Source: Pseudanabaena sp. Chao 1811
GTDB taxonomy: Bacteria > Cyanobacteriota > Cyanobacteriia > Pseudanabaenales > Pseudanabaenaceae
Length of the DNA stretch: 64,000 nt
NCBI RefSeq assembly: GCF_027942295.1
Contig: NZ_CP101416.1
Coordinates: forward strand, 3,334,501 to 3,398,500
Direction of reading: 5' to 3'
The notes below the pieces were generated by a model. It saw only the letters and a program-made list of their open reading frames with translations, had not been told where the DNA came from and ran no database searches. Positions 1 to 64,000 of the stretch are shown piece after piece. The stretch's first letter is position 1, and each line of letters starts with the position of its first letter. A program made the translations under genes and the position numbers.

Positions 1-1401
1 TAATATCACCACCCATTAGCTGCACGAATTTGCGGCTGATTGCTAAACCTAAACCTGTGCCTTCTTGTTTTTCTCGACCTGCTTGAGCCTGCGAGAAGGA
101 AATAAATAGCTCAGACAATTCTTCTTCTGCAATCCCTACCCCAGTATCACGAACACTAAAATTTAAAATGCTGTCTTTGCTTGAGTTACTACTTGCCTTA
201 GTGATGTAGACAAAAACTCCGCCTACTTTAGTAAATTTAAGTGCATTACCAATCAAATTAATTAAGACTTGGCGAAGCTTAATTTCATCTGTATAAATGT
301 ATCGAGGTACGTCATAATCTCGTTCAAAACTTAGTTTTAATCCAGCATTAGTTGCACGTAACTGGAGCATATCTTCAATGTCATCCAATAAAAGGTATAA
401 ATCAAAATTTTGAGGATTAAGAGTTGCTTTACCTGCTTCAATTTTTGATAGATCCAGAATATTGTTGATTAATGTTAGTAAATAATCACCACTACGATAA
501 ATAATACTGGCATTTTCATACTGTTCTATTGGTAGATTACTAGTTCTTAACATTAACTGTGAAAAACCAATAACTGCATTTAGGGGTGATCGTAGTTCAT
601 GACTCATATTAGCAATAAAAGCACTTTTCGCGAGATTAGCAGCTTCAGCTTTCGCGGCTAAATCCAATGCTTTGGCTTCGCTTTCGCGTAAATCGCGAGT
701 GCGGTCAAAAACTCGTTGCTCTAAATCCTCATTGGATCTTTGTAAGCGCAGATTTGCTTTGTTATTTTCTTCTACAATTGCAAGAGTAATGATTGTCGTC
801 ATCGCAATTACACTCATAAAAATTTGTAGCAATAATAGAGAATCGCCTTGGGCTACAGCCTTATAGAAAACTCCAAACTTATAGGCTGTTGACACAGAAG
901 CAGCCATGCTCACAAGCACAATCAGAAAGGTGGTTAGCTTTGCCCCAAATCGAAAAGCCGACCATAGCAATGGTGGTAATAGTAGATATTCGAGGGGCTG
1001 ACCTTCGTAAAAAGATAGATAGGCAACAAAAACTAAACTGCTTACAGCCGTTATGAATTCCCAATTAAATATAGATCTGAGATTTATCTTTGGGTGCGTT
1101 CGCAGCCATGTCAAAGTTAGGGAGGCGAACAATAAAATACCAACGGAATCACCAATCCACCATGGCAAGAAAAGATCTTGAAGAAGGTTATACCCAACGA
1201 CATATCGATTGTTGATCACATAGAAACAAATTCCAGTTATGGTTTGGAAAATCGTACCGCTAAATATGGAGCAAAGGGCAAATATGACTACATGGCGGAC
1301 TTTCGAGAAGGGGTTATTTGTACCTGTAAATTTCAAAATTAGCGAGACTATGATTAATGTACCGATAGTCGCACCAGTACTTGAGCCTAGGGCGGGAATT
1401 A
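1..1401 (-). pseudogene. MASE1 sensor histidine kinase, 3' part (split by IS630; continues past window edge)
   Basis: Reading the minus strand from the IS630 junction gives one open frame to the window edge. It encodes the rest of a MASE1 membrane sensor (hydrophobic helices), a short coiled linker, then HisKA with the H box MSHELRSPLNAVIGFS and a HATPase domain with the DTGVGIAEEE and GTGLGLAIS motifs. It would be an inner-membrane two-component kinase. The frame joins exactly to the fragment at 2430-2732 if the element and one TA are removed, giving LKVL-IPALGSSTG across the joint. No start codon is expected in this part, so it is probably not expressed as a normal protein. The C-terminal end, possibly with receiver domains, lies outside the window. 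Confidence 0.85.
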
Positions 1402-2429
1402 CAGCCTATTGAGGGAAAGAGTAGTACAAGATAAGCTAGGATAGCAAAACCCAAAAGAGAGTAAAAAATGGCACCTTACTCACTAGATCTCAGAGAAAAG
1501 ATCGTAGCAAACTACGAAGCAGGAAATACATCGATTCGGGAAGTAGCGAAGCAATTTCAAGTCGCGACGAAAACAGTGCAAAAACTACTGAATCAATACC
1601 GAGAGACAGGAGAACTAAACCACAAACCATTAGGTAGTCCAATCAAAAGTCCCCTCGAAGCGCATCAGGAGAAAATCCTCGAAATTGTCTCAGAGCATCC
1701 AGATTGGACACTATGGCAGTACTGTGAAGAAGTAGCAGAACAAACAGGAGTATCAGTGACCACAGGCAGCATGTGCCGATTTTTCCAGAGGCATAACATC
1801 ACTCTAAAAAAAAGACCTATCGCCATGAAAAGGTAAAAAGTGAGGCAGTACAACAGCAAAGATGTGAATTTTGGGAAGCATTGAATGAAGTGAAAGCTGA
1901 AGATCTGATTTGTATTGATGAAACGGGAGTATGGCAGGGGATGGAACGCTCTGTGGCAAGAAGTGAATGTGGCAAAAGAGTATTCAGTCTTCGTCCCTTT
2001 TACAAAGGTCAGAAATACACAATAATTGGCGCTATTTCAGTTGATGGGATTGTTTGCCTGAAAACGATTCAGGGTTCTATGAAAGGAGCAGATTTTCTCA
2101 CCTTTGTCCAAGATGACCTAGTACCTAAATTACGTCCTGAGCATAGGATCATCATGGATAACCTCAACTGCCATAAAGTTGAGGGGGTCGCAAAAGCAAT
2201 TACAGCGACAGGTGCTAAGATTTTGTACTTACCCACCTATTCTCCTGATTTTAATCCAATTGAGATGATGTGGTCGGTTCTCAAATATTTTATTAGATTG
2301 CTTAGACCTCATTCTCAAAAACTACTTCAGCATTTAATCAACGTTTTCCCTTACTTGTTAGAAAAAGATTTCTTCAAAAATTGGTTTACTAAGTGTTGTT
2401 ACTGTACTACTTAATCCCTCAATGGACTG
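1402..2429 (+). mobile_element. IS630-family insertion sequence, intact
   Basis: This 1028-bp element has 27-bp imperfect terminal inverted repeats. The left end reads CAGCCTATTGAGGGA then AGTAGTACA, the right end in reverse complement CAGTCCATTGAGGGA then AGTAGTACA. It is bounded by TA on both sides (1400-1401 and 2430-2431), the target duplication typical of IS630/Tc1. It carries one transposase in two overlapping frames. It lies in antisense orientation inside a histidine kinase gene. Confidence 0.93.
1468..2414 (+). CDS. IS630-family transposase, made by -1 frameshift
   Basis: The first frame (1468-1836) encodes an N-terminal helix-turn-helix DNA-binding half (SIREVAKQFQVATKTVQKLL). The second frame encodes the DDE catalytic half with IDETGV, MDNLNCHK and FNPIEMMW supplying the two Asp and the Glu. 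The halves are joined by a -1 shift on the run of eight A at 1806-1813. The shifted frame reads through KKTYRHEKVKSEAV into the second half, as in intact IS630 proteins. The fused protein is about 315 residues, normal for the family. An internal ATG at 1881 exists, but the shift gives the conserved linker. The element therefore looks potentially active. Confidence 0.9.
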
Positions 2430-2732
2430 TAGTACTTTTAACCAGTTGCGATGCAGGTTGAAAACCAATACACCTAAAAAGACCCCAAGCCAACGCGATC
2501 GCCCCCAAGCTAACAGAAACCCGACATTAAATCCTGCCCCTGGCCAAACGGGGGAAGGTCCATAGATTCTAGGAATAGTAACGGACAGTACCCAAGAGGA
2601 GGCAAAATATATGCAAGCGATGCAGAGTATCTGCCCCCACCAATGGGGATCGTTAAGTTCTATCCCAAATTTGGCTAGTTTCCACTTTGAGTTATTAGAT
2701 GCAGTTACGGTAGATAGTTGATTGATCTTCAT
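2430..2732 (-). pseudogene. MASE1 sensor histidine kinase, 5' part (split by IS630)
   Basis: This is the N-terminal start of the kinase whose remainder lies at 1-1401. The ATG at 2732 follows AAGAGAAAG, a plausible ribosome-binding site; a TTG eight codons upstream is less likely. The visible protein has MASE1-type features: a hydrophobic helix then a PSPVWPGAGFNVGFLLAWG-like segment, a characteristic MASE1 region. Translation now runs into the insertion sequence and stops at 2358 after a tail encoded by the right end of the element. A truncated membrane fragment of about 120 residues could be made. Confidence 0.85.
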
Positions 2733-2801
2733 TACTTTCTCTTGACTAACAACCAAAAAGCAAAGGTATCGGGCTGATGCCTTTGCTACCTTTGCTTTTA
2801 C

Positions 2802-4748
2802 CTAAACTCGCTCAGCCAGTTCTAGCCAACGCTCAGTGGATTTATCGATCGCTTCAGTAAGTTCTGCTAAGCGATCAGATAGCTTCTGGAGTTCTATATG
2901 TCCACTGGGGGGATTGTGATAAAGTTTCTTCTCGATTTGTACTTTTTCAGCTTCCATTTGGGGAATTTTCACCTCAAGTTCTTCATACTCACGTTTCTCT
3001 TTGTAGGAAACTTTTGTTGGCTTGCGGGTTTCAGTTTTAGGCTTGGAGCTGTCAGGAGCAGATGTTTCTAGATTGGTGACTTTTTGATCCCTTGAAACTT
3101 TATTGCCTTGATCTTTGATGTTATTGCTTTCCTGCTCCGCTTCGTCTTTTTTATAATCTAAGTAAACAGAATAGTTGCCGGGGTATAGGCGGACTTCGCC
3201 ATCAGCCTCGAAGGAGAACACCATATCAACTGTCCGATCTAGAAAATAGCGATCGTGGGAAACTACAATTACGCAACCGTTAAAGTCTTCGAGATATTCC
3301 TCTAAAACTGCGAGAGTTTGCACATCAAGATCATTAGTCGGTTCGTCAAGGATTAAGACATTGGGAGCTGCCATCAATACTTTTAGAAGGAATAAGCGTC
3401 GTTTTTCACCACCAGAGAGTTTATTGATCGGTGCATATTGCTGATTACCGGGGAAGAGAAATCGCTCTAGCATTTGCGAAGCTGTAATTATGCTGCCATC
3501 AGAGGTCTTGACGAGTTCTGAGACATCTTTGAGGTAGTCGATGACGCGCTGATTACCATGTTCGAGGAGATCATCGGAATGTTGATCGAAATAGCCAAAG
3601 TGGATCGTTGTACCGATTTCCACTGTTCCTGCATCGGGCTGTAACTTACCAGTGATCATATTCATCAGCGTGGATTTACCAGCACCGTTGCTGCCGATGA
3701 TCCCAATGCGATCTTCAGGGGTGAAGTTATAGGAGAAGTCTTTAATTAGAGTGCGATCGCCATAGGACTTGCTAATGCGATCAAGTTCTACTACTTTTTT
3801 GCCAATGCGTCGCCCTGCGGTAGTGATATCAACCTTAGCATTGGCTTGTTTAAATTCCTGAGCTTGTAAAGCATGGGCGCGATCAATGCGAGCTTTTTGT
3901 TTGGTACTACGCGCCTTTGGTCCTTTTTTGAGCCATTCTAGTTCTCGTCGTAATAGCCCTGCATGTTTGCGCTGAGTGCTTAATGCTGATTCTTCCGCTT
4001 CGGCTTTTTTTTCTAGATAGTAGGAGTAATTCCCTGAATAGGAATATAAATCGCCACGATCAATTTCGATAATTCGATTAGTGACTTTATCGAGAAAATA
4101 GCGATCGTGGGTAATCAGCAGTAAGGCTCCGCGATAACGATTGAGATAGCTCTGTAACCATTCCACAGAAAGGGCATCAAGGTGGTTGGTTGGCTCATCC
4201 ATCAGTAAGACATCGGGAGCAGAGAGCAAGGCGGAAGCGATCGCAATTCGTTTACGATATCCACCTGAAAGGCTGCCAATTTTTGCTTCTAAATCATCAA
4301 TACCAAGTTTCGTGAGAACGATTTTGGCATTGGTTTCCAAATCCCATGCACCAGTTTGATCCATGCGTTCCGATACGCTCGATAACTGGGCTAGTAGCCG
4401 ATCTTGATCCCCATGACCGTGGGATAACTTATCGGAAATTTCTTCATATTCTTTAACCAGAGCCATTTGTTCACCACTATCGGCAAACACCTGTTCTAAA
4501 ACTGTATTTTCCTCATTTAGGTCAGGTTGCTGTGGTAAATAGATAATTTTGGCACTGGAATTTACCCATAGCTCCCCACCATCGCTATGTTCTAATCCTG
4601 CGATCATTTTTAGTAATGTGGATTTGCCTGACCCGTTTGTACCGATCAGCCCGACTTTGTCACCTTCATCAAGGCTAAAACTAGCATCTTTGAGAATTTC
4701 CTTAATGCCAAAATCTTTTCGGAGCGATCGCAATGTAAAAAGTGCCAT
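2802..4748 (-). CDS. uup: ABC-F family ATPase, Uup-like
   Basis: A soluble tandem ATPase of the ABC-F group, which acts on ribosomes or DNA intermediates rather than in transport. Domain order: ABC1 with Walker A GTNGSGKST and signature LSGGYRKR, an interdomain linker rich in Lys/Arg, ABC2 with Walker A GSNGAGKST and signature LSGGEKRR, then a charged C-terminal coiled coil (KREYEELEVKIPQMEAEKVQ region). That coiled coil separates Uup from the shorter EttA type. No transmembrane segments. Length 648 residues is normal for Uup. The ATG at 4748 begins the first ABC domain directly. It is monocistronic and convergent with nothing intact. The Uup assignment rests on the coiled coil; other ABC-F subgroups are possible. 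Confidence 0.85.
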   Translation of the reverse strand: MALFTLRSLRKDFGIKEILKDASFSLDEGDKVGLIGTNGSGKSTLLKMIAGLEHSDGGELWVNSSAKIIYLPQQPDLNEENTVLEQVFADSGEQMALVKEYEEISDKLSHGHGDQDRLLAQLSSVSERMDQTGAWDLETNAKIVLTKLGIDDLEAKIGSLSGGYRKRIAIASALLSAPDVLLMDEPTNHLDALSVEWLQSYLNRYRGALLLITHDRYFLDKVTNRIIEIDRGDLYSYSGNYSYYLEKKAEAEESALSTQRKHAGLLRRELEWLKKGPKARSTKQKARIDRAHALQAQEFKQANAKVDITTAGRRIGKKVVELDRISKSYGDRTLIKDFSYNFTPEDRIGIIGSNGAGKSTLMNMITGKLQPDAGTVEIGTTIHFGYFDQHSDDLLEHGNQRVIDYLKDVSELVKTSDGSIITASQMLERFLFPGNQQYAPINKLSGGEKRRLFLLKVLMAAPNVLILDEPTNDLDVQTLAVLEEYLEDFNGCVIVVSHDRYFLDRTVDMVFSFEADGEVRLYPGNYSVYLDYKKDEAEQESNNIKDQGNKVSRDQKVTNLETSAPDSSKPKTETRKPTKVSYKEKREYEELEVKIPQMEAEKVQIEKKLYHNPPSGHIELQKLSDRLAELTEAIDKSTERWLELAERV

Positions 4749-4956
4749 GCCTTATAACTGATGAACTAAAAAATCAACTTGGAATCTAGTTTAGCGTGAG
4801 TTCGATAGATGCTGATAATTGCCATTTATATCGTTAGAACCAGAAATAGAGCGATGGCAGCGATATAACGTACAAATAACGCACAAATAGCACGTAAATT
4901 TATGCACAAGTATTGCTAATGGCATTCTGTAGAGAGGGTGGCACATCATCAGTAAT

Positions 4957-5538
4957 TCAGTAATATCGACGTTCTCGCAAAATTAATAACAGGGCAAGTC
5001 CTGTGAGCAAGCCGTAAATTGTGCCGACAACCAATATCAATAAATATCCTAATGTGTTCATTAACAAACTGCCAATGAGGATGCTGATATACCAACTCAC
5101 TGTCGAAGCGACAATCCACCAGTCTGCAAACTTACTGTATTTCCGTAAAACAAGCCATTGCGCTACTCCTGTTGAAAGTCCGCGCAGGCAGCCATAGATC
5201 GTTAAAAGATCCACAGCATCACCGTAGGTCACTGCGAGCTGAAAACTAGCCCAAGAACTAAACGCACCTCCTAAAGTTCCACCTATCAATGTTGTCCATA
5301 GCCAGCCTCTACCGATAATTTTGGTTCTGATCACTAGCCACTGGGCTAAGGCGAGCGCCATGCTGATCATGCCAAAGCTTAGGATAAGTCCCAATTGTCC
5401 GCCCACGGATCTGGCAATGATCCCACTAACGAACCCACCACCTGCATAACCGATTGCTGTGGCAACAATCCAAAGTGACAGAAAACTTAAATAGGAGTTT
5501 CTTGTGGTTTGCCCTTTTGCCCTAAACTGCTTTAACAA
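4957..5538 (-). CDS. Conserved hypothetical membrane protein
   Basis: I do not recognise a named family. The 193-residue product is strongly hydrophobic with about five or six predicted transmembrane segments (for example residues 18-40, 45-65, 80-100, 135-155, 160-185), Gly-rich helix packing and few charged residues, ending in a basic tail RERRYY. The likely start is TTG at 5538, preceded by AGGATTAAG; there is an in-frame stop a few codons upstream and no better ATG near the N-terminus. It is divergent from the glycosyltransferase gene with only 43 bases between them, so they may share a promoter region. Function unknown. Confidence 0.7.
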   Translation of the reverse strand: MLKQFRAKGQTTRNSYLSFLSLWIVATAIGYAGGGFVSGIIARSVGGQLGLILSFGMISMALALAQWLVIRTKIIGRGWLWTTLIGGTLGGAFSSWASFQLAVTYGDAVDLLTIYGCLRGLSTGVAQWLVLRKYSKFADWWIVASTVSWYISILIGSLLMNTLGYLLILVVGTIYGLLTGLALLLILRERRYY

Positions 5539-5581
5539 AGACTTAATCCTGATTATTTAACTAGCTGAATTAGCGCCCCCT

Positions 5582-6592
5582 ATGAGAAGACTATACTTTT
5601 TACTGCCGGGAACCACCAATAAATTTGCCTGTGGGGGGCTATGGGCGGAGTTGAAAACCTTAAAACTAGCTCAGCAGGTTTGTACGGCGGAAGTTGTCAC
5701 CTATCGTCAACGGGAGTCAGAGTATTTATGGTTGGATGATTTACTAAATGCTCATAGTTCACCACAGACCCTTGATGATGCCATTTTTGTTATAAGTTGG
5801 GGCTTTGATGCTGCGAAACTTGCCTCGAAATTAAAGAATTTTCATGCAATTTACCATGCCCATAGTGCAGGCTATGGCTTTAGTCTCCCTGCAACTGTGC
5901 CAATTATTACGGTCAGTCGCAATACTCTCGGTTATTGGGGACAGCGATCGCCACATTCCTTAATTTACTATTTACCTAATGAGATTTCTGATAAATTTAC
6001 AAATTGGCATAGCGATCGCGATATTGATGTTTTAGTCCAAACCCGAAAATCCTCTAGATATTTGATGAATCAATTAGTGCCTGCTTTACAGCAAAAATGC
6101 CGAGTGGAAGTAGTTGATTATTATGTAGAAGATTTAGAAGGATTATTTAATCGCGCTAAGGTGTATCTTTACGACTCCGCAGAATATTGGGCAGTACAGG
6201 GAGTAACGGAAGGATTTGGACTACAACCAATGGAAGCGATGGCTTGTGGCTGTCAGGTTTTTTCGAGTGTTAATCATGGCTTATCTGATTATTTAGATCC
6301 TGCTTTCAATTGTCATAAAATCGCAGGATATTCTCAAGAATTTGACCTGCAAAGGATTCTCAACGTAATTCAAAAAAATCAAACAGCTTCTTTACCATCC
6401 TCAATATTAGAAGAATATCGTTCTGCTAATATTATTCATCGTTTACAAATAATTTTAGAAGAGGTAAATGAATTTTTTGACCACAAACAAAAACATCAAG
6501 GCGATATTCCTGACTTGAACTATTGGCAAATCACAAAACTGCGATCGCAAAGAATATTATCTAAGCTCAAAAAGAAATTGAGGCTTAAATGA
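5582..6592 (+). CDS. Glycosyltransferase family 1-like protein
   Basis: A 336-residue protein of GT-B type. The C-terminal half carries the retaining GT4-like donor site, EGFGLQPMEAMACG, followed by an Asp/Tyr-rich stretch (HGLSDYLDP), which binds the nucleotide-sugar phosphate. The N-terminal half starts MRRLYFLLPGTTNKF with a Gly-rich loop (CGGLWAEL) fitting the acceptor domain. No signal peptide or membrane helix, so a cytosolic or peripheral enzyme acting in cell-surface or exopolysaccharide synthesis is likely. The substrate cannot be told. It stands alone, divergent from a membrane protein and followed by a c-di-GMP gene 94 bases downstream. Confidence 0.75.
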   Translation: MRRLYFLLPGTTNKFACGGLWAELKTLKLAQQVCTAEVVTYRQRESEYLWLDDLLNAHSSPQTLDDAIFVISWGFDAAKLASKLKNFHAIYHAHSAGYGFSLPATVPIITVSRNTLGYWGQRSPHSLIYYLPNEISDKFTNWHSDRDIDVLVQTRKSSRYLMNQLVPALQQKCRVEVVDYYVEDLEGLFNRAKVYLYDSAEYWAVQGVTEGFGLQPMEAMACGCQVFSSVNHGLSDYLDPAFNCHKIAGYSQEFDLQRILNVIQKNQTASLPSSILEEYRSANIIHRLQIILEEVNEFFDHKQKHQGDIPDLNYWQITKLRSQRILSKLKKKLRLK

Positions 6593-6686
6593 ATCTATAT
6601 TCTTGTAATTGGGATCAGTGCTGTAAAATCATCACAGGGGTCAGGAATAAGCACCTATAAATAGATACTCAATATCAAGCTAGAGC

Positions 6687-9338
6687 ATGGTTGAAGTAGA
6701 TATCTTGCAGCTAAAGATTACGGAACTAGAAGCGAAAAATCTTTCGTTAAGGGAGCTTCTGGCGCAAATTTCTGCGGATCGACTTAAGAAGTATAAATCT
6801 GAGTTTTTAATTGCAAATTTATCTCAAAACCTAGTTGAAAATATTCAAACAGGTATCATTGTCCATGGCGCTGATACCAAGATTTTGTTTGCCAATCCTG
6901 CGGCGGCAAAATTCTTAGGGATGATGCAATCAGAACTAGCAGGCAAGGACAGTAGTGATCCTAATTGGAATTTTTATCACGGCGATGGTTGTCCAATGCC
7001 TCTAGAGGATTTTCCAGTTAATAAAATATTACGCGATAAACAAGTTCTCACTAATTATGAGATGGGCTTGTATCGTCACGAAACTAATGATTTTGTTTGG
7101 GCTTTGATTAATGCTTATCCTGAACTTGATAAGATAGGTATCATTACGCGCATCGTTGTTACATTTATCGATATTACTGATCTCAAGCAAACAGAGATTG
7201 CTTTGCGAGAAGGCGAAAAGCGTTATACCGCCCTAGCCTCAGAACTGGAAGCTACGCGCAATTTTTTGCAAAATGTGATCGATCACTTGCCCGTTGCCGT
7301 GTTTGTTAAAGATGGCAGAGACGCACATTTTGGGGAAATGTTACTGTGGAATCGCACCAGTGAGAATATGTTTGGGATCGCCGCCCAAGATGCGATCGGC
7401 AAGACCGTATACGATCATCTCCCTAAAGAACAGGCAGATTATGTCCGTCAAAAGGATTTAGAAGTTTTTGCCAGTGGATTGCTTGAAGATATTCCTGAAG
7501 AACTGATTGATAGCCATAGTTTAGGTTCCATAATTCTCCATACTGTAAAAATTCCTCTCTATGATTGCAACGATCATCCGCAATATTTACTCTGCTTTGC
7601 TGAAGATATCACTGAGCGCAAGAAAGCAGAAAAGGCTCTCAGAGAAAGTGAAGAGAGATTTCGACAAATGGCGGAAAATATCCATGAAATATTTTGGATG
7701 ATTGATGCAGATTTTACAAAGTTTATCTACGTCAATCCTGCCTACGAAAAGATCTCAGGATGTTCCTGTGAGAGTCTCTATGAACATCCTCAATCATTTA
7801 TCAATGCAATTCATGAAGAGGATCGCGCAAAGGTACTCACGATTTATCAGCAGTATCTACAAACAGGGTGGAGTCTCGAATATCGCCTAGTACAGCCTAA
7901 TGGTGAAGTTAAATGGCTATTTGAAAGGGCAGTTCCTATTCGTGATCCATCAGGAGAGATTCAAAGTATTGTTGGTATTGGACAGGATATTACCGATCGT
8001 AAATCTAGTGAAGAGCAACTCATCTATCAAGCTTTTCACGATAGTTTAACGGGTTTACCCAATCGCACTCTCTTTACAGATCGCCTTGAAATGGTGCTAA
8101 AAAAATCTAAACGGATAGCAGAGCATCGCTTTGCCATTCTATTTATTGATTTAGATCGCTTTAAAGTCATCAATGATAGCCTTGGTCATCTTGTCGGCGA
8201 TCGCCTCTTAATCAAAATCTCCCAAATTCTTGAAAAGTCAGTGCGTTCCTTTGATACGGTGGCAAGGTTAGGGGGCGACGAATTTACAATTCTCCTTGAT
8301 GATATTGATAATTCCCATGAAGCGATTGAGGTTGCCGAACGCATTCATGCGCGACTCCAAAACGAAATTGAAATCGATGGGAATAAAATTTTGACTAGTG
8401 CCAGTATAGGTATTGTCTTTGGTTCCCATGACTATGAAAATGCCAGTGATCTGCTTAGAGATGCCGATATTGCCATGTATCGAGCGAAGGATCAAGGTCG
8501 AGCATGCTATGAAATCTTTGATCATACGATGTATGATTTACTGCTCAGTCGTCTTCAGCTTGAAAATGAATTACGAAAGGCGATTACTCATGGGGAGTTT
8601 TTGGTTTATTACGAACCAATCGTTTGCCTTAAAACGATGAATTTATGCGGATTTGAAGCCTTGATACGTTGGCAGCATCCTACTAGAGGTTTAGTTTCTG
8701 CGGGTGATTTTATTCCTACTTGCGAAGAAACAGGAATGGTTGTAGCTCTTGGGAAATGGGTATTGCAGACTGCTTGTGATCAAATTCAATTATGGTTATC
8801 AGAATATCCATCGCTCAAACTAACGATTAATGTTAATTTTTCAGGTAAGCAGTTAAAAGATCCCCAAATCATTTCTACAATTGATGAGATCTTACAAACA
8901 ACAGGGATTTCCCCCACCTGTTTAAATTTGGAAATTACGGAAACTATTCTCATTGAGAATACAGAAATTGCGGTTAAAGTCTTTCAGCAGTTACGCGCAC
9001 GCCATATTCAATTGAGCCTTGATGATTTCGGCACGGGCTTTTCATCCCTGAGTTATCTTCAAAGATTTCCTGTGAACATCATTAAGATCGATCGCTCTTT
9101 TATTAGTCAAATCCATTCAGGCGATCGCAATATCGAAATTGTGAAAGCTATCATTGCCCTTGCCCATGCCATGAATATTAAAGTTATTGCCGAAGGTATA
9201 GAGCTGCGAGAACAAATATCTCAACTGCAAGCATGGGATTGTGATTTTGCACAGGGCTATTATTTTGCGCGATCGCTAAGTGCTGAAGCCGCTTCAGCCT
9301 TGTTAGAAAGAGCGGCGCAAAGCGCCGTCTTTTCCTAG
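6687..9338 (+). CDS. PAS-PAS-PAS-GGDEF-EAL c-di-GMP signalling protein
   Basis: An 883-residue soluble bifunctional-type c-di-GMP enzyme. Three PAS domains (about 40-170, 190-315, 330-445) precede GGDEF (about 455-620) and EAL (about 630-875). The GGDEF motif is intact at 529-533 and an RSFD inhibitory site lies five residues before it, so product feedback is likely. The EAL domain keeps EAL (657-659), the NVNFSG, LEITET and DDFGTGFSSL motifs and the IAEGIE glutamate, so phosphodiesterase activity is plausible. The last residues RAAQSAVFS are encoded by a palindromic repeat. Net direction of activity cannot be predicted from sequence. Confidence 0.9.
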   Translation: MVEVDILQLKITELEAKNLSLRELLAQISADRLKKYKSEFLIANLSQNLVENIQTGIIVHGADTKILFANPAAAKFLGMMQSELAGKDSSDPNWNFYHGDGCPMPLEDFPVNKILRDKQVLTNYEMGLYRHETNDFVWALINAYPELDKIGIITRIVVTFIDITDLKQTEIALREGEKRYTALASELEATRNFLQNVIDHLPVAVFVKDGRDAHFGEMLLWNRTSENMFGIAAQDAIGKTVYDHLPKEQADYVRQKDLEVFASGLLEDIPEELIDSHSLGSIILHTVKIPLYDCNDHPQYLLCFAEDITERKKAEKALRESEERFRQMAENIHEIFWMIDADFTKFIYVNPAYEKISGCSCESLYEHPQSFINAIHEEDRAKVLTIYQQYLQTGWSLEYRLVQPNGEVKWLFERAVPIRDPSGEIQSIVGIGQDITDRKSSEEQLIYQAFHDSLTGLPNRTLFTDRLEMVLKKSKRIAEHRFAILFIDLDRFKVINDSLGHLVGDRLLIKISQILEKSVRSFDTVARLGGDEFTILLDDIDNSHEAIEVAERIHARLQNEIEIDGNKILTSASIGIVFGSHDYENASDLLRDADIAMYRAKDQGRACYEIFDHTMYDLLLSRLQLENELRKAITHGEFLVYYEPIVCLKTMNLCGFEALIRWQHPTRGLVSAGDFIPTCEETGMVVALGKWVLQTACDQIQLWLSEYPSLKLTINVNFSGKQLKDPQIISTIDEILQTTGISPTCLNLEITETILIENTEIAVKVFQQLRARHIQLSLDDFGTGFSSLSYLQRFPVNIIKIDRSFISQIHSGDRNIEIVKAIIALAHAMNIKVIAEGIELREQISQLQAWDCDFAQGYYFARSLSAEAASALLERAAQSAVFS
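9307..9334. repeat. GC-N3-GC palindromic hairpin inside the 3' end of the GGDEF-EAL gene
   Basis: Stem AAAGA-CGGCGC with apical AAA and GCGCCG-TCTTT. It contributes the final codons of the upstream gene and is followed closely by its stop. On the plus strand it ends in a short T run, so it can act as a terminator; thiG converges from the other side. Confidence 0.7.
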
Positions 9339-9351
9339 ATTGAGTTTTGGT

Positions 9352-10203
9352 TTAATTTACAAGACCTGTTAATGGCGAACTGGCACTGGCATAGGACTTG
9401 ATAGGAATTCGACCTGATAGATAGGCAGTACGTCCCGCTTCACAAGCCATCCCCATCGCTCTACCCATCGCCACAGGATTATTTGCACAGGCGATCGCGG
9501 TATTGATCAACAAGGCATCTGCACCTAGTTCCATTGCCGCTGCCGCTTCACTAGGTACACCGATTCCCGCATCGACAACTACAGGCACTTTCGCCTCTTC
9601 GATAATGATCCTGATATTTGCGGCATTGTTAATCCCTTGACCTGAACCAATGGGTGAACCAAGGGGCATCACTGTTACACAACCGATTTCTTCAAGGGTT
9701 TTCGCCAATCTGGGGTCAGCATTAATATAAGGTAGTACTGCAAAGCCTTCTTTCACTAATTGTTCAGCAGCTTTACAAGTGCCGAGGGGATCGGGCAGTA
9801 AATATTTCAGATCAGGAATAACTTCGAGCTTGACGAAATTATTATCTTCTTGTCCCAAAATCTTTGCCATCTCACGCCCCAGTCTGGCGACCCGCACAGC
9901 TTCCTCAGCAGTTTGACAGCCTGCGGTATTGGGCAGTAGCCAATATTTGCTCCAGTCGATCGCTTCTGCTAGACCTTCATGCCCCGCCGCATTGGTCTGG
10001 ACACGTCGTACTGCCACGGTGACGATCTCGCAACCACTAGAAGCGATCGCCTGACGCATGATCTCAAAGTTGGCATATTTACCTGAGCCAGTCATTAAAC
10101 GCGATTTGAATTTACGTCCCGCAATTTCGAGTAAATCGTCTGATAAATCAGCAGGATTAGATATTTGGTTATTTATTGTAAAAAAAGGCGAAGAAGCGAC
10201 CAT
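9352..10203 (-). CDS. thiG: Thiazole synthase
   Basis: Makes the thiazole phosphate of thiamine from 1-deoxyxylulose 5-phosphate, dehydroglycine/iminoglycine and ThiS-thiocarboxylate in the cytosol. The 283-residue TIM barrel shows the family blocks: [15 protein letters not shown], the Schiff-base lysine in FVKLEVIPD (Lys125), [13 protein letters not shown], the phosphate-binding [14 protein letters not shown] and ALLINTAIA. An N-terminal extension of about 20 residues before the [11 protein letters not shown] start of the family is present. It is divergent from the ATP synthase gamma gene. A strong hairpin lies in its leader. No other thi gene is adjacent. Confidence 0.95.
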
Positions 10204-10233
10204 ATCAAGGTGTTAAAAGATTATTTGTGGATT

Positions 10234-10273
10234 TGTGACATTTAGATACACTAACGTGCATCTAAATGTCACA
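10234..10273. promoter_or_regulatory. Perfect 14-bp inverted repeat in the thiG-atpG intergenic region
   Basis: TGTGACATTTAGAT and its exact complement ATCTAAATGTCACA are separated by 12 bases. The repeat starts 31 bases upstream of the thiG start, inside its probable 5' leader, and about 140 bases upstream of the gamma-subunit gene. There is no T run on either side and no apical GC-N3-GC, unlike the other hairpins here. The TGTGA/TCACA outer halves resemble a CRP-type half-site arrangement, but the spacing is far too wide for one site, so an RNA hairpin or a paired operator is more likely. No TPP riboswitch core was found. Confidence 0.5.
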
Positions 10274-10411
10274 GGAATCAATTTCAAGGATATACAACAG
10301 TTTGCAGTTTGAAGGTGCAATTTTTTATTAAGATAATCAAGATACTTTAGTGTCTTTTGTAATATCCCAAATTTTCCATAGTATTCCCATAGCAAGTAGC
10401 AATTTAGTTTC

Positions 10412-11359
10412 ATGGCTAACCTCAAATCCATCCGCGATCGCATCGGCACTGTTAAGAATACTCGCAAGATCACTGAAGCAATGCGTCTTGTCGCCGCCGC
10501 AAAGGTCAGACGCGCTCAGCAGCAAGTTTTAGCAACCCGTCCCTTTGCCGATCGCTTAGCTCAAGTTCTATACCGTCTCCAGCAGCGCATCGCTTTCGAG
10601 GATGTCAGTCTGCCCCTACTCGATAAGCGTCCTGTAAAAACCGTTGGTCTACTGGTAATTTCAGGCGATCGCGGTCTTTGTGGTGGCTATAACTCAACGA
10701 TTATTCGTCGTGCCGAAGCTCGCGCTAAGGAATTAAAAGAACAAGGTATTAATTACACCTTTATCTTAGTCGGTCGTAAGGCTGCCCAATACTTTGCCCG
10801 TCGCGATCAACCTATCGCCGCAAAGTTTACCAACTTAAACCAAATTCCTAATGCTGCTGAAGCCAATGCGATCGAAGATGAAATTACCTCAGCATTTTTG
10901 GCTGGTGTAATTGATCGTGTTGAGTTGATCTACACCCGCTTCGTATCTTTAATTAGCTCTCGTCCAGTAGTCCAAACCCTATTGCCTCTTGAGCCTCAAG
11001 GTCTAGAACCCCATGACGATGAAATTTTCCGTCTGATCACCCGCGGTGGTAAGTTCCAAGTCGAGCGTGAAAAGCGCGAAATTACTGTTAAGGAATTGCC
11101 CAAAGAATTACTTTTTGAGCAAAATCCTGAGCAAATCCTCGATGCTTTATTACCTCTCTACCTCAGTAACCAAATCCTCCGTGCATTACAAGAATCCGTA
11201 GCTAGCGAACTTGCGGCACGGATGACCGCAATGAATAATGCAAGTGATAACGCCGTTGACTTAATCAAGTCCCTCACCTTGCAGTACAACAAAGCTCGTC
11301 AAGCCGCAATTACTCAAGAAATTCTTGAAGTTGTCGGTGGTGCATCCGCCTTGACTTAA
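10412..11359 (+). CDS. atpG: F1 ATP synthase gamma subunit (atpC in cyanobacterial naming)
   Basis: Central rotor shaft of the thylakoid/plasma-membrane ATP synthase. The 315-residue protein has both conserved terminal coiled-coil helices: [25 protein letters not shown] at the N-terminus in pieces and [32 protein letters not shown] at the C-terminus, which form the shaft. The central Rossmann domain includes [13 protein letters not shown]. The length fits the cyanobacterial type with its central insertion. In many cyanobacteria this gene follows atpA; here it stands alone between a divergent thiG and a nuclease-like gene, with its own terminator. Confidence 0.96.
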
Positions 11360-11361
11360 AC

Positions 11362-11392
11362 AAAAAAGGCGGCGCGATGCGCCGCCTTTTTT
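11362..11392 (+). terminator. Rho-independent terminator after ATP synthase gamma
   Basis: A perfect stem GGCGGCGC-GAT-GCGCCGCC flanked by A6 and T6, starting three bases after the stop codon. It has the apical GC-N3-GC pattern of the dispersed hairpin family. A longer version of the next reading frame would start inside it, which argues for the later start of that gene. Confidence 0.85.
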
Positions 11393-11409
11393 ATGTGGAG
11401 AAAATTAAA

Positions 11410-12015
11410 ATGGCTTATAGTGACTTCAATCTATCCCGTGTTCGTGAGACTTTTGGGCTAGTTGTCGCAGAACCCAAAAGCCTTTTTGACAATATTAAGC
11501 CTACGATCGCTAGTGATTATTTACTAACATCACTGGATGAGAATCTCGCCCTAGCAACTGCAATCAATACCGAGAAAGCCCGCTCCGAATTAGTGATAGC
11601 TCCTGTGCTATTAGAAGTACGTCGCCAACTCCATTATGAAATTGGGTTTTTCTCTGGAACAGAATTTAATATTGATGCTTCTCAAGGTTTAACTGGTTAC
11701 TGTGATTATATTCTTAGTGCAATTAAAGATTCCTATGAAGTGCGATCGCCTGTTTTGATGTTAGTGGAAGCAAAAAATGAAAATATCAAGTCAGGATTGG
11801 GGCAATGTGCCGCAGAAATGATCGCGGCGCAGATGTTAAATGCGAAATCAGGTTTAGGTGATCGCCCTGTATATGGTTGTGTAACAACGGGGACAGATTG
11901 GAAGTTTTTAGAATTGCGCAATCGCCTTCTCAAAATCGATCAACGAGATTATTTCATTAATGAGGTTTCCTTATTGCTCAGCATTCTCTTACTTCCCTTT
12001 CAGCAACTATCATAA
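11410..12015 (+). CDS. Conserved hypothetical protein, putative PD-(D/E)XK nuclease-like fold
   Basis: A 201-residue soluble protein of a type seen in many cyanobacteria, without an assigned function. The stretch GYCDYIL, about 25 residues, then PVLMLVEAKNE gives the spacing D...(V)-E-x-K of PD-(D/E)XK nucleases, and the preceding helix contains a conserved-looking Glu. This fold assignment is inference from a short motif. The ATG at 11410 follows GTGGAGAAAATTAAA, a good ribosome-binding site; a start at 11377 would lie inside a terminator. The C-terminal tail ends in a hydrophobic segment. Downstream it converges on an oxidoreductase gene, with a shared long hairpin between them. Confidence 0.6.
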   Translation: MAYSDFNLSRVRETFGLVVAEPKSLFDNIKPTIASDYLLTSLDENLALATAINTEKARSELVIAPVLLEVRRQLHYEIGFFSGTEFNIDASQGLTGYCDYILSAIKDSYEVRSPVLMLVEAKNENIKSGLGQCAAEMIAAQMLNAKSGLGDRPVYGCVTTGTDWKFLELRNRLLKIDQRDYFINEVSLLLSILLLPFQQLS

Positions 12016-12065
12016 AGATTTAATTGCTCTGCCTCGCAAAGCGAGGCAGAGCAATTAAATCTTTT
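12014..12065. terminator. Bidirectional hairpin between convergent genes
   Basis: A near-perfect stem of about 24 bp (AAAGATTTAATTGCTCTGCC..., apical CTCGC-AAA-GCGAG) covers the stop codons of both convergent genes. It is A/T-rich at its base on both sides, so it can end transcription from either direction. The last codons of the oxidoreductase (EKI-stop) are inside the stem. Confidence 0.8.
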
Positions 12066-13143
12066 CTGGAACATCAATCCATTTTTTTTGCTGATGAGAC
12101 TCTTGGGTTAAATCCATGAGTAACTGTGACCATGCACCCTCATACAGGCTTGGTGTCATTGGCTGTCCAATTTGAATTGCCTTGACCCAGCGATCGCATA
12201 TGGCAAGCACAGGCGCAAGCCTACCATCGGTATAGTTTTTCGTTAAGTCGTATTCGGGTGGTATCGGTACAATTTCCATTTCTGAGCGATCGAGTTTGCC
12301 TTGGCGCAAGCTGAAACCATGCACATAATCCGCTTGATTAGAACTTCCTAAAACTAGGGTTCCATTTTCGCCATAAACCGTCAGCCAATGTCCACGACCG
12401 CGATAGGTGACGGTGCTGAGAGAAATATTGCAAGGTGTGCCATCAGCAAGTTCCAAGAGAATATTGCAGGTATCATCGGCATCCACGGGGCGCAGAATCC
12501 CATCAGCATCGGGACGTTCAGTAATACCTGTACTGAGTTGTCCAGATAGACTTTTTATATCGCCAAATAACCAGCGCACATAGTCAAAGGCATGGGAACC
12601 GATCGCACCCAATGCGCCTCCACCATAAGCCTTTTGACTATACCAATTCCACACGCGCTTAGGATCGGCACGCCCCTGCACTAGCCAATCAATGGTAATC
12701 ATCCGCTTTTTGCCCACATGATTGTGATCTAGCAAATGTTTAAAGTATTTCCATTGCGGTACACAACGAAACTCAAAATCTGTTGCTGTAATTACTTGTT
12801 TCTCTTGAGCAAGACGATATAAGGCGATCGCTTCTTGAAAGTTCATCGTTACAGGTTTTTCTAGCAAAATATGCTTGCCTGCTTCGATCGCCATTTTTGC
12901 CTGTTCATAGTGAAAGCTTGGCGGCGTAGAGATGGTTACGGCTTGGACTGACTGAAGCACAAGTAAATCTTCTAGGCGATCGCAAGCATGGGGAATTCCA
13001 AACTTATCCGCAATTTGCTGTGCTTTGATGCGATCGCGATGGTAGACCGCGACAACTTCTGTATCTGGATGAATTTGCAGAGCAGGAATATGGATAATCT
13101 GTCCAAACCCCGTGCCAATAATACCAACACCAATTTTTGACAT
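12055..13143 (-). CDS. Gfo/Idh/MocA family NAD(P)-dependent oxidoreductase
   Basis: A 362-residue cytosolic dehydrogenase. The N-terminal Rossmann fold begins SKIGVGIIGTGFGQIIHIPAL, a clear GxGxxG dinucleotide site; AGKHILLEKPVTMNF holds the conserved EKP lysine used in catalysis. The C-terminal alpha/beta domain includes GGGALGAIGSHAFDYVRWLFG, with the family His. The substrate is probably a sugar or cyclitol but cannot be told. The ATG at 13143 is preferred over the in-frame GTG three codons upstream. The upstream gene is cobO in the same direction 57 bases away, with a palindrome between them, so they may be transcribed separately. Confidence 0.85.
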   Translation of the reverse strand: MSKIGVGIIGTGFGQIIHIPALQIHPDTEVVAVYHRDRIKAQQIADKFGIPHACDRLEDLLVLQSVQAVTISTPPSFHYEQAKMAIEAGKHILLEKPVTMNFQEAIALYRLAQEKQVITATDFEFRCVPQWKYFKHLLDHNHVGKKRMITIDWLVQGRADPKRVWNWYSQKAYGGGALGAIGSHAFDYVRWLFGDIKSLSGQLSTGITERPDADGILRPVDADDTCNILLELADGTPCNISLSTVTYRGRGHWLTVYGENGTLVLGSSNQADYVHGFSLRQGKLDRSEMEIVPIPPEYDLTKNYTDGRLAPVLAICDRWVKAIQIGQPMTPSLYEGAWSQLLMDLTQESHQQKKWIDVPEKI

Positions 13144-13173
13144 ATTTCTCACTACTTTAGCGACATGAAATTT

Positions 13174-13206
13174 TTTTAGAAATAATGCTTTGCATTATTT
13201 CTAAAA
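13174..13206. repeat. GC-N3-GC palindrome overlapping the cobO stop codon
   Basis: TTTTAGAAATAATGC-TTT-GCATTATTTCTAAAA, a perfect 15-bp stem. The TAG stop of cobO is within the right arm. It lacks the GC-rich stem of a strong terminator but shares the apical pattern of the other hairpins. Confidence 0.7.
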
Positions 13207-13809
13207 TTCGATTCCTGCTTGAGCCTTGACACCTTGCTCTCTAAAGGGATGCTTGACTAGTTCCATTCTTGTGACCAAATCTGCAACTTCGATCAGTTTC
13301 GTAGGCGCGCCACGACCAGTCAGAATTACATGGGAATCCGCAGGTTTCTCCTTTAGCCCAGCAATCACTGTTTCCACGTCGAGATAGCCCAATTTGAGCG
13401 CAATATTTACTTCATCCAGCAAAACTAACTTATATTCAGGATTTTTGATATAGCCAAGTCCCACTTCCCATGCTTCCTTGGTTTTGGCAATATCGCGATC
13501 GCGGTCTTGAGTTTCCCAAGTAAAACCCTCACCCAGAGCCTTAAAAACCAGTTGATCTTGCCACATTTCAAAAACCTTCTTTTCCGCAGGCTCCCATGCC
13601 CCTTTAATAAACTGGACGATCGCCACTTTGTAACCATGACCAAGCGATCGCAACACCATTCCTAAAGCCGCAGTCGTTTTTCCCTTACCGTCACCTGTAT
13701 TGACGATGATCAGCCCCTTTTCGAGTTTGCGCTCAGCAATCCTCTGATGCTGTACCTCTTGTCGGCGTTGCATCTTGACACGATGTTGTTCGGCGGTAAG
13801 TTCAGTCAT
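13201..13809 (-). CDS. cobO: Cob(I)yrinic acid a,c-diamide adenosyltransferase
   Basis: Transfers the adenosyl group of ATP to cob(I)alamin precursors in cobalamin synthesis (BtuR/CobO/CobP family). The 202-residue protein has the P-loop NTGDGKGKTTAALG near residue 35, the IVQFIKGAW block, the Asp-rich VLLDEVNIALKLGYLD segment and HVILTGRGAP, all typical. The ATG at 13809 gives the normal family N-terminus MTELTAEQHRVKMQ; a longer frame exists but adds unrelated residues. Another cobalamin gene, cobH, is at 48.8 kb, so the pathway genes are scattered. No cobalamin riboswitch was seen upstream. Confidence 0.94.
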   Translation of the reverse strand: MTELTAEQHRVKMQRRQEVQHQRIAERKLEKGLIIVNTGDGKGKTTAALGMVLRSLGHGYKVAIVQFIKGAWEPAEKKVFEMWQDQLVFKALGEGFTWETQDRDRDIAKTKEAWEVGLGYIKNPEYKLVLLDEVNIALKLGYLDVETVIAGLKEKPADSHVILTGRGAPTKLIEVADLVTRMELVKHPFREQGVKAQAGIEF

Positions 13810-13925
13810 AAGGATTTCTTGTAAGTCGCGATAAACCAACATTTTAAAGTGTAATACGCAAACTTGCGATGCTGCTTAGTGATTTTAAAATCAGCAAATC
13901 CTGATTTTAAAACGCCAAAATTAGT

Positions 13926-14048
13926 CATATAGCCACCGTCGCTTGTATTAGGACAAAATCAAAACCTAAAAAGAGAGGGACGGCGCGAAGCGCCGTCCCT
14001 CTCTTTTGGCTTTTACGTCTTAATACACTTGACGGTAGCGATATCAAG
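13926..14048. repeat. MITE-like palindromic unit, family E copy 1
   Basis: An imperfect inverted repeat about 120 bp long. The left arm has CACCGTCGCTTGTATTAGGAC, the right arm in reverse complement CTACCGTCAAGTGTATTAAGAC. At the centre is a perfect hairpin GAGAGGGACGGCGC-GAA-GCGCCGTCCCTCTC. The right arm resembles the sequence at 33715-33742. It fills most of the cobO-cax intergenic space. No target duplication could be assigned. Confidence 0.65.
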
Positions 14049-14138
14049 GGTTATGAGTTTTCATTTTACCTACGGCAAAATGAAAACTGCTATATCATTA
14101 CGTTGGTACATTTACCCTTGACACTACAATGGCTGGTT

Positions 14139-15221
14139 ATGTTTAAGAACATCTTCTCCTTTGGTTTACTTGTGTTTGTCCCGATTTCAATCATTGGTCA
14201 TTTTCTCGGATGGGATTCTACGCTTATATTTGTCACTTCAGCGATCGCCATTTTGCCCCTAGCAGGTTGGCTGAGTACGGCAACTGAGGAGATTGCGGTA
14301 GTACTTGGTCCCTCGTGGGGCGGATTAATGAATGCTACTTTTGGTAATGCAACCGAGCTAATTATTGCGATCGTGGCGTTAAATGCAGGATTTACCAGCG
14401 TGGTAAAAGCAAGCATCACAGGTTCGATAATTGGAAACCTCTTGCTAGTCATGGGATTATCCATGTTTTTGGGTGGACTGCGCTACAAAGAGCAAGAATT
14501 TCAGCCAACTATGGCAAGATTAAATGCTTCAGTAATGAATTTAGCGGTAATTGCAATTTTATTGCCCACAGCAGCAAATTTTACAACTGTGGGAATTAGC
14601 GAAGAGATTTTGCAAAAATTATCTCTGTCTGTAGCGATCGTGCTGATCATTGTCTATTGTCTCACACTTCTATTTTCGATGAAGACCCATGCCTATCTCT
14701 ATGATGTTGGTAAATCGGAAGCTGATGACGCTGAGGCAGAAGAAGGTCATCCTCAAAAAGTGAATCTACCACTATGGATTGCTGTTCTGTTTGGAGTAAC
14801 GCTATTAGTTGCCTTTGAATCGGAACTGTTAGTAGGCACTTTAGAAGAAGCAACTGCTCAACTAGGTTTAACGGAACTATTTACTGGGGTAATCCTCTTG
14901 CCAATTATTGGTAATGCGGCGGAACATACAACGGCAATTACCGTAGCAATGAAGAACAAAATGGAACTATCAGTATCAGTCGCTGTTGGTTCCAGTATGC
15001 AAATTGCCCTCTTTGTCGCACCTGCGCTCGTAATTGTCGGTTGGTTCCTTGGTAAGCCCATGGATTTAAACTTCAATCCCTTTGAATTAGTAGCGGTAGC
15101 AGTAGCAGTTTTGATTGCCAACTCAATTAGCTCTGATGGGCGATCTAATTGGCTAGAAGGTTCTCTACTCGTAGCAACTTACGCAATTCTAGGCTTTGCT
15201 TTCTATTTCCAACCAGTTTAG
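14139..15221 (+). CDS. cax: Calcium/proton exchanger (CAX family)
   Basis: A 360-residue cation antiporter of the CaCA superfamily in the plasma or thylakoid membrane, exporting Ca2+ in exchange for H+. About eleven hydrophobic segments. The two inverted alpha repeats are clear: GGLMNATFGNATELIIAIVAL in the first half and GVILLPIIGNAAEHTTAITVAM in the second, each with the ion-binding Glu. An acidic loop (KSEADDAEAEEGHPQK) separates the halves. The ATG at 14139 starts just before the first helix; a TTG 36 bases upstream is possible but less likely. It converges with the lysyl-tRNA synthetase gene. Confidence 0.92.
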   Translation: MFKNIFSFGLLVFVPISIIGHFLGWDSTLIFVTSAIAILPLAGWLSTATEEIAVVLGPSWGGLMNATFGNATELIIAIVALNAGFTSVVKASITGSIIGNLLLVMGLSMFLGGLRYKEQEFQPTMARLNASVMNLAVIAILLPTAANFTTVGISEEILQKLSLSVAIVLIIVYCLTLLFSMKTHAYLYDVGKSEADDAEAEEGHPQKVNLPLWIAVLFGVTLLVAFESELLVGTLEEATAQLGLTELFTGVILLPIIGNAAEHTTAITVAMKNKMELSVSVAVGSSMQIALFVAPALVIVGWFLGKPMDLNFNPFELVAVAVAVLIANSISSDGRSNWLEGSLLVATYAILGFAFYFQPV

Positions 15222-15238
15222 TCAAACTCTGATTTAGC

Positions 15239-15268
15239 AAAAAAGGCGGCGCATTGCGCCGCCTTTTT
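15239..15268. terminator. Bidirectional terminator between cax and the lysyl-tRNA synthetase gene
   Basis: A6-GGCGGCGC-ATT-GCGCCGCC-T5, a perfect stem between convergent genes, usable on both strands. Same apical GC-N3-GC pattern as the other hairpins. Confidence 0.88.
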
Positions 15269-15271
15269 ATG

Positions 15272-16864
15272 TTAGTTAGCCACAAGATTTAGTGCGATCA
15301 CATCTTTAATGCGTTGAATCACAAAATCTTTTTCTAAATAAGAAAGTAAACTACCTGCTTTTGGTCCTCGCTCCTTATTTAAGAAAGTGTAGTAAACCGC
15401 CGCAAATGCACTCTTTTGAGAAACTTCAACTTGCTTAGAAGTACTGAATAGTAAAGTTTGGAGTTCTTCCCCATCCCAATTAACATCACCTGCGAGGTTA
15501 GCTGCCAGTGCCTCAAGATACGTGATTTGCTCAGCAGTAAGGGTTTTGGCTTTTTCAGGAATAGAATCAAGATACAAAACTAGCTTCTCTTCTTCATCAG
15601 CATAGTCTTGCAGCCACTTTTTGCCCACACGGATGCGATCGCGTACCACTGCCCAATCGCGATCGCTAAGGGGATTGGCACTTCTCGCAGCAATTTCGGC
15701 TTCGAGATCGAGGTGAGGAATTTGCAGCAAAGAAATTAAAGTACTAAAGTCAAAGGCTTGATAACCTTCCACTTGTTCCTCTGTATTCAACTGTGAATAG
15801 ACGAGGGGAACTAGTTCTTCTTGAGCCTTTTCATCTTTTGGTGCATCATCTTGATATTTGCCAATCAAAGTATCATAGTCACGGAAGAGGCGGGTGACGG
15901 TTTCATAGTTGGGCATGAAGTTAATCACACTGCGAGGCTGTGTCCGCAACATCAGGAATCGCAATAGTTCAGGGGGTAATAAATCCGCAATTTCCTTGGC
16001 ACTAGAACCAACTCCCTTAGAAGAACTCATCTTCGTTCCATTTACCAAGATAAACTCATAGGGAGCATGGGTGGGAGGATTCTTCTTGAGGACTTTGCGA
16101 CAGATGGAGTTAGCCACATCACGGGAGCCACCCTTTTGGGAGTGATCCTTACCAGCGAGTTCGATCGATACGCCGACGACTTCCCATTTGGCAACCCATT
16201 CTACTTTCCAAGGTAGCTTACCATTGCCATCAAAAGGTGATACCCAGCCTGTATGACCGCAACCCTTGACATATTCCATAGCGTTGGGCTGACAGGTATA
16301 AAATACTTTGCCATCTTGGTAGTCAGTGACAACAGTAGTCGCGATCTTGCCGCAGTTTTCGCAAATGGTCTGGAAGGGATACCAATTTGAGGGGCGATCA
16401 GCTTTGCTGACTTCTTTGTAGGCTTCACGGACGAGATGAGCATTATTTAAGAAGAGATCGATGTAGGGATTCATTTTGCCCGAACGATAGAGATCGCGCA
16501 GGTAATAGATTTCAGGACGCACGCCTAAATGCTCAAATACTTCCAAAAATTCGCCCATGAAGTACTTGGCATAGTCAGTCGCTGTCGCTTCAGGTGAAGG
16601 AACATTACAAAGGGGATAGCCAAGATAGGGCGAAAATTTCTCTTTGTCTAAATAATGGGGTACGGTGTCGAGAGCGTCATAGTCATCAACACCATAGGTA
16701 AAGGTGACGGGTTTGCCTGCGTGTTTAAGGGCGCGATAGATGGCATCGTGAATCACAACCCCGCGCAATGAGCCGACATGAACGCGCCCAGAGGGGGTTT
16801 TAGAATCGTTAACAATAATGCGATCGCCGCTTGCATCTGCTGCAAATTTATCCGCCCAGAACAT
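15272..16864 (-). CDS. lysK: Lysyl-tRNA synthetase, class I
   Basis: Charges tRNA-Lys, but with the class I fold used by archaea rather than the class II LysS usual in bacteria. The Rossmann signature SGRVHVGSLRG replaces HIGH and GTKMSSSKG is the KMSKS loop. A cysteine pair (CENCGK ... CQPNAMEYVKGCGHTG) forms a probable zinc ribbon in the insert, as known in this family, and WVAKWEVVGVSIELAGKDH matches the active-site region. 530 residues is normal. The ATG at 16864 gives MFWADKFAADASGDRI; an upstream TTG would add nine residues. The promoter must lie in the 16.9-17.0 kb gap next to the tamB terminator. Confidence 0.92.
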   Translation of the reverse strand: MFWADKFAADASGDRIIVNDSKTPSGRVHVGSLRGVVIHDAIYRALKHAGKPVTFTYGVDDYDALDTVPHYLDKEKFSPYLGYPLCNVPSPEATATDYAKYFMGEFLEVFEHLGVRPEIYYLRDLYRSGKMNPYIDLFLNNAHLVREAYKEVSKADRPSNWYPFQTICENCGKIATTVVTDYQDGKVFYTCQPNAMEYVKGCGHTGWVSPFDGNGKLPWKVEWVAKWEVVGVSIELAGKDHSQKGGSRDVANSICRKVLKKNPPTHAPYEFILVNGTKMSSSKGVGSSAKEIADLLPPELLRFLMLRTQPRSVINFMPNYETVTRLFRDYDTLIGKYQDDAPKDEKAQEELVPLVYSQLNTEEQVEGYQAFDFSTLISLLQIPHLDLEAEIAARSANPLSDRDWAVVRDRIRVGKKWLQDYADEEEKLVLYLDSIPEKAKTLTAEQITYLEALAANLAGDVNWDGEELQTLLFSTSKQVEVSQKSAFAAVYYTFLNKERGPKAGSLLSYLEKDFVIQRIKDVIALNLVAN

Positions 16865-16977
16865 AGTGGTAATTATCCGAAAATCTTTCAAAAGTTAAGT
16901 TTGTGACGCAAAGTTGACGGGTTACACAATTTCGCGCATTTACTAGTCTAACAGTAATCTCGCTGTCGCCACAAAAA

Positions 16978-17004
16978 CAAAAAAGCGGCGCTTAGCGCCG
17001 CCTT
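16978..17004 (-). terminator. Terminator downstream of tamB
   Basis: On the minus strand AAGGCGGCGC-TAA-GCGCCGCTTTTTT, starting about 17 bases after the tamB stop. Strong GC stem plus T run, with the apical GC-N3-GC pattern. Confidence 0.85.
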
Positions 17005-17020
17005 GTGAAACTTGTCCCAT

Positions 17021-20000
17021 TTAAAACCGATTCTCGTATTCAATGGAAATCCCTTTATTTCCGTCAGATCCGTAGTTACCGCGCAACAAAATGTTTGGAT
17101 CAACACGATAACGAACCGAGAAATTAGTTGGTTGAGTGGAATCGTTGATAATCCGTTGTAGAGCCACTGAAAAACTATTACTGACATTGATGACAGCTTC
17201 AGCCGATAGACCAAGTGTTCCTGTTCTACTACTACCTGAGGTATTGGTCGTGACAGGACTAAGGTTAAACTCAGCAAGATTGAGTGCATCACCGATCGCA
17301 TCTTGTAAAAAGTTTAATACGGTACTACCTGCAAAGTTAGCAAGGGCCGCAGCAGGATCGGAAGCTCCTTGTTTTTGTAATACGCCACCACCAATGAGCG
17401 CAATAATTTCCGCTTGACTACGAGGTGGACTACTAGATAGGCGAATATCGGGTGCGAGGGCAGTACCCGTCACACTGGCTTGGACTTGTAGGGTGCGCTG
17501 TGCGCCCAAATTGCTAACAGGGACTTCGTTAGGACTAAACAAATCATTGGGACGATTAGAGTTGATCGGGACACGTGTGACCTCGGCTACAGCTCCCGAA
17601 ACTCGGACATTGAGGCTAGGGTTTAGACCTTGCGCGGGTTTAAAGTCTACAAAGTTTTCGTAGGAGCGATCGAGACGGAATCTTGCCGAAATCGCGTTGA
17701 ACTGACCACGGGTGATTTTAACTCTGCCCTCTGGTTCTGGTCTTTGTAGGGTTCCATTGACAATCAGAGTGCCTTCACCAAGGAAGTTAAAGATAGGGAA
17801 GCGCGTTACCTGCATATTTTGTAATTTAACCGCAAGGCGCTCAAAGGCGACATCAGGCACATCACTGTTCGCACTAGCATTAGCGGCACTATTGGGGTCG
17901 GCATCATTGCCAATAACTACTCTGCCATCACCTAGCAGCACTTCGCCCGTGATTTTCGGTGTTAGTAGTGAGCCAAGGATGATCACCCGACTATTGAAGT
18001 TATCGGAGCTAATGTCACGAATATTTAATTTCAACTTATCGGCATTAATCGTTAGGGCTTGTTGATATTCAGGAGTATCGGGTTTGAGGAGATTGGGGTT
18101 GCTAATGGGCAGAATTCCCTTTAACGCTAATTTCCCTTCACTAAAGTTGCTGGTGATGTTGCTAATTAGGCGATCGCTAGTAAAAGCAATGTCCCCTTGC
18201 ACTTCCGTAAAGTCCCCCGGTAAGCCTGCAATTTTGACTTTGGCATTATCGACGGTGATTTTTCCTGCAATCTTGGGATCTTTAAAGGTTCCACTTGCCG
18301 TGATGTTAATATTGCCCTGACCATCAACCCATCGTACAGGTTGATTAAAGATATTGATAAAGGCAATTCCTTCATTCTTGACATTCAATTTCACATTGAA
18401 GTTACCAAAAACACCAACATTACCCGAAGCGACGACGGCCTCTTTGCCTGAAGTCTTCATATTTGCGTTGAAGTTGACATTTAATTTGTCATAGTTAAAT
18501 TGAACGGCAATAAATTCAATCGGTTGGCGATTAACCGTACCATCGGTCAAACTTAGTTTGCCAACAACTTTAGTATCAAAAAGATTTGTTCCCGTAATGG
18601 AGAGATTGCCGTTGATTTTACCTGTCAAATCAACGGGAATAGCACTAAAGAATGGCAATGGACGCAGAGACTCAATGGGGAAATCCTTCAGCTCAATTTC
18701 GCCACTTTGCTCACGGACACGCAGTAAGGGATTAGAGGCAGGAGCAAGTCTGAGCCGAGCTTTGGTGATTTTGCCATAGCTCTTGTCGGACTGGAAGTTG
18801 GCATTGGCGATCGAAAACACACCATTAAAATAACGTCCCACCACTTTGACATCATCAATGGCAAACTTCCCATATTCAAATTTTTTGCCAACGAGGTCAA
18901 AGCCTAAGCGAATGCCTCGGCGTTTATTAAAGCCAAAGGTAACTTTGCCTTTGATATCACCACGAAAATCGGTTAGGGGCGGTAAATTGAAGTTGCGAGA
19001 TGAGTTGGCAGTTTCCTGCTGTTCTTGGCGAAGTTCAATTTGGGTGAGATATTGTAACTGCTTGTAGAGAGGTTCACCTAATAGTTTAATGGCTTCTAGA
19101 GGTTGTAAATCTGCGGCTCTGGTCTTCGTTAAACTAAATATCTGAGTGGCATCAACGACGTTTGCCCATTGCAGAGTCGCAAATACATCCTGCATTCTCC
19201 CTTGGGCAATTTCGACAACCCCAGCAAGCGGATCATCAAGAGCGGGATTGTAGGTCAAGCTGAACTTGTATTCATTAGTGGATTCACCTTGACGTACACT
19301 CAAATTGCCGTCACGCACCGCAAACACCCCATCGGCATAGGCTACTTTGGCTACGGCTCGTTCTGCGATAAAACGCCCGAATCTGGGACGTTCCACTATA
19401 ACTTCGCCACTGGCACTGGGATTATTACTAAAATCTACGGTGAGATTGCTGGAAATCTTGCCACTAAGATCATTTTGTCCCGTAAAGGAGGCAATGAGGG
19501 GGAGGGGCAAATTGGCAACGGCTACTTGTAAGCGATTGGGATTGTTCTCTAAACGTCTACCACGGGCTGTGGCTTCACCCAAATTCACAGTGAAGTCAAT
19601 GGGTCGAAAAGAGGAATCGAGTCTTGCGGCAATGCGATCGCGATTGCCACGCAGATCAACATTTACGCCTTGATTCGCATTAAAGTTCACTTTGCCTTCT
19701 AAACGCGGATCGAAGGCAAGTTTATCCACTCTCAAACCTGCTAAGAGGAGATCGCCAGTAGCTTGGGGAACCTGACTAATTCCATCGAGAACACCATTAA
19801 AGTTGAGGCTATCAAGTTCTACTTGATTGACCTTTAGAGCCGCTATGCGTAAATTGCCAACTAGTCGAGGATCGGACAAATAGCCATTAACGGAACCATT
19901 AAAATTGAGAGATCCTCTAGACGGTGCTACTAATCCTTGTTTGGCTAATCCTGAACCAAGAGAAGCCAGATTAACATCATCTAGTTGCAGGGAACCAGCA

Positions 20001-22138
20001 ATTTTTAGCTGATCGATCGCCCCCGATAGATTGCCACGAAAGTTCAACAGTCCCGATGCCTGTGGAGATATGGCACTAGAGAGAGAGGCTAGGCGACTAA
20101 TACTGACATTGCGCGAAATCATGTCAAGATTAATTCCTGCAATCCCCGTGGGTAGTTGATTGGGCGAATTATTGGGGAAAGCAAGATCGATCTTGCCATT
20201 TGCGGTTAAATAATTGCCAACTTGCAGGGAAGGGATTAGCAGATTTTTGCCATCCCATGTGAGATTAGCAGCGATCGCATCGGGAAGTTCAGTGAGTCCC
20301 TGTGGTAGCTGGATCGAGGCATCGCCAATGATATCAGCCAAGGAAAAACTACCGCGATCGCTTCGTAGATTAATTAAGCCTTGGAGAATCCCTTTTTGAT
20401 TGGGGATGAAAGCGGCTAGGGGAATGCCATTACTATTTAGCTGTGTTTTCCATGCGCCACTGGCGATGTTATAAGTACCTGCTAGTCCTACCTCACCAAT
20501 GGGAAACCGAACTCTGGCATTACGAATCGTCGCTAAGCCATCATCGACAAATACCTCGCCACGGGCGGGATAGGTCGCATTGGGAGCTTCAATCTGGGCG
20601 AGAACTTGAGGATTATTGAGATTGCCAGTAATTTGTAGAGAACTGGTTACTTGTCCGATTGTTACTGGCAGCTTTGCCCCATAGAGATTCGTAAATTCTT
20701 CGGCAACACCCACCAAACTAGAATTAAATAAAATTTCCGCAGGTTTATCTTTTTGTGGCAGTTTAATTTGTCCTTCGCCTGTCAAGGTTGCGCCTGTGGA
20801 AGCTGCTTGAACTTTCTTGATCAGTACTGTATTTATATCCTTCAGTTCAATCGTGGCAAGAAAGCGATCAACTTTTATGCGATCAAAGCTAACATTCTTA
20901 GGTGTAGTGATATTTAAGCTCAGGGAAGGCTTTTGGAGAGTTCCTGTCAGCTTCCCACCAACCTTAATCTCCCCTGCGATCGCTACAGGAGTTTTGACTC
21001 CGAAGCTCTCGATGCCTTTAGCTAAATCGAGCGCTGCCGTGGAAAAATCGAGATTAAAGCCCTTTTGTTGATTAAACGTGCCAGTAACGATTCCCTTTAG
21101 TAACCCATATTGAGCATAAAACTCCGTTAAAGTAGCCGTTGCGCCATCAAAGCTAACTTTGCCACCAATTTCGGTAATTGACTTGGCTAATTGTGGAACT
21201 TTAATTGCACCTTCACTGAGCTGGGCTGTTAGGGATATGTTAGGAGACTCTTTGCCTGCAAGTATGGCAACTTTTGCTTCAAAATCAAGTAAACCTTGCT
21301 GAATTTCAATGGGTGAATTTACGGCAAATCCTTGGACTGCGGCGACTTGTAGATTCGGAGATTGGATATCGACTGTACCTTGTCCTTTGGTCAAGTCCCA
21401 ATCAACACCAAAAGAGACACTCCCTCTGCTGCCATCTTTTTCTGTGTTAGCAGTTTCGATCGCCTTTTTTAATTGCTCAGGATTTGGTGGCGTAGCGATC
21501 GCGGCAAGATTTGGTAAAGTCACATGTCCTTTACCGTTCATTTGTACACTTTGATTATTGAGATCGACGATTTTCCAATTGCTATCGATCTGGACTTGAC
21601 TTAGGGAAATCAATTCACCCTTAGCGATCGACTGGATCGTGATCTGGGCATCGGTGAAGGTAATTGTCCGTAAATCGATAAAGCCCTCTTGGGTGGGGCG
21701 TTCGGGTGGTGTGATTTTTGGTAATTGCAGGAAACCTGTAACGTCCTGCTTCAGAAATACCTGTGGCTGTTCAACGATCGCATCTAATCCAATTTGGCGA
21801 CGGGTGAGATAAGTCCAAGGATCAACCTTAACTTCAATGGCTTCAACGGCTAGAAAATTGGACTCCTTATCGGTTGGCGGCACTATCGACTTACCAAACC
21901 TGATGCTAGACATGCCCACTCGCTCGACTTTGCCAAGCTGTAAAGGGCGTTTGAGGGCTTTGGTTAACTCCACCTCTAACAAAGGTGATAGCCGCTCATT
22001 CAGAAAATAGCGTCCATACCAAAAAGCTCCTAAGCTGCTTGCCGTTAATGAGATCGCTAGTCCAACACCTACGCGCCCAAGGTTTCTGGCGAGTGTAGAG
22101 TTGGCTGGTTCCTGCGGTGGTAGTTGAGCCTGTCCCAC
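17021..22138 (-). CDS. tamB: TamB / Tic236-like translocation and assembly module protein (DUF490)
   Basis: A 1705-residue envelope protein of the AsmA/TamB bridge-type family, thought to carry lipids or assist outer-membrane protein assembly between inner and outer membranes; the chloroplast counterpart is TIC236. One N-terminal membrane anchor (GVGLAISLTASSLGAFWYG, about residues 27-45) is followed by a very long beta-rich, repetitive periplasmic region and a C-terminal DUF490 domain (GALQRTLQVQASVTGTALAPDIRLSSSPPRSQAEIIALIGGG region), ending in a beta-signal-like tail with terminal Phe (YENRF). The start is GTG, with GGAG nine bases upstream and an in-frame stop just before it. The neighbouring gene is a divergent-sense independent regulator; no BamA/TamA gene is adjacent. 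Confidence 0.9.
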   Translation of the reverse strand: MGQAQLPPQEPANSTLARNLGRVGVGLAISLTASSLGAFWYGRYFLNERLSPLLEVELTKALKRPLQLGKVERVGMSSIRFGKSIVPPTDKESNFLAVEAIEVKVDPWTYLTRRQIGLDAIVEQPQVFLKQDVTGFLQLPKITPPERPTQEGFIDLRTITFTDAQITIQSIAKGELISLSQVQIDSNWKIVDLNNQSVQMNGKGHVTLPNLAAIATPPNPEQLKKAIETANTEKDGSRGSVSFGVDWDLTKGQGTVDIQSPNLQVAAVQGFAVNSPIEIQQGLLDFEAKVAILAGKESPNISLTAQLSEGAIKVPQLAKSITEIGGKVSFDGATATLTEFYAQYGLLKGIVTGTFNQQKGFNLDFSTAALDLAKGIESFGVKTPVAIAGEIKVGGKLTGTLQKPSLSLNITTPKNVSFDRIKVDRFLATIELKDINTVLIKKVQAASTGATLTGEGQIKLPQKDKPAEILFNSSLVGVAEEFTNLYGAKLPVTIGQVTSSLQITGNLNNPQVLAQIEAPNATYPARGEVFVDDGLATIRNARVRFPIGEVGLAGTYNIASGAWKTQLNSNGIPLAAFIPNQKGILQGLINLRSDRGSFSLADIIGDASIQLPQGLTELPDAIAANLTWDGKNLLIPSLQVGNYLTANGKIDLAFPNNSPNQLPTGIAGINLDMISRNVSISRLASLSSAISPQASGLLNFRGNLSGAIDQLKIAGSLQLDDVNLASLGSGLAKQGLVAPSRGSLNFNGSVNGYLSDPRLVGNLRIAALKVNQVELDSLNFNGVLDGISQVPQATGDLLLAGLRVDKLAFDPRLEGKVNFNANQGVNVDLRGNRDRIAARLDSSFRPIDFTVNLGEATARGRRLENNPNRLQVAVANLPLPLIASFTGQNDLSGKISSNLTVDFSNNPSASGEVIVERPRFGRFIAERAVAKVAYADGVFAVRDGNLSVRQGESTNEYKFSLTYNPALDDPLAGVVEIAQGRMQDVFATLQWANVVDATQIFSLTKTRAADLQPLEAIKLLGEPLYKQLQYLTQIELRQEQQETANSSRNFNLPPLTDFRGDIKGKVTFGFNKRRGIRLGFDLVGKKFEYGKFAIDDVKVVGRYFNGVFSIANANFQSDKSYGKITKARLRLAPASNPLLRVREQSGEIELKDFPIESLRPLPFFSAIPVDLTGKINGNLSITGTNLFDTKVVGKLSLTDGTVNRQPIEFIAVQFNYDKLNVNFNANMKTSGKEAVVASGNVGVFGNFNVKLNVKNEGIAFINIFNQPVRWVDGQGNINITASGTFKDPKIAGKITVDNAKVKIAGLPGDFTEVQGDIAFTSDRLISNITSNFSEGKLALKGILPISNPNLLKPDTPEYQQALTINADKLKLNIRDISSDNFNSRVIILGSLLTPKITGEVLLGDGRVVIGNDADPNSAANASANSDVPDVAFERLAVKLQNMQVTRFPIFNFLGEGTLIVNGTLQRPEPEGRVKITRGQFNAISARFRLDRSYENFVDFKPAQGLNPSLNVRVSGAVAEVTRVPINSNRPNDLFSPNEVPVSNLGAQRTLQVQASVTGTALAPDIRLSSSPPRSQAEIIALIGGGVLQKQGASDPAAALANFAGSTVLNFLQDAIGDALNLAEFNLSPVTTNTSGSSRTGTLGLSAEAVINVSNSFSVALQRIINDSTQPTNFSVRYRVDPNILLRGNYGSDGNKGISIEYENRF

Positions 22139-22200
22139 AAATTTTCACTCCATTGATGCCCTCACGACACCATTTTTACACATGTACGCAATTTTCAGAT

Positions 22201-22229
22201 TTTAAGTCTTTGCTTTGCAAAGACTTAAA
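22201..22229. repeat. GC-N3-GC palindrome between tamB and the response regulator gene
   Basis: TTTAAGTCTTTGC-TTT-GCAAAGACTTAAA, a perfect 13-bp stem. It lies downstream of the response regulator gene and upstream of the tamB start, so it may end the regulator transcript; the T run is weak. Confidence 0.65.
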
Positions 22230-22273
22230 TGATTGTATTTAGTTTCATCTGTATCGCTAAACACAATCATCAC

Positions 22274-22957
22274 TTAACCAAAACGATAGCCCTTACCATA
22301 TACCGTATTAATCAGAGAGATTTGCCGATCGCGATCAATTTTGCGACGTAGTAACTTTATTTGGGCGGCGAGGGCATTACTAGTGGGCAAATCTTCACCT
22401 TCTTTCCATATATATTGCGAAATCTGCTCATGACTTAGCAACTGATTGGGATGGAGCAGGAAATATTCTAAAAGTTGATATTCTCTTTCGGTTAAAGCGA
22501 TCGCCACCTGATCTCGATAGACTAATTGATTTTCGCGATCGAGTTCTAAATCCCCATAGCTCAACCGAGCAGTTTCACTGGTTGTAGCGATCGCAGTTGG
22601 GACGCGGCGCAACAAAGCTCTGACTCTAGCTAATAATTCTCGCAATTCAAAGGGTTTGACCAAATAGTCATCAGCTCCGCTATCTAAACCCGTCACGCGA
22701 TCGTCGAGGGTATCTTTGGCGGTAAGCATCAGAACTGGGGTGCTATCTCCTTTTTGGCGCAAATCTCTACATATCTCAATACCTGATTTTTCTGGCATCA
22801 TCCAGTCCAAAATCAGCAGATCGTATTCGCCAACCTGTGCCAACTCCCAACCGCGATCACCACTATTGGCACTATCCACCACATAGCCCTGATTGGTCAA
22901 AACCCTCTGCAAAGGTTCCGCCAATTCTTCCTCATCATCCACCAACAAGATTCGCAT
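22274..22957 (-). CDS. OmpR/PhoB-family response regulator (RppA/NrsR-like)
   Basis: A 227-residue DNA-binding response regulator. The receiver domain (1-120) has the acidic pocket DDEEE, the phospho-acceptor Asp in LILDWMMPEKSG (Asp51), the Thr/Ala switch LMLTAKD and the Lys in LVKPFELREL. A C-terminal winged helix (about 130-227) has EREYQLLEYFLLHPNQLLSHEQI and the GYRFG ending. It resembles the cyanobacterial redox/nickel regulators RppA/NrsR, but I would not name it firmly. No kinase gene is adjacent, so it is an orphan here. An inverted repeat sits immediately upstream of its start. Confidence 0.9.
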   Translation of the reverse strand: MRILLVDDEEELAEPLQRVLTNQGYVVDSANSGDRGWELAQVGEYDLLILDWMMPEKSGIEICRDLRQKGDSTPVLMLTAKDTLDDRVTGLDSGADDYLVKPFELRELLARVRALLRRVPTAIATTSETARLSYGDLELDRENQLVYRDQVAIALTEREYQLLEYFLLHPNQLLSHEQISQYIWKEGEDLPTSNALAAQIKLLRRKIDRDRQISLINTVYGKGYRFG

Positions 22958-22970
22958 AGGTTTCCTTTAA

Positions 22971-23003
22971 AAATAAAGTCCTGCCTTTGGCAGAACTTTA
23001 TTT
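22971..23003. repeat. Palindrome between gcvP and the response regulator gene
   Basis: AAATAAAGT-CTGCC-TTT-GGCAG-ACTTTATTT with one mismatch. It follows the gcvP stop by six bases on the minus strand and can serve as its terminator (terminal T-rich arm); it also overlaps the regulator's leader. Confidence 0.7.
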
Positions 23004-23008
23004 TATAT

Positions 23009-25999
23009 CTAAGCTTCGTAGGCTTCTATGGGTAGGCAAGAGCAAACAAAATTGCGATCGCCAAAAGCATTATCAATGCGTCCCACGCTTACCCAGAATT
23101 TATGCTCCTTCAGCCAAGGGGCAGGATAGGCGGCTTGATGGCGACTATAGGCATGATCCCAGTCATCGGCAAGCAAACTTTCGGCAGTGTGTGGTGCATT
23201 TTTAAGCGGATTGTCCAGCCTGTCGAGATCACCAGAGGCGATCGCATTTACCTCTTGCTTAATTGCAATCATCGCATCACAGAAGCGATCGAGTTCCGCT
23301 TTGGATTCACTTTCCGTAGGTTCGATCATCATCGTTCCTGCCACTGGCCAAGAAACCGTCGGCGCATGGAAACCATAGTCCATCAAACGCTTAGCAATAT
23401 CATCCACCTCGATTCCTGCAATATTCTTACAATCATGGAGGTCAATAATACATTCATGGGCAACTAAGCCATTTTTGCCTGTATAGAGAATCGGATAGTG
23501 GGGCGCAAGGCGTTGAGCCATATAGTTGGCATTGAGAATCGCCACTTCGGTCGCCAGTTTCAATCCTTTCGCGCCCATCAAAGCAATATATACCCATGAG
23601 ATCGTGAGAATACTCGCACTACCCCAAGGTGCTGCCGAGATTGCATTTGGTTCTGCAACTTCTGCCAAAGGATGCTTTGGTAAAAATGGAACTAACTGCG
23701 AAGCCACACAAATGGGGCCCATCCCCGGACCACCACCACCATGAGGAATGCAGAAAGTCTTGTGCAGATTCAAATGGCAGACATCCGCACCGATATCTCC
23801 TGGACGACAGAGACCGACTTGAGCATTCATATTCGCGCCATCCATATATACCTGTCCACCGTAATAGTGAACGATATCGCAAATATCCTTAATTGATTCC
23901 TCAAATACACCATGAGTAGAAGGATAAGTCACCATCAGAGCCGCGAGTTCATGCTGATACCTCTCCGCCTTTGCTTTGAGGTCAGCAACATCAATATTTC
24001 CTTCGCGATCGCAATTTACGGTTACCACCTTCATCCCTGCCATAACTGCACTTGCAGGATTAGTACCATGTGCCGAGGTGGGAATTAAGCAAATATGGCG
24101 ATTGGTTTGTCCGCGATGTTGATGGTAGGCTCGAATTGTGAGTAACCCTGCATATTCCCCCTGAGACCCTGCGTTCGGTTGCAAAGATACACCCGCAAAG
24201 CCTGTGATTTCCGCAAGCCAAGCTTCCAATTGTTGAAACAGAATCTGATAGCCTTGGGTTTGCTCCAATGGCACAAAGGGATGAATATTGCCAAATTCTG
24301 CCCATGTCACAGGAAGCATCTCAGAAGTGGCATTGAGCTTCATCGTACAGGAACCAAGGGGAATCATCGATGTAGTCAGCGATAAATCTTTCGATTGGAG
24401 ACGATAAATATAGCGTAGTAGTTCTGATTCAGAATGATAGGAATTGAATGTAGGATGGGTGAGATAGGGAGAATTACGAATTAGGGAATTGGGAATTACG
24501 AATTGAGAATCAGAAGCTCGTAATTCGTAATTCGTAATTCGTAATTGATCTTCAGAGAATATAGAAATCAGATCAAGCAAATCCTGTTTAGAGACGGTTT
24601 CATCGAGACTGATGGCGATCGCATTATCTGCTAAATACCGTAAATTAATTTGTTTAGCGGCGGCTCTAGCTTTAATCTCGTCGCTAGAAATGCCCTTTGG
24701 CTCAATGCGAATCGTATCGAAGAAAGCTTGATGCGTAACTGTATGACCAAGATCGGCGATCGCTTGGGCAAGACTTGCAGTTAAAAGATTAACTCGCTGA
24801 GCAATCCGTTTTAATCCCTCTGCACCGTGATAAACCGCATACATACTCGCCATGATCGCCAGCAATACTTGCGCCGTACAAATGTTACTGGTTGCCTTAT
24901 CGCGACGGATATGTTGCTCGCGGGTTTGCAATGCTAAACGCAGTGCAGGACGACCATGCACATCCTTGGAAACTCCCACTAAGCGTCCGGGCATTTGTCG
25001 CTTGTAGGCTTCCTTAGTTGCCATATAAGCAGCGTGAGGACCACCATAACCAAAGGGAACGCCAAATCTCTGGGCGCTACCGATCGCAATATCTGCTCCC
25101 AACTCAGCAGGAGATTTAATCAATGTAAGCGCTAATAAATCAGCAGCAATAATCGCTAAACCGCCTTGAGTATGAATCTGAGCAATCACATCGGTGTAGT
25201 CATAAATTGCGCCATCGCTAGCAGGATATTGCAGCAATGCACCAAAATAATTCTTATCAAATTCCAATTTGTCATGCTTAGCAATCACTACTTCAATTCC
25301 CAAGGGAATCGCACGAGTTTTGACGACAGCGATCGTTTGGGGATGACAATCACTGGATACAAAGAACTTATTTCCCTTGTTCTTAGCAATCCCTGCCGCC
25401 ATCGTCATCGCTTCTGCCGCCGCTGTTCCTTCATCTAAAAGTGAAGCATTGGCAATCTCTAAGCCTGTTAAATCAATAATCATGGTTTGGAAATTGAGCA
25501 AAGCTTCCAAGCGACCTTGAGCAATCTCGGCTTGATAAGGAGTATATTGCGTATACCACCCCGGATTTTCCAAAATATTGCGTTGAATAATCGGTGGTGT
25601 GATGCAGTTGTAATAGCCCGTACCGATATACGATCGCCAAACTTGGTTTTTCGAGGCGATCGCCTTCAATTCTTGTAATAGTTCATATTCCCCGCGCGCT
25701 TCCCCTAATTGCAATGGCTGCTTGATTCTGATCGCCGTAGGCACGGTCTTATCAATCATTTCATCGAGAGAGTCACAACCGATCGCTATGAGCATCTGCT
25801 GAATTTCTGTGGATGTTGCGCCAATGTGACGACGAACAAAGCTATCAGTGGGTGCTAGTACATCATCACTGAGGCAATCTGCTAGATAGTCATTATGCTG
25901 AGCATGATTTGAAAAGGCTGGAACCCTCAATTCTTTGGTTTCTGTGGTTTCTGCGATCGAAGAATCTGGGGTTGTCACGGTAAGCGAAGGTTCCAACAT
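23009..25999 (-). CDS. gcvP: Glycine dehydrogenase (decarboxylating), P protein
   Basis: PLP-dependent decarboxylase of the glycine cleavage system, needed in photorespiratory glycine breakdown. The 996-residue chain is the fused alpha-beta bacterial form. N-terminal half: [35 protein letters not shown]-terminal half: [37 protein letters not shown], the Gly-rich [11 protein letters not shown] and the PLP lysine in [19 protein letters not shown]. Between the halves, about residues 481-511, is a low-complexity insert (region [15 protein letters not shown]) encoded by a dispersed AATTCGTA-type repeat that kept the frame. No gcvT or gcvH is adjacent, and I saw no glycine riboswitch. Confidence 0.96.
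24474..24548. repeat. Dispersed AATTCGTA-type palindromic repeat inside gcvP
   Basis: GAATTACGAATTA and GGAATTACGAATTG on one side face three tandem 9-mers of the AATTCGTAA type on the other, an inverted-repeat cluster typical of intergenic cyanobacterial DNA. Here it is translated in frame without a stop. The site is the linker between the two halves of the P protein. Confidence 0.8.
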
Positions 26000-26267
26000 A
26001 GATTTTGTAACTTGTGTAGATATGTCTATGCTATTACAAAAATATTACAAAGTGTTAAGCATTACTTGGATTTGTTAATCCAAAAAAGTGTTCCTACTGA
26101 GGATAAGGCACTAGACGGTTAAAGCGTGATCGCCGTATTTGTGTCTTTTGATCGACAAGAAATGGACGTTTCAGCACCCATCCCCGCTTAGCTGATCAAT
26201 CCCAAGATCAGGATTTACAGGTTTCTTTTGATGACCTACTTGGTCTTATTTAGACCCATTTTCATTA
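26000..26267. other. gcvP upstream region
   Basis: About 270 bases between the gcvP start and a MITE-like repeat. It must hold the gcvP promoter. I see no tandem glycine-aptamer core, no clear small ORF and no tRNA. A short hairpin GGATTTGTTAATCC lies near 26070, and a GATCA...TGATC pair near 26200. Nothing else can be assigned. Confidence 0.4.
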
Positions 26268-26370
26268 AAGTAGTTGGGTGCAATTAAATATAAAGCCCAA
26301 AAAGCTGTAGTGCACGCGGCGCGTGCGCTACAGCTTTTTAGTTCTGGTTTTTAATTATGCCAAGCTACTT
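26268..26370. repeat. MITE-like element, family D copy 1
   Basis: Ends are AAGTAGTTGGGTGCAATTAA and, in reverse complement from the right, AAGTAGCTTGGCATAATTAA. The centre is a strong palindrome AAAAGCTGTAG-GCACGC-GGC-GCGTGC-CTACAGCTTTT with one mismatch. It is the same family as 49540-49648, in the opposite orientation. The right end supplies the stop codon of the aminotransferase gene. Confidence 0.8.
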
Positions 26371-27543
26371 ATTCAGATTAATTAATTGTGCAAGGCGAGT
26401 TAATTCTTCCGATGGAACAGACGTATAAATCGGTAAGTAAAGAACGCTATTCATTAACTTAGTTGCAAATACTGCCTCTTTTGCTAGTGACTTTAAGCTG
26501 GTAGTTCCTGTAGTCGAGTCAAATCCTGCTTTCCTTAATTTCCGCATTAACATCTCTGGATTCTCCATCATCAAAGGAACTACCCAATAGGAATGTCGCA
26601 TTGCATCTTTCCCAATACTTGCAACCGAATTCTCCAATAAATTAAGAAAGTCTCTAGCAACCTGCGATCGCTGTTCATAGTGGGAAGCATCAAGATGCTC
26701 TAACCGATGTTGTAAGAGCTTGAGCATTCCATTGGGAGGTCGATATCGTAACTGAGCCTGAATATCTCCTTGCTGAAACCCACGAGTTAGCGCACTAATA
26801 AAATTATTGGCATCTATTTTTAGCAAATCTAAACAAGCGATCAGCATTCCAAAGGCTAAAGGAGTCGAAAGTGCTTTAAGACAGAGATATTTGAGAAGTC
26901 TTTTAAAGAACCAAGAATCAGTTTTAACTGGATAGCTTTGCTCGATATCACGCATTTTCTGGACCAAACCTTGATCTTGGACTATGGTGATCGAACCACC
27001 TAAAGCTGTACAGGATTTGATCGAACCAAAACTAAAAAGACTAATATCTGCATCAGGATGTCCAAGATAATGGAGTCCATCAAAAGCTTGAGCGCAGTCT
27101 TCTACAAGCAAAATATTATGGCTCTTGCATATCTCTACATAGCTATCAAGTGATGCGATCGCACCAAATAGATGCGCCACAACAAATAATCGACTGCGCG
27201 GAGAAATGGATGACTCGAACAGTTCTAAGGATGGTGCAAGGGTCTCTAAGTCAATATCTATGGGAACAGGAATCAAATTATGCTTTTTGACAATTTCTTC
27301 CATATGAACGATATTCACAGCACTCATCATAACTTCTGAGCCAGCAGGCAAGCATAAAGCTTGAAGTAGTAGATCGAAAGAAGTTCTGACGCAAAGTGTG
27401 ACCAAGACCTCTTTCGGTGTATGCCAATGAGATTGAATCTGAGCAATTATTTTCGCTCGATCAGACCATGTAAAGGAAGAAATTAGGCTTAAACTTAAAT
27501 CCTTAATAGAGATATCTAAGTCAATGCGTGGATATACTTTCAT
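26365..27543 (-). CDS. DegT/DnrJ/EryC1-type PLP-dependent aminotransferase-like protein
   Basis: A 392-residue fold-type I aminotransferase. Motifs: GSEVMMSAVNIVHMEEIV near the N-terminus, the Asp/Gln cofactor pair in VEDCAQAFDGLHYLG and the PLP lysine in SFGSIKSCTALGGSI. This family makes amino sugars or related nucleotide-linked sugars; the substrate is unknown. The ATG at 27543 (MKVYPRIDLDISI) overlaps the 3' end of plsY by 23 bases, so the two are probably cotranscribed. The stop codon lies within the end of a MITE-like repeat (LNLNK-stop follows LAQLI), so the C-terminus may have been trimmed or altered by that insertion. Confidence 0.8.
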   Translation of the reverse strand: MKVYPRIDLDISIKDLSLSLISSFTWSDRAKIIAQIQSHWHTPKEVLVTLCVRTSFDLLLQALCLPAGSEVMMSAVNIVHMEEIVKKHNLIPVPIDIDLETLAPSLELFESSISPRSRLFVVAHLFGAIASLDSYVEICKSHNILLVEDCAQAFDGLHYLGHPDADISLFSFGSIKSCTALGGSITIVQDQGLVQKMRDIEQSYPVKTDSWFFKRLLKYLCLKALSTPLAFGMLIACLDLLKIDANNFISALTRGFQQGDIQAQLRYRPPNGMLKLLQHRLEHLDASHYEQRSQVARDFLNLLENSVASIGKDAMRHSYWVVPLMMENPEMLMRKLRKAGFDSTTGTTSLKSLAKEAVFATKLMNSVLYLPIYTSVPSEELTRLAQLINLNK

Positions 27544-28195
27544 GGCGATCGCTCTCAAGGAAACTAATTTTTTGCTCTTGACCATGCCATAGGCGATCGA
27601 GGTTGCTGCGATGTCGGTAAAGTATGAGCAGACTACCGACACAAACCATCAATTTATAGGCGAAGGGTGATTGACTTAAAAGCATTAGACTTGGAGCTGC
27701 GATCGCTGCCAACAAAGAACTGATCGATGTCGTTCGCCACATGATGACTGTCCCTAACCAGAGACCAAATGCTCCTAATGCTACGCTCCAATTCAAAGCC
27801 AATAGAATTCCCAAGCCTGTAGCGACGGATTTTCCACCTTTAAAATCAATCCAGCATGAGTAACTATGCCCCACAATTACCAATAATGCTGAACTTACTA
27901 CAATCCATTCATTCTGGAGTTGAATATCCATCTCTAAACTGTTAGTAAGCAATGCATTTGTGATGGGTTTGAATTTACTAGCAGACTGGCTTAGTAAGAT
28001 GGTTGTTAATCCTTTGAGCAAATCAACCGCAAATACAAAAATGCCTTTATTCTTGCCAATTGTGCGCCAGACATTGGCGGCTCCAGTCGAGCCAGACCCA
28101 TGCTCTCTAATATCAATCCCTGCACTTCGTCCTACCAAGTAACCTGTCGGTATCGAGCCTATAAAATAAGCAAGAATCAATAAGCCAAGTTCCAT
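27521..28195 (-). CDS. plsY: Glycerol-3-phosphate acyltransferase (acyl-phosphate type)
   Basis: Inner-membrane enzyme that transfers the acyl group of acyl-phosphate to glycerol 3-phosphate, the first step of phospholipid synthesis. The 224-residue chain has about six membrane segments and the three conserved family motifs: GSIPTGYLVGR (motif 1), GSGSTGAANVWRTIGK with the phosphate-binding Gly-rich loop, and DFKGGKSVATGLG. The ATG at 28195 gives MELGLLILAYFIGS; a TTG five codons upstream is in frame. The 3' end overlaps the aminotransferase gene. It is a core gene in cyanobacteria. Confidence 0.93.
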   Translation of the reverse strand: MELGLLILAYFIGSIPTGYLVGRSAGIDIREHGSGSTGAANVWRTIGKNKGIFVFAVDLLKGLTTILLSQSASKFKPITNALLTNSLEMDIQLQNEWIVVSSALLVIVGHSYSCWIDFKGGKSVATGLGILLALNWSVALGAFGLWLGTVIMWRTTSISSLLAAIAAPSLMLLSQSPFAYKLMVCVGSLLILYRHRSNLDRLWHGQEQKISFLESDRHESISTH

Positions 28196-28210
28196 AATTA
28201 ATCTCGCCAA

Positions 28211-28762
28211 GAGAGTGGTTTAGCAGTTAAATTAAGACTCATTTCCGGTAAGGAATTGTTAGTGCAGGATCAAGTCTTGCATCACTAATTATTCACCTTA
28301 TTATGCCTATTTTTGACTAAAAAGAGAGTAAATTAGGTAAAATAAATTAAATATTTAAGATAATCACAGCTCAAACTTTTGCTATGACTGAAACCTACTG
28401 TTAATTAAGCTTAATTGTGACTACCTCATAGCGTGATTGACAGACTGTTATGATTGTAGATTTTCCTTGCTTATTGTCTTGTCTATGGCAGTCCTCAATG
28501 GTTTGTAGAAGCGTATCTGCAATGGTTGCGCTTCCACAAACCCCAAAATCTACAAATGATTTAGGACTGCTATAGAATTATAACTAACCAGAACTTATCC
28601 CGAATAGATTATTTTCGTTAGAACAAAAATAAAGCGAATTAATGCAATGTAAGCCACCTTATAAGATTAGCGATCGCCTACTTTGCAAGGCGATCGCGCT
28701 ATACGGCTAAGTTATTTTAGCTTTATTTTATGGAACTTTATGACTAGAACTGAGGTTAAGCC
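28211..28762. other. Long intergenic region upstream of plsY
   Basis: About 550 bases without a convincing gene. It holds one MITE-like repeat (28483-28575), a pair of GCGATCGC sites near 28670-28695, and A/T-rich DNA that must include the plsY promoter. No RNA gene was recognised. Confidence 0.5.
28483..28575. repeat. MITE-like element, family B, uninterrupted copy
   Basis: A 93-bp inverted-repeat unit. Left end CTATGGCAGTCCT, right end in reverse complement CTATAGCAGTCCT. The inner arms GGTTTGTAGAAGCG and CGCTTCCACAAACC pair. It includes CCCCAAAATCTACAAATGATTTAGGAC in pieces, which is the empty version of the site occupied by another repeat at 56339-56483. Confidence 0.8.
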
Positions 28763-28933
28763 ATGTTAATTACAGAAACTTCTACACAAATAAATGTTAG
28801 ACAGGCGTTAATTCAAGAAATTGACCAGACTTCAGATTCTCTCTTAAGCGAAGTTCTAGACTTTCTTTTATTTATTAAAGACAAGCATTCATCAGCACAG
28901 TTGGTCGTTGTCAAATCTATCTTTTCAAGATAA
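28763..28933 (+). CDS. Small DUF2281/VapB-like antitoxin remnant
   Basis: A 56-residue frame, MLITETSTQINVRQ..., with the helical segment LLSEVLDFLLFIKDKH. That pattern (hydrophobic, then DF..F...K) is the core of DUF2281-type antitoxins, which begin in the same way. It ends abruptly with ...VVVKSIFSR, shorter than family members, and no toxin gene follows. I read it as an orphan or truncated antitoxin. The coding status is uncertain. Confidence 0.4.
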   Translation: MLITETSTQINVRQALIQEIDQTSDSLLSEVLDFLLFIKDKHSSAQLVVVKSIFSR

Positions 28934-29118
28934 TCCTTCATTTGACTTAATTCTTGGCTATTGGAATTTTCTCCTTCAAACGATGGTTAATATTGGTAAG
29001 ATTTTTGTAGATTAAAAGATTATAATTTTTCTCAATTTTTGAGTCTAGTAATATTATTTGCCTGACCATTTTAAATTATCCAAACCACACTAATCCCACT
29101 CCATATTTTAGATCTTCT

Positions 29119-30033
29119 ATGCAGACCAATGTAAAACTAAAACGACAAAAACTAGGTAAGAAATTTTCTTGGACTCCATATTTATTTCTATTACCAGCGA
29201 TCGCATTTCTATTTTTGACATCATTCTTACCAGTATTCCAAGCCATATATTTAAGTTTTACGAATTATGATTTTGTCGGTAGTCCAACTTTTATTGGTTG
29301 GAAAAACTATCTAACGCTTTGGAATGATCAAACCTTTTGGAAAACCTTAAGTAATACCTTAATCTATTTGATATTTGCAGTTCCTAGCCTTGTAATTTTG
29401 CCATTAGCTTTAGCAATCCTAGTCAATCAAAAATTACGCAGTATCAAGTTCTTTCGCGCTATTTACTATTTTCCTGTAATTGTCTCCGTTGTTGTTGCAG
29501 GGATAGCTTGGAAATGGGTTTATGCCCAAAATGGCATCTTAAATTATTTTCTATCAACGCTATCATTTCAAGACATTAAAATCCCTTGGTTAACTGATCC
29601 CAAGACTGCTATTTTTGCGATTATTGCCGTGGTGATTTGGCGTGGTGTTGGTTACTATATGGTCATCTATCTAGCAGGGCTACAGGCGATACCCGCAGAT
29701 TTATATGAAGCGGCGGCGATCGATGGTTCTGACGGTTGGCAAAAGCATTTAGATATTACGATTCCATTAATGAAGCCTTACATTATTCTCGTAGCTGTAA
29801 TTTCTTCAATCGGTGCAATGAAGGTCTTTGAAGAAGTTTATATCATGTCTCAAGGGGGGCCTGCTAATAGTACGAAAACTGTAGTTTATTATTTATACGA
29901 TAAAGGCTTTACGAGTTTAGAAATGGGATATGCCTCAGCGATTGGAGTATTTCTATTCCTAATTATTTTTGTTATTTCGATTTTGACTTTTAAATTTATT
30001 AATCCAGCTAAAACTATTGGTGAAGGAAATTAG
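29119..30033 (+). CDS. Sugar ABC transporter permease, MalF-type
   Basis: One of two inner-membrane permeases of a carbohydrate uptake ABC transporter (CUT1 type). The 304-residue protein has six predicted membrane helices, the N-terminal cytosolic stretch KLKRQKLGKKFSW, and the EAA loop EAAAIDGSDGWQKHLDITIPLMKP (in pieces) that docks the ATPase. It is followed after three bases by a class D beta-lactamase gene and then by its MalG-type partner, so all three look like one transcript. No substrate-binding protein or ATPase is adjacent, so the substrate is unknown; the shared ATPase may be encoded elsewhere. Confidence 0.9.
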   Translation: MQTNVKLKRQKLGKKFSWTPYLFLLPAIAFLFLTSFLPVFQAIYLSFTNYDFVGSPTFIGWKNYLTLWNDQTFWKTLSNTLIYLIFAVPSLVILPLALAILVNQKLRSIKFFRAIYYFPVIVSVVVAGIAWKWVYAQNGILNYFLSTLSFQDIKIPWLTDPKTAIFAIIAVVIWRGVGYYMVIYLAGLQAIPADLYEAAAIDGSDGWQKHLDITIPLMKPYIILVAVISSIGAMKVFEEVYIMSQGGPANSTKTVVYYLYDKGFTSLEMGYASAIGVFLFLIIFVISILTFKFINPAKTIGEGN

Positions 30034-30036
30034 TTA

Positions 30037-30900
30037 ATGAAGTTATCTATGATTAAAATTTTGCTGGCTTTAGTTGGTATTACTTGCGCGATCGCACAGC
30101 CTATTTACGCAGAAACCCTGTCTCCAAACACTGCTCCTAAATCTAATCTCATGTTTCAATCCCAGTTCTCGCGGAATATGGCTCAAAACCTCCAAGCAGC
30201 GAAATCTGAAGGTTGTTTTATTTTGTATGACTTAAAGCGCAATCGCTATATTCGCTATAACTCTCAACATTGCCAAAAACGCTTTATTCCTGCATCGACA
30301 TTTAAGATATTTAACTCACTGGTTGCCCTCGAAACTAAAGCGATCGCTGATGAAAACACCATAATTCCTTGGAATGGCGCAGTTAACAATGAATTTACCG
30401 CATGGAATCAAGATCAAACTATGCGGACAGCCTTTACGCGATCGGTCGTTTGGTTTTATCAAGAGTTAGCTAGACGGGCTGGTAATGAAAGGATGAGTAA
30501 GTATATCCAAGCTGCTGGCTATGGCAATCAAGATATCGGTGACAAGATTGATTCTTTTTGGTTGAAAGGTAAACTGAGAATTTCGCCAGAGGAGCAAATT
30601 AAATTTTTAGTGAGGCTATACAAAGAAGATTTGCCCTTCTCGCCTGCGGTAATGCAAACAGTTAAGGACATTATGGTAATTGAGCGCCAAGATAATTACA
30701 CGCTCAGAGGTAAGACTGGTTGGGGTAGAGATGTTGATGGGATGAAAAATATTGGCTGGTATGTTGGCTATTTAGAGCGAGATAATGATGTTTATTTTTA
30801 TGCGCTGAATATTGTTAATCAAGATCCAAATTTTCCGATGATTCCTACTCGCAAGAAGATTTTATTTGATACTTTTAAGGATTTACAACTCATTGATTAA
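30037..30900 (+). CDS. Class D (OXA-type) beta-lactamase
   Basis: A 287-residue secreted serine beta-lactamase or related penicillin-interacting enzyme. A signal peptide (MKLSMIKILLALVGITCAIA, cleavage near QPIYA-ET) points to the periplasm. All class D motifs are present in order: the nucleophile in PASTFK (Ser87, Lys90), SVV in TRSVVWFYQ, YGN in AAGYGNQDIG, the Trp in DSFWLKG and KTG at 226-228 followed by WG. The carboxylated Lys and the Trp fit true OXA enzymes. It sits between two sugar permease genes in the same direction, with three bases before it and 34 after. The activity spectrum cannot be judged from sequence. Confidence 0.93.
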   Translation: MKLSMIKILLALVGITCAIAQPIYAETLSPNTAPKSNLMFQSQFSRNMAQNLQAAKSEGCFILYDLKRNRYIRYNSQHCQKRFIPASTFKIFNSLVALETKAIADENTIIPWNGAVNNEFTAWNQDQTMRTAFTRSVVWFYQELARRAGNERMSKYIQAAGYGNQDIGDKIDSFWLKGKLRISPEEQIKFLVRLYKEDLPFSPAVMQTVKDIMVIERQDNYTLRGKTGWGRDVDGMKNIGWYVGYLERDNDVYFYALNIVNQDPNFPMIPTRKKILFDTFKDLQLID

Positions 30901-30934
30901 CAAATAAATCCATCAATATCATTGCATCTAAATC

Positions 30935-31783
30935 ATGAAAAATAAAAAGCTAAAATCATCATCAAATATCCTTAATAATATTCCTCAATTTATTGTTTTA
31001 ATTGCGATCGCAACTTTAACGGTATTTCCTTTACTCTGGCTAGTAAGTACCGCCTTTAAGTCCCCCACCGAAAATATTTTTCAATCTGTCCCACAGCTAT
31101 TACCATCACAACCCACCTTAGATAATTTCATCAAGGTCTGGAAAAATTCTCGTTTCGATCTTTATCTCTGGAATAGTTTTTTGGTTGCTAGCATCACCGT
31201 CATTTTAAATTTACTATTCTGCTCTCTCGCTGCCTTTCCCCTTGCAAGATTGGACTTTAAAGGACGCGATCCCATCTTTTGGGCGATCGTTGGCACGACG
31301 ATGATTCCATTTCAAATCACGATGATTCCTCTATATATTCTTGCCGTGCAGCTCAATCTCAAAAACACCTATGCTGGTTTGATTTTCCCCTATGTCATTT
31401 CTGCCTTTGGCATATTTCTATTACGTCAAGCTTTTCAAAGTGTCCCTAAGGAAATGGAAGAAGCCGCACGAATGGATGGTTGCTCTAGTATGGGAATTTG
31501 GTGGCATGTGATGTTGCCTGCGGCGCGTCCTGCCCTGACGACCCTTGCAGTTTTTACCTTTGTGGCGATGTGGGGCGATTTTCTCTGGCCATTGGTGATT
31601 GTTGATAAGGCTGAACTTTATACATTGCCAAGGGGGATTGCCAGTCTTGCTAGTGCCTTTTCTGAGGATTGGCGCTTAATTGCCGCAGGTTCCGCCATTT
31701 CGATGTTGCCCGTATTTATTGTGTTTGTGTTTCTCCAGCGCTACATTATCCCGACCGAGGCAAGTATTGGTGTTAAAGGTTAG
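30935..31783 (+). CDS. Sugar ABC transporter permease, MalG-type
   Basis: The second permease of the CUT1 sugar transporter, 282 residues with six membrane helices. The EAA loop reads EEAARMDGCSSMGIWWHVMLPAARP in pieces, with the conserved Gly and P. The hydrophilic N-terminus and first helix (FIVLIAIATLTVFPLLWLVSTAFK) are typical. The gene ends the cluster and is followed at once by a strong terminator. Confidence 0.9.
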   Translation: MKNKKLKSSSNILNNIPQFIVLIAIATLTVFPLLWLVSTAFKSPTENIFQSVPQLLPSQPTLDNFIKVWKNSRFDLYLWNSFLVASITVILNLLFCSLAAFPLARLDFKGRDPIFWAIVGTTMIPFQITMIPLYILAVQLNLKNTYAGLIFPYVISAFGIFLLRQAFQSVPKEMEEAARMDGCSSMGIWWHVMLPAARPALTTLAVFTFVAMWGDFLWPLVIVDKAELYTLPRGIASLASAFSEDWRLIAAGSAISMLPVFIVFVFLQRYIIPTEASIGVKG

Positions 31784-31785
31784 AT

Positions 31786-31818
31786 AAAAGAGGGCAAAGC
31801 TAAGCTTTGCCCTCTTTT
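31786..31818 (+). terminator. Terminator after the sugar permease cluster
   Basis: AAAAGAGGGCAAAGC-TAA-GCTTTGCCCTCTTTT followed by more T, three bases after the stop codon. Perfect 15-bp stem and the usual apical pattern. Confidence 0.88.
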
Positions 31819-31968
31819 TTGTTTTAGACTTGCCACAATTTTGAACTTAGGGTAGTTTATGATTCTTAAGACTTGTCTTTTAAATTTAATCTAGATTTAA
31901 TATTTTCAGTCGCCTCGACTCCTATCCTGTTCAGCAACTTCAGCAAATTTATGGGAAGCAATCCGTAC

Positions 31969-33651
31969 ATGAAAATAAGCATCCGTCAGACATCTCAAGG
32001 CTCTAGTTTTCAAGGTTTTTATTTGCTTCCTATCGTGATCCTGTCGCCGAGCTTAGCGATCGCCACACCAGTCATTGCTCAATCCCAAGTATCTCCAAGT
32101 TCGCAGAGTAGTCCTCAAGCTACCCAAAATATCATCTATGTAAATCCGCAAACGGGTAGCGATCGCCCAGATCAAGGCAGCAATATTGCCCCATTCAAAA
32201 CGATTACCTATGCTATCAGCCGCGCTCAGGCTGGGCAAATTATCCAACTAGCCTATGGAACCTATAGTAATGCTACGGGTGAGAAGTTCCCAATTCGAGT
32301 ACGCCCAAATGTGACTTTGCGGGGAAATGAAGCTGAGAAGGGAAAAGGGATTGCGATCGTCGGTGGTGGAACACTATTAACTGGTTCTGGATTTCCGCAA
32401 AATGTGGCGATCGCTCTCGCAGATCGTGCCGAACTGCGGGGCGTAACTGTAACAAATCCTAACTCTAGAGGTTATGGGCTATGGATTGAGAATGCTAGTC
32501 CTGCGATCGCTAATAATACCTTTATCGATAATCAGCAAGATGGCGCATTAATTACGGGTAAGTCAGCCGCCATTATTTCCACCAATCAATTTTTTCGGAA
32601 TGGAACCAGTGGCTTAGCGATCGAGGGGGAATCAAGTCCAGATATTCGTGGCAATCTCTTTCAGCAAACTACTTTTGGGATGAGTATTCGCCAAGATGCG
32701 ACTCCCCAAATTACCGAAAATACCTTTACTCAGAACCAAAATGGCATTTTAATTCAAGCTAATGCTAAGCCCGTTTTGCGGGGTAATGCGATCATTAACA
32801 ATCGCAATTATGGACTCACAATTTCCGATATGGCGAGCCCTGATTTGGGAAAGGTGAATGATGATGGCAACAATACTTTTCAGGGAAATGGCACATTTGA
32901 TGTGCAAAATGTCAGCCGTAATGCGGTTGCTCTGAGCGGGAATCAATTAGACAGTAAGAGAGTGAAGGGAAATTTGCAATTAGGGAATGTGCGTCAGCCA
33001 TCCAATCTATTTGCCAATAGTCTTGCGACAAAGCCTACTGCGAGTAGTCCATTACCGAATATAACTGCCCCAAGTAGTCCTTTGATCAAAAGCGATCGCT
33101 TCGCCAATATCAATCAACAACTCGAACAACAGATTGCCAGCAGTCAGCCCATGAACTTTGCGCCGAACCTCGATACTCCGCCAGCATTAGTCAGAAATGC
33201 TTCATCAAGTCTCAGTAATAACTTTAATTCCACAACCCAAGCTAATAATCCTTTTTGGTATGAACCTGTAACTTCTGTAATCGTTAGAATCACTCCTAAG
33301 GGACTCAATTCCCCAATTCCCTCTAATACAGAAATTTCGTCAAACTTACCACCTGTATTAGCATCTCCTCCTAGCGGTGAACCTGTCAATCAACCGATTC
33401 AGATTGCGCCTCTTTCCAATACTAGCTTCACTCCACAAAATCCTCCCAAGTATCGTGTAGTTGTGCCTGTTTCTTCCAATAGCGGTGTGGCTCAAGTCCG
33501 TCAAATTGTGCCAAATGCTTTTGCATCGAGACTCAATGGTTATTTAGTTGTACAGATTGGAGCCTATAGCGATCGCCGCATTGCCGAAGTACAGGTATCG
33601 CGCCTCGCCCAACAAGGTCTATCCGCAAGAATTGAAACAATTAAACCATAA
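31969..33651 (+). CDS. Secreted DUF1565 parallel beta-helix protein with C-terminal SPOR-like region
   Basis: A 560-residue exported protein. A signal peptide (GFYLLPIVILSPSLAIATPVIAQ, near residues 15-38) precedes DUF1565 (NIIYVNPQTGSDRPDQGSN..., then PFKTITYAISRAQAGQIIQLAYGTY in pieces) and a right-handed beta-helix of about ten rungs with repeated N-x-F and GNxI turns (roughly 120-330). A Ser/Pro/Asn-rich linker follows. The last 70 residues (YLVVQIGAYSDRRIAEVQVSRLAQQG) resemble a SPOR fold that binds peptidoglycan glycan strands. It may act at the cell wall or on a polysaccharide. Several starts are possible; the ATG at 31969 places the signal peptide correctly, while TTG 31873 and ATG 31951 would lengthen it. 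Confidence 0.75.
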   Translation: MKISIRQTSQGSSFQGFYLLPIVILSPSLAIATPVIAQSQVSPSSQSSPQATQNIIYVNPQTGSDRPDQGSNIAPFKTITYAISRAQAGQIIQLAYGTYSNATGEKFPIRVRPNVTLRGNEAEKGKGIAIVGGGTLLTGSGFPQNVAIALADRAELRGVTVTNPNSRGYGLWIENASPAIANNTFIDNQQDGALITGKSAAIISTNQFFRNGTSGLAIEGESSPDIRGNLFQQTTFGMSIRQDATPQITENTFTQNQNGILIQANAKPVLRGNAIINNRNYGLTISDMASPDLGKVNDDGNNTFQGNGTFDVQNVSRNAVALSGNQLDSKRVKGNLQLGNVRQPSNLFANSLATKPTASSPLPNITAPSSPLIKSDRFANINQQLEQQIASSQPMNFAPNLDTPPALVRNASSSLSNNFNSTTQANNPFWYEPVTSVIVRITPKGLNSPIPSNTEISSNLPPVLASPPSGEPVNQPIQIAPLSNTSFTPQNPPKYRVVVPVSSNSGVAQVRQIVPNAFASRLNGYLVVQIGAYSDRRIAEVQVSRLAQQGLSARIETIKP

Positions 33652-33659
33652 CCTTACCT

Positions 33660-33742
33660 AGCTGATGCCATCGCTTATGAAGAGAAAGGCGGCGCAACGC
33701 GCCGCCTTTCTCTTCTTGGTGATACACTTGGCGACAGCTATA
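33660..33742. repeat. MITE-like palindromic unit, family E copy 2, with terminator core
   Basis: The core AAGAGAAAGGCGGCGC-AAC-GCGCCGCCTTTCTCTT (33680-33714) is perfect. The outer arms TAGCTGATGCCATCGCTTAT and, in reverse, TAGCTGTCGCCAAGTGTATC are related to those of 13926-14048. It begins just after the beta-helix gene and can terminate it. Confidence 0.65.
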
Positions 33743-33810
33743 AAACTTATGGAATACGTGCAGCATGTTCCATAAGTTTTTTATATTTAATTGCGCCTAG
33801 CTACTTACAG
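33743..33810. repeat. Partial MITE-like element, family D copy 3
   Basis: A hairpin AAACTTATGGAA...TTCCATAAGTTT is followed by ATATTTAATTGCGCCTAGCTACTTA, which is the right end of family D (compare 49621-49648). The left end of the family is missing, replaced by family E sequence, so this is a hybrid or truncated copy. Confidence 0.6.
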
Positions 33811-33998
33811 AGCAAATCAGAGAAATCTTTGAAAGTGTTTCTTCACAACACTTTCAAAGATTCATTAGACTGGGAAATGCTATATAAAATCAGAATTATT
33901 AAGATTAATCCTTATACCCAAGTGTTGACCAATTGCTTTTCTTTAGAATATCTGAGCAGCTTAAAAGCCAAATCCTAGATAAAATTTGCGCTTATATG
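33811..33998. other. Intergenic stretch before the IS1595-type element
   Basis: Contains a hairpin AATCTTTGAAAGTGTT-TCTTCAC-AACACTTTCAAAGATT at 33825-33864 (perfect 16-bp arms apart from ends), then A/T-rich DNA. No gene seen. Confidence 0.5.
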
Positions 33999-34998
33999 GG
34001 GAAGCAGGTGAAATGGCAAAATAGGGGGGAGTCATTTTCATGAATCGGTAAAGATGCGATGATCAAATTTCCCCTGACAAAATTATTAGATGAGCAAGCC
34101 AGCTATGAATGGTTATTAGAAATTCTACATCCGAAAGGATTGTATTGTCCCAATGGACACGCAATACCAGTGGGACAAGCACCGCATGATCGCCAACGCG
34201 AACCAATCGTCAAATATAAGTGTCGGGGATGTGGGAAAGTGTTCCATATTTTTACAGGAACAGACTTATCAGGAAGTCATTACACCTGTGGTCAGATCGT
34301 GCTGATATTGCGTGGATTCTTACAAGGACAAACGACCCAACACATAGCCGAGGAACTAGGACTCGACTATGGGACATTATTGTCTTGGCGGCATCGCATC
34401 CAACGACGAGGATTTGCCCATTTGATTAATGGTAATCTGCCCGATGCTGAAACCGAGATGGACGAGATGTTTCAGAATGCAGGAGAAAAGGGAGCCAAAA
34501 AAAAGATCCAATAGCAGACCCACCAAGACGACGAGGGAATCAACGCAAAGGCAAAGGAACAATGGCAAATGACCGTCCACCTGTTGTCGGCACGGTTGGA
34601 CGCAACAGTGGTCAGATCCGCATGAAGGTCTGTGACAATACTCAACAAATCACGATTCAGCCGCAGGTAGAGGTAACAACTTTACCAAATACAACAGTCT
34701 ATACCGATGAATCTGATGCTTACAATCGCATACCTGATTCTGGTCGTGAGCGTCAAACTGTTTGTCACTCTCAGCGCGAGTATGCTCGCGATGACGATCA
34801 AGATGGCTTTTGTGAGGTTCATTGCAATACTATGGAGGGGATTTGGGTTGGTTTACGCAATTTCCTGCGTCCCTTTCGCGGTATTCACAAAAAATATTTG
34901 TATCTGTATGTAGCCATGTTTGAGTGGTCATACAATCTGCGTTAGATTGATTTTGACTTTCTGCGTCGTCTTCTTTTTCCTCCTTCCACCTATTTCCC
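33999..34998 (+). mobile_element. IS1595-family insertion sequence
   Basis: About 1000 bp. Imperfect terminal inverted repeats: left GGGAAGCAGGTGAAATGG, right in reverse complement GGGAAATAGGTGGAAGGAG. It contains one transposase split over two frames by an A8 run. The flanks (TATATG and TACATG) are only similar, so a clean 8-bp target duplication is not evident; the exact ends are therefore approximate. Confidence 0.75.
34059..34945 (+). CDS. IS1595-family transposase, made by -1 frameshift
   Basis: The first frame (34059-34514) has an N-terminal zinc-ribbon-like region (YCPNGHAIP ... YKCRGCGKVFHIFTGT) and a DNA-binding helical part, ending at the first catalytic region ETEMDEMF. The second frame carries DRPPVVGTVGR, the Asp in TVYTDESDAYNRI, the HSQREYARDD block and the Glu-bearing NTMEGIWVGLRNFLRPFRGIHKKYLYLYVAMFEWSYN in pieces. 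A -1 shift on the eight A at 34497-34504 joins them through KKKDPIADPPRRRGNQRKGKGT, the conserved linker of the family. The fused product is about 295 residues. Confidence 0.88.
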
Positions 34999-35265
34999 TA
35001 CATGAGCGGATGTTTTACTTCGTTGTTAAATCCAGAGAAGATAATTAACGATCTCAAAGACAAATAATTATTAAGTGATCGCTGTATAATAGTTGACTGG
35101 AGCGGAGAAGCGCATAGTATTATTTAGATGAGAGTGAAATATCTTTTACCACTCAATTAAGTCGTTAGGCTGCAAGCGAATGATATGAGAAGAGTGTAAA
35201 AGCCTATAACCAATCTGGATTTATGCTGTATGAAAATATAACTTAGCTCTTAAATAGGAGGTTAG
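34999..35265. other. Upstream region of the deoxyribosyltransferase-like gene
   Basis: About 270 bases. A TATAAT box (GTATAATAG near 35085) could be a promoter element, and AGGAGG lies six bases before the ATG at 35266, the strongest ribosome-binding site in the window. No other gene seen. Confidence 0.5.
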
Positions 35266-35936
35266 ATGGGTATATATCGACAGGTCGTAAAAAGAATTGA
35301 CCCTGAAACAATGCAGTATATTAGGAATCGTCTTGAAGAGGGCAAAGAACTAATTAGTACAGCAACTCCTCAACTAATTACTCCGCAACATATTGCATGG
35401 ATTGATTCTTTCATCTCTCTCATTCAAACGCTCGATCCTTTAGGGGATGGCGTAAATGATGATGGACTTGCGAAGAGTTGGTGGGAGGCTAAATGGCACG
35501 ATGGAGGCGACCCCTTCGACAAAAAAGGAATCGCATGGGTATTTGCCAAGAAGCTTGCTGTTATCAATTCCTTACTGCTTGGTCAAATAAGCGTCGCGGA
35601 TCATCTTGCTATCCACGATATTGGAGTCAATCCAATTTTTGGTCGTCCCCAAAGTTCTGAAGAGATGCCTGAAGTTTTTGTGGTAATGCCATTCTCTAAC
35701 GACTTGCTTCCTATCTATGAAGATCATATTAGACCTACAGTTTTAAATACCAACTTAACGGTTAAGCGTGGGGATGATTTTTTTGCCGCAGAGGCAATAA
35801 TTTCGCAAGTGTGGTCGGCAATCTACAATGCCTCGATAGTAATTGCGGAATGTACACGTAGAAATGCGAACGTATTTTATGAAATTGGGATTGCTCATAC
35901 TTTAGGTAAACCCACAATCCTAATATCCCAATTTCT
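35266..35936 (+). pseudogene. Nucleoside-deoxyribosyltransferase/TIR-like protein, 5' part (split by IS256)
   Basis: The first 223 codons of a 269-residue protein. The N-terminal half is helical, with no recognised domain. From residue about 140 it has a Rossmann-like domain: EVFVVMPFSNDLLPIYEDHI, then VKRGDDFFAAEAIISQVW, ASIVIAECTRRNANVFYEIGIAHTLGKPTILISQ in pieces. This pattern (hydrophobic strand-MPF, RxDD, VIAxxTxRNxNVFYExGxAHxxGK) is that of nucleoside 2-deoxyribosyltransferase-like/TIR-like proteins; the Glu of FYE matches the catalytic Glu position of that fold. The frame now runs past the insertion point and stops after a few residues encoded by the element. AGGAGG precedes the ATG. 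Confidence 0.8.
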
Positions 35937-37262
35937 GAGACTGTCAAGTAAAATGTGTAAAGTCTAGAAGCTAGACGTGGAGACGATCCTCGAAGAGGAT
36001 GGCAAAGCGATTAAGAGCAGGTTTCCAATCACGAATCGGCATCGTCCACTTCTTCGAGATATTCCGCATTGCTAAATAAACGAGCTTGAAAGCAGCATCA
36101 TCAGAGGGAAAAATCTGTTGGGATTTAATCACCTTCCGCAAACTACTGTTCATCGACTCAATCGCATTGGTGGTATAAATCGCCCTGCGAATCTCGGTCG
36201 GGAAAGCAAAGAAGGGGATAATGTTTGCCCAATGACTGCGCCAAGACTTGGAGATTGATGGATATTGCTTGTCCCACTTTTCAGCAAAGAGTTCGAGATT
36301 AAACTCAGCCTCCGATTCCGTCGCCGCGCTATAAATAGCCTTGAGGTCAGCACAAACTTGCTTGCGTTGTTGCCAAGGTACAAAAGCGACCGAGTTTCTG
36401 ACCATGTGGACAATGCATAACTGCACCTGAGTTTTAGGAAATACCGTCTCAATCGCATTAGGGAAACCAGTCAAGCCATCGACACATGCAATCAAAATAT
36501 CTTTGACCCCACGGTTGTGAATTTCGGTGAGTACTGACAACCAGAATTTCGCACCTTCATTCGGAGAAATCCACATACCCAGTAATTCCTTGTACCCGTC
36601 CATATTCACGCCCAAGGCAAAGTACAAGGATTTGTTAATCACTCTGCCATTGTCTCGGACTTTGATGACTAGACAGTCCAGAAAGACGATTGGATAGACT
36701 GCTTCAAGGGGACGGTTTTGCCATTGCTTCACCTCGTCAATTACTGCATCTGTAACATTGGAAATAAGTGTTGGTGATACTTCAACACCATACATTTCTT
36801 GCAACTGGGCTTGAATATCCCTGACACTCATACCTCGTGCGTAGAGAGCAATGATCTTTTCATCTAGTCCTGACAAGCGACTTTGTCCTTTCTTCACCAT
36901 CTGCGGTTCAAACTCCCCTTGCCGATCTCGGGGGACTGCGATTTCGGCTACGCCAAAGTCACCTTGCACTTTTTTCTGGCTATAGCCATTGCGACTGTTG
37001 GTTTGTCCTTCTGGTCTTGGTTCGTGCTTACCGTATCCCAGATGGGTTGATAGTTCTGCTTCCAAGGCTCTCTCCACCAACGCGGTTGTCAGTTGTTTCA
37101 GAATGCCTCCTTCTCCGAATAGGTCAGGTGGTGTTTTACATTCTTGCAGCAATTCGTCGAGCAATTCTTTGCGTATATTCATCAGTTTTAGTGTTGGTAA
37201 TTGTGTGTCTAGATCATCTCTCTGTATATATCCCAGACTTTACACACTTCACTTTACACTCT
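35937..37262 (-). mobile_element. IS256-family insertion sequence
   Basis: About 1.32 kb with inverted repeats matching at 23 of 27 positions: left GACTGTCAAGTAAAATGTG then TAAAGTCT, right in reverse complement GAGTGTAAAGTGAAGTGTG then TAAAGTCT. It is flanked by a perfect 9-bp direct repeat CCAATTTCT (35928-35936 and 37263-37271). The 8-9 bp target duplication is as known for IS256. The transposase is intact. Confidence 0.93.
35971..37182 (-). CDS. IS256-family transposase
   Basis: A 403-residue mutator-type transposase. The DDE residues are visible: the first Asp in [15 protein letters not shown], the second in [17 protein letters not shown], and the Glu in [15 protein letters not shown]; the conserved [12 protein letters not shown] block lies between. 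The N-terminal region ([33 protein letters not shown] in pieces) is the usual family signature. Full length, single frame, ATG start, so it looks functional. It is antisense to the gene it interrupts. Confidence 0.96.
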
Positions 37263-37410
37263 CCAATTTCTCGATGATGTACCATTTGATTTAAGGCATC
37301 TCCGCCACATAATCTACGAATATACGCCTCGTGGAATGAGTAAATTTAATGAGCATCTTTCTAATGCCTTAATAGCCGAAAAAGCTCATTTGAATAAGAA
37401 CTATAGATAG
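37263..37410 (+). pseudogene. Nucleoside-deoxyribosyltransferase/TIR-like protein, 3' part
   Basis: The last 46 codons of the gene begun at 35266. Removing the IS256 and one target repeat makes a continuous frame, LISQF-LDDVPFDLRHLRHIIYEYT..., ending HLNKNYR and TAG. VPFDLRHLRHIIYEYTPRG is the typical C-terminal block of this family. It has no start of its own. Confidence 0.85.
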
Positions 37411-37929
37411 CTGGACGTATGTGATGACAGACTAAAAGGCAATTATATCGGACTCCGCTACGCTCCACATCTGAACGTGAAAGTTTTACCAAACCGATAC
37501 GCCTGTTAAAGTGCGATCGCCGATCTTGTAGCGTGCGTTAATGAAATGTAGCGCACATTTTTGATATTTGTTGTTAATATTCCACTAAACACATGCTAAA
37601 ACTAGGCGATCACAAATTTGTTAACCACAAAGTAGAAGCTCTAGAAAGATGAAGTATGCCAGGGCAACCGCATAAAAAAATTGAGATCCTTAACTATCAA
37701 GCACCCCAGAAATCGATAAGTAAAAATACTTAGGAATGAAATCCTTACTGCGTAAGCCATCTATTTTTTATGCGGTAGCCCTGTGAAGTATGCGTCTCGA
37801 AACTTCACTTTCAGACTATGCGCTTTATAGTTAGACTAGACTGAATTTTTTAGTCTAATCCATAGTTTGGCTATCAAAATACGCTAATCGTCATTAAGAA
37901 GAAATAGGATAACTGCCCAAGTACAAGTC
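37411..37929. other. Intergenic region with a MITE
   Basis: About 520 bases. Apart from the MITE at 37660-37783 I see a GCGATCGC site and short A/T-rich palindromes (TTTAGTCTAATCC near 37847). No small gene could be supported; the phosphoesterase promoter should lie near 37880-37920. Confidence 0.5.
37660..37783. mobile_element. 124-bp MITE with 10-bp target-site duplication
   Basis: Terminal inverted repeats CAGGGCAACCGCATAAAAAA (left) and CAGGGCTACCGCATAAAAAA (right, reverse complement) differ at one position. It is flanked by the perfect direct repeat TGAAGTATGC (37650-37659 and 37784-37793). No coding capacity. CAGGG ends with a duplication of about 10 bp fit mobilisation by an IS4-type transposase, which is an inference. 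Confidence 0.92.
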
Positions 37930-38826
37930 ATGGTGGAAATGAGAGATATCGCGATAGTGACTGCTGATACACCCCGTACTCTAGGATGGTTGCGGTTAGT
38001 GATCGTTTCTGACACACATAATGTTGATCTACCTATCTCTCTTTTCCCTGAAGGGGATTTGTTGATTCATGCAGGAGACCACACAAAGAATGGACTTCTT
38101 ACTGAGCTTACTGATGCGGCAACATGGCTACGTTCGCTAGCGACTCGTTTCACCTACGGCGTTGTGGCGATCGCAGGAAATCATGACAAGCCTCTAGACG
38201 TAGAAACATGGCTCCAAGTCGCCTCCCTTTCGCACCCAGAAGAACGATGGAGCAGTGAATTGATGACTACTGCACAGAACTTGTTCAAGGACAACGAAAT
38301 TGATGGTCTCTCTGCGCCCATGCGTCTACTTCAGCATTCTGCCGAAGAGATAGCAGGGTTGAAATTCTTTGGTTCACCATACATAGGTTTGACACCTCGC
38401 CGACAGGCAATGCCCCAAGATAATCCTCTGCGCTACGAGGGTTTTGCTCGCGACCCTCAGCGTTTGATAGAACTTTACGCTGATATACCCTCTGGACTGG
38501 ATGTGTTGATCACCCATAGCCCACCTCTGGGAATTCTCGACTCCAGCGTGCAATATGGTGGAGTTCTGAGGGAAAAGCCGATTGCAATTGGCAGTGTAGC
38601 TCTGCGGGAGCGCCTGCGGGGACTGCTCCCAGATGAGCGCCCCCGACTCCATATTTTTGGGCATGAGCATGACTCTAGAGGTGTATTTTGGGATGAGGAA
38701 TTGGGAATTCTCTTTGTCAACGCAGCAGCAGTAAATGGCGATCAAAGCATCATTAAGCAGGGAGGGGATTATGTCATGAAGGAAGGCTTCCGTCCTTGGG
38801 TCATCGACATCAGGGTGAATCCCTAG
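37930..38826 (+). CDS. Metallophosphoesterase
   Basis: A 298-residue calcineurin-like phosphoesterase. All metal-binding motifs are present: VSDTHN (D-x-H), LLIHAGDHT (GDH), AIAGNHDKP (GNHD), LITHSPP and FGHEHDSRG (GHxH). The arrangement DTHN/GD/GNHD/THSPP is like the MPPED1/2-type branch that acts on cyclic nucleotides or phosphodiesters; substrate unknown. No signal peptide, so cytosolic. Its codon use and GC content look slightly higher than in the flanking IS-rich region. It converges with recQ. Confidence 0.88.
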   Translation: MVEMRDIAIVTADTPRTLGWLRLVIVSDTHNVDLPISLFPEGDLLIHAGDHTKNGLLTELTDAATWLRSLATRFTYGVVAIAGNHDKPLDVETWLQVASLSHPEERWSSELMTTAQNLFKDNEIDGLSAPMRLLQHSAEEIAGLKFFGSPYIGLTPRRQAMPQDNPLRYEGFARDPQRLIELYADIPSGLDVLITHSPPLGILDSSVQYGGVLREKPIAIGSVALRERLRGLLPDERPRLHIFGHEHDSRGVFWDEELGILFVNAAAVNGDQSIIKQGGDYVMKEGFRPWVIDIRVNP

Positions 38827-38862
38827 TCCTATATTAAAACCTACATGGGTCTGTCTGCTTAA

Positions 38863-41085
38863 CTATAAAGGTTCTTTCTCGTTTAGCCAGATGGCGCGGA
38901 CGATCTTGATTTCATCATAGCTATATTCCTCTCGTAGATGATCAAAGAGATTGCGGAGCGAATCACCACCGATCGCTTCAAGGGCTTCATAAATGACATT
39001 TTGACGTTCGGGAGTGACAAGGCGATCGCAATTAACCGCATAGCCTGCTTCAATTAGTTGCACCAGATGTGTCCAGACTGTCGCAGGTTTCAATCCGCGA
39101 TCGCGAGCGATTTCATCAATATCTAGACCATTCTCATACATCGCCAAGGTTTCACGCTGGGTACTTGCCTTAGATAGTTTTGATTTGGGTGTGACTGATT
39201 CTTGCTTAACCCTAGAATTTGTCGATTCTTCAGGTTCTGCAGGTGGATATTTGAGATGATGTTCGAGAATGATCGCAATAAAATCATCAGCATACTGCTC
39301 TAATTTTTTTGCACCAACACCCGATAATTTCGCAAATTCCTTGCGGCTTGTCGGTTGCTGCTCTGCCATTTGATTGAGCGTGGTATTACTAAAAATCACG
39401 TAGGGTGGAACTTCCTGCTCATCGGCAAGATTTTTGCGAAGTAGGCGCAATCTTTCAAAGAGAATTTCCACATCAACAGGTCGTTCGCTCGTTTCGCGTT
39501 CGGTGACTGTTACAGGCTCCGTATCCCGTTCAATCGGTAATAGCACATTACGCTGACCGCGCATCACTTCCCAACTACGATCATTGAGCTTGAGAATGGC
39601 GTAACCATCGGTAGTTTGGGTTAAATAACCCTGATGGATTAGCGATCGCGAAAGTTGTCGCCATTCATCGAGACTGCGATCTTTGCCGATACCGTGAGTA
39701 GAAAGGTTTTCATGCCCATGTTGCAAAATCTTTTTATTCAGCGAACCTCGCAAAATATCAATCACATGACCTGCGCCAAATCGCTCTTTTACTCTCGCCA
39801 CACAGGATAAGAACTTCTGCGCTTCCACTGTCCAATCTTCCATTGGCTTCGGCGTTAGGCAGTTATCGCAATTGGCGCAATCTCCTTGAAAATGTTCGCC
39901 AAAATAGCGTAAGAGAATCGTGCGGCGACAGGCTAAACCTTCGGCATAGTCAACGACTTGTCGCAATTGCTGTTGAGCAATTCTCTGTTCTGCTTCCAAC
40001 GGCTCATTGGTATGCGGATCGACCTTTTGAGCAATCAGATACTTGATCGTTTCTAAATCTCCATAACCCAAAAACAAAGTACAGTGCGAATCTTCCCCAT
40101 CACGCCCAGCCCGACCCGACTCTTGATAATAGCCTTCAATATTTTTCGGCAAGTCGTAATGAATCACAAACCGTACATCAGGTTTATTGATTCCCATTCC
40201 AAAAGCGATCGTGGCTACCATTACCTGCACATCATCCCGAATCCATCGGGTCTGATTTTCTTCCCGTTCCTTAGCACTTAGCCCCGCATGATAGGGAATT
40301 GCGGCAATTCCATCCTCTCGTAAGCGTTCGGCGATTTCATTGACACGCTTACGACTGAGGCAATAGACAATCCCTGAGCCTTGCATTCTCTTGATTTGCC
40401 TTAGCAAATCCACATAGGATTGCTCCGTTCCTTGTTTCGGAACAACTTCATAATAAAGATTATTGCGATTGAAGCTAGCAACATGAACGTAGGGCTGTTG
40501 TAACTGCAATTGTTGAATGATGTCTTCCCTGACTCGCTCTGTCGCTGTAGCCGTCAAGCCAATGACGGGGACATCGGGATAGAACTGCCGCAAACGACTC
40601 AATTGACGATATTCAGGACGAAAATCATGTCCCCATTCTGAGACGCAATGGGCTTCATCGATCGCAAATCCTGCAATGCCAATCTTGTTTTTAACAATAT
40701 TTAGAAATTCGATAAACTGCTCGGCAAACAAGCGTTCAGGTGCAACATAGATTAATTTAGTCGCTCCATTTAAAATTGCTTGCGATCGCTGATTAGTTTC
40801 TCGACCTGACAAAGTACTATTTAAAAAAGTAGCCCCAATCCCATTCTCTTTCAGCGCCGTAACCTGATCCTGCATTAAGGCGATCAAAGGCGACACCACA
40901 ATCGTTACGCCAGTTTTTAATAAAGCTGGCAATTGAAAGCAAATGGACTTCCCGCCCCCTGTGGGCATAATCGCTAAGGTGTCTTGCCCCGCAAGATGGG
41001 CTTCGATAATCTCGCGCTGACCAGCACGAAAGGAGTCATAACCAAAGTATTGTTTGAGAGCTTGCTGTAAAGGATTGCTTGTCAT
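38863..41085 (-). CDS. recQ: ATP-dependent DNA helicase RecQ
   Basis: A 740-residue 3'-5' helicase for repair and fork restart. Superfamily 2 motifs: Walker A in AIMPTGGGKSICFQLP (about residue 40), DEAHCVSEWGHDFRPEY, TATATERVREDI, and motif VI with QESGRAGRDGEDS. The RecQ zinc site is CANCDNCLTP (with the upstream Cys of CRRTILLRYFG), then the winged helix, and an HRDC domain with LRKNLADEQEVPPYVIFSNTTLNQMA in pieces. A C-terminal helix-turn-helix follows (ETLAMYENGLDIDEIARDRGLKPATVWTHL), as in Bacillus-type long RecQ. The Uma2 gene ends three bases upstream of its start codon. Confidence 0.95.
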   Translation of the reverse strand: MTSNPLQQALKQYFGYDSFRAGQREIIEAHLAGQDTLAIMPTGGGKSICFQLPALLKTGVTIVVSPLIALMQDQVTALKENGIGATFLNSTLSGRETNQRSQAILNGATKLIYVAPERLFAEQFIEFLNIVKNKIGIAGFAIDEAHCVSEWGHDFRPEYRQLSRLRQFYPDVPVIGLTATATERVREDIIQQLQLQQPYVHVASFNRNNLYYEVVPKQGTEQSYVDLLRQIKRMQGSGIVYCLSRKRVNEIAERLREDGIAAIPYHAGLSAKEREENQTRWIRDDVQVMVATIAFGMGINKPDVRFVIHYDLPKNIEGYYQESGRAGRDGEDSHCTLFLGYGDLETIKYLIAQKVDPHTNEPLEAEQRIAQQQLRQVVDYAEGLACRRTILLRYFGEHFQGDCANCDNCLTPKPMEDWTVEAQKFLSCVARVKERFGAGHVIDILRGSLNKKILQHGHENLSTHGIGKDRSLDEWRQLSRSLIHQGYLTQTTDGYAILKLNDRSWEVMRGQRNVLLPIERDTEPVTVTERETSERPVDVEILFERLRLLRKNLADEQEVPPYVIFSNTTLNQMAEQQPTSRKEFAKLSGVGAKKLEQYADDFIAIILEHHLKYPPAEPEESTNSRVKQESVTPKSKLSKASTQRETLAMYENGLDIDEIARDRGLKPATVWTHLVQLIEAGYAVNCDRLVTPERQNVIYEALEAIGGDSLRNLFDHLREEYSYDEIKIVRAIWLNEKEPL

Positions 41086-41088
41086 AGA

Positions 41089-41787
41089 TTAGGATTCAGT
41101 CGGAGATTTCGCGAAAGTCTGAAATATCCATTTGGTGATTTCACCGTCATTTTGAGCATAACTTAAATGTAATGCTTCTTCGACTTTAGATATGTCTAAA
41201 CCTTTCAGAACTTGTGATTGCGTAATCCTTCCACTATGCCCATCAGCGATCGCAAAGGCAAATATCTCTGAAGTGCTAGCATTGACCGCCCAATATTCTT
41301 GAATTCCTAAACGTTCATAGAGCAGTCTTTTATAACCTAGATCCTCTTGAATTGTCGTTGCGGAAATTTCCACAACTAAAGTGGGTAAATCAAACTCATT
41401 TAAATCAACTGGTGCATTATTTCTAGGAGGAATTTTTAAGTCAGTCCCTATATAAAACACCATGTCAGGTTGAAATTCTGCATTACCTGTCTTTCTGAAA
41501 CTACAGTTAAGGTACTCATAAATACAAATGCCAGCAAAAGCGGCAAATACACTAATTACTTTATAAACAACTCCATTCTCGTGAGCGTGAATTGGTCCAA
41601 CGGGAGACATTTCAATCCTCATTAAATGCTGGTCATAATAAAATTTAGCCTTATCTAAGCTTGGTTCTTCAGCAAGAGCTAAAAATTCTTCCCAAGAGGC
41701 TCTTGCCCAAACATCAGAGACAATTTCTGGCTTGACTTCTCTAATCTCTTTAGGATCGTCTGTTTTTGCGCTAACCGTAATAGTCAT
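41089..41787 (-). CDS. Uma2 family putative endonuclease (DUF820)
   Basis: A 232-residue member of a restriction-endonuclease-like family that is greatly expanded in cyanobacteria. The PD-(D/E)XK core is seen as EFQPDMVFYIG (the Asp), LVVEISATTIQEDLGYKRLLYERLGIQEYWAV with the E-x-S...K variant in pieces. Its biological role is not established. It lies three bases upstream of recQ in the same direction and is probably cotranscribed with it, which may be only convenience. Confidence 0.85.
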   Translation of the reverse strand: MTITVSAKTDDPKEIREVKPEIVSDVWARASWEEFLALAEEPSLDKAKFYYDQHLMRIEMSPVGPIHAHENGVVYKVISVFAAFAGICIYEYLNCSFRKTGNAEFQPDMVFYIGTDLKIPPRNNAPVDLNEFDLPTLVVEISATTIQEDLGYKRLLYERLGIQEYWAVNASTSEIFAFAIADGHSGRITQSQVLKGLDISKVEEALHLSYAQNDGEITKWIFQTFAKSPTES

Positions 41788-41838
41788 AGTTAATCCAGTT
41801 AGTTGTGACTCTTAAACATTTTAACATAGCGTTTCTAG

Positions 41839-41867
41839 GTGAGTCGCAGCCGAAGGCTGCGACTCAC
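41839..41867. terminator. Hairpin downstream of mnmE
   Basis: GTGAGTCGCAGCC-GAA-GGCTGCGACTCAC, a perfect 13-bp stem four bases after the mnmE stop on the minus strand. There is no strong T run, so it may be a transcript end or an isolated palindrome. Confidence 0.65.
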
Positions 41868-41871
41868 TCAA

Positions 41872-43290
41872 TTACTTCCCAATACAGAATCTACTGAAGA
41901 TTTGATCGAGGACTGATTCTGTTACTTCTTCACCTGTGATTTCCCCGATCGCACTGATGGCAGCCCGTAAATCAATTGTCCAAAAATCAAGTGGCAATTG
42001 ATCGGCGATCGCAATTTCGACATTCTCTAAAGATTGCACAACCCTTAATAGACAGGCTTTCTGGCGTTGATTAATTGCCACATCAAGATTTGCAGCAGCG
42101 ATCGCATCTTGATGAATACATTTAAGAATAGCGGTTTCTAAATCCTCAATACCCTGATTTTGAGAAGCTGCGGTTTTTACGATGGGAATTCCCTCACCCC
42201 CAGCCCCTCTTCCAAAGGGCGAGGGGAGCAAATTCTGATTCCCCATCTCCTGTGGAAAAGGCGAGGTGAGAGCAAGATCTATCTTATTCATTACAAAAAT
42301 CAAAGGGCGATCGCTAACAATCTCATAGATTTCTGTATCCTTCTCAGTCCAGCCCAGACTCGCATCAATTACCATTAGCACTAAATCAGCAGACTGAGCC
42401 GCTTGGCGCGATCGCTCTACACCGATCTTCTCTACAACATCTTCTGTTTCGCGAATGCCTGCTGTATCGAGAACTTGAATGGGAATTCCGCCAACTACCA
42501 ATTGCGAATCGACCACATCGCGAGTTGTCCCTGGTAAATCTGTAACGATCGCGCGATCGCTCCGACTCCAAGCATTTAACAGGCTCGATTTGCCGACATT
42601 CGGACGACCGACAATCGCCACTTTTAAGCCTGTGCGTAGTAGTTCACCACGATCTGCCGTTGCTAAAATTTGTTGTGATTCCTGTGCTACAAACTTAATT
42701 TCTGACTTCACCCATTCCACATCAAGGGGTGGTAAATCATCTTCAAAATCAATTCTTGCTTCTATTTCCGTGAGCAGATTTAAGCATTTGCCGCGCAAAT
42801 ATTTAAGCGAATTAGCTAACTTACCACGCAAAGAAGCGATCGCTGATTGTGCCGCCTGTGCCGATTTTGCTCCTACTAAGTCATTAATACTTTCTGCCTG
42901 TGTGAGATCAATGCGACCATTGAGAAAAGCCCTTAAACTGAACTCACCAGCCTCCGCCAACCTTGCGCCATTCTCTAAACAGAGGTTTAGCACCTGTTGC
43001 ACCGCCATAATTCCCCCATGACAGTGAAATTCCACCACATCCTCACGGGTAAAAGAACGGGGTGCTTTCATTAATAGCAACAGGCTTTCGTCAACTATTG
43101 CTTTAGTCGCAGGATTACGTACATAACCATAGAGAATCCGATGACTTTCCCAAACTTGTTTTCCCCCTGCATGGAATATTTGCTTGGCGATCGCCTCTGC
43201 ACGATCGCCTGATAATCTCACAATACCCACACTGCCCTGTTGTGGAGAAATAGCCGTAGCGATCGCCGCGATCGTGTCAGATAGACTCAT
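41872..43290 (-). CDS. mnmE: tRNA-modification GTPase MnmE
   Basis: With MnmG it makes the cmnm5U34 modification in tRNA wobble positions. The 472-residue protein has the N-terminal tetrahydrofolate-binding domain ([24 protein letters not shown] in pieces), a helical domain, and an inserted G domain: G1 [11 protein letters not shown]3 DTAGIRET, G4 NKID, then a C-terminal FCIGK with the conserved Cys. Between G4 and G5 (about residues 340-366) is an unusual Gly/Pro-rich insert ([17 protein letters not shown]) encoded by a dispersed palindromic repeat in frame. Family length is usually about 455, so the insert accounts for the extra residues. Confidence 0.96.
42185..42260. repeat. Dispersed CCCTCACCCCCAGCCCCT-type repeat inside mnmE
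   Basis: CCCTCACCCCCAGCCCCTCT on one arm and AGGGGAG...GGCGAGGTGAG on the other, forming a stem with an internal CCAAAGGGCGAGGGG. This class of repeat is normally intergenic in cyanobacteria. A short related piece (CCCTCATCCCTAGACCTTCTCCC) occurs at 43669-43691 in the intergenic region upstream of this gene. Confidence 0.8.
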
Positions 43291-43978
43291 TCGTAATTTT
43301 TCTAAATTTGAAAAAATCTTAAGGTAATAACGTTAATTCTATAATAACTGCTCTAAGTAGTTAAGAAGCACAAGTAACCTTAAACTCCAGAAGTTGTGCT
43401 AGCCAGTGCAGATGGCATAAGAGTGTGTTTGAGAAGTTTTACCCCCTCCAACTCCCACTTATTAAAGTGGGAGGATTTGAGTTTCGAGGGAGAAACTCTA
43501 GCTCTTAAAAAATATAGGACTTACGCAAGTCCAACGAATTTACAGGTTTTTCATTAGATTAGATTAGATTTGATGCGAGCAAAGTCCACGCCAAATCTAA
43601 TTATTGCGTAAGTCCTACAAGATATAAGCTTGTTAAAATCTAGTGTTCCATGAAATTTTTTATAGCCCTCATCCCTAGACCTTCTCCCGTCAGAGAAAAA
43701 AGAAATCAAGATAGGGTTTGTCCTCCTCCACCAGTAGCTAAAATTAAATCCTTACTGATATTAATCAAAGCAAACTTTCATTAATTTTTTGGCTAACCCT
43801 TGCTGCATAGGATTTAAAATATAACTAGAATAGTTAAAGAATGAGATTGTACATTTTAGAGCTAAAAACTTAGTTCTAACCTCATAGGGGGAGAATTTTA
43901 AAAGATTTAAACTCGTTAATTGATTATCGATTTACCAACAACTTTGGATTAATTTCGCATCTGGGTCTTACTGAAACT
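43291..43978. other. Long intergenic region between mnmE and the hybrid kinase
   Basis: Nearly 700 bases without a supported gene. It holds a 103-bp inverted-repeat element (43515-43617), a degenerate CCCTCATCCCTAG repeat (43669-43691) and A/T-rich DNA. The promoters of mnmE and the divergent kinase gene must lie here. Confidence 0.5.
43515..43617. repeat. 103-bp inverted-repeat element with TAGGACTTACGCAA ends
   Basis: Both ends read TAGGACTTACGCAA when viewed inwards (right end as reverse complement). The interior has three tandem ATTAG units and a hairpin ATTAGATTTG...CAAATCTAAT. No coding capacity; looks like a MITE derived from an insertion sequence with these ends. No clear target duplication. 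Confidence 0.75.
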
Positions 43979-46900
43979 ATGCTTATATCTACTAATGGTG
44001 ATTTACCAACTTGCCCAGAAAAAAGTAAATTTGCTTCTAAGAAGGTAGCTACAAAAAAATCATCATCAAAAAAAAATACTCAAGAATCTCTAGGATTGCA
44101 TCAGGCAATTTTGGATAGTGCAAACTATTCAATTATCGCGACAACAGTGGATGGGGTAATTAGTGTTTTCAACAAAACCGCAGAGAATTGGTTGGGGTAC
44201 AAAGCGTCAGAACTTGTGGGAAAATTTACTCCCGAACGTTTTCATGATCCTGAAGAGGTTAAACAAAGAGCGATCGCTTTAACCGAGGAACTCGGTATTC
44301 CTGTTGAGGCAGGATTTGAGGTATTTGTCGCTAAGACAAAACTAGGTCAAATGGAAGAAAGTGAGTGGACATATATCCGCAAAGATGGCTCAAGATTTCC
44401 TGTTAAGCTTTCTATTTCTGCATTACGTAATGAGGCAAATGAAGTCTCAGGCTTTTTAGGTATTGCCAATGATGTCACCAAACAGAAACAATCTGAGCAA
44501 GAATTACAGACAATCTTGCGAGAGTTAGCGTTTCAGAAGTTTGCCCTTGATCAAGCAGCAATCGTAGCTGTAACTGATCTTCATGGCGATATTATCTATG
44601 CCAATAATAAATTTTGTGAGATTTCTGGATATAGTCAAGAGGAACTCTTAGGCAAAAACCATCGGATACTCAATTCGCAATATCATTCTCAAGAGTTCTT
44701 TACCAATTTGTGGGATACGATCGCTAGTGGAAAAGTATGGCGTGGTGAAATTCGGAATAAGGCTAAGTCTGGGAATTATTATTGGACAGATAGTACGATC
44801 ACCCCTCTCCTCGATGATCATGGAAAACCCATGAAATACTTGGCAATTCGCTTTGACATTAGCGATCGCAAACAAGTTGAAGAAACTTTGCGACTCAGAG
44901 AAAGAGCGATCGCTGCTAGTCATAACGGAATTGTCATTACTGACTGTAAACTCCCGAATAATCCAATTGTCTATGTCAACGCTGCCTTTGAAAAAATTAC
45001 TGGCTATTCTGCTGCTGATATCATGGGCAAGAATTGCCGTTTTTTACAAGGAGATGATGTATTCCAAGCAGAAAAGGAAGTAATCCGCGCAGCAGTATTA
45101 GCGGGAAATCCTTGTAATGTCGTAATCAGAAATTATCGAAAGGATGGCACATTATTTTGGAACGAGTTAAATATTTCACCAATATTTGATCATCATGGCA
45201 ACGTGACTCACTTTGTGGGAATTCAAACTGATATTACAGAACGAAAAGAAGCCGAAAAGGATTTAAAAAGGCAAATGCGCCTCACCGTTTTACTCAATCG
45301 GATTACCGATGAAATTCGGCAGAGTCTTGATGTTGAAAGCATTTTTCAGACTGCGGCACACCAGATTCAATTAGCTTTTCATTCTAGCCGATGTCTGATC
45401 TATCGGCTAGAATATCCACCAGCTAGTAAAGAGCAACAAACATTGACTCAACCCCAAGTTTCGCTGATGTCAGAGCAATTAGCTGACAGGATCTTTTCGG
45501 TTAAAGATATTGAACTACCCCTTTTAAATAGTAGCTTCGGACAGAAAATAGCGAGTCAGGATCAAGCGATCGCCATTACCAACGTTTATACTGAACCTGA
45601 ATTAGATGAATTTGGCGACCTATTCTATCGGATGCAGTTGCGATCGCTATTAGCTATTCGTACTTCATCCCATGGCATAACCAATGGAATTATTTTGTTA
45701 CATCATTGCAACAGTTTTCACAAATGGACAATTGAGGAAAAACAACTCCTCGAATCCGTTGCCAATCAGGTCAGTATTGGTCTATCGCAAGCCCAATTAC
45801 TGATTCAAGAAACAAGGCAAAGAGAACAACTAATTAAGCAAAATGCAGAATTAGAAGAAGCAAAAATAATTGCAGAGGCAGCAAACCGCTCTAAAAGTGA
45901 ATTTTTGGCAACTATGAGCCATGAGATTCGGACTCCCATGAATGCTGTAATAGGAATGACAGGAGTTTTACTAGATACAAATCTCACTAAGGAACAACGT
46001 GAATTTATTGAAATCGTACGCAATGCTGGCGATACTTTACTAACTATTATTAATGATATTTTAGACTTTTCTAAAATTGAATCGGGACATCTGGAATTAG
46101 AAGAACAAACTTTTGATTTGCGAATTTGCCTAGAAGATACAATTGAACTGCTCTCAGCAAAAGCGGTTGAGAAAGGTATTGAACTCGGTTATTTGATCCA
46201 TCCTGATGTGGAATTAATCGTCATTGGCGATATGACCCGACTACGTCAAGTTTTAGCAAATTTGATCGGGAATGCAATTAAATTTACGAATCGAGGTTCT
46301 GTAAATATTTCGATCACCCAATCGCCGATATTCCATTACGAACGATGCGATCTCCAAAGCCATAAAGAAGATTCCCAATTACTGCGGACATTACAGTTTG
46401 CAGTGAGAGATACTGGGATTGGTATCCCTAGCGATCGCCTTCATCGATTGTTTCAGCCTTTTAGCCAAGTGGATGCTTCCACCACCAGACAATATGGTGG
46501 CACTGGACTAGGCTTAGCCATTAGTAAACGTCTATGCGAACTCATGGGCGGCACGATGTGGGTGGAAAGTGATCTTCATCAAGGCTCCACTTTTCACTTT
46601 ACGATTACAGCCCCTACAAACAACTGGGAACAATTTCCCCCAATTAGCATTGCTAATTCGCAAGCAATCTCCCCATCAACCAATGGGAAATCACTTACAG
46701 GTCAAGGGATTAGTCATATTAATGCTGAGCGTTATCGACGGAATTATAACTTTGATCCGAAGATGGCGAGAAATCATCCACTGCGCATTTTGATCGCAGA
46801 GGACAATGTGATTAATCAAAAAGTTGCTATTCATATCTTGCAGCAGATGGGCTATCGTGCTGATGTTGTCGCCAATGGATTAGAAGTTTTAGCTGCCCTC

Positions 46901-47521
46901 TCTCATCAGACCTATGATCTGATATTTATGGATATGCAGATGCCAGAAATGGACGGGCTAGAAGCTACTCGACAGATATATCAGAATTGGGAGCATAAAA
47001 AGCTCACTAATAGACCCCGTATTATTGCGATGACAGCAAATGCCATGCAGGGCGATCGCGAAATTTGTTTAGAAGCAGGTATGGATGACTATCTGAGTAA
47101 ACCAATTCGTAACTCTGAACTGGTGCGCGTATTACTGGCATGTCAACCAGCGACAAATCCTCCCGCGCATTTATCATCAATTAATATGGGTACGCTTCAC
47201 GAAACTGCTAATGATATTGGGGGGGAAGATCCATCTTTTTTAATTGAGCTAATCGATAGTTATTTAGATAATACGCGATCGCTCCTCCAAGAGTTATATA
47301 CTAGCTTTGCACAGCAAAATTTTGATTTAATGCTACGAACTGCCCACACCTTAAAATCTAGTAGTGGTGTTATTGGTGCTGAAGAGCTATCAGAAATGTG
47401 TCGTGATCTGGAGATGGGTCTCCGTAGTAAAAATTATGAGGACTTAGATATCAAAATCAATAAAATAGCCGATGAGTATGCAAGCGTTAAATCTGAACTA
47501 GAGCAGGAAAAGTATAATTAA
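43979..47521 (+). CDS. LOV-containing hybrid sensor histidine kinase (PAS-PAS-LOV-GAF-HisKA-HATPase-REC-HPt)
   Basis: A 1180-residue soluble hybrid kinase. Order: basic low-complexity N-terminus; PAS (about 40-165); PAS (about 180-300); LOV domain (about 305-430); GAF (about 440-600); HisKA with His648 in [15 protein letters not shown]; HATPase with DTGIGIP and [10 protein letters not shown]; receiver with Asp985 in [12 protein letters not shown]; HPt with His1123 in AHTLKSSSG. The third PAS matches the FMN-LOV signature GKNCRFLQ with the adduct cysteine Cys353, plus NYRKDG, FWNEL and the GIQ glutamine, so blue-light sensing is likely. The GAF domain lacks an obvious bilin cysteine. A REC-GGDEF gene follows after 46 bases and is the probable output partner. 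Confidence 0.92.
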
Positions 47522-47567
47522 CGCTATTGCCATCTCCTAGTTTTGTCCAATACTGTCCAGTTATGTA

Positions 47568-48611
47568 ATGACCATCGAAGATCGCGATCACAATAAGCAT
47601 CCGCCCCAAGAAGTAAATATTTCAGAAACAACCGCATCCGAACCCGCATTGATTTTAATTGTGGATGACGATCTGTTTATGCGAAAAATTTTGGTGCGTT
47701 ATTTGGAACGCGAAAACTATCGAGTAGTTGAGGCGGCTGATGGGATGGAGGCATTACAGATCTATCAAGAGCGTCAACCAGATATGATTTTACTGGATGC
47801 GATGATGCCTGTCTTGGATGGATTTGAATGTTGCGCGAGGTTACAGCAACTTCCGCATGGAGATCATACACCTGTATTGATTATCACAGCACTGGAAGAT
47901 CGCGAGTCTGTTGATCGCGCATATGAAGTGGGGGCTTCGGACTATGTAACTAAGCCAATTCATTGGGCCGTATTGCGCCAAAGGGTAAAGCGCTTACTCG
48001 AACAAGCAAATTTACGTCAGCAACTAGAAGCCGCAAATAAGCGTTTGGCAGTAGTAGTCAAGGAACTTCAGCGATTGGTATCTATTGATGGATTGACGCA
48101 AGTAGCCAATCGTCGCTGTTTAGATGAATATCTCGAACAAGAATTTAGGCGTTCTAGTAGAGAAAAAGTCCCTATTTCCTTGGTGTTATGTGACATTGAT
48201 TTTTTTAAAAACTATAACGATAACTATGGACATCAAGAAGGGGATCTCTGTTTACAATCCGTTGCTCAAGCAATTAGTAAAGCGACAAATCGTCCTGCCG
48301 ATTTAGTCGCTCGCTATGGTGGGGAGGAATTCGCAATTGTTTTACCGAATACAGATCGAGAAGGGGGAATGAATGTCGCGATGAGAGCGAACGAGATAGT
48401 GCGATCGCTACAATTGCCCCATGAGCATTCTGAAGTTGCTAACTATGTAACCATTAGCTGTGGTGTCGCTACCCTTTTTCCCCATCAGCATACTCAAGCT
48501 ATAAATTTACTACTTAAATCTGCCGATCGCGCTTTATATGTAGCTAAGGCTGAAGGACGCAATTGTGTAAGGCAAAGTGATAGTAATCTAGAAGAAATCG
48601 CAAAAACATAA
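47568..48611 (+). CDS. REC-GGDEF response regulator, diguanylate cyclase
   Basis: A 347-residue PleD/WspR-like protein. An N-terminal acidic tail leads into a receiver (about 25-145) with the phospho-acceptor Asp77 in [13 protein letters not shown] and Lys in YVTKPIHW, a coiled linker, then a GGDEF domain with the catalytic GGEEF at 251-255 and an RPAD inhibitory site five residues before it. It should make c-di-GMP on phosphorylation and be feedback-inhibited. Position right after the LOV hybrid kinase suggests it receives phosphate from that protein's HPt. A long perfect terminator overlaps its stop. Confidence 0.92.
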
Positions 48612-48656
48612 AAAAGAGATGCAGCGCTTGGCACTGCATCTCTTTTTTATGTTTTT
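48600..48656 (+). terminator. Terminator overlapping the end of the diguanylate cyclase gene
   Basis: GCAAAAACATAAAAAAGAGATGCAG pairs fully with CTGCATCTCTTTTTTATGTTTTTGC around a CGCTTGGCA loop (given in pieces, 25-bp perfect stem). The TAA stop is inside the left arm. Confidence 0.88.
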
Positions 48657-48759
48657 GCTATAGTGTTCGCTATAATCACAAAGCAGCAAACTAATGGTTA
48701 GGGTATAAAGTACATATCCTTATCATTTAGATATTTAATTGAGACATTAAGCAAAATCT

Positions 48760-49374
48760 ATGGAATGGCATATTACCGATGCACAAAGCTTAGCCATCAT
48801 CGATCAAGAAATTGGTGAGCATTCCCTATCTCCATCCGAATATGAGATTGTGCGCCAAGTAATTTATGCAACCGCCGATTTTGAATATAAACACCTTGTC
48901 AGATTTTCTGAAAATGCTTTACAGGCAGGCGCATCGGCTTTAGCTACTCGTACTACAGTGGTTGTGGATGTCCCCACTGTACAAGCAGCTATCTTCCCTA
49001 AGATTTGTGACACATTTGCCAATCCAATTTACTGTGGTGTGGATGCAATTACTCGTCCCCAAAAGGGTAAAACGCAGGCAGCTTGGGGAATTGAGACTCT
49101 AGCTAAGCGCTATCCTGAAGCCATATTTGTGATTGGGGAGTCACAACCTGCTTTAGCAACTCTTGTAGATTTAATCGAAGTAGAAGAAGTAAAGCCTGCG
49201 CTGGTGATTGGCGCTCCTGCTGGTTTTATTGATACCGATGTGATTAAGTCTCGATTGCATGATTCGCAAATCCCCCATATTCGCGTGGATGGGCGAAAGG
49301 GCAATGCGATCGCTGCCGCCGCAATATTTAATGCTCTTGTAAGTTTGGCATGGCAGGCCTATGGAACCAAATAA
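48760..49374 (+). CDS. cobH: Precorrin-8X methylmutase
   Basis: Moves the C-11 methyl group to C-12 to give hydrogenobyrinic acid (CobH) or the cobalt equivalent (CbiC) in cobalamin synthesis. The 204-residue protein shows the family blocks: IVRQVIYATADFEYKHLVRF with the catalytic His region, the substrate loop TRTTVVVDVPTVQAAI in pieces, and the C-terminal VIGAPAGFIDTDVIKSRL, IRVDGRKGNAIAAAAIFNAL. Oxygen-independent or -dependent route cannot be separated from this gene alone; cobO in the window suggests a standard cobalamin pathway. Confidence 0.95.
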   Translation: MEWHITDAQSLAIIDQEIGEHSLSPSEYEIVRQVIYATADFEYKHLVRFSENALQAGASALATRTTVVVDVPTVQAAIFPKICDTFANPIYCGVDAITRPQKGKTQAAWGIETLAKRYPEAIFVIGESQPALATLVDLIEVEEVKPALVIGAPAGFIDTDVIKSRLHDSQIPHIRVDGRKGNAIAAAAIFNALVSLAWQAYGTK

Positions 49375-49415
49375 GTAGGCAGAAACAATTAAAACTGACC
49401 CGCTTGCATATCAGT

Positions 49416-49520
49416 TACAGCAGTTTTTGAGCAAAAGAACCACAAGAAAATTTTTAAAAGCGTTGCAAAGCAACGCTTTTAAAAATTTTCTTGGTTTGGG
49501 TTTGAGCGCAAAGTGCTGTA
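49416..49520. repeat. MITE-like palindromic element, family C
   Basis: About 105 bp. Left end TACAGCAGTTTTTGAGC, right end in reverse complement TACAGCACTTTGCGCTC. The inner perfect stem AAGAAAATTTTTAAAAGCG...CGCTTTTAAAAATTTTCTT is centred on GTTGC-AAA-GCAAC. It lies directly after cobH. Confidence 0.75.
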
Positions 49521-49539
49521 GTTCAAAGTTTGATTGGGT

Positions 49540-49648
49540 ACTTAGGTAGCTTGGCATAATTAAAAACCAGAACCAAAACCTGTAGCGCACGCGCAGCGTG
49601 CGCTACAGGTTTTGGGGTTTTATATTTAATTGCACCTAGCTACTTAGT
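49540..49648. repeat. MITE-like element, family D copy 2
   Basis: Left end ACTTAGGTAGCTTGGCATAA, right end in reverse complement ACTAAGTAGCTAGGTGCAAT. The central palindrome AAAACCTGTAGCGCACGC-GCA-GCGTGCGCTACAGGTTTT (in pieces) is perfect. It is about 109 bp and the same family as 26268-26370. Confidence 0.82.
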
Positions 49649-49739
49649 GATGTTTTGATGTTGCCGTCGAAGTCGGGAACATCCACAAGAAAAGCTATAA
49701 AATGCAATGTGTTAGGACTTATGAGGATTGTATAGACCT

Positions 49740-50537
49740 ATGAACTTTAGTCTGAACTTAAGTCTAAGTTTAGGTCGCGTTTGGGCGATCGCCACTAATG
49801 TCTTTCGCGAAACAGTGCGTGAGCAAGTGCTTTATCTTTCTTTGTTATATACATTGATTGTGGTGTCGGCAATGCTGATGCTACCAGAGTTTTCCTATGA
49901 CTCTTCGGCAAAGATGATTGTGGATACTGGCATAGCTGCGATCGAGGTGGTGAGTTTAATTGTGGCGATATTGGTTGGTACTAATCTGATCAATAAAGAA
50001 ATCGATAAGCGAACAATTTTTATTCTCATTGCTAAGCCAATGCACCGAGCTGAGTTTGTCCTTGGTAAGCATCTGGGCTTGACTGCTGTAGTTGGTGCGC
50101 TGGTATCAATTATGAGCATAATTTTTATTATCTTGATGGCGATCAAGCAAATTCCGATTCCCACTCCTGCGATTCTCACCGCCAATTTTTTTATATTTTG
50201 GCAAATCATGCTGCTAGGAGCGATCGCTATTTTCTTCGGCACATTTACAGGTTCACTAATTGCCTCTTTGCTCACCCTTGCTGCCTATGTGATCGGCAAC
50301 TTCAGTCGCGATCTACTGTTACTGGGTGAAATTTCTAAAAATCCTAGTTTGCAGGCAGTTACACGCACTTTTTATATGATTTTGCCTGATTTATCACGGG
50401 CTAATCTCAAAAATGAGGCAGTTTATAATATTCTGCCAAGTCTGACCGATATGTTTAGTAATGGGATCTATATTTTGAGTTATGCGCTATTAACCTTAGC
50501 GATCGCCATTCTTATCTTTTCACGCCGCCAGTTCTAA
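49740..50537 (+). CDS. ABC-2 type transporter permease
   Basis: A 265-residue membrane protein with six predicted transmembrane helices. The N-terminal amphipathic region GRVWAIATNVFRETVREQVLYLSLLYTL and the KEIDKRTIFILIAKPMHRAEFVLGKHLGL segment (in pieces) are typical of ABC-2 permeases that work with a separate ATPase, which is not adjacent. The ATG at 49740 (MNFSLNLSLSLG) is preferred over a TTG four codons upstream; a nearby ATG at 49721 is out of frame and closes at once. Export substrate unknown. Confidence 0.8.
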   Translation: MNFSLNLSLSLGRVWAIATNVFRETVREQVLYLSLLYTLIVVSAMLMLPEFSYDSSAKMIVDTGIAAIEVVSLIVAILVGTNLINKEIDKRTIFILIAKPMHRAEFVLGKHLGLTAVVGALVSIMSIIFIILMAIKQIPIPTPAILTANFFIFWQIMLLGAIAIFFGTFTGSLIASLLTLAAYVIGNFSRDLLLLGEISKNPSLQAVTRTFYMILPDLSRANLKNEAVYNILPSLTDMFSNGIYILSYALLTLAIAILIFSRRQF

Positions 50538-50577
50538 ACAACAAAAAAGCCTCGCAATGCGAGGCTTTTTTGTTGTT
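50538..50577 (+). terminator. Terminator after the ABC-2 permease gene
   Basis: AACAACAAAAAAGCCTCGC-AAT-GCGAGGCTTTTTTGTTGTT, a perfect stem starting at the stop codon of the gene, with the apical GC-N3-GC pattern. Confidence 0.85.
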
Positions 50578-50578
50578 A

Positions 50579-50723
50579 ACGTGAGTTCGGGTTAAGCTGA
50601 CAAATTTTAAAAGCCCAAAAGTAAAAGCCTTGCATAGCAAGGCTTTTACTTTTGGGCTTTGAGAGAGGGTTTGCGTAGCAAACCCTCTCTCAAAGCCCGT
50701 TTCAAATTATCCTGAACTCGCGT
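50579..50723. mobile_element. 145-bp double-hairpin mobile repeat, copy 1
   Basis: Terminal inverted repeats ACGTGAGTTCGGG and, in reverse complement, ACGCGAGTTCAGG. Inside are two perfect hairpins, one centred on TTGC-ATA-GCAA and one on TTGC-GTA-GCAA. Nearly the same sequence occurs at 56339-56483. The element sits between a permease gene and leuA. No target duplication is evident at this copy. Confidence 0.85.
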
Positions 50724-50734
50724 TTGGTAGCAAC

Positions 50735-52384
50735 TTACAAAGCTGCTTCTTTCTTGAGATTATCGCGATCGCTTACCTTGGTAGTAGGTGTCTGAAGCGC
50801 GAAGTAGAGTTTATTTAAAGCACTGAGATAGGCTCTTGCCGAGGCAACAATGACATCGGTATTCGCTGAATGTCCAGAGAGCGTACCAACATCAGGATGC
50901 TTTAGACGAATGGTAACTTCGCCGAGGGCATCAATACCTGCGGTCACAGACTGCACCGAGTACTCGATCAAATTATTGGGTACATTGACGATGCGATTGA
51001 TGGCTTTATAAACTGCATCCACAGGACCAGTTCCCACAGAGACATCGGTAATTTCTTGACCATCGGGCATTACGACTGTAACCGTTGCTGTGGGAATTGC
51101 GCGATCGCCACAGCTTACCTGCACCTGCTCGAGTTTGAAGGCTTCAGGCGCATGACGAATTTCATCATTGACGATCGCTTCTAAGTCGCGATCGCTAATT
51201 TCGCGCTTCTTATCAGCCAACTCCTTAAAACGCACAAAGGCAGCATTAAGTTCTTGTTCAGAAAGTTCAAAACCAAGCTCCTTAAGGCGAGAACTCAAAG
51301 CATTGCGACCAGAGAGCTTACCAAGAACGATCAAGTTATCGGTCAAACCAATGGATTGAGCATCCATGATTTCGTAAGTGAGGCGATTTTTCAATACGCC
51401 GTCCTGATGGATACCTGACTCATGGGCAAAGGCATTTGCACCAACGATCGCCTTATTAGGCTGTACCAACATTCCCGTGAGATTAGACACAAGGCGCGAG
51501 GTTTTGTAAATCTGCTTAGTGTCAATGTTGCAGAGAGGGGCAGTCGATTCCGCAGGACGACCGAGATAGGCATTGAAATAAGCACGACGCACATGTAACG
51601 CCATTACCAATTCTTCGAGAGCGGCATTGCCTGCACGTTCACCAATACCATTGATTGTGCATTCCATTTGACGTGCGCCATTCTTAGCGGCTTCAAGGAA
51701 GTTTGCCACTGCCAAACCGAGATCATTGTGACCATGAACAGAAATAATCGCCTGATCAATATTGCGCACATTATCTTTGATCCCCTTGATCAAAGCTCCA
51801 AACTCCGATGGAGTCAAATATCCCACAGTGTCGGGAATATTCACTGTCGATGCACCCGCAGCGATCGCCGCCTCTAGCACTTGGTAGAGAAACTCAGGAT
51901 CGGAACGTCCCGCATCTTCAGGAGAAAATTCAACATCGGCAACTTTTGATTTAGCATAGGCAACCATCTCTGGCACAATCGCTAAAACTTCAGCGCGAGT
52001 TTTTCGGAGTTTGTATTCCAAGTGAATATCGGAAGTTGCGAGGAAGGTATGAATTCTTCCTTTGGCAGCAGGTTTAACCGCTTCAGCTGCCGCATCAATA
52101 TCACCTTTAGTAGCACGGGCTAATCCACAAATCGTTGGTCCATTCTCAGTACCAACGAGTTTTGCGATTTCTTGAACTGCATAAAAATCACCTTTACTAG
52201 CAAAGGGAAAACCTGCCTCAATGATGTCTACACCAAGTCGAGCCAGTTGCTGAGCGATTAGCAGTTTTTGCTCCACGTTAAGAGTTGCGCCGGGGGACTG
52301 TTCACCGTCGCGTAGGGTGGTATCAAAAAAGATAATGCGATCTTGAGCAACATTAGACTCTTGAGGTGTTACTGATGTAGACAT
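50735..52384 (-). CDS. leuA: 2-isopropylmalate synthase
   Basis: First committed step of leucine synthesis: condenses acetyl-CoA with 2-ketoisovalerate. The 549-residue enzyme has the catalytic barrel with [17 protein letters not shown], the metal-binding HGHNDLG (H-x-H), and [17 protein letters not shown]; the regulatory C-terminal domain (about 390-540) includes [26 protein letters not shown] in pieces, the leucine-feedback region. A clear ATG start. Its 3' end is followed by a 145-bp repeat element. Confidence 0.96.
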
Positions 52385-52542
52385 AATGCGTTAATTCATG
52401 AATGGTTAATGTGAAAATGTAACTATGGAGATATTCTTAATTGTGATTGTAAACAGAACACAAACACATTAAGTTATTTTCAATCTTAGCCCTTTTCTTT
52501 AAAAATTGGTAAGTCAATTTCGTTTTGTCTTAACCAATTGTC

Positions 52543-54885
52543 CTAGGCAAACTGGCAAGTATCATCATCGCTGTTACGGAAGATTGCACTTGGCTGGGTA
52601 AAATCATCATTGTTATCTTGAGAGGATAGTAAACCACCCTCCGCAGGATGCTGCATTGATTTCGCTTCTAGTTGATCGTAGAGATTCTTAATAACTTGGA
52701 GAATATAATTAGCTGACTGTTCATAGGCGCTAGCTTCACTCAGCGATCGCGCAGTTTGCCAAATTCCATGCTCTACCCGATCAAAGGTGGGATAAGCATA
52801 GAATAGTTGTCGAAGTAGCCCATCTAGTTCATGGGTTCGTAAATCTTGCCAGCTATCGTGGTCAGGATTAAAAGGATAGTAAAGTGTAGAGAACAATAAA
52901 ATTTTGGTTCGCATCGCATTAGTAAACCGCATCAGTTCTAAGCGTAAATCAAAAAGATCATTGGCAATTTGAGAGTCAAAGGGAATTTTGTTTTTTATCT
53001 GATTATCTAGATAAGCATTAGCTCCATTAGTGGGATAGACAGGCGGTGCGATCGCTTCGACATAATTATTAGAGTTATTAGAGCTATCAGAGGCGCTATC
53101 AGGATAAAGTTGTTCTAATTTTGTGAGCAACATGTTACCAATCACAGCATATTCCACAGGCTTAGAAACCCTTTGTACTGACTCTTGAATTAATGCTCGC
53201 AATTGAGGGAAAGTGGGCATAAAGGAAACTAATTCCTTGAGCAGTCCTGCCCAATCCACACTATTTAACTGACGGGGATCACTTTCCCAAATATCTTGAT
53301 AGGTATATAACAAAAGCTTTTTGAGACGCATCTGTTGAGCATCCGTATCAATATCATGGGCTACCAAAGTATAGATATCAGCAATGTCCGCATCTCCGTA
53401 AGGATAGGGATCAAGAAGCGATAGTTCATCTTCAGTAAATCCCATTAATTCTTCATAGGAGGGAAGATCTGGATTGTTATCGTTAAAAACTTCCTTTTCT
53501 ACCTTATTGGAATTCTGTTGCGAAGTGTCAAGTGGAGCAAGGATTTGCGCTGAGCCAGCATTAATTACTAAATTGCTAACTTGATATGATGTTGGTGTGC
53601 TAGCTGATGGTGGATGAGCAGATATTTGAGAAGAACTAATAGGCGTAGCGATCGCTGCTTTCTCGTAGAGCCTAGAAACCATCTGAAAAACCATTTTGGC
53701 AATAATCAAATATTGGCGCTGCTTCGGAACTGCGATCGTTTTTACTGATTTGACTAAGTTCTCTTTTAGGGATTCTATGGTCGGATATTGCTGATATAAA
53801 TCTTGTAGCAATTCCCCAAAGGTAAAGTTATCCAAACGGTGCGAATCATTTTCCAAAATGCCAGTACAAACTAAGCATACTAACTTCTTGGCTCTGACAG
53901 GATCTTCACTCATCTCAAGATCATCGGAAATATCCTCAATTAGAATTTCCGTCGGAGTCTTAGCATTATTTTGGGGATTAGGACTATTATCAGAAGTTAA
54001 TGACAACTCTTCTGGTAGAGATGGTGTAATAACACTAAAAACCGTTTGGGCAAGGGACTGGGAGAGTAGAGGTTGTAGAGCTTCTAATACTTCATTAGCT
54101 GATTGGTAACGCTGGCGAAAATCAAAGCGCACCATTTTATCAATAATATCTGCCAATGTGGGGGTTACTTTTGCATAGTCCCGCCAGCGAAACTCACTAG
54201 TGAGTGGATCTTCAGGAATTTGATTTGGTTGTAAGCCCGTCAATGCTTGAATTGCGATTATACCGATCGCATAGATATCACTGGCAAACATGGTTTTGCC
54301 ACTATATTGCTCATTGGGCATATACCCTGGGGAGCCAATCACAAGGCTAGAGGTATTCCCAAATTGACTAATCGGTTGAGTACTAACTTCTTTAACTGCC
54401 CCAAAGTCAATTAAAACAATTTTGCGATCGCTAGCCCGACGAATTAAATTACTTGGTTTAATATCACGATGGATGACCTGCTGACGATGTACAAAATTAA
54501 GGGTTGATAAGATATCCGTCAAAAATTCAATTGTGTACTTTTCGCCTAAGCAGATGCCCCGTTTAATCTCTTGAGTCAAGACATCGCCTTCAATCAATTC
54601 CTGAGCCAGAAAGAACTCTTCATCCTCTTCAAAGTGCGCCAATAAACTAGGAATACACTCATGTTTGCCCAAGCGATAAAGTACCTTAGCCTCTTTATCA
54701 AATAGTTCTCGTGAAATTTCTAATACTTCTATTTGCGATGAAGCAGGTTTAAGCTGCTTGATCACACAGGAAGGTCGATCAGGCAAGTATCCATCTTCAG
54801 CAATAAATGTTTGGCTAAAGCCGCCACCGCCAAGCTGTTTGACGATCTTATAGCGCCCAGTCAGGGTTTTGCCGAGCATAATCAT
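52543..54885 (-). CDS. Serine/threonine protein kinase with three C-terminal repeats
   Basis: A 780-residue Hanks-type kinase without a transmembrane segment. Catalytic motifs: GGGGFSQTF (Gly loop), CVIKQL (Lys), VIHRDIKPSNLI (HRD and catalytic Asp), LIDFGAVKEV (DFG), GSPGYMPNEQY (activation loop and P+1). The kinase domain fills about residues 9-285. The rest holds three diverged copies of an unit of about 80 residues, each with LL..L...YPTF..L and ending in a LY helix (coding positions near 53905-53662, 53330-53095, 52917-52670), separated by Ser/Asn-rich linkers. Domain function unknown. The ATG at 54885 (MIMLGKTLTG) is used; 54879 and a TTG at 54900 are alternatives. Confidence 0.85.
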   Translation of the reverse strand: MIMLGKTLTGRYKIVKQLGGGGFSQTFIAEDGYLPDRPSCVIKQLKPASSQIEVLEISRELFDKEAKVLYRLGKHECIPSLLAHFEEDEEFFLAQELIEGDVLTQEIKRGICLGEKYTIEFLTDILSTLNFVHRQQVIHRDIKPSNLIRRASDRKIVLIDFGAVKEVSTQPISQFGNTSSLVIGSPGYMPNEQYSGKTMFASDIYAIGIIAIQALTGLQPNQIPEDPLTSEFRWRDYAKVTPTLADIIDKMVRFDFRQRYQSANEVLEALQPLLSQSLAQTVFSVITPSLPEELSLTSDNSPNPQNNAKTPTEILIEDISDDLEMSEDPVRAKKLVCLVCTGILENDSHRLDNFTFGELLQDLYQQYPTIESLKENLVKSVKTIAVPKQRQYLIIAKMVFQMVSRLYEKAAIATPISSSQISAHPPSASTPTSYQVSNLVINAGSAQILAPLDTSQQNSNKVEKEVFNDNNPDLPSYEELMGFTEDELSLLDPYPYGDADIADIYTLVAHDIDTDAQQMRLKKLLLYTYQDIWESDPRQLNSVDWAGLLKELVSFMPTFPQLRALIQESVQRVSKPVEYAVIGNMLLTKLEQLYPDSASDSSNNSNNYVEAIAPPVYPTNGANAYLDNQIKNKIPFDSQIANDLFDLRLELMRFTNAMRTKILLFSTLYYPFNPDHDSWQDLRTHELDGLLRQLFYAYPTFDRVEHGIWQTARSLSEASAYEQSANYILQVIKNLYDQLEAKSMQHPAEGGLLSSQDNNDDFTQPSAIFRNSDDDTCQFA

Positions 54886-55051
54886 TTTAGCCAGTACCAA
54901 CGGGGAATGTACTTAGGATGGGCGGCATAAAGCAGGATCTATCCTAGGTGGTAATATTTTGACATCTGATTAACCTGATAGCAAGTTAATTTTCGTTAGA
55001 TCTTTAGGGGTAGAGTGATACCTTGCGCCGTGGCGTAAATCATCACCTTTG

Positions 55052-55855
55052 CTAGATTGAATTAACGCTAACGCGATCATCAAATACGAAGCACTCACCC
55101 TCCCAAACACTTTCTTCTGATGGCACTTCTTCTAAATATTTGAGAATGCCACCCTTAAGGTGATAAACCTCAGAAAATCCTTGAGATAACATATAGGCAC
55201 TAGCCTTTTCGCAACGAATTCCACCAGTACAGAACATCGCAATTTTTTGATGTTTCTCAGGATTTAATTGCTCCTGCACATAGGTAGGAAATTCCCCAAA
55301 TGTTTCGAGATTAGGGTTGATCGCACCTTGAAATGTACCGAACTCCACTTCATAGTTATTGCGCGTATCAATCACAATTACTTCAGGATCAGCGATCAAA
55401 TCGTTCCAATCCTTGGGATCAACGTATTTACCAACGCGATGACGCGGATCAATATCTGGGACTCCTAAGGTAACGATCTCTTTTTTTAGTCGTACTTTCA
55501 TGCGTTGGAATGGAATCCCTTGGCAATAGGATTCTTTATGTTCTAGGTTTTGGAGACGGGGATCACTCCGCAAATAGCTCAGCAAGGCATCGATCGCTGC
55601 ACGGCTACCTGCGATCGTGGAGTTAATGCCCTCTTTGGCTAGTAGAATTGTGCCTTTGAGTTGATGAGTATCACAAAATTCCTTGAGAGGATTCCGCATA
55701 GTTTCATAATCGGGCAAGTCTGTAAAATGATAAAAAGCTGCCACTACACAAAGCTCAAGATCGTCTTGATTATTGGCTTGAGCCTTTGCTTTTGCTTCTA
55801 TAACTTGTGCTTGCAGACGATTGATTTGCTTAATCCTACTCATTTGCCCATTCAT
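55052..55855 (-). CDS. trhO: tRNA U34 hydroxylase-like rhodanese (TrhO/YceA family)
   Basis: A 267-residue member of the UPF0176/TrhO family, which forms ho5U34 in tRNA. An N-terminal acylphosphatase-like domain ([24 protein letters not shown] and [18 protein letters not shown] in pieces) precedes a rhodanese domain with [15 protein letters not shown] and the active-site Cys in [18 protein letters not shown]. The ATG at 55855 ([12 protein letters not shown]) is preferred; a GTG at 55948 would extend it into the neighbouring gene. ATGs four codons later are possible too. Confidence 0.9.
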
Positions 55856-55916
55856 TTTTAATATTCGCGATCGCCTTTTTATAAGTCCTAATACATCAAA
55901 TATAGCGCTTTGCGTT

Positions 55917-56330
55917 CTAGTTGTCCCATTCCTGAGTAAGTAAACCACTATCGAGCTTGTCGCGAATGAGTTGCCGCACCAATGTCACTTCTTCGACTAA
56001 AACTTTACCATCAGCATGAATAGTCCGATCAATTACCTCCATTTCGTATTTAGAAATTCTACCGTCAGCGATCGCTCGATCAATTACTGCCTGAAGTTTT
56101 TGCAAACTTTGTAACTCATTAGGGGTTAATTCTTTGCGGTTAGGATGTTCAACTAACATTGTTCCAAATCCAAACTCATCTATTCCCACAATAGCGAAAT
56201 TGATTAGGTTTTGGGATGCATCGATACAAGCTGTTACATTTGTAACCTTGTATCTAGATATAGCAATACTAAAAGGCTTGTGGAAGTGCACGCCTAAGGC
56301 GTGCACTTCCACAAGCCCCAAAATCCACAA
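55917..56330 (-). CDS. Hypothetical protein whose N-terminus is encoded by a MITE-like repeat
   Basis: A 137-residue frame. Residues about 30-137 look like normal coding sequence ([23 protein letters not shown] then a helical C-terminal half with [25 protein letters not shown]). That helical half resembles small TerB-like or regulatory helical domains only loosely, so no family is assigned. The first 29 residues ([19 protein letters not shown]) are translated from the arm of family B repeat at 56259-56338. The only starts upstream of the normal part are a TTG and internal GTGs in that repeat. The original 5' end was probably replaced by the repeat, so it may be a truncated gene. Confidence 0.5.
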
Positions 56331-56503
56331 ATGATTTAACGTCAGTTCGGGTTAAGCTGGCAAATTTAAAAATACCAAAAGTAAAAGCCTTGCATAGCAA
56401 GGCTTTTACTTTTGGTATTTGAGAGAGGGTTTGCGTAGCAAACCCTCTCTCAAATACTGTTTCAAATTATCCCGAACTCGCATTGATTTAGGATTGCTGT
56501 ATA
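56259..56503. repeat. MITE-like element, family B, interrupted copy
   Basis: Ends TATAGCAATACTAAA and, in reverse complement, TATACAGCAATCCTAAA. The inner arms GGCTTGTGGAAGTGCACGCC and its complement form a perfect hairpin. The right half is split by a 145-bp element. Without that insertion and its 7-bp duplication the unit is about 95 bp, matching the 93-bp copy at 28483-28575. Confidence 0.85.
56339..56483. mobile_element. 145-bp double-hairpin mobile repeat, copy 2, nested with 7-bp target duplication
   Basis: Terminal inverted repeats ACGTCAGTTCGGG and ATGCGAGTTCGGG (right end, reverse complement). Flanked by TGATTTA on both sides (56332-56338 and 56484-56490). Two perfect hairpins inside, same loops as copy 1. 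It is inserted inside a family B repeat, whose empty version is at 28483-28575. Confidence 0.9.
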
Positions 56504-56516
56504 AGTAAAGCTAACA

Positions 56517-56547
56517 ATCAAGGTAACGCATTGCGTTACCTTGATTT
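56517..56547 (-). terminator. Hairpin after the CBM20-SGNH gene
   Basis: AATCAAGGTAACGC-ATT-GCGTTACCTTGATT, a perfect 14-bp stem two bases after the stop codon on the minus strand, with the apical GC-N3-GC pattern but a weak T run. Confidence 0.7.
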
Positions 56548-56549
56548 AT

Positions 56550-58817
56550 TTAATCTGGATTAGGAGGACACCAGAAGAGATTTTGACTGGATATACCTAG
56601 AGATTCCAAAATCTCTTTCATCTTTTGGGTACATTCCATCCAATAGTCGAGACTGTCATACATCCAGTCAGGACTAAAGTGTAAATCATAATGGAGTAAG
56701 TATGGGATATCCGTAAACTCATCGGATGTTTGCTTGGAAATGAGTAAGACTCGGAAGGGCTTGCCCTCACATTTAATTTTGAGCTTATCAATTAAATCGA
56801 GAACATAGTCGCGATTAGTGACACCAGTGCGAATGAAGAGAATTTCATCACTATGTTTGAGCGTATATAAAAACCTCTTGGCACGGGCAGAATAGCGCAC
56901 GCGCATCCGTTCATAGATCGGCTGCATATTGTTAACTGGATCATCGGAATCTTCAACTTCATGACCAAAAGATAGTCCTGACCATTTGGAATGATAAACA
57001 CGACGATCAGTAGGATTGTAATGTAGGTAGGCAGGATTCCACATATCCTGAAAGTCATTGACTACTAAATCAGTAACATCACCAAGATTTGTAGAACGCG
57101 CTAAGTCAAAAGGAAATGCGGGCCCATCATATTCCATTTTATACAGCAGCATTCTCGCCGCACAACGATCGCCTAGGGGCAAAATAGCAATTCGATGTAG
57201 CTCTGACAATTTGCACTTGTATTTAAGTAGCATCGTTGATTTGGCAGGGGCTTTGACCCGACTCTCCAAACCGCGATCGCCAATAATCATCGTCCGAAAA
57301 GGTATGTCAGGATGAATAGGATCGTTATATACCGCCGCAGGCATCGCGGCTAGAGCCGTGCGAATTTCTTTCCACATGGGATGGATATTATAGGCTTCGT
57401 TAGATTCGTTGATAATCCGAATTGTGCGATCGCCTTCTTTAAGAATCCCTAAATATCCATCATAGTAAAGAATCTCAGAGTTTTGAGGGGCAAAGAATTT
57501 CAAGGCGGAGCAGTATTGTAAATCCATATCAACAGGAATTGCTACCGTATTCTCTATTGAACCATTCACCCCAACTGTCAATAATGGCAAGGTTCCCAAC
57601 TCGTCATTTTTGGAAATATAGGTTCCCGAAATCAGTTCCGCTTTACGTTTTAAAGCTGCTTGCAATTCATTCCAAGTAGGAGTGATATTATAGGGATGCT
57701 CAGATTTATTGATAATTCGTAGGGTTTGTGCTTCAGGACAGGCAAATACTTTAAAACCATACTTATCTTCGTAAATAGAAATCTCTTCTATTTTTTGACT
57801 CTGCAATAAGGATTTCTGATCCTGTAAACGATGCTCACGAGTGATTTTGAATAGATCAAGATTGATGGATTCAAACATCAGACGATGCCCTGCGGTATTA
57901 GGATGAGCCACATCTAAAGATATGTTATGCTTCCATCCACCATAGCCATTATCGATCGCATCTAACCAATTAAGAATGGGAACTTCCCAAGTTAACATCC
58001 GATGATGGGTATCACGCAACAGCCAGTTATGCTCTGGGTTGTAATCACCATTAGGATATAGACCCCCAATAATAGGAATTGCTCCCAAATCTTGAGTCAT
58101 TTTCACTAGTTGCTGTAGCCCACTCTCAAAGCGTCGTTGAACTGCGCGGCGATCATGGGGACGGCAATAGGCTAGTCCTTCATTACCGAGGGAAAGCGCA
58201 ATAATCACAATATCTGGTTGTTCTGGGACAACCACAGAAGCAAAGCGCTCGATAGTGTTACTGACAGTTGCACCTAATTGTGAGCGGTTGACCAGTTGAT
58301 GACCATATTTTTCCTGTAACGCTTCGCCTAGCTGACTTGCCCAGCCCCTAAGTAACCAAGCACTACATCCCATCGCCACCGAACTGCCAAGAACTAAGAC
58401 TTTAATCCCACTCGCTGGATTTTGAAGTTTAGGAACTGTAGCGATCGCATTCTCTAGATAGCCGTAGGGGAAAGCATGAATATAACTAAATGCACCATCA
58501 TCAATAACAACTGTAGAGCTTGTCGAATTAATATATTCTTGTTCAATAGGAACCCATCGATTTTCACCACGTTCAGATTCCCATTGCACTTTTCCATTGG
58601 CAGCAATCCGCACATACTTATACTCAATCCGATCTAGTGGATTCGGTAAGCCTAAAGGGTCAATTGCGACTTCTACAGACCAAATAGGATAGCGATCGCT
58701 AGATGTGTTTAGAGATAGATATTTATTAACATCCCACAATCCTAATTGAGGAACTGAACCAACTATACCAATCATTTCCCCATCTTGGGTGGGAGCCTTT
58801 ACCTGAAATCGATACAT
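56550..58817 (-). CDS. CBM20-SGNH hydrolase-tandem repeat-DUF1796 fusion protein
   Basis: A 755-residue cytosolic-looking protein with no signal peptide in this start. Order: a CBM20 starch-binding domain (about 1-105: VGSVPQLGLWDVN, YKYVRIAANGKVQWESERGENR in pieces); an SGNH/GDSL-type domain (about 130-330) with VLVLGSSVAMG (Ser block), SLGNEGLAYCRPHD and the D-x-x-H in LDVAHPNTAGH; two tandem copies of an unknown domain (TLRIINKSEHPYNITPTW and TIRIINESNEAYNIHPMW, about 360-555); and a C-terminal DUF1796 domain (putative cysteine-peptidase-like: PLGDRCAARMLLYKM, PAFPFDLARST, HYDLHFSPDW). The ATG at 58817 begins CBM20 directly; an ATG at 58886 would add 23 residues. Confidence 0.78.
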   Translation of the reverse strand: MYRFQVKAPTQDGEMIGIVGSVPQLGLWDVNKYLSLNTSSDRYPIWSVEVAIDPLGLPNPLDRIEYKYVRIAANGKVQWESERGENRWVPIEQEYINSTSSTVVIDDGAFSYIHAFPYGYLENAIATVPKLQNPASGIKVLVLGSSVAMGCSAWLLRGWASQLGEALQEKYGHQLVNRSQLGATVSNTIERFASVVVPEQPDIVIIALSLGNEGLAYCRPHDRRAVQRRFESGLQQLVKMTQDLGAIPIIGGLYPNGDYNPEHNWLLRDTHHRMLTWEVPILNWLDAIDNGYGGWKHNISLDVAHPNTAGHRLMFESINLDLFKITREHRLQDQKSLLQSQKIEEISIYEDKYGFKVFACPEAQTLRIINKSEHPYNITPTWNELQAALKRKAELISGTYISKNDELGTLPLLTVGVNGSIENTVAIPVDMDLQYCSALKFFAPQNSEILYYDGYLGILKEGDRTIRIINESNEAYNIHPMWKEIRTALAAMPAAVYNDPIHPDIPFRTMIIGDRGLESRVKAPAKSTMLLKYKCKLSELHRIAILPLGDRCAARMLLYKMEYDGPAFPFDLARSTNLGDVTDLVVNDFQDMWNPAYLHYNPTDRRVYHSKWSGLSFGHEVEDSDDPVNNMQPIYERMRVRYSARAKRFLYTLKHSDEILFIRTGVTNRDYVLDLIDKLKIKCEGKPFRVLLISKQTSDEFTDIPYLLHYDLHFSPDWMYDSLDYWMECTQKMKEILESLGISSQNLFWCPPNPD

Positions 58818-58992
58818 AGAGATGTCTTCTCTGGATAAGGAGGTAGTAATTATGCCTAATAGAACTTCCACAGTCACGATAGGCATGAACCATTTTTTAA
58901 GCTATCACCTATTGCGCTCTAAGTGTGTTTTAGAAATTACAGCATTATTGCTAAGTTGTTCTATGGCAAAAAATAGATAGACAGGGCAAATT

Positions 58993-59047
58993 AAAACCCC
59001 AAAGACAAGTGGCAGCGCAAAGCACTGCCACTTGTCTTTGGGGTTTT
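58993..59047. repeat. Perfect 23-bp hairpin downstream of the DHFR-like gene
   Basis: AAAACCCCAAAGACAAGTGG then CAG, apical CGCAAAGCA, and the exact complement. It lies between the CBM20-SGNH start and the reductase stop and could terminate the reductase transcript. Confidence 0.7.
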
Positions 59048-59190
59048 ATGCCCTAAGCAGCTATTTTTTTGCTATCTCAAATAGTTTGTGGAAAATTAAC
59101 CTTTTAGGGCGCTCTTCCACAAAACAGAAAATGATTTTTTACTACAAGACTCTCGTTAGCCGATCACCAAAATATCCGCTAAAATATCCA

Positions 59191-59715
59191 CTAAGGGGCT
59201 GTCGAATCCACTTGGTAGGTAATCTGCACCAATCCTGTATTAAATACTTGCAAATCCTCTAATTTTAAATTTAGTGTAGGGAGAGGGGGCGGAAATAGAG
59301 CTATACCCTCGCCTAAAATTATGGGATGGATCGATAGGATCAATTTATTGACTAGATTATTTTCTAAACAAGTTTTGGCGATCGCAGCTCCACCAACTAG
59401 CCAAATATCCTTACCATCTTGATTTTTTAGATTATTAACAAAACTCACTAAATCACTAGATACAAAAGTCACATTATCATCGCGATCTTGCTGAATATTT
59501 CGTGAAAATACAAAACCTTGCTTGTCTGGGTAAGGATAATCGCCCCAAGACTTGATCTGCTCATAGGTAGTGCGCCCCATCAAAAGGCGATCGCAGGTCT
59601 CATAAAAAGCCTCATAGCCATAATCCTGATCAGTAAAAAGCCAGTCTACTGCACCAGAACTACGGGCAACATAGCCATCCAAGCTCGTTGCAATATACAA
59701 AATCAATTTACCCAT
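59191..59715 (-). CDS. Dihydrofolate reductase/RibD C-terminal family protein
   Basis: A 174-residue NADPH-dependent reductase-fold protein (RibD_C family; not true FolA). Motifs: GKLILYIATSLDGYVARSSGAVDWL, RLLMGRTTYEQI (cofactor contact), and IWLVGGAAIAKTCLENNLVNKLILSIHPIILGEG in pieces. The ATG at 59715 gives the normal family N-terminus MGKLILYIATS; a start nine codons upstream is in frame but adds unconserved residues. Stand-alone members may act in folate, riboflavin or resistance chemistry; substrate unknown. It is divergent from the ATP synthase beta gene. Confidence 0.85.
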   Translation of the reverse strand: MGKLILYIATSLDGYVARSSGAVDWLFTDQDYGYEAFYETCDRLLMGRTTYEQIKSWGDYPYPDKQGFVFSRNIQQDRDDNVTFVSSDLVSFVNNLKNQDGKDIWLVGGAAIAKTCLENNLVNKLILSIHPIILGEGIALFPPPLPTLNLKLEDLQVFNTGLVQITYQVDSTAP

Positions 59716-59949
59716 AACAGAAAATCTAATCGTTTTCGGCAAACCAGCGATCTTTCGATCCCCATTAAATGATATTTTGAGAAGCGGTTAGCTTTATATG
59801 TGAGTGCAAACAATCAGACTATGAGTTTCAACCAAAAGTTAAACTTTTTATAGTTTGATATTTTGATGTATTGCATTTTCTTGCATATATCTGCTTGTAC
59901 GTCATTTCATTGCAAATTTTTTAGATTCTGAGTTAAGAGGCTGGAGTAA

Positions 59950-61392
<1,443 letters not shown>

Positions 61393-61480
61393 GCATTAGC
61401 TATTAGCGTTTAGCTGTTAGCGTTTAGCTCATGAAAGCTAACAGCTAACAGCTAACAGCTAATAGCCAGCAGCTATCAAG
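61393..61480. repeat. Short-sequence repeat and hairpin between the ATP synthase beta and epsilon genes
   Basis: Imperfect tandem copies of TTAGCTG/TTAGCGT-type units (three on the left) face three tandem copies of AGCTAAC on the right, forming a long imperfect hairpin around a CTCATGAAAG loop. It lies within the beta-epsilon transcript, where it may affect mRNA stability or read-through. Not a CRISPR array. Confidence 0.7.
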
Positions 61481-61508
61481 TTAAAACCTATTACCAAATA
61501 TTTTAAAA

Positions 61509-61913
61509 ATGACCCTAACTGTAAAAGTAATTTCCCCAGATCACACAATTCTGGATACTGTCGCAGAGGAAGTGATTTTACCTAGTTCCACGGGGCAACT
61601 TGGTATTTTAACTGGTCACGCTCCTCTGATTTCCGCACTAGAAACAGGTGTATTACGTTTTCGGAAAGATAAAGCTTGGGCAGCCGTCGCTCTTACAGGT
61701 GGTTTTGCTGAAGTTGAAGAAAATGAAGTAACCGTTTTGGTGCGTAATGGCGAACTTGGCAGTGAAATCAATCCTGAAGAAGCTCGTCAGGAGTTGGCAA
61801 AAGCTGAGCAAGATCTCGCAAATATTAAGCCTGAAGATAAGCAAGGCAAGATTCAAGCTGAGCAACATTTGCGTACTGCTCGCGCTAGAGTCCAAGCAAC
61901 TACTCCTATCTAG
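61509..61913 (+). CDS. atpC: F1 ATP synthase epsilon subunit (atpE in cyanobacterial naming)
   Basis: Rotor subunit that couples F1 to the membrane part and can inhibit ATP hydrolysis. 134 residues: N-terminal beta sandwich (TLTVKVISPDHTILDTVAEEVILPSSTGQLGILTGHAPLISAL in pieces), then a C-terminal helical hairpin (NPEEARQELAKAEQDLAN, QGKIQAEQHLRTARARVQA). Normal length for a cyanobacterial epsilon. Downstream are a small hairpin and a terminator. Confidence 0.96.
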   Translation: MTLTVKVISPDHTILDTVAEEVILPSSTGQLGILTGHAPLISALETGVLRFRKDKAWAAVALTGGFAEVEENEVTVLVRNGELGSEINPEEARQELAKAEQDLANIKPEDKQGKIQAEQHLRTARARVQATTPI

Positions 61914-61949
61914 TAATAGTTTTCGCTTAGCGAAAATTTTTACTGAATA

Positions 61950-61982
61950 AAAAAGTGATCGCCATAGGTGATCGCTTTTTTA
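61950..61982 (+). terminator. Terminator after the ATP synthase beta-epsilon operon
   Basis: AAAAAAGTGATCGCC-ATA-GGTGATCGCTTTTTT with T run, 35 bases after the epsilon stop. A smaller hairpin TTTTCGC-TTA-GCGAAAA precedes it at 61919-61939. Confidence 0.82.
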
Positions 61983-62104
61983 TTGTTTTAGTAGTAATTT
62001 TCACATTCAAGGAATCAATTTTTTAAAGGTGAAATAAAAAACTATAAAAAGGGTAAATTATATCTAAATAACTACAATACTTATTTAAACAGGCACTCTA
62101 AAAT

Positions 62105-62569
62105 ATGAATAAGCCTTTTTTTCTATTCCTTCTTATTTCTTGCTTTTTGGCGATTTTTCCAATCGATTCAGTTTTTGCTGACAATACGAAATGTAAGCTC
62201 ACAATACAAGAAATAAGATCGTCTTTAGAAGAAAAGAAGATTTACATAAAATCAGTAACATTTAGACTTAATTCTTCTTCTCCCTATAGGAATGCCAATC
62301 AAGAGGTTATTTTTGTTTTAAGCGGTGGACGTTTTGAGAATCAGAAATCTTTAGATTTTTTAAACAGTAGAAAACTTCAGTTAGATATAGCAAGTCAAGT
62401 AGTAGAAGTATGTGATCCAGTTGTTAGGGTTGTATTCGGTTTAGATCACAGTGATTTTACTAATGGCTATTCCTACCATAAAGGTATGGGTGTGAGAAAA
62501 GACGAATGCAGTGAATATCAACCTAGGGGCAATAATTATCTTAATTGGGGGGAAGAGCGTTGTTTGTGA
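62105..62569 (+). CDS. Hypothetical secreted protein
   Basis: A 154-residue product I do not recognise. A clear signal peptide (MNKPFFLFLLISCFLAIFPI, cleavage near VFADN) is followed by a small soluble domain with four cysteines (CKLTIQE, VCDPVV, DECSEYQ, ERCL), which could form two disulfides. The A/T content is higher than in the housekeeping genes around it, so recent transfer is possible. It lies alone between the ATP synthase operon and a toxin-antitoxin pair. Confidence 0.6.
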   Translation: MNKPFFLFLLISCFLAIFPIDSVFADNTKCKLTIQEIRSSLEEKKIYIKSVTFRLNSSSPYRNANQEVIFVLSGGRFENQKSLDFLNSRKLQLDIASQVVEVCDPVVRVVFGLDHSDFTNGYSYHKGMGVRKDECSEYQPRGNNYLNWGEERCL

Positions 62570-62668
62570 ACAATCCTTTCTTATTGGAAATATTTAGATA
62601 TTAGTCAATCTAAGTTATGTGGAATATCATAAAAAAATATCATTGATTATGTTGACGCAATTAAAATT

Positions 62669-62896
62669 ATGACTAAATTACTTGAAAAAGCCTTTAAAGA
62701 AGCCCAGAAGCTCTCAAATAATCTTCAAGATGAAATTGCGCGGCAATTGCTGGAAGATATTCAGAATGAGTTGAATTGGCAAAAAACTTTATCTGATCCA
62801 GACATTGATCTAGGTATATTTCAACAAATGGCTCAAGCAGCTATAAAAGATGATGATGCGGGTGAAACCGAAGAGAAGGGCTTTGGGCAGGAATGA
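62669..62896 (+). CDS. Putative type II antitoxin
   Basis: A 75-residue acidic protein directly before a ParE/RelE-like toxin gene, overlapping it by four bases (ATGA). N-terminal helix TKLLEKAFKEAQKLSNNLQDEIARQLLEDI is the pattern of cyanobacterial small antitoxins of this class. The C-terminal acidic tail (DDDAGETEEKG) may bind the toxin. The assignment rests on context and this pattern. Confidence 0.7.
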   Translation: MTKLLEKAFKEAQKLSNNLQDEIARQLLEDIQNELNWQKTLSDPDIDLGIFQQMAQAAIKDDDAGETEEKGFGQE

Positions 62897-63171
62897 TGAG
62901 ATCTTCTCGAACCAAAGATTTTCAGAAATTATTTGTAAAGCTACCTCAACACGTCAAAGAAACTGCCAAAAAAAACTACGAACTCTGGAAAGATAATTCA
63001 TCTCATCCGAGCCTAGAGTTTAAAGAAATTATCCATAATCAAAATATTTGGTCTGTTAGAGTGGGTATTGGCTGGAGGGCTTTAGGTGTTATCAAATCAC
63101 AAGAAGAAAAAATCGTATGGTTTTGGATAGGTTCACACGCTGAATATGACAATATTTTAAAAAAGAAATGA
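62893..63171 (+). CDS. ParE/RelE-like toxin
   Basis: A 92-residue basic protein with the compact RelE/ParE fold pattern: SRTKDFQKLFVKLPQHVKETAKKNYELW, the core strand WSVRVGIGWRALGVI and the last strand WFWIGSHAEYDNIL. Similar small toxins of cyanobacteria have this GWRALG...WFWIGSHAEYD ending. Whether it cleaves mRNA or targets gyrase is not predictable. It is coupled to the upstream antitoxin by ATGATGA overlap, supporting a type II toxin-antitoxin operon. Confidence 0.8.
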   Translation: MMRSSRTKDFQKLFVKLPQHVKETAKKNYELWKDNSSHPSLEFKEIIHNQNIWSVRVGIGWRALGVIKSQEEKIVWFWIGSHAEYDNILKKK

Positions 63172-63182
63172 TGGTTATAGTG

Positions 63183-63209
63183 AGAGGTGGCGCGAAGTGT
63201 CGCCTCTCA
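63183..63209. terminator. Hairpin between the toxin gene and sigF
   Basis: GAGAGGTGGCGC-GAA-GTGTCGCCTCTC, a 12-bp stem with one wobble pair, between convergent genes. Weak T runs. Confidence 0.6.
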
Positions 63210-63214
63210 TAGGG

Positions 63215-63991
63215 TTATTCAATAGGTGTAGCCAAAATCTTTTTGAGGGCAGTTAAGCCTTTTTTGAGCTGTCGTGACACCGTAACTGCACTAATTCCTA
63301 AGGTGTCGGCAACTTCGCGATGGGTAAATTCTTTTAAAAACACAAATTCCACTACTTCACGGGTGCGATCTTCTAGAAGATCGAGAGCTTGCTGCAAACG
63401 AATATTATCTTCTTGGGCAAGTTGAAAACTTTGATATTTTTGATCAGTGACCAGATCGCCAATCGATGTAGTGCTATCTTCACTCTGATCAACGGGGGTA
63501 TCGAGACTAATGGGTGATCGGTTTTGGCAAGCAAGTTTAATGTCATACCACTCGCTGACAGTAATACCTAGCTCTTTAGCAATTTCTTGGCTAGATGGTT
63601 CACGCCCAGTCTCAGTGCGCTTGTTGCGAATAATTTTGCAGCCTTGGTTGTAGGTGGCTAGCCAAGCACGGGGCATTCGCACCGTTGGGCTTTTATCCCG
63701 TAAGTAATGCTGAATTTCCCCCTTGATATATGGCACAGCAAAGGAGCTAAAGGCATGACCCTTGCTCACATCAAATCGTTCGATCGCATTGATTAAACCA
63801 ATTGAGCCAACCTGCATCAGATCTTCAAAACTCTCTTGGCATTGATTTTTCCAGTGATAGGCTTCACGACGAACTAAGCCAATATTCAGATTTACCAGTT
63901 GATTACGGAGTTTTGTCGTGGGCTTAGCACGATAGGCTTGTAAAATTTCGAGAGTTTCCTGTTTACGATTAATCGTGGGGGTAATATCCAC
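63215..63991 (-). CDS. sigF: RNA polymerase sigma factor, SigF-type group 3
   Basis: A 258-residue sigma-70 family factor with regions 2 to 4. Region 2 has the core-binding NIGLVRREAYHWKNQCQESFEDLMQVGSIGLINAIERFD in pieces and the -10-binding PYIKGEIQHYLRDKSPTVRMPR; region 3 follows; region 4 has a helix-turn-helix REVADTLGISAVTVSRQLKKGL. Cyanobacterial SigF controls motility and pilus genes. The frame is open upstream to the window edge, so the GTG at 63991 may not be the real start, and the gene may be slightly longer. Confidence 0.88.
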   Translation of the reverse strand: MDITPTINRKQETLEILQAYRAKPTTKLRNQLVNLNIGLVRREAYHWKNQCQESFEDLMQVGSIGLINAIERFDVSKGHAFSSFAVPYIKGEIQHYLRDKSPTVRMPRAWLATYNQGCKIIRNKRTETGREPSSQEIAKELGITVSEWYDIKLACQNRSPISLDTPVDQSEDSTTSIGDLVTDQKYQSFQLAQEDNIRLQQALDLLEDRTREVVEFVFLKEFTHREVADTLGISAVTVSRQLKKGLTALKKILATPIE

Positions 63992-64000
63992 ATCTTGCTC

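Follow-up and report, generated by a model that had tools for sequence, protein, structure and literature searches.

The window analysed here, a stretch of 64,000 nucleotides from Pseudanabaena sp. Chao 1811, contains a gene whose product appears to join a starch-binding domain to an SGNH hydrolase, a duplicated domain and a DUF1796 domain. Are these parts real, do they form a stable unit, does the unit have a genetic partner, and what might it do?

One gene encodes five parts in a fixed order

The gene spans positions 56550 to 58817 on the minus strand, stop codon (56550–56552) included, and encodes 755 amino acids from a start at 58817 that is common to related loci. An alternative in-frame ATG would give a 778-residue product. 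The shorter form is supported by the M-Y-R-F-Q-type start, which is where the match begins in related loci, the exception being L045, where it runs from residue 2. AlphaFold2 gave a mean pLDDT of 84.4 for the whole fusion and 90.5 for residues 341–755.

The first-pass annotation had read the protein as CBM20, SGNH, two repeats and DUF1796, in that order and in the cytosol. The order was borne out: a domain search supported both CBM20 and DUF1796, the Pfam cut-offs were passed and the duplication proved to be real. All three Pfam domains were matched at 0.001 in 33/33 members of alignment A1, which comprises the window protein and 32 of the 52 loci recovered in a scan of a genome collection. 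The cytosolic location is also supported, because CBM20 begins at residue 1–3, too close to the N terminus for a signal peptide to precede it. Elsewhere in the window, a 92-aa open reading frame (62893–63171) looks by eye like a candidate RelE/ParE-type toxin.

A starch-binding domain and two possibly amylase-like repeats

The CBM20 domain (residues 3–94; 58536–58811, minus strand) matched PF00686 with 68.7 bits against a cut-off of 23.3. It aligns with the starch-binding domain of glucoamylase (1ac0), W28 and W79 falling on tryptophans of that domain. Both residues are invariant in the 33 aligned proteins, and K67 is found in 28/33; we take these three to be the binding-site 1 residues. The domain would be expected to dock the protein on alpha-glucan or glycogen.

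The two repeats lie on the minus strand at 57492–57791 (repeat 1, residues 343–442) and 57195–57491 (repeat 2, residues 443–541), and are supported by hhalign and VIA. Comparison of their profiles by hhalign gave a probability of 98.3 and a score of 78.7, with 29% identity over 70 columns, while none of 50 column-shuffled controls exceeded 17.1. The order of strands and helix is the same in the two modelled repeats. Repeat 1 resembled residues 406–496 of cyclodextrin glucanotransferase (CGTase; VIA Z 8.1, rmsd 3.1, 88 residues) and repeat 2 resembled residues 398–475 of Thermus TTHA1563 (Z 7.2, rmsd 2.2, 77 residues), Z scores that are about the level quoted for models without a clear match. 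GH13-type enzymes occupied most of the 50 VIA rows for the model of residues 341–755, and the matched stretches of CGTase and TTHA1563 are presumably GH13 domain C. The models thus suggest, with moderate Z scores, two beta sandwiches that resemble amylase domain C. If they are domain C, the non-catalytic mass of the fusion would be mostly borrowed from amylases.

The SGNH domain resembles polysaccharide esterases

The SGNH hydrolase domain (residues 139–326; 57840–58403, minus strand) is supported by Pfam, alignment with TesA, conservation and VIA. Residues 142–313 matched Lipase_GDSL_2 (PF13472) with 51.6 bits against a cut-off of 32.9. S146, G182, N212, D302 and H305, the Ser, Gly, Asn and Asp-x-x-His of the superfamily, are each invariant (33/33), and S146 aligns to the serine of the GDS motif in TesA. 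From the superfamily, S146 would be the nucleophile, with D302/H305, and G182 and N212 would form the oxyanion hole. Block I reads GSSV, not GDSL, and membership of the classical GDSL lipases, as defined by the literal motif, was rejected.

When the whole model was used, residues 94–326 were closest to carbohydrate esterases. The top five VIA rows were acetyl-xylan and polyvinyl-alcohol esterases (Z 20.6–18.6), among them PbeAcXE (7tog/7toh; Z 20.6, rmsd 2.4, 196 residues) and a polyvinyl alcohol esterase (Z 18.7, rmsd 2.9, 192 residues). TesA matched at 2.3e-6 by sequence and with Z 17.3 by fold. The fold is thus shared with the SGNH carbohydrate esterases PbeAcXE and Axe2, its best fold matches; those enzymes act on other polysaccharides, whereas the fusion is cytosolic and carries CBM20, two amylase domain C-like repeats and DUF1796. 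PbeAcXE presumably has a beta domain ahead of its SGNH domain; the aligned range of its chain starts at residue 118 or later.

DUF1796 carries conserved cysteine and histidine residues

The DUF1796 domain forms the C-terminal part of the protein (residues 542–755; 56553–57194, minus strand). Residues 546–694 matched PF08795 with 35.6 bits against a cut-off of 23. Its cysteine and histidine are invariant in 33/33 fusion members. In a set of 14 members, comprising eight fusions and six DUF1796 sequences encoded elsewhere (five as stand-alone genes, one at the beginning of a 566-aa open reading frame in L133), C552 and D571 were present in 14/14 and H619 in 12/14, the remaining two having the histidine one residue further on.

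Pfam describes DUF1796 as putative papain-like. The list of 50 VIA rows for residues 341–755 contained no papain-like chain, but that list is filled by repeat 1 and therefore says nothing about how DUF1796 folds. A profile search returned two matches (best E 0.33), neither of them a convincing solved relative, and a full-text literature search for DUF1796 returned no paper. The DUF1796 part of the model, folded within the larger model, had a weak likeness to the SGNH enzymes Est2A, a CE2 esterase and SsfX3 (VIA Z 6.3–6.7, 127–142 residues), so the papain-like label may need re-examination. The idea that SGNH and DUF1796 are a tandem copy found no backing in sequence, as their hhalign score was 15.3 and 50 shuffles reached up to 22.5.

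Outside the cyanobacterial class, DUF1796 occurs mostly in open frames of ∼150–300 aa. Eight such loci outside the fusion, of the many listed, were inspected (L127–L134; families f43 and f51). By Pfam, a glycosyltransferase adjoins DUF1796 at L128, with a match at cut-off, and is fused to it at L132. Several of the other loci have neighbours that look by eye like glycosyltransferases or sugar aminotransferases. Elsewhere, then, the family can adjoin sugar enzymes.

The fusion is retained or lost mostly whole

Scanning the genome collection with the window protein, a search that reaches close relatives only, recovered 52 distinct fusion loci. All had cyanobacterial titles and matched nearly the whole query; the nearest named loci, mostly Pseudanabaena, were 72–84% identical to the window protein. 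In a set of 58 relatives, own genome included, 34 had a full-length fusion, one with an internal TAA (G002), and one more fusion lay on two contigs, cut at the contig ends (G055); G042 gave a weak SGNH match only. In a sample of the phylum, the full-length fusion was found in 25/386 genomes. A broken copy, in two frames with a stop, was present in G186, and short remnants in G161 and G210; the other 36 genomes with a match had weak single-domain matches only. Further short remnants were all that was found in G513, G531, G535 and G544, and the fusion of L053 was not open in a single frame.

Within the cyanobacterial class, DUF1796 (detected at 0.001) was confined to the 26 genomes carrying the fusion, full-length or broken, plus G404, in which the open frame measures 267 aa. 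This survey of homologues found the same domain order throughout, and an intact separate-gene version was absent among the genomes searched. On these counts, we regard the fusion as an old unit of fixed order, retained or lost mostly whole.

An acyl-CoA ligase often accompanies the fusion

ORF clustering was applied to 78 loci. Some of these come from the same genome more than once, and many offer only ∼1.5 kb of flank or end early. A gene for an AMP-forming ligase lay near the fusion, 46–4381 bases off, in 26/78 loci, corresponding to 25 distinct places (L073 and L051 are the same place). It was the sole conserved neighbour outside close kin, and in Oscillatoria-type loci it was often downstream on the same strand. 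Candidates for a third partner gene were rejected, the next clusters reaching no more than 12 loci, from close relatives, and no more than 10 in a second clustering. That second clustering had the ligase in 42 loci, a count that is no evidence of linkage because 16 loci had been fetched around ligases on purpose.

Two types of ligase were distinguished. The best solved relatives of type A are MatB malonyl-CoA synthetases (E ∼1e-74 to 3e-68). Three type A ligases scored 361, 385 and 389 bits against NCBIfam NF005702 (malonyl-CoA synthase), and the type B ligase carried by L051/L073 in place of type A scored 538 bits; all fall below the cut-off of 558. The partner is therefore best described as a MatB-like AMP-forming acyl-CoA ligase, the cut-off not making it a malonyl-CoA synthase, and malonate as its acid is a guess from family resemblance. 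By a motif, it presumably also resembles ACSF3/AAE13. A search of the open-licence PMC literature on the MatB active site returned no paper.

In the phylum sample, type A (at 1e-120) was present in 18/386 genomes, and 18/18 carriers have the fusion, full or broken. Conversely, 8/26 fusion genomes were without type A; four of these belong to the window's genus, and the other four (G038, G039, G174 and G370) gave no match even at 1e-40. Family f28, sampled with 164 genomes, is that of Calothrix sp. NIES-4105, because one member (G507) holds a ligase 100% identical to that of L039. Here the ligase was found in 41/41 genomes with a full-length fusion, and 34/41 pairs were ≤10 kb apart (30–6948 bases; 32 convergent, two on the same strand). 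The remaining seven pairs were 87–654 kb apart or on other contigs, with both genes still present. Two of the f28 ligases (G495 and G196) have one internal stop each and another is split (G523); in G186, where the fusion is broken, the ligase also has a stop.

Three of the 44 f28 ligases were without the fusion, all in genus g187. These genomes (G458, G483 and G511; loci L142 and L143) carry type A ligases of 67–70% identity, one of them partial, and gave no fusion match at 1e-10. A ligase ortholog was absent from all five f28 genomes in which only remnants of the fusion were left; the best matches there had 31–35% identity, and among the matches listed no ligase remnant stood out from adenylation domains. 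This co-loss is weaker evidence than it looks, because a single deletion can take out two linked genes. Fisher's test gave p 4e-25 for the phylum sample and 2e-35 for f28, values that ignore kinship and come from samples sharing genomes. Three genera (g45, g160 and g177) each include some genomes that carry the pair and others in which a fusion remnant is left and the ligase is missing, a pattern that supports the tie beyond kinship.

The ligase tie in the window's own lineage

Twenty-one fusion-bearing genomes were searched with the type A ligase at 1e-40. Six gave a match of 55–76% identity over most of the query, and seven, all from the window's genus, gave matches of at most 40% identity. 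No match was obtained at this threshold in eight: the four phylum-sample genomes named above and G026, G030 (77% complete), G033 and G036 from the relatives set. Thus, some lineages either do without the ligase or have another enzyme in its place.

In the window's genus, type A was not found in the nine of 26 genomes where it was sought (G000, G004, G006, G009, G017, G019, G020, G021 and G023). The fusion was present in 23/26 genomes and type B in 22/26, all 26 having been searched. G009 has the fusion and lacks type B, and neither gene was found in G005 (82% complete), G015 (76%) or G017 (99%). At L051, type B lies 200 bases from the fusion and is convergent with it; in the window's genome, which is without type A, it lies ∼410 kb away. 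That type B is the ortholog of type A was rejected: a tree, in which one ORF (g187_L143) was wrong and two long rows were flagged, separated type B and four unrelated paralogs from the type A rows (98/93), type B itself being supported at 100/99. Type B could at most substitute for type A in function, and a partner ligase for the window's own fusion is suggestive only.

What the fusion might do

The first-pass annotation's order, duplication and cytosolic place have stood. Its further suggestion, that the protein could act on an acylated glucan, finds indirect backing in the conserved SGNH residues, the esterase-fold neighbours and the co-occurring acyl-CoA ligase. Acylated glycogen is not known to us from cyanobacteria, and the literature searched contained no report of these organisms acylating a storage glucan. 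That some acyl chemistry takes place on a glucan, in either direction, nevertheless seems to us somewhat probable.

Our preferred but tentative reading, which we hold with less than even confidence, is that the fusion works in the cytosol as a carbohydrate acyl-esterase bound to storage alpha-glucan, with the ligase re-activating the acid. CBM20, perhaps aided by the two domain C-like sandwiches, would dock the protein on glycogen; the SGNH domain would hydrolyse O-acyl esters on the glucan; and the MatB-like ligase, of which the co-occurrence is observed, would convert the released short acid back to acyl-CoA. DUF1796 may contribute a second Cys/His site. We favour removal of esters over their addition on two grounds: the folds nearest to the SGNH domain belong to polysaccharide esterases, and free acid is what MatB-type enzymes use.

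The chief alternative is the opposite direction, in which the SGNH or cysteine domain would move acyl groups from ligase-made acyl-CoA onto alpha-glucan; it appears unlikely. An enzyme that makes acyl-CoA would suit the role of donor supply; if the acid is malonate, however, no ligase is needed for this, as malonyl-CoA arises anyway from acetyl-CoA carboxylase, and the esterase folds closest to the SGNH domain also argue against it. The analogy is with the mycobacterial octanoyltransferase OctT (Rv2418c), in which we know of no CBM20 or DUF1796. A passage of PMC4555173 describes OctT as an SGNH-family enzyme without the full GDSL motif, as is the GSSV-bearing fusion, that acylates early intermediates of MGLP, an intracellular alpha-1,4-glucan; with PatB, it illustrates there that SGNH proteins may be acyltransferases rather than esterases. 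Both directions could also operate in one storage-glucan acylation cycle, with the ligase supplying or recovering acyl-CoA and DUF1796 and SGNH writing and erasing the ester in opposite directions; its role would be like that of starch phosphorylation in plants, and we consider it very improbable.

Alternatively, CBM20 might only position a lipase or thioesterase on glycogen, the SGNH domain acting on lipids or acyl-CoA as TesA does. The TesA match in both sequence and fold would fit, as would the human putative glycerophosphodiester phosphodiesterase 5 (2z0b; GPCPD1/GDE5) among the Foldseek matches to CBM20, a non-amylase enzyme whose CBM20 is presumably N-terminal. Yet alpha-glucan is the target suggested by CBM20 and, with less certainty, by both repeats, and polysaccharide esterases outrank TesA by fold, which makes this quite improbable. 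GWD3 is a further non-amylase enzyme with an N-terminal CBM20, according to a section of PMC6243121, and both it and GPCPD1/GDE5 differ from the fusion in their catalytic domains. Least credible to us is a processing factor in which DUF1796 is a cysteine peptidase of glucan-bound proteins and SGNH is minor or structural. The annotation's other proposal, modification of a glucan-bound protein, would rest on the putative papain-like label of DUF1796, with which the conserved C552 and H619 are compatible; it would explain neither the intact SGNH site nor the association with an acyl-CoA ligase, and some DUF1796 genes elsewhere adjoin or are fused to glycosyltransferases.

The separate parts are each known; neither the five-part architecture nor its link with an acyl-CoA ligase was encountered in the open-licence PMC literature searched. 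The fusion is thus a conserved and apparently unstudied cyanobacterial protein, and together with the ligase it makes a testable two-gene unit, from which DUF1796 could gain its first function. If the glucan is acylated, the turnover of storage sugar in these phototrophs would come under an additional, so far undescribed layer of control, with a direct connection between acyl-CoA metabolism and glycogen.
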